Below, piece after piece: positions 1 to 11,964 of a stretch of 11,964 nucleotides of DNA. Every line of letters starts with the position of its first letter. The first letter of the stretch is position 1. The notes under the pieces were generated by a model. The model saw only the letters and a list, made by a program, of their open reading frames with translations, did no database searches and had not been told where the DNA came from. The stretch covers positions 1-11,964 of the forward strand of contig JAGHAM010000015.1 in assembly GCA_021161465.1 (NCBI GenBank), in the 5' to 3' direction. The DNA comes from Candidatus Iainarchaeum sp. (GTDB lineage Archaea; B1Sed10-29; WALL01; JAGHAM01). Position numbers and translations under genes: made by a program.

Positions 1-2148
1 GTCTGTGGTAATGATATCTGTGAGTCTGGGGAAAATGAACAAAATTGTCCGGAGGATTGTTCGGGGTGTTCTTCTGGGGGAGAATCCTGCTCAACCACCA
101 GTGATTGTTGTTCTGGACTAACTTGTTGTGGTGGAGCCTGCAAAAAGAGCAATGGAGCAGGCTGCTCTGGTAGTTGGCAATGTTGTTCGGGGCATTGCTG
201 TGATGGGACATGTAAAGACAACTGTGGAGGGGCCTTTTGTGGCAATAGCATATGCAATACTCTCTTAGGCGAGAACTGTAATAATTGCCCTGAGGACTGC
301 GGTCAGTGTTGTGGGAATGGTTGGTGCAATACAATATGGGGAGAAAGCTGCAGCAACTGTCCTGAGGATTGTGGGAAATGTTGCGGAAATGGTCGCATCG
401 ATGAAGGAGAGAACTGTAGGAACTGTCCTGAGGATGTAGGACAGTGCACTGGTGTGTGTGGAGATGGTACATGTGATTCAAGCGCCACTGGTGGAGAAAC
501 ATGTTCAACCTGTAGGAAGGACTGTTGCCCATGCAACCATAATAACAACTGTGAACCGGCACAGGGAGAAACAACATTGAACTGTGATGACTGCCAAGAT
601 GACATAGAGTGCGGGAATGGGATATGCGAACCTGGGGAAACAGAACAAATATGCCCTGCCGACTGCATGTGGGTGTGTGGAAATGGAGTATGTGAAAGAA
701 CAAAAGGCGAAGACTGTGACTCCTGTGTGGAAGACTGTTGTTCTAACTCAACGTGTAATAATGGTAGATGTGACTCTGAAGATTGCTTTTATTGCCCAAA
801 TGAGTGCACATCTAGGGGATATCAGTGCTGCGCCCCTGGGTATAGTTATCATAAGTGCAGGAATGACGAGATTTGCTGTGACGACCAATGCTGTGATAGC
901 GCAACACAATCTTGTGTAGTTGGAAAATGCACAGATATATGGGCATACTGTGGCAGCACAAAGTATAACACCAATGAAGAACGATGTTGCGAAAGTCAAC
1001 AAGAATTCCACACTTGTAGTAAAGACGAGTCATGTTGCGGCATGACTTGCTGTGGAGATAGCGAGCAGTGTATTGATGGACAATGTTGCCCCCAGGATAA
1101 GTCATGTGGTCCTGTTTGCTGTGGAGAAAACCAGCAGTGTTGCGGTGGGTACTGCTGTCCAATTGGAACCAGTTGTTGCGCACCTGGTGTTTGCTGTGAG
1201 AAAGGGAACTCCTGCAACGAGCAATTAGGTAAATGTGAAAAGAATTCGAAGTGTGGGGACGGCAACTGTGATGTTAGCATCGGTGAAAATTGTGCAACCT
1301 GTTCTGAAGATTGTGGGAAATGTTGTGGAAATGGTCAATGCGAAGAAGAGTTCGACGAAGATTGTCTCAACTGCCAAAAAGATTGTGGAAAATGCTGTGG
1401 GGATGGAATTTGTGATTATCCATCTGAAACAGCGTCCAGTTGCCCAGAAGATTGCTTTGGTTGTGGAGACGGTATCTGCGAGGACACCGAGAACTGTCAC
1501 ACCTGCAGTGTAGATTGCATATGTAAAGGAGCTACTGAATGCAGGGAAACAGAAACCGCTGGCGTTTATGACTGTGTTGAGAAGAACACTTGTGGCGACC
1601 ACAAGTGCCAACGATGGTATGGAGAGAACGAAACCAATTGCCCAACAGACTGTAAATTTGAAGGAACATGCGGAAACGAAAAATGTGAGAAAGAAATTGG
1701 TGAAAATTGTGAGAATTGTATAGCAGATTGTAAATGTGGAGATGGTTTTGTCTGCGAGGATGGGACGTGCGTAACTGCACACTGTGGAAATGGACTCTGC
1801 GAGCAGTACAAGGGTGAGAGCTGCCAGACCTGCCCAGACGACTGTGGAACGTGTTGTGGAGATGGTGTATGTGAAAGCTCTGCTGGTGAGAACTGTATGA
1901 ATTGTCCCATGGATTGCAACACTTGTTGTGGAGATGGATTTTGCGATGCTGGACTTGGCGAAACCTGCGCTACATGTGCGGAGGATTGTGGGACGTGCTG
2001 TGGGGATGACTACTGTGATATCCCATTAGGTGAAAATTGTAAGAATTGCGCGGAGGACTGTGGTCAGTGTTGTGGGAATGGCATCTGCGATAGCGACCTA
2101 GGGGAGAACTGCCTAAATTGCAGAACCGACTGCAAAACATGCAAAACC
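1..2148 (+). repeat. Tandem Cys-rich repeat array (about 20 units) with CC-ladder inserts
   Basis: Protein-level repeats of about 22-25 residues follow the order CG[ND]GxC, about four residues, GE[NS]C, xxC, PxDC, GxC. The clearest units are at 236-378, 1249-1380 and 1783-2148. The last five, from 1783, are almost perfectly phased. Irregular stretches at about 70-235, 760-1245 and 1510-1600 interrupt the array. Units differ in their non-Cys positions, so most of the array is old, although some DNA blocks are nearly identical. Confidence 0.85.
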
Positions 2149-3201
2149 GATGAAAACGATTTAAAGCCACCGAAACAGTTCGGCTGGATACCACCAGACA
2201 ACTCTATAGTTCTCCAGTCATTTGACCTGAAGTTTAATCTGGACGAGCCAGGTGCATGCAAGTGGTGTGAAAATGATTACAATTACAGCCAGTGCGGCCA
2301 CAGATGTATAGGGGACGGAACGAAAAATATCCTATGCCATATTGAAGGATTACAGCTCGGCAACGTTAAAGTCCACATAACCTGCAAGGACCTCTCTGGG
2401 AATGCTGACACTGGCAAGTCAAACACTGATTTATCGTACTTCGTTGTAGAACGCTTCGACAACCTGAACTACTCAGATACTGATTTGATTAACTCCAGCA
2501 AGGACTGGCTGTTGTTCTCACCAAATGCAACAGTCACCAAAGAAAGCCAGGGCAAGAAAGCTGAGGAAGAGGTCGTTCCGGGGATGGTCATAGACATAAA
2601 CAAAATCGGCTCTCCAGAAAAAAAGAACGAGACAGGAAACCTGCTCGGTAGCGGTGGTTTTGGAAAGTACCTCCCACTGCCAGTTAGACAAACGTTAGGC
2701 TCAATCTTGAACGCCTTGCCCTTACCAATAAGGGAGAATTTCGGCGGTATCAGCTACGCTATGATTATCCTAGCTCTGGTAGTCGCAGCTGTCCTTCTGG
2801 TTTATGCACCAAAGAAGGGGAGGGAGATAGCAGCTGAGAAGCTTAAGGAGAGAGAGAAAGAGGGAAAAGCGCAGAAGGTTAGCGAACTTGAGGCGAGGAA
2901 AGTTGAGTTAAGGAAGAAGCTGCTAAACCTAAGGGAGAAAGCAGTTGCGGGTCTTACGGCAAAACAAATCGCACAGAGAAAGGCATACACTGAGGAACTC
3001 CATGAAATTGAGGACAAGCTGTTGAAAGAGGATGACTACTTAGATGAGTTGAATGTACGCGTTGACAAAGCTCTCGAGCAAGCTAAAAAAGGCATCCCAA
3101 GCAAGGAAATCATGAAGCAACTTGTTGAAGAAGGCTACACCAAGAAAGAGATTGAAATCATAAAGAGGGCCTTCCAGAGAAGAAAAGTAAAAGATAATTA
3201 A
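1..3201 (+). CDS. Giant Cys-rich surface protein, C-terminal membrane anchor (5' partial)
   Basis: The reading frame is open from base 1 to the TAA at 3199-3201 (1066 residues visible); the start lies left of the window, and the GTG at 454 is only an internal valine. Residues 1-714 hold about 158 cysteines by my count, roughly one in 4.5. They form about 20 repeats of the type CG[ND]GxC, GENC, xxC, PxDC, GxC, broken by CC-ladder segments. Residues about 720-820 are a Cys-containing Ig-like beta domain with sequons (NYS, NSS). Residues about 918-936 (AMIILALVVAAVLLVYA) are one membrane helix followed by KKGRE, giving N-out/C-in topology. The tail, 938-1066, is a charged coiled coil ending in a PSKEI..EEGYTKKEI motif, also present in the protein at 9272-10483. 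It probably acts outside the cell as a disulfide-rich stalk or adhesin; this is inference from architecture, and no enzymatic motif is visible. Confidence 0.9.
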   Translation, partial: VCGNDICESGENEQNCPEDCSGCSSGGESCSTTSDCCSGLTCCGGACKKSNGAGCSGSWQCCSGHCCDGTCKDNCGGAFCGNSICNTLLGENCNNCPEDCGQCCGNGWCNTIWGESCSNCPEDCGKCCGNGRIDEGENCRNCPEDVGQCTGVCGDGTCDSSATGGETCSTCRKDCCPCNHNNNCEPAQGETTLNCDDCQDDIECGNGICEPGETEQICPADCMWVCGNGVCERTKGEDCDSCVEDCCSNSTCNNGRCDSEDCFYCPNECTSRGYQCCAPGYSYHKCRNDEICCDDQCCDSATQSCVVGKCTDIWAYCGSTKYNTNEERCCESQQEFHTCSKDESCCGMTCCGDSEQCIDGQCCPQDKSCGPVCCGENQQCCGGYCCPIGTSCCAPGVCCEKGNSCNEQLGKCEKNSKCGDGNCDVSIGENCATCSEDCGKCCGNGQCEEEFDEDCLNCQKDCGKCCGDGICDYPSETASSCPEDCFGCGDGICEDTENCHTCSVDCICKGATECRETETAGVYDCVEKNTCGDHKCQRWYGENETNCPTDCKFEGTCGNEKCEKEIGENCENCIADCKCGDGFVCEDGTCVTAHCGNGLCEQYKGESCQTCPDDCGTCCGDGVCESSAGENCMNCPMDCNTCCGDGFCDAGLGETCATCAEDCGTCCGDDYCDIPLGENCKNCAEDCGQCCGNGICDSDLGENCLNCRTDCKTCKTDENDLKPPKQFGWIPPDNSIVLQSFDLKFNLDEPGACKWCENDYNYSQCGHRCIGDGTKNILCHIEGLQLGNVKVHITCKDLSGNADTGKSNTDLSYFVVERFDNLNYSDTDLINSSKDWLLFSPNATVTKESQGKKAEEEVVPGMVIDINKIGSPEKKNETGNLLGSGGFGKYLPLPVRQTLGSILNALPLPIRENFGGISYAMIILALVVAAVLLVYAPKKGREIAAEKLKEREKEGKAQKVSELEARKVELRKKLLNLREKAVAGLTAKQIAQRKAYTEELHEIEDKLLKEDDYLDELNVRVDKALEQAKKGIPSKEIMKQLVEEGYTKKEIEIIKRAFQRRKVKDN
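2752..2808 (+). other. Transmembrane helix of the Cys-rich protein
   Basis: About 19 uninterrupted hydrophobic residues (YAMIILALVVAAVLLVYA) are followed at once by PKKGRE. By the positive-inside rule the Cys-rich part is outside and the last 129 residues are cytoplasmic. Confidence 0.85.
2809..3198 (+). other. Cytoplasmic coiled coil plus PSK-EEGY module, copy A
   Basis: A Lys/Glu-rich coiled coil (about 2820-3040) is followed by a compact C-terminal segment containing YLDEL, KALEQA, IPSKEI, EEGYTKKEI and IKRAFQRRK. It aligns without gaps over the last 54 residues with the tail of the protein at 9272-10483, with about 25 identities by hand count. The function is unknown. The Gly-Tyr-Thr and alternating Ile pattern suggests a small two-helix docking unit. 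Confidence 0.75.
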
Positions 3202-3230
3202 GCCCCGCTCTTTCCAACTTATCGCCAGAC

Positions 3231-3257
3231 TGTAAAGGTTAAATAACTTTCTTTACA
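3231..3257. promoter_or_regulatory. orc1 promoter: TATA box inside an inverted repeat
   Basis: TTAAATAA at 3239-3246 is a good archaeal TATA box, about 30 bases ahead of the GTG at 3273. It sits between perfect 7-base arms TGTAAAG (3231-3237) and CTTTACA (3251-3257), and the core GTTAAATAAC is itself nearly palindromic. This arrangement could be an operator for a dimeric repressor, or for Orc1 itself. Confidence 0.55.
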
Positions 3258-3272
3258 AAAGAGTAAAACACA

Positions 3273-4487
3273 GTGGGGTGTCTAGTTTTGGACTTATTTG
3301 AACAGGAGTTGAAAAAGGAGACACTTTTTAGAGACCGGAATGTCCTTAGCCCTCACTATGTGCCAGACCATCTTCCACATAGGGAAAAAGAGATAAACAG
3401 GATAATGAAGATACTCGCCCCTGCTCTATCACAGAAGCACCCAAGCAACTTATTTATATACGGCAGCACGGGAACTGGCAAGACTGCCACTACAAAATAC
3501 GTGCTTAAAAAACTCATTGAAGTTAGGGAGAAGTATGGAGCAAAAGTTGACTCTGTTTACTTGAACTGCAGAACCTATAACACGAAGTACCAGGTGATGC
3601 TGAAACTAGCACAGCTTGCGGCTCCAGAGGAAAACCTCATGGGTTATGCGTTTTCGCACCTATACGAGAAATTCACAAACTATGTTAACTCTAAAAGAGT
3701 CATATTCATTGCAGCTCTAGATGAAATAGACAAAGTCAAGGATTTAGATGAACTGCTATATTCACTAACTCGTGCAAATGATATCTTAGAATCAGGCCAC
3801 GTGTGCATAATAGGCATATCAAACAGGGTTACCTTCAAGCAAAAGCTTGACCCTAGGTCAAAGTCAACACTTTGCCAGGAGGAAATGATATTTCCACCAT
3901 ACAACGCTGAACAGTTGAAGGCCATTCTACTTGAGCGATGCAAGGAAGGTCTTAAAGAGAAGACGTATACAGAAAGTGCGGTTGCCCTTGCCGCAGCCTT
4001 CGCAGCCAGAGAATCTGGTGACGCTAGATATGCACTAAGGCTTATACTGAAAGCTGGTGAGCTTGCGGATGAAGAAAGCAAAAAAGTAGTGGAAGAATAC
4101 GTGAAGAAAGCAAGGGCTGCCGTCGAGGAAGACGTAGTGGTTGAACTGATAAATACGCTTCCACAACACCAGGCAATAGTGTTATACGGCATCGCGCTTC
4201 TCAGTGGGAAGGATGGAAAATACAAGAGACTTGCTGAAGAGCCACCCGGGAAGGACAGAGTACTATTCTCAGGGGAGGTTTATGAAGAGTACAAGGACCT
4301 TTGCAAGAGGTGGGGCCTCCAACCCAGAAGTGCACGGTGGTTCAGGGAATACTTGAACGAACTGGAGATGATGGGCCTGATTACAACTATGATATCTGGC
4401 AAGGGTGTCAGGGGCAACACACGGCTCATAAAGATGGCATTCCCAAAGGAAAAAATAATAGGTGCGCTTGAAAAGAAGCTCCACTGA
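3273..4487 (+). CDS. orc1/cdc6: Orc1/Cdc6 replication initiator (AAA+ ATPase with winged helix)
   Basis: Archaeal origin-recognition and helicase-loading ATPase, 404 aa, the usual length. Visible motifs: N-terminal DLFEQELKK..LFRDRNVLSPHYVP..LPHRE typical of the family; Walker A GSTGTGKT (64-71); Walker B with DEID (150-153); sensor 1 GISN (181-184); LDPR with the likely Arg finger R195; FPPYNAEQL (208-216); sensor 2 SGDARYAL with R253; then a C-terminal winged helix (about 300-395) with YEEYKDLC, SARWFREYLNELEMMGLI and GKGVRGNTRLI. All ATPase residues look intact. Start choice: GTG at 3273 fits a near-leaderless transcript from the TATA at 3239. TTG at 3288 is a strong alternative because GGGGTG (3275-3280) lies 7 bases ahead and the protein would then begin at DLFEQEL, as in homologues. 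Its own promoter and the AT-rich gap downstream suggest an adjacent origin. Confidence 0.96.
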   Translation: MGCLVLDLFEQELKKETLFRDRNVLSPHYVPDHLPHREKEINRIMKILAPALSQKHPSNLFIYGSTGTGKTATTKYVLKKLIEVREKYGAKVDSVYLNCRTYNTKYQVMLKLAQLAAPEENLMGYAFSHLYEKFTNYVNSKRVIFIAALDEIDKVKDLDELLYSLTRANDILESGHVCIIGISNRVTFKQKLDPRSKSTLCQEEMIFPPYNAEQLKAILLERCKEGLKEKTYTESAVALAAAFAARESGDARYALRLILKAGELADEESKKVVEEYVKKARAAVEEDVVVELINTLPQHQAIVLYGIALLSGKDGKYKRLAEEPPGKDRVLFSGEVYEEYKDLCKRWGLQPRSARWFREYLNELEMMGLITTMISGKGVRGNTRLIKMAFPKEKIIGALEKKLH

Positions 4488-4490
4488 AAT

Positions 4491-4540
4491 GTGCAAAGAG
4501 TGCCGGGTGGTGCAAAAGACGCCAGTGAGGTGCAAGAAAT
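4491..4540 (+). repeat. Three iteron-like direct repeats
   Basis: GTGCAAAGAGTGCC (4491), GTGCAAAAGACGCC (4510) and GTGCAAGAAAT (4530) start 19 and 20 bases apart, about two helical turns. They begin four bases after the orc1 stop codon. The first two match over most of their length (GTGCAA, purine-rich, GCC, GTG); the third keeps only the first part. Confidence 0.5.
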
Positions 4541-4807
4541 AGGTTTCCTCTCCCCTATAAATCCACCCAGCAAGTTATTTCTGTAAAAAGAGGTATATAT
4601 TAGTTCCTATTTATTAAAATAACACCATATAACCGCTTTAGTCTAAATACTGGTATGTAAAACCCGTTTTAGCCATAAAAGGCAACATAAGCAGTTTGTT
4701 TGAACCTTAACTTTAACTCTCGTTCTGTATTTATTTTCTAGCTTAAATCGGCTCAATAAAACAAACGCGCATGTAAATAGAGTAATTGTTTAAAAATAAG
4801 GATATGT

Positions 4808-4830
4808 ATCAGCGGAAACCGACAGGAAAC
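4808..4830 (+). other. ORB-like element (candidate Orc1 binding site)
   Basis: CAGCGGAAAC (4810-4819) differs at one position from the CAGTGGAAAC core of the archaeal origin recognition box. A shorter second half-copy, CAGGAAAC, follows at 4823-4830. CCGCTG at 4861-4866 repeats the first part in inverted orientation. The G-rich tail of a full ORB is not clear, so this is a mini-ORB at best. Confidence 0.4.
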
Positions 4831-4831
4831 T

Positions 4832-4921
4832 TCAAGAAAGAATTAAAATCGCTATAGAAACCGCTGCTATCGCAATAGAGCCAAATACTCCAGTTAAATT
4901 CCACTTATTCAAATCCCCCAC
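4832..4921 (-). CDS. Possible 29-aa single-helix membrane micropeptide
   Basis: GTG at 4921-4919 opens 29 codons ending in TGA at 4834-4832. A short polar N-terminus (MGDLNKWNLTG) is followed by the hydrophobic stretch VFGSIAIAAVSIAILILS to the end, resembling a tail-anchored single helix. A second start, TTG at 4912, is preceded by the Shine-Dalgarno-like AGGTGGGGG. TATA-like CTATAAGT lies at 4948-4941, and the palindromic TATA region at 4964-4977 could also serve this strand. No homologue is recognised. A short hydrophobic ORF in AT-rich DNA can arise by chance, so the call is tentative. Confidence 0.35.
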   Translation of the reverse strand: MGDLNKWNLTGVFGSIAIAAVSIAILILS

Positions 4922-4963
4922 CTGAATAGATTATGCACAAACTTATAGAAAAACCTTTGCATA

Positions 4964-4977
4964 AATATTTAAATATT
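4964..4977. promoter_or_regulatory. Palindromic TATA region ahead of the 163-aa gene
   Basis: AATATTTAAATATT is a perfect 14-base palindrome. Its TTTAAATA (4968-4975) is centred about 26 bases before the ATG at 4998, the spacing expected for a leaderless archaeal transcript. Because it is symmetric it could also start transcription leftward, toward the minus-strand micro-ORF. Confidence 0.65.
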
Positions 4978-4997
4978 GGGAGTCTTGAACTAATTGG

Positions 4998-5489
4998 ATG
5001 GGCTCAGCTAGCAGTGAAAGAATCCTTGCCAGAGAAGAACATAATGCATTGTATGATAGATCTATCGAAGAGCACAGGCGCCCAAAGTTTAAGGACATAC
5101 AGACAATCACAAAAGTGCGAGCTTTCTCGGACCTGTTTGGTGTTAACTCAAGGAGCAAAATTAAAGAGGCATCTCTAAACTTTCTAAAGGATGTGGATAG
5201 GTTAAGGAAAACTATCAGAGTGGACGGGAAACCAATCAGCCATAGAGAGTTCATTGAGCGGGTTGTGAAGAGGGAGTATAGAGAAAGACCGGAAGGTGAG
5301 CCTTACATAAAGAAGGTAGTATCTACACTAGCAGACGTCCAGATTGATGGGTTACATGGGAAAGACCTTGAGGTAGAACTCTCTAAACACGACATCTTAA
5401 GGGCACTAACACACTACAAGAACATAATGGGACTCAACCATCTGGAAACTGCTGTAAAACACTTGCTGGAAAATCAATCAAACCGATAA
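4998..5489 (+). CDS. Uncharacterised charged helical protein, 163 aa
   Basis: I do not recognise this family. The protein is soluble, with no signal peptide or membrane helix and no cysteines seen. It is rich in Arg, Lys and Glu and is predicted mostly helical by eye. Notable stretches are RAREEH-like polar sequence at the N-terminus, KVRAFSDLFGV (about 39-49), KDVDRLRKTIRVDGKPISHREFIERV (about 64-89) and a C-terminal helical part with HDILRALTHYKNIMGL and LETAVKHLLENQ. The ATG at 4998 is about 26 bases after a strong TATA box, which supports a leaderless start. It lies across the candidate origin from orc1 and converges with the next gene, overlapping it by 16 bases. The basic helical character would suit a nucleic-acid-binding role, but no known motif proves it. 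Confidence 0.75.
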   Translation: MGSASSERILAREEHNALYDRSIEEHRRPKFKDIQTITKVRAFSDLFGVNSRSKIKEASLNFLKDVDRLRKTIRVDGKPISHREFIERVVKREYRERPEGEPYIKKVVSTLADVQIDGLHGKDLEVELSKHDILRALTHYKNIMGLNHLETAVKHLLENQSNR

Positions 5490-8260
5490 AGTTTCTTCCT
5501 TCCTGCACGCTCATAAAATTTCACATCTGGGTTCCTTCTCAAGAAATGATTCACCTGTTTCTCTACATCAATCCGCCTGCCGCTCACTTGCTCACCATAT
5601 ACTTGCTCAAGGACCCTGTAGACACCAGCGCCGTGGAAGCTCCCATACCTATCTTGGATTCTGCGCGCAACTTCCAGAACCAGCTGTTCCTGCTCGACCT
5701 CGCTCGCTGGGAATTCTGCCCAGCGCTCTTTGAGATTCAAGAAATCAAAACTTTTTGACTTGGTCATGAGTGGTCTTGCCCTTAGAACCACAACCAACAG
5801 AAGCGCTACAAAAACCGCAAAAGCTGGGACAAAAACAGAACGACCAGTTAACAAACCTGTCTCAATGTTATTGTGGTCCTCTGCAGAAGCATTAGAAGTG
5901 TAATTTGGCTCTGCGTCATCCACAGAGTCTGGTATGGGTTCTGGTATAAGCTCATTAGTAGTGGTCCTTACTGGAGTAATTTCGCTATTGTTATCCAATG
6001 AGTGGGTAGTGTTAAATTCTGTGGTTGTATTGGTGTCAACGACCTTCGACGTGCCCTCAACCACTACTGGACTGCTAGAGCCTCCACCATATCCGCCACC
6101 AGAAGGATTATGTGGTTGTGGAGAAGCAACAGCATAAGATGCCTGTGATGTGACCCATGTAAAACCATCGGAAGCATTAACTTTACAGGTGAATATGTCA
6201 CCTGGGGACATCTCCTCATCATGCACAATGGTACTATTTGAAAAGTATCTATCATTTTTTAGCCAGTACTGACTCACATCCAGACCGTCGTTATCTGGAT
6301 CCACAGCGGTATAATCACATACTATTGAATGTGTCTCCTTTATTGCTAAGTTTAGCTGTGGAGGCGCGTTCCCTATCTCAACAGTAGCGTTCACTTGCTC
6401 TCCATTTTCCAGGCCATCATTTAGAACCAGCCCGCATGTAATATTGTCCCCTCTAACAAATGACCCAGCAGCCAGTGTACTACTATTTTCATCAAGAAGG
6501 ACACCATTCTTAAACCAGCTAAATGAAGGCTTGGTTTCCTGGCCTTCCTCATTTGAAACATTAGTTACCTCACAATCCAAACCAGTGAGTGTATTTGGCT
6601 TATCTGGTTTGATTCTTGCATCGTAGGTAGGTATGAGATTTATCCTAACTACTTTCTGCACCAGTTGCTCGTTCCCGACTGAATCTTTGGATAGATAAAT
6701 CAGGTAATTGTCACCGCGTGTCAGGAATGTGATATTCTCCCCGTCATTCACTGGTGCATCCGGTGTGCAAGAGCCATTGCTATCAATACAATAAGTTGTT
6801 GTAACATTGCCATCGTGGGAGTCGTTTTCATAAATGGTGATATTATATCCAGGTGGGTGGATTAGGCCGTCATACGAGTCCGTTGTGTTGGGGGGCGTTA
6901 GGTCCACAAAGACTGTCGCACTAGCATGGTTCTCCTGTATATTTCCAACGTCATCCATGAACTCAACGAAAACAGCTCTCCAGCCATCACCCTGCCCACA
7001 GTTAGGAACGGTTGAAAATCTGAAACCATCGTAACTTGTTGAGTAGTTGGCCCAGTCAGACGAGTTCAAACCATCCTCAGAGCATGCAAACCTCATAAAG
7101 GACGCACCTGTTGAGTTGGTATGTATTAGTGGGTTGTCGCCAGTAAGGTTACTATAGTTCTCTACAGAAAGCCAGCCTACAGTTGGGGGCGTAACATCTG
7201 TTTCGAAATCGTCTTGAATCTTGATTGTATTTAACCCGTCATCGACCAGACAGTAAAAAGTGTGGTTGGCTGTATCCTTTGGGAGTTCTGATGAGCAATT
7301 AAAGCTGAAATTGCCTCCAGATTCCCCAGAAGCTGAACAGATGGATAAGTTGTCTATGTAGCAAAATGCACTTAGGTTCTGCCCAAAATCCAAGTCCTCA
7401 AGTTCAACGTACCATATGCCCTCTGCTCCGCCGCGCGCTTTTGATATGTTCGTAACATAAATTAAAGCAGGTGGATAATCTTTCACCGTCGCATTGATGG
7501 CATAGGTTTTCCCACACTGGCCGAACGAATCGCAAGGAGTGTACTCAACGCGCACTAAATCGCCAATGGACAGGTTGATATCAATCTCGGTAATGTTCTC
7601 AGCCACAAGTTCATCATTCAAAAACCATAGTAAAGATGAATTCCCCTCCAAGTCGCCATCTCTGTCATCAAAGCCTTTTTTAAGCACCAGGTTTGAATGC
7701 GTAAAAAGAGGGTCTGGCAACTGGGGCACTGCTGTTGGAAACCAGTTGTAGTTGTAATTTATTGAGTCAACAAAGAGCTCTGCTATGTCGCCAGCTCCAT
7801 CGCTACCACCCTGCGCGCTGCACCAGAGCTTAACCTGTTTTGTTGATGGATTAAAATAGTCTGAGGACAAATCCCAATAGTTTTCACCCTCGGAACCACA
7901 TGGGCCTAAATCGGTCCAAGAAGAAGTTCGATAATTCCACGCCCATACCCCATTATGCCAGCCACTTCCCGTCCCACTACATCCAGCTCTAATGCCTTTC
8001 ACATCTTGCCAGTCGCCCAAAAAGCCATCCCATGTGAAGGCAACTGTGATGGAAGCATCATTGGTTTTATATTCGCACCATGAAGATAGGTCATCTCCCC
8101 TCAATTTCTCATCTATGCATTCATCAGCATAAAGCACATTGTATGTTTGGGTCAAACCTGGTGAAACATCGCTCCACTTGTGAAGCACACCCGTATGGGC
8201 AAAAGCTGAAGCGAGAAACATGCACAGCATGAAAATTTTAACTAACTCTCCCCCTTTCAT
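5474..8260 (-). CDS. Ig-like surface glycoprotein with cytoplasmic winged-helix-like tail
   Basis: A 928-aa exported single-pass membrane protein. ATG at 8260 is chosen over the longer frame from 8365 because it gives a signal peptide (MKGGELVKIFMLCMFLASAFA, cleavage near 21/22) and has GGTGGTG (8274-8268) 7 bases upstream. Residues about 22-180 look like a Cys-containing beta-sandwich. Then come several Ig-like domains; at least three share a W-x-x-N ... GD-[IL]-[TV] pattern, two with a following Cys, and two contain TPP linkers. There are more than 25 N-x-S/T sequons, then a Gly/Ser hinge (GGGYGGGSSS) and a Thr/Asn-rich stalk. One membrane helix (about 808-826) is followed by RARPLMTKSK. 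The 102-residue cytoplasmic tail ends in three helices plus a hairpin (DVKFYERAGRKKLYRF), like a winged helix. The ligand is unknown. Confidence 0.9.
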   Translation of the reverse strand: MKGGELVKIFMLCMFLASAFAHTGVLHKWSDVSPGLTQTYNVLYADECIDEKLRGDDLSSWCEYKTNDASITVAFTWDGFLGDWQDVKGIRAGCSGTGSGWHNGVWAWNYRTSSWTDLGPCGSEGENYWDLSSDYFNPSTKQVKLWCSAQGGSDGAGDIAELFVDSINYNYNWFPTAVPQLPDPLFTHSNLVLKKGFDDRDGDLEGNSSLLWFLNDELVAENITEIDINLSIGDLVRVEYTPCDSFGQCGKTYAINATVKDYPPALIYVTNISKARGGAEGIWYVELEDLDFGQNLSAFCYIDNLSICSASGESGGNFSFNCSSELPKDTANHTFYCLVDDGLNTIKIQDDFETDVTPPTVGWLSVENYSNLTGDNPLIHTNSTGASFMRFACSEDGLNSSDWANYSTSYDGFRFSTVPNCGQGDGWRAVFVEFMDDVGNIQENHASATVFVDLTPPNTTDSYDGLIHPPGYNITIYENDSHDGNVTTTYCIDSNGSCTPDAPVNDGENITFLTRGDNYLIYLSKDSVGNEQLVQKVVRINLIPTYDARIKPDKPNTLTGLDCEVTNVSNEEGQETKPSFSWFKNGVLLDENSSTLAAGSFVRGDNITCGLVLNDGLENGEQVNATVEIGNAPPQLNLAIKETHSIVCDYTAVDPDNDGLDVSQYWLKNDRYFSNSTIVHDEEMSPGDIFTCKVNASDGFTWVTSQASYAVASPQPHNPSGGGYGGGSSSPVVVEGTSKVVDTNTTTEFNTTHSLDNNSEITPVRTTTNELIPEPIPDSVDDAEPNYTSNASAEDHNNIETGLLTGRSVFVPAFAVFVALLLVVVLRARPLMTKSKSFDFLNLKERWAEFPASEVEQEQLVLEVARRIQDRYGSFHGAGVYRVLEQVYGEQVSGRRIDVEKQVNHFLRRNPDVKFYERAGRKKLYRFD
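5477..5782 (-). other. Putative cytoplasmic winged-helix domain of the Ig-like protein
   Basis: The last 102 residues lie inside by topology. Predicted by eye: helix EQLVLEVARRIQDRY, helix GAGVYRVLEQVYGE, helix IDVEKQVNHFLRRN, then a strand-turn-strand VKFYERAGRKKLYRF with basic residues in the turn. The order H-H-H-wing and the basic wing suggest DNA binding, but this is a fold guess without a named family. Confidence 0.45.
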
Positions 8261-8348
8261 AAAAACACACCACCATATAGTGGTTACATTTCCTGTTTTC
8301 CCAAATAAAAACTTTTTGGTAATTTTTGCATAAAAATAAGATATCCGC
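8261..8348 (-). promoter_or_regulatory. Promoter and leader of the Ig-like surface protein
   Basis: Minus-strand TTTTTATTT (about 8312-8302) is a TATA candidate that would place the start of transcription near 8280 and leave a leader of about 20 bases. The leader contains the Shine-Dalgarno-like GGTGGTG (8274-8268). A short hairpin ACCAC (8284-8280), six-base loop, GTGGT (8273-8269) would cover part of that site. Read-through from speB is equally possible. Confidence 0.4.
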
Positions 8349-9194
8349 TTACTTCCCGAAAACATAACTAAGAAGGGAGTAAATCAGCTTAGCGGTTGTG
8401 AAATCAGGGGCGTGCAAGCCCTTAATCGGGCAAAGCTCAACAACATCAAATCCAACTATCCTTTTCTTTCTAGCTAGCTCGGAGAGAAAACCCATCACAT
8501 CATACCAACCAAGGCCGCCGGGCTCTGGAGTACCAACAGAAGGTATCAACGAAGGGTCAAACACATCTAAGTCGATTGTAACGTAAACCTTCTTTGATAA
8601 AAAGCCGAGGGCATCCCCGTACCAATTTTTACGACCAATTATGTCCCTAGCCAGAAACACTCTGGAGAGGTCAGCCGCCTCCACTTCCTCCTCATCTGCA
8701 CTCCTTATGCCAACTTGGACTATGTTATCAACAAGTTCATTCACCCTTGCCATGACACAGGCATGGTTAAGCTTACTGCCCATATACTCATCACGTAAAT
8801 CCAGATGCGCATCCAGCTGCAGAACTGACAGCTCGCTGAATTTCTCGGCGTGTGCCTTCACCAAGCCTACTGAAACAGAATGCTCCCCTCCCAAGCCGAC
8901 CACAAACTTACCGTCATCCAGCAAACCCTTTGCCAGTTTGTATGTCCTATCCACAAGCTCCCCTGGTGTCTTAGCCACAACTGGTGGTGAAGTATAGATT
9001 CCCCTCTCAGCTACATTTGTGCCAGTGGCTATATCATACATCTCCATGTTTGCAGAAGCCTTAATTACTGCAGAAGGCCCCTTAGACGAGCCTTTAATCC
9101 AGCTGCTGGTCCTATCGAACGGTATCGGTAACACTGCTATCCTAGATGTTGAATAGTTTGAGAATTCCTTGCTGATACCACCAAAACGTCCCAT
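8349..9194 (-). CDS. speB: Agmatinase family ureohydrolase (SpeB-like)
   Basis: Mn-dependent ureohydrolase of 281 aa, normal length. It likely hydrolyses agmatine to putrescine and urea, or N1-aminopropylagmatine to spermidine as in some thermophilic archaea; sequence alone cannot separate these. Metal-binding motifs are complete: GGEHS (102-106, His105), DAHLD (128-132), DLDVFDP (208-214) and the late E253 in FDVVELCP. DLRDEYMGSKLNHACVM (131-148) resembles archaeal agmatinases and supplies the substrate-loop His144. The ATG at 9194 is preferred to an upstream in-frame TTG at 9203: it is about 28 bases from a TATA-like CTAATAAA (9226-9219) on the minus strand. It is divergent from the gene at 9272. 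The next gene on the same strand follows after 88 bases and is functionally unrelated as far as can be seen. Confidence 0.93.
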   Translation of the reverse strand: MGRFGGISKEFSNYSTSRIAVLPIPFDRTSSWIKGSSKGPSAVIKASANMEMYDIATGTNVAERGIYTSPPVVAKTPGELVDRTYKLAKGLLDDGKFVVGLGGEHSVSVGLVKAHAEKFSELSVLQLDAHLDLRDEYMGSKLNHACVMARVNELVDNIVQVGIRSADEEEVEAADLSRVFLARDIIGRKNWYGDALGFLSKKVYVTIDLDVFDPSLIPSVGTPEPGGLGWYDVMGFLSELARKKRIVGFDVVELCPIKGLHAPDFTTAKLIYSLLSYVFGK

Positions 9195-9271
9195 AGCTTT
9201 CAATTATGTCTGGTTTTGTTTATTAGAATTTGTAGAAAAGAATTTAAAGACCTAATTCCTCATCTTCAACT
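9195..9271. promoter_or_regulatory. Divergent promoter between speB and the 403-aa surface protein
   Basis: This 77-base gap holds two TATA-like elements. CTAATAAA on the minus strand (9226-9219) lies about 28 bases from the speB ATG. AATTTAAAG on the plus strand (9241-9249), preceded by the purine-rich GAAAAG as a possible BRE, is centred about 27 bases from the ATG at 9272. Both spacings fit leaderless transcripts. Confidence 0.6.
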
Positions 9272-10483
9272 ATGAGAAGACTCGTTGTGACGATGCTTAT
9301 GCTTGCCCTTCTGTCAGCTACTGCAATGGCTGAAAGCGCGGTGAAAAAGGACGACTTTGTGGTGAGAGCAAGCGCGCTTCCAACCAAGGTTGATAGCTGG
9401 ATATTCGTTAAGGGAGGGAAACCGGTCTACAACGTAAGCTTGAAATTCAGCAATGTTCCTGATGGCATAAAACTCAAAGAGGATAACACTAAAATCGTCC
9501 CTTATATCACCCCTGCAAGCATGTTTAAGTTAACCTGGAAAGCAATAGCTGAGGCAAACAAGACATATAACCTAACAGATGCATTTGAGGTAACCTCATG
9601 GGACAACTCTGTTTCCTTAACAGCATTTCTCATCAAGGACAATGTAACCACCAACGAAACCGTTACCACCGGCAACCCAGAAGTTTCCATCTACGGGAAG
9701 ACCGATGGTGAAGAATTCTGCGACTACATGAGAAGTCTTCCAGGTGAAGAAAACAATAGTATGTGGAGCAGGGATGATGTATGCCGAGTAAAGATACGCA
9801 TAAACAATGACGAGCCCTTCTACGCTAACGAAAGCGGGATTTTCTTTGGGAAAACCAAGCTTACCAAGCACGGCATTAACGAGATAAATGTAACCGCGAC
9901 AGATGCAGGCGGGAACACCAACACAGTCACATTAGAAGTTAACTACACTGGTGGAGTAGCTGAAGCCGCCCCCACGCCACCGATGGATATCATGCTGGTT
10001 GTTATAGCGTTGGTTGGACTGGCCCTTGTCCTTGGCGTTGTTGGCGGAGTGGTTTTCTTCTTTATGAAAAAGAAGCCTGCAAGCAAGAAGAAAGAAAAAG
10101 CCGAAGTAGGGGAGAAAGGTGTTAAAGCAAAACCATCAAAGCCGATTAAAGAATTAAAGAAGACGCCGAAGGGTATTGAGGCTATGAAGAAAAGAAAGGA
10201 TGAATTGAAGAAGAGGTTAGATGAGCTCTCAGAGAAGAAGAATTTGACAACCGAAGAAAAAGAGGAAAAAATCAGAATAGCTAACGAGCTGGATGATATC
10301 GTTGACAAGCTTCTGGCCAACGATGAATACCTGTTCAAGCTTGAGGAGCGCGCCTTCAAGGCTTTAGTCGACGCGCGTGAAGGCAAGCCCAGCAAACAGA
10401 TAAAGGAAGAGCTAATTGATGAAGGATACACCGCGCGTGAAATAAGCAAGATAAGGGAGTTCTTTGTAAGAGGTAAGAAATAG
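9272..10483 (+). CDS. Secreted single-pass membrane protein sharing the coiled-coil tail module
   Basis: A 403-aa protein with a clear signal peptide (MRRLVVTMLMLALLSATAMA, cleavage near 20/21). The ectodomain (about 21-230) is beta-rich, with several sequons (NVS, NKT, NLT, NVT, NET, NNS, NES). It ends in an Ig-like segment (HGINEINVTATDAGGNTNTVTL). A short AAPTPP linker leads to one membrane helix (238-265) followed by KKKPASKKKEK, so the C-terminus is inside. The tail, 266-403, is a Lys/Glu-rich coiled coil closing with YLFKLEERA, KPSKQIKEEL and DEGYTAREISKIREFF, homologous to the tail of the Cys-rich protein at 1-3201. The two ectodomains look unrelated, so the tail is a shared module. 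Only two cysteines occur, both in the ectodomain (CDY, DVC) and possibly paired. No enzymatic motif; the role is likely adhesion, S-layer linkage or sensing. Confidence 0.9.
   Translation: MRRLVVTMLMLALLSATAMAESAVKKDDFVVRASALPTKVDSWIFVKGGKPVYNVSLKFSNVPDGIKLKEDNTKIVPYITPASMFKLTWKAIAEANKTYNLTDAFEVTSWDNSVSLTAFLIKDNVTTNETVTTGNPEVSIYGKTDGEEFCDYMRSLPGEENNSMWSRDDVCRVKIRINNDEPFYANESGIFFGKTKLTKHGINEINVTATDAGGNTNTVTLEVNYTGGVAEAAPTPPMDIMLVVIALVGLALVLGVVGGVVFFFMKKKPASKKKEKAEVGEKGVKAKPSKPIKELKKTPKGIEAMKKRKDELKKRLDELSEKKNLTTEEKEEKIRIANELDDIVDKLLANDEYLFKLEERAFKALVDAREGKPSKQIKEELIDEGYTAREISKIREFFVRGKK
10067..10480 (+). other. Cytoplasmic coiled coil plus PSK-EEGY module, copy B
   Basis: Begins right after the membrane helix. 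A long Lys/Glu coiled coil (RKDELKKRLDELSEKK and onward) leads into DKLL, DEYL, KAL, GKPSKQI, DEGYTAREI and F.RGKK. The matching positions in copy A (2809-3198) are RKVELRKKLLNLREKA, DKLL, DDYL, KAL, GIPSKEI, EEGYTKKEI and F.RRK. The central part also aligns without gaps from the LT pair onward. Confidence 0.75.
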
Positions 10484-10490
10484 CAGAAAG

Positions 10491-10498
10491 TTTAAATA
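10491..10498 (+). promoter_or_regulatory. TATA box of the right-hand Cys-rich gene
   Basis: TTTAAATA preceded by the purine-rich CAGAAAG as a possible BRE. It begins 8 bases after the stop of the upstream gene and is centred about 29 bases before the ATG at 10524, indicating separate initiation with little or no leader. Confidence 0.65.
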
Positions 10499-10523
10499 TC
10501 TTGTTGTAATAGTTGTTTAATTG

Positions 10524-11964
10524 ATGAATAGACACATACTCTTTGAACTTCTAGTATTTTCTTCTCTAGTTCTCCAGATAGCTGCCAGCGAAACTATCTT
10601 CAGTGACGCTTTTGAACCCATAACAGACAATTGGAGTACCAGCGGAAGTGTCAAAGTAGTTGGTAAATACACGCCGCATTATGGGAGTGTGTGGCTCCCA
10701 AATTATCAATACCCAAAAGGAGGCTTACTTGATTCAACACGGAGACAGCTGCATTTTAGTTGCAATTCAAGTGCTACTTTAGATCTCAATTTTGGGAATA
10801 AGTATTACAAAGACATAACAATAGATTTTTGGAGGGCAGTTAGGAACGTTGAAACAGTAGATGAATGTCTTACCCTAAGTTGGAAAGGGGACATGTGGCA
10901 CAATAGTGTTTGGAAAAGATGTGGAGTAGGTCACGACAACATTGCAGATGAATATGGTTATGTTTCCACAAATGGAGACCTAGATTCACAGGCTGGCCAT
11001 GTCACCAAGGTTCTCTCTAGTTCGACACTAAACAAAATTAAGATTAAGTTTGAATTTAGAGGTTATGGTAGCAATCCTGACGCAGATGGTGGATTCATAG
11101 ATGAATTGAAGGTATCTGGGGATCTAGCCTACGATTGCTCAAAAGAGGATGAATGCCAAACGGAAGGTGAGAAGAGATGTTCTGGAAACACTGTGCAGGA
11201 GTGTGGAAACTGCGATAATGACCCGTGCCTTGAATGGTGTGATGTTGAAACTTGCACTTCAACAGACCCGTGCAACGAAAGCTTCTGTGATGACGGGAAG
11301 TGCGTGACTAAAGAAAACTGTAGTTTAGCCAGTTGTACATCCGCCGCAACCACTTATTGCAACCATAAAAACTGCCACTGCAACGATGACAAACAAAACT
11401 GTGATGAGACTGGGATCGATTGCGGGGGTAGTTGCGAACCATGTGGTGGGGATATCAACGATGGCCTCCCTTGCGAGAAGGATAGTGATTGTATAAGCAA
11501 CCGCTGTGATTTAGGAGACACAGGGAAATGCTTCCATTGTGCTATCTGCCCTGGTACATCTGAACCGGATGCTGTCACTAGTTGTTCAAACCAAGAACCT
11601 GGTGAGTGTGAATACCAGTGTGGTGCAGATCAAGCCTGCGATGATAAACTGATGAACTCGCACTGGATTTCCGACCAGGCGTGTAGAAGTTGTAAGGATT
11701 GCTTGTATAGCAGTGATGACACTGTTGATTTGTGTAGTTGCAGCGCGAGTAACTGTTCCGGCGGTTACTGCGACTCCGGGGACACATGTTATTATGGTGT
11801 GGAGTGCGGTATCGATGGATGGAGTTACAATAGTACATGTTCTACTGCTGATTCATGTGATGCTAATACGCTTGTAACAGGGAAGACCTGCGGTGCTGGT
11901 GGTTGCAGCTCTGGAGCTACGTACACTTGTGACGACACAACGCACACAAACTGCCAGAAGGTAA
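10524..11964 (+). CDS. Secreted Cys-rich protein with N-terminal beta-sandwich (3' partial)
   Basis: The frame is open from ATG 10524 to the right edge, giving 480 complete codons without a stop. Residues 1-21 form a signal peptide (MNRHILFELLVFSSLVLQIAA). Residues about 22-202 look like a jelly-roll or lectin-type beta-sandwich: it starts TIFSDAFEP.TDNWST and ends GGFIDELKVSG, a pattern common in extracellular laminin-G or MAM-like domains. From about residue 205 the protein turns Cys-rich. This part includes the recurring extracellular module QNCDETGIDCGGSC-EPC (about 292-308), known from many secreted bacterial and archaeal proteins, then looser Cys spacing rich in Ser, Thr and Gly. It lacks the GENC repeats of the protein at 1-3201, so it is a different Cys-rich architecture. 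A membrane anchor and tail would lie beyond the window. Its role is probably cell-surface binding. Confidence 0.85.
   Translation, partial: MNRHILFELLVFSSLVLQIAASETIFSDAFEPITDNWSTSGSVKVVGKYTPHYGSVWLPNYQYPKGGLLDSTRRQLHFSCNSSATLDLNFGNKYYKDITIDFWRAVRNVETVDECLTLSWKGDMWHNSVWKRCGVGHDNIADEYGYVSTNGDLDSQAGHVTKVLSSSTLNKIKIKFEFRGYGSNPDADGGFIDELKVSGDLAYDCSKEDECQTEGEKRCSGNTVQECGNCDNDPCLEWCDVETCTSTDPCNESFCDDGKCVTKENCSLASCTSAATTYCNHKNCHCNDDKQNCDETGIDCGGSCEPCGGDINDGLPCEKDSDCISNRCDLGDTGKCFHCAICPGTSEPDAVTSCSNQEPGECEYQCGADQACDDKLMNSHWISDQACRSCKDCLYSSDDTVDLCSCSASNCSGGYCDSGDTCYYGVECGIDGWSYNSTCSTADSCDANTLVTGKTCGAGGCSSGATYTCDDTTHTNCQKV

What the first reader, a model, noticed from the sequence alone, without database searches (positions are those of the whole stretch)
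2809..10480. Two unrelated ectodomains share one cytoplasmic tail module
The tails at 2809-3198 and 10067-10480 are homologous. The last 54 residues align without gaps at about 25 identities, and the coiled coil before them also matches (RK-x-EL-x-K-x-L start, LT pair, DKLL). One ectodomain is a Cys-repeat stalk, the other a beta-rich glycoprotein. A conserved inner end behind variable outer parts suggests a common cytoplasmic partner or scaffold, possibly a family of surface receptors or anchors encoded across this genome.
Basis: partly seen in the sequence, partly recalled or inferred. Interest (0 to 1): 0.7.

Follow-up and report, generated by a model that had tools for sequence, protein, structure and literature searches.

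The report
Archaeal surface proteins sharing one tail
In a small archaeon, at least eight different surface proteins with very different outer parts end inside the cell in the same folded helical tail, found in only two of 394 archaeal genomes sampled, which suggests that one internal machinery holds or reads many different outer parts.

Summary
The two tails are homologous (43/103 identical, E 2e-18; Z 14 against shuffles that keep the hydrophobic pattern). The same ~110-residue tail ends eight single-pass proteins in this 0.98 Mb archaeal genome. Seven more are in the one other genome held from its family, and it was detected in full in none of 392 other archaea. A third window gene (10521-11963, cut by the contig end) is probably another member.

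The outer parts fall into about five classes, and one paralog (C37b) joins the stalk and beta types end to end. Homologs of these outer parts exist without this tail: elsewhere in the order with unrelated tails, and in this genome with a 12-residue inner end. So the tail is a module added to particular surface proteins, not a general anchor.

AlphaFold2 folds it confidently (pLDDT 90): a helical hairpin, a third helix, and a terminal two-helix unit. That last unit is a short motif common beside archaeal membrane helices. Two paralogs share its 121 bp at 97.5% although the DNA just upstream is about 50% identical, which suggests recent gene conversion.

A common cytoplasmic partner is the best explanation but is inferred. 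Oligomerisation through the tails is the main rival. No partner was identified.

The parts
1..3201 (+). Tail gene C36a, 5' end cut by the contig: Cys-rich repeat stalk (164 Cys), Ig-like domain, linker, one TM helix, tail
   Evidence: ortholog g1_C21b in G001, 46.5% identical ectodomain
2746..2802 (+). Transmembrane helix of C36a
   Evidence: hydropathy
2869..3198 (+). Tail core of C36a (110 aa): five predicted helices at residues 2-25, 31-53, 55-73, 78-87, 92-109
   Evidence: AF2 pLDDT 90.3
3063..3183 (+). 121-bp tract 97.5% identical to paralog C37a (contig C37), covering the terminal two-helix unit; probable gene conversion
9272..10483 (+). Tail gene C36b: signal peptide, two beta-sandwich domains (E2 ectodomain), TM, low-confidence linker, tail
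9356..9946 (+). E2 ectodomain of C36b; its second domain resembles glucodextranase domain B / bacterial Ig
   Evidence: 1ug9, Z 8.1, 80 residues, rmsd 2.9
9983..10066 (+). Transmembrane helix of C36b
10166..10480 (+). Tail core of C36b, five predicted helices
10521..11963 (+). Open ORF C36c, probable further tail gene; ectodomain homologous to tail proteins C37a and g1_C26b; 3' end not in the contig
   Evidence: position after C36b matches g1_C26b after g1_C26a
11850..11964 (+). 115-bp exact match to contig C37 1408-1522, at which the contig ends (assembly break)

Best explanation
The tail is a folded cytoplasmic module that connects at least eight, probably nine, different surface proteins to one common binding site inside the cell (a scaffold, positioning or sorting protein). 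SHOWN: it is homologous in all copies, follows a single TM helix, is predicted to fold as a helical hairpin plus a terminal two-helix unit, is specific to one archaeal family, and was joined to ectodomain types that elsewhere occur without it. INFERRED: the tail is on the cytoplasmic side (N-terminal signal peptides where the start is known; Cys and most N-glycosylation sequons outside; Lys/Arg-rich start of the tail). INFERRED: the terminal two-helix unit is the contact site, because it holds most invariant residues and is the stretch exchanged between paralogs. INFERRED: all members bind the same partner. The nearly ectodomain-less member (C3a / g1_C26d) would be a base subunit or regulator of that assembly.
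For: 15 tails in two genomes, none decayed; all-against-all similarity of tails while ectodomains split into groups; supported ortholog pairs (best 100/98) show that diversification preceded the split of the two genera, so the tail was kept on each protein type. The E2 ectodomain recurs in six other genomes of the order; the tails read there are not detectably related to this tail, and the two used as queries occur on no other protein of their own genome. In this genome and in G001 a protein with the same Ig-like domain has one TM and only ~12 inner residues. Confident fold. Recent homogenisation of the terminal unit.
Against: No partner is known. Conserved positions are mostly hydrophobic or glycine, so they may reflect fold rather than a docking surface. 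The gene-conversion tract is one case and could be affected by short-read assembly. Gene neighbourhood gives no consistent partner: sepF adjacency is explained by an insertion between cdc6 and sepF.
Confidence: 0.5

Rival explanations
1. The tails bind each other. The helical hairpins form homo- or hetero-oligomers, so that different surface proteins assemble into mixed complexes, and the ectodomain-less member C3a is a filler or nucleating subunit.
For: Helical hairpin with long helices; an ectodomain-less member beside an E2 member in both genera; tandem gene arrays on C37 and C26.
Against: The most conserved part is the terminal two-helix unit, not the hairpin; no dimer model could be run here.
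Confidence: 0.27
2. Passive inheritance. One tailed gene was duplicated and its ectodomains were replaced or diverged; the tail persists without a common function.
For: Several members share an ectodomain type (E2 in C36b, C37c, C3b and part of C37b), consistent with plain duplication.
Against: Different ectodomain families carry it, while relatives of those ectodomains outside the family have other tails. It is intact in all 15 copies across two genera, and a tract at its end was homogenised.
Confidence: 0.16
3. The tail is a targeting or quality-control signal that places these proteins at one site, for example the division plane, since two members lie beside sepF.
For: Divergent sepF-tail gene pair conserved in both genera.
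Against: In 15 of 17 genomes of the phylum with sepF the neighbour is cdc6. Here cdc6 lies by another tail gene, so the adjacency reflects an insertion between the two, not an old functional link.
Confidence: 0.07

Closest known systems
Giardia variant-specific surface proteins (VSPs) (PMC6115752)
   Same: Single-pass, Cys-rich surface proteins with variable outer parts and one conserved inner end
   Different: The VSP tail is five residues (CRGKA), not a folded ~110-aa domain. VSP outer parts are one family linked to antigenic variation; here outer parts are of about five kinds. No common ancestry is suggested.
Clustered protocadherins (PMC4660814)
   Same: Many ectodomains share one constant cytoplasmic part
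   Different: The constant part is joined by splicing to cadherin ectodomains; here each gene encodes its own copy of the tail, with apparent gene conversion.
Short archaeal juxtamembrane two-helix motif (G-x-[ST]-x-x-[ED]-I-x3-L-x3-G-[YF]-[ST]-x-x-E-I; unnamed in the libraries searched)
   Same: The last ~45 residues of the tail match it; hits in 27 of 150 archaeal genomes
   Different: Elsewhere it usually sits N-terminal of the TM helix or free-standing, without the hairpin
TM-coil-motif protein of G078 (L056 1423-1794)
   Same: TM helix, charged coil, two-helix motif at the C-terminus, like the ectodomain-less C3a
   Different: Match only E 3e-5, a single match in its genome, no ectodomain-bearing paralogs found

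Membership tests
Shared-tail family proposed here | ~110-aa tail with hairpin and terminal two-helix unit | tested here: met
   15 copies, E 5e-28 to 1e-41 with profile A2 (the copies are rows of the profile, so see also the independent single-sequence search); AF2 fold
Shared-tail family proposed here | One TM helix directly before the tail | tested here: met
   for 14 members; C3b TM
Shared-tail family proposed here | Outer parts of several unrelated kinds | tested here: met
Any Pfam-A or NCBIfam family (tail) | Score above the curated cut-off | tested here: not met
Archaeal juxtamembrane two-helix motif | G-x-S-x-x-E-I-x3-L-x3-G-Y-T-x-x-E-I over ~45 aa near a membrane helix | tested here: met
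   alignment A4; last ~45 aa only
Giardia VSP | CRGKA C-terminus | tested here: not met
   tails end otherwise
Giardia VSP | Mutually exclusive expression | not testable with these tools
   no expression data
Clustered protocadherins | Cadherin repeats in the outer part | tested here: not met
   no cadherin match for C36a, C36b or C37a in Pfam
Known PDB fold (tail) | Significant fold match over the whole tail | tested here: inconclusive
   Foldseek best E 1.6; VIA Z up to 8.7 to generic helical hairpins

The most novel reading that the evidence does not exclude
An archaeal surface-display system in which many different receptors or adhesins plug into one intracellular adaptor through a common tail, with the docking end of the tail kept alike by gene conversion between paralogs: an archaeal counterpart, independently evolved, of the constant-inside, variable-outside receptor families of eukaryotes.
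Probability: 0.33. Interest if true: 0.75.

Novelty: new variant of a known kind. Interest (0 to 1): 0.55.

Why it matters
It makes the partner question testable: a small, soluble-looking, confidently folded bait recurs on at least eight proteins of a 1-Mb genome. Constant-inside, variable-outside receptor families are well known in eukaryotes; no archaeal example was found in the papers searched, though that search was limited. The restriction to one archaeal family, with related ectodomains outside carrying other tails, shows the module being added to existing surface proteins over a short evolutionary span.

Tried and rejected
(1) Random Lys/Glu coiled coil: rejected by pattern-preserving shuffles and by the genome search returning only tail proteins. 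(2) SepF or cell-division partner from gene neighbourhood: rejected as an insertion between cdc6 and sepF. (3) Generic anchor needed by all surface proteins: rejected, since a related ectodomain in the same genome ends 12 residues after the TM. (4) Distant homology of the E2 tails of other genomes to this tail: hhalign probability about 4% or less; one weak hmmsearch score for G002 with high composition bias. (6) Viral relatives by exact-pattern scan: none. (7) Tail fold against PDB: only generic helical hairpins; this does not show a new fold. (8) Literature searches found no archaeal precedent. My first hydropathy script misread the frame of C3b; corrected.

Full report
CHECK OF THE OBSERVATION. 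The window is the whole of contig C36 of a 976,286-base archaeal genome in 40 contigs. To exclude a generic Lys/Glu coiled coil I built a profile from the seven tails of another genome only and scored the two window tails against 5000 shuffles each that keep every hydrophobic and polar position. C36a scores 128.0 bits against a shuffle maximum of 49.8, and C36b scores 97.1 against 28.9. The direct pairwise score lies 14 standard deviations above such shuffles. A single-sequence search of the genome returned eight places at E 7e-10 or better and nothing else up to E 1, so other coiled coils of the same genome do not match.

A FAMILY, NOT A PAIR. Eight proteins of this genome end in the tail: C36a and C36b (window), C2, C3a and C3b (tandem), C37a, C37b and C37c. 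Seven more are in G001, another genus of the same family: C21a, C21b, C26a-d and C57. All have one strong TM helix just before the tail, and nearly all of those whose start is known and that have an outer part also have an N-terminal hydrophobic signal. Apart from one Cys in g1_C21a, the tails have no Cys; they are rich in Lys and Arg, while Cys and most N-glycosylation sequons lie outside, so the tail is inferred to be cytoplasmic. A third window gene (10521-11963) runs off the contig. Its visible part is homologous to the ectodomains of tail proteins C37a and g1_C26b, and it follows C36b as g1_C26b follows g1_C26a. The contig stops in a 115-bp exact repeat shared with C37a. It is probably the ninth member.

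OUTER PARTS. By all-against-all BLAST the tails are nearly all mutually similar. The outer parts fall into groups: a Cys-repeat stalk with an Ig-like domain (C36a, C21b); a two-domain beta sandwich, here called E2 (C36b, C3b, C37c, C26c, C57); a second Cys-rich type with its own N-terminal domain (C37a, C36c, C26b, C21a); an Ig/Fn3-like type (C2); and practically none (C3a, C26d). C36a and C36b outer parts show no similarity to each other, but C37b (1743 aa) carries Cys repeats, the Ig-like domain of C36a and the E2 module of C36b in one chain. The outer parts are therefore modular combinations rather than wholly separate inventions. AlphaFold2 of full C36b (mean pLDDT 72.7, moderate) shows signal helix, two beta domains, TM 238-265, a low-confidence linker and the tail. 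The second beta domain is closest to glucodextranase domain B (Z 8.1 over 80 residues, a middling value).

DISTRIBUTION. The full-length tail is found in 2 of 394 archaeal genomes sampled, both of the same family, and in 2 of 19 of the phylum. Only the last ~45 residues match widely elsewhere: a short two-helix motif beside membrane helices or in free small proteins in 27 of 150 archaeal genomes. So the tail consists of a family-specific hairpin plus a widespread terminal motif. The E2 outer part occurs in six other genomes of the order. The proteins read there have one TM and a helical-looking tail, but those tails are not detectably related to this one (hhalign probability about 4% or less), and the two used as queries (G002, G007) are not shared with any other protein of their genomes. 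Conversely, in this genome and in G001 a protein with the same Ig-like domain as C36a ends about 12 residues after its TM (L134, L139). The tail is thus neither necessary for anchoring nor an automatic companion of any outer part. This is the main evidence that it is a functional module.

EVOLUTION. Supported ortholog pairs in the tail tree (C36b/C26a 100/98; C3b/C26c 91/95; C3a/C26d 91/88; C36a/C21b 89/86) show that the family diversified before the two genera split. Gene order agrees for the pair next to sepF and the member next to the pilin-like gene. In 15 of 17 genomes of the phylum with sepF, cdc6 is its divergent neighbour (cdc6 recognised by its C-terminal sequence); in G000 and G001 tail genes lie at sepF instead, and cdc6 lies by another tail gene (window 3273-4487, after C36a). 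An array inserted between cdc6 and sepF explains both, so adjacency to sepF should not be read as a division role. Between C36a and C37a the last 121 bp are 97.5% identical (window 3063-3183), although the preceding tail DNA is 40-57% identical and the tails of orthologs between genera are 36-53% identical in protein. This looks like recent gene conversion, and it covers the terminal two-helix unit. A short-read assembly effect cannot be fully excluded, because the tract is shorter than a typical read; however, three internal mismatches show that two distinct copies exist.

STRUCTURE. AlphaFold2 with the 15-row alignment gives pLDDT 90.3 and five helices: 2-25 and 31-53 (hairpin), 55-73, then 78-87 and 92-109 (terminal unit). 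Seven positions are invariant in all 15 (L51, L61, G75, L85, Y90, I98, F102) and six nearly so; most are in or beside the terminal unit. PDB comparison gives only generic helical hairpins (Foldseek E above 1; VIA Z 8.7 or less), which by the tool's own guide is not informative for helical proteins. No Pfam, NCBIfam or natural PDB-sequence match names the tail.

MECHANISM. Best supported: different surface proteins are attached by a common tail to one cytoplasmic binding site. Shown: shared homologous tail predicted to fold, single TM, modular gain, retention on the members across genera. Inferred: sidedness, the terminal unit as the contact, and identity of the partner across members. The main rival is tail-tail association into mixed complexes with C3a as base subunit. 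Passive inheritance is less likely because the tail was retained on all members and joined to unrelated outer parts.

LIMITS. Only two genomes, both fragmented assemblies, carry the family. The organism could not be named. Tail conservation exceeds ectodomain conservation only modestly between orthologs: 50.0 against 46.5, 50.9 against 35.6, 43.0 against 38.4, 36.1 against 29.7 and 37.8 against 27.9 percent. The literature check covered open-access papers only.

Noticed in passing
window 5474-8365 (-): 963-aa single-pass protein with a long sequon-rich outer part and a different ~100-residue inner end ('...GVYRVLEQVYGEQVSGRRIDVEKQVNHFLRRNPDVKFYERAGRKKLYRFD') without Pfam or NCBIfam match; possibly winged-helix-like.
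   Followed up: no
window 3273-4487 (+); L065 and L070 (sepF loci): cdc6 is the divergent neighbour of sepF in 15 of 17 genomes of the phylum, but in this family tail genes separate the two.
   Followed up: yes
L043 1480-1629 (+), L042 1282-2115 (+): A 49-aa free-standing protein and a TM protein of the same genome carry the terminal two-helix motif; candidates for interaction with the tails.
   Followed up: partly
L011 8811-9731 (+); L032 3-467 (-): Pilin-like genes with a class III signal sequence (QTSLEYL / QVSIEYL) lie directly downstream of tail genes C37b and C21a in both genera.
   Followed up: no
L010 1293-3099 (-): Tandem of an ectodomain-less tail protein (C3a) and an E2 tail protein (C3b), conserved in G001; C3a may be a regulatory or base subunit.
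   Followed up: partly
window 11850-11964: Contig ends in a 115-bp exact repeat of C37a, so the end of the third tail gene is missing from the assembly.
   Followed up: yes
window 8349-9203 (-): Arginase/agmatinase family enzyme (Pfam Arginase, E 4e-62).
   Followed up: no
window 4998-5489 (+): 163-aa ORF downstream of cdc6 with no significant family match.
   Followed up: no
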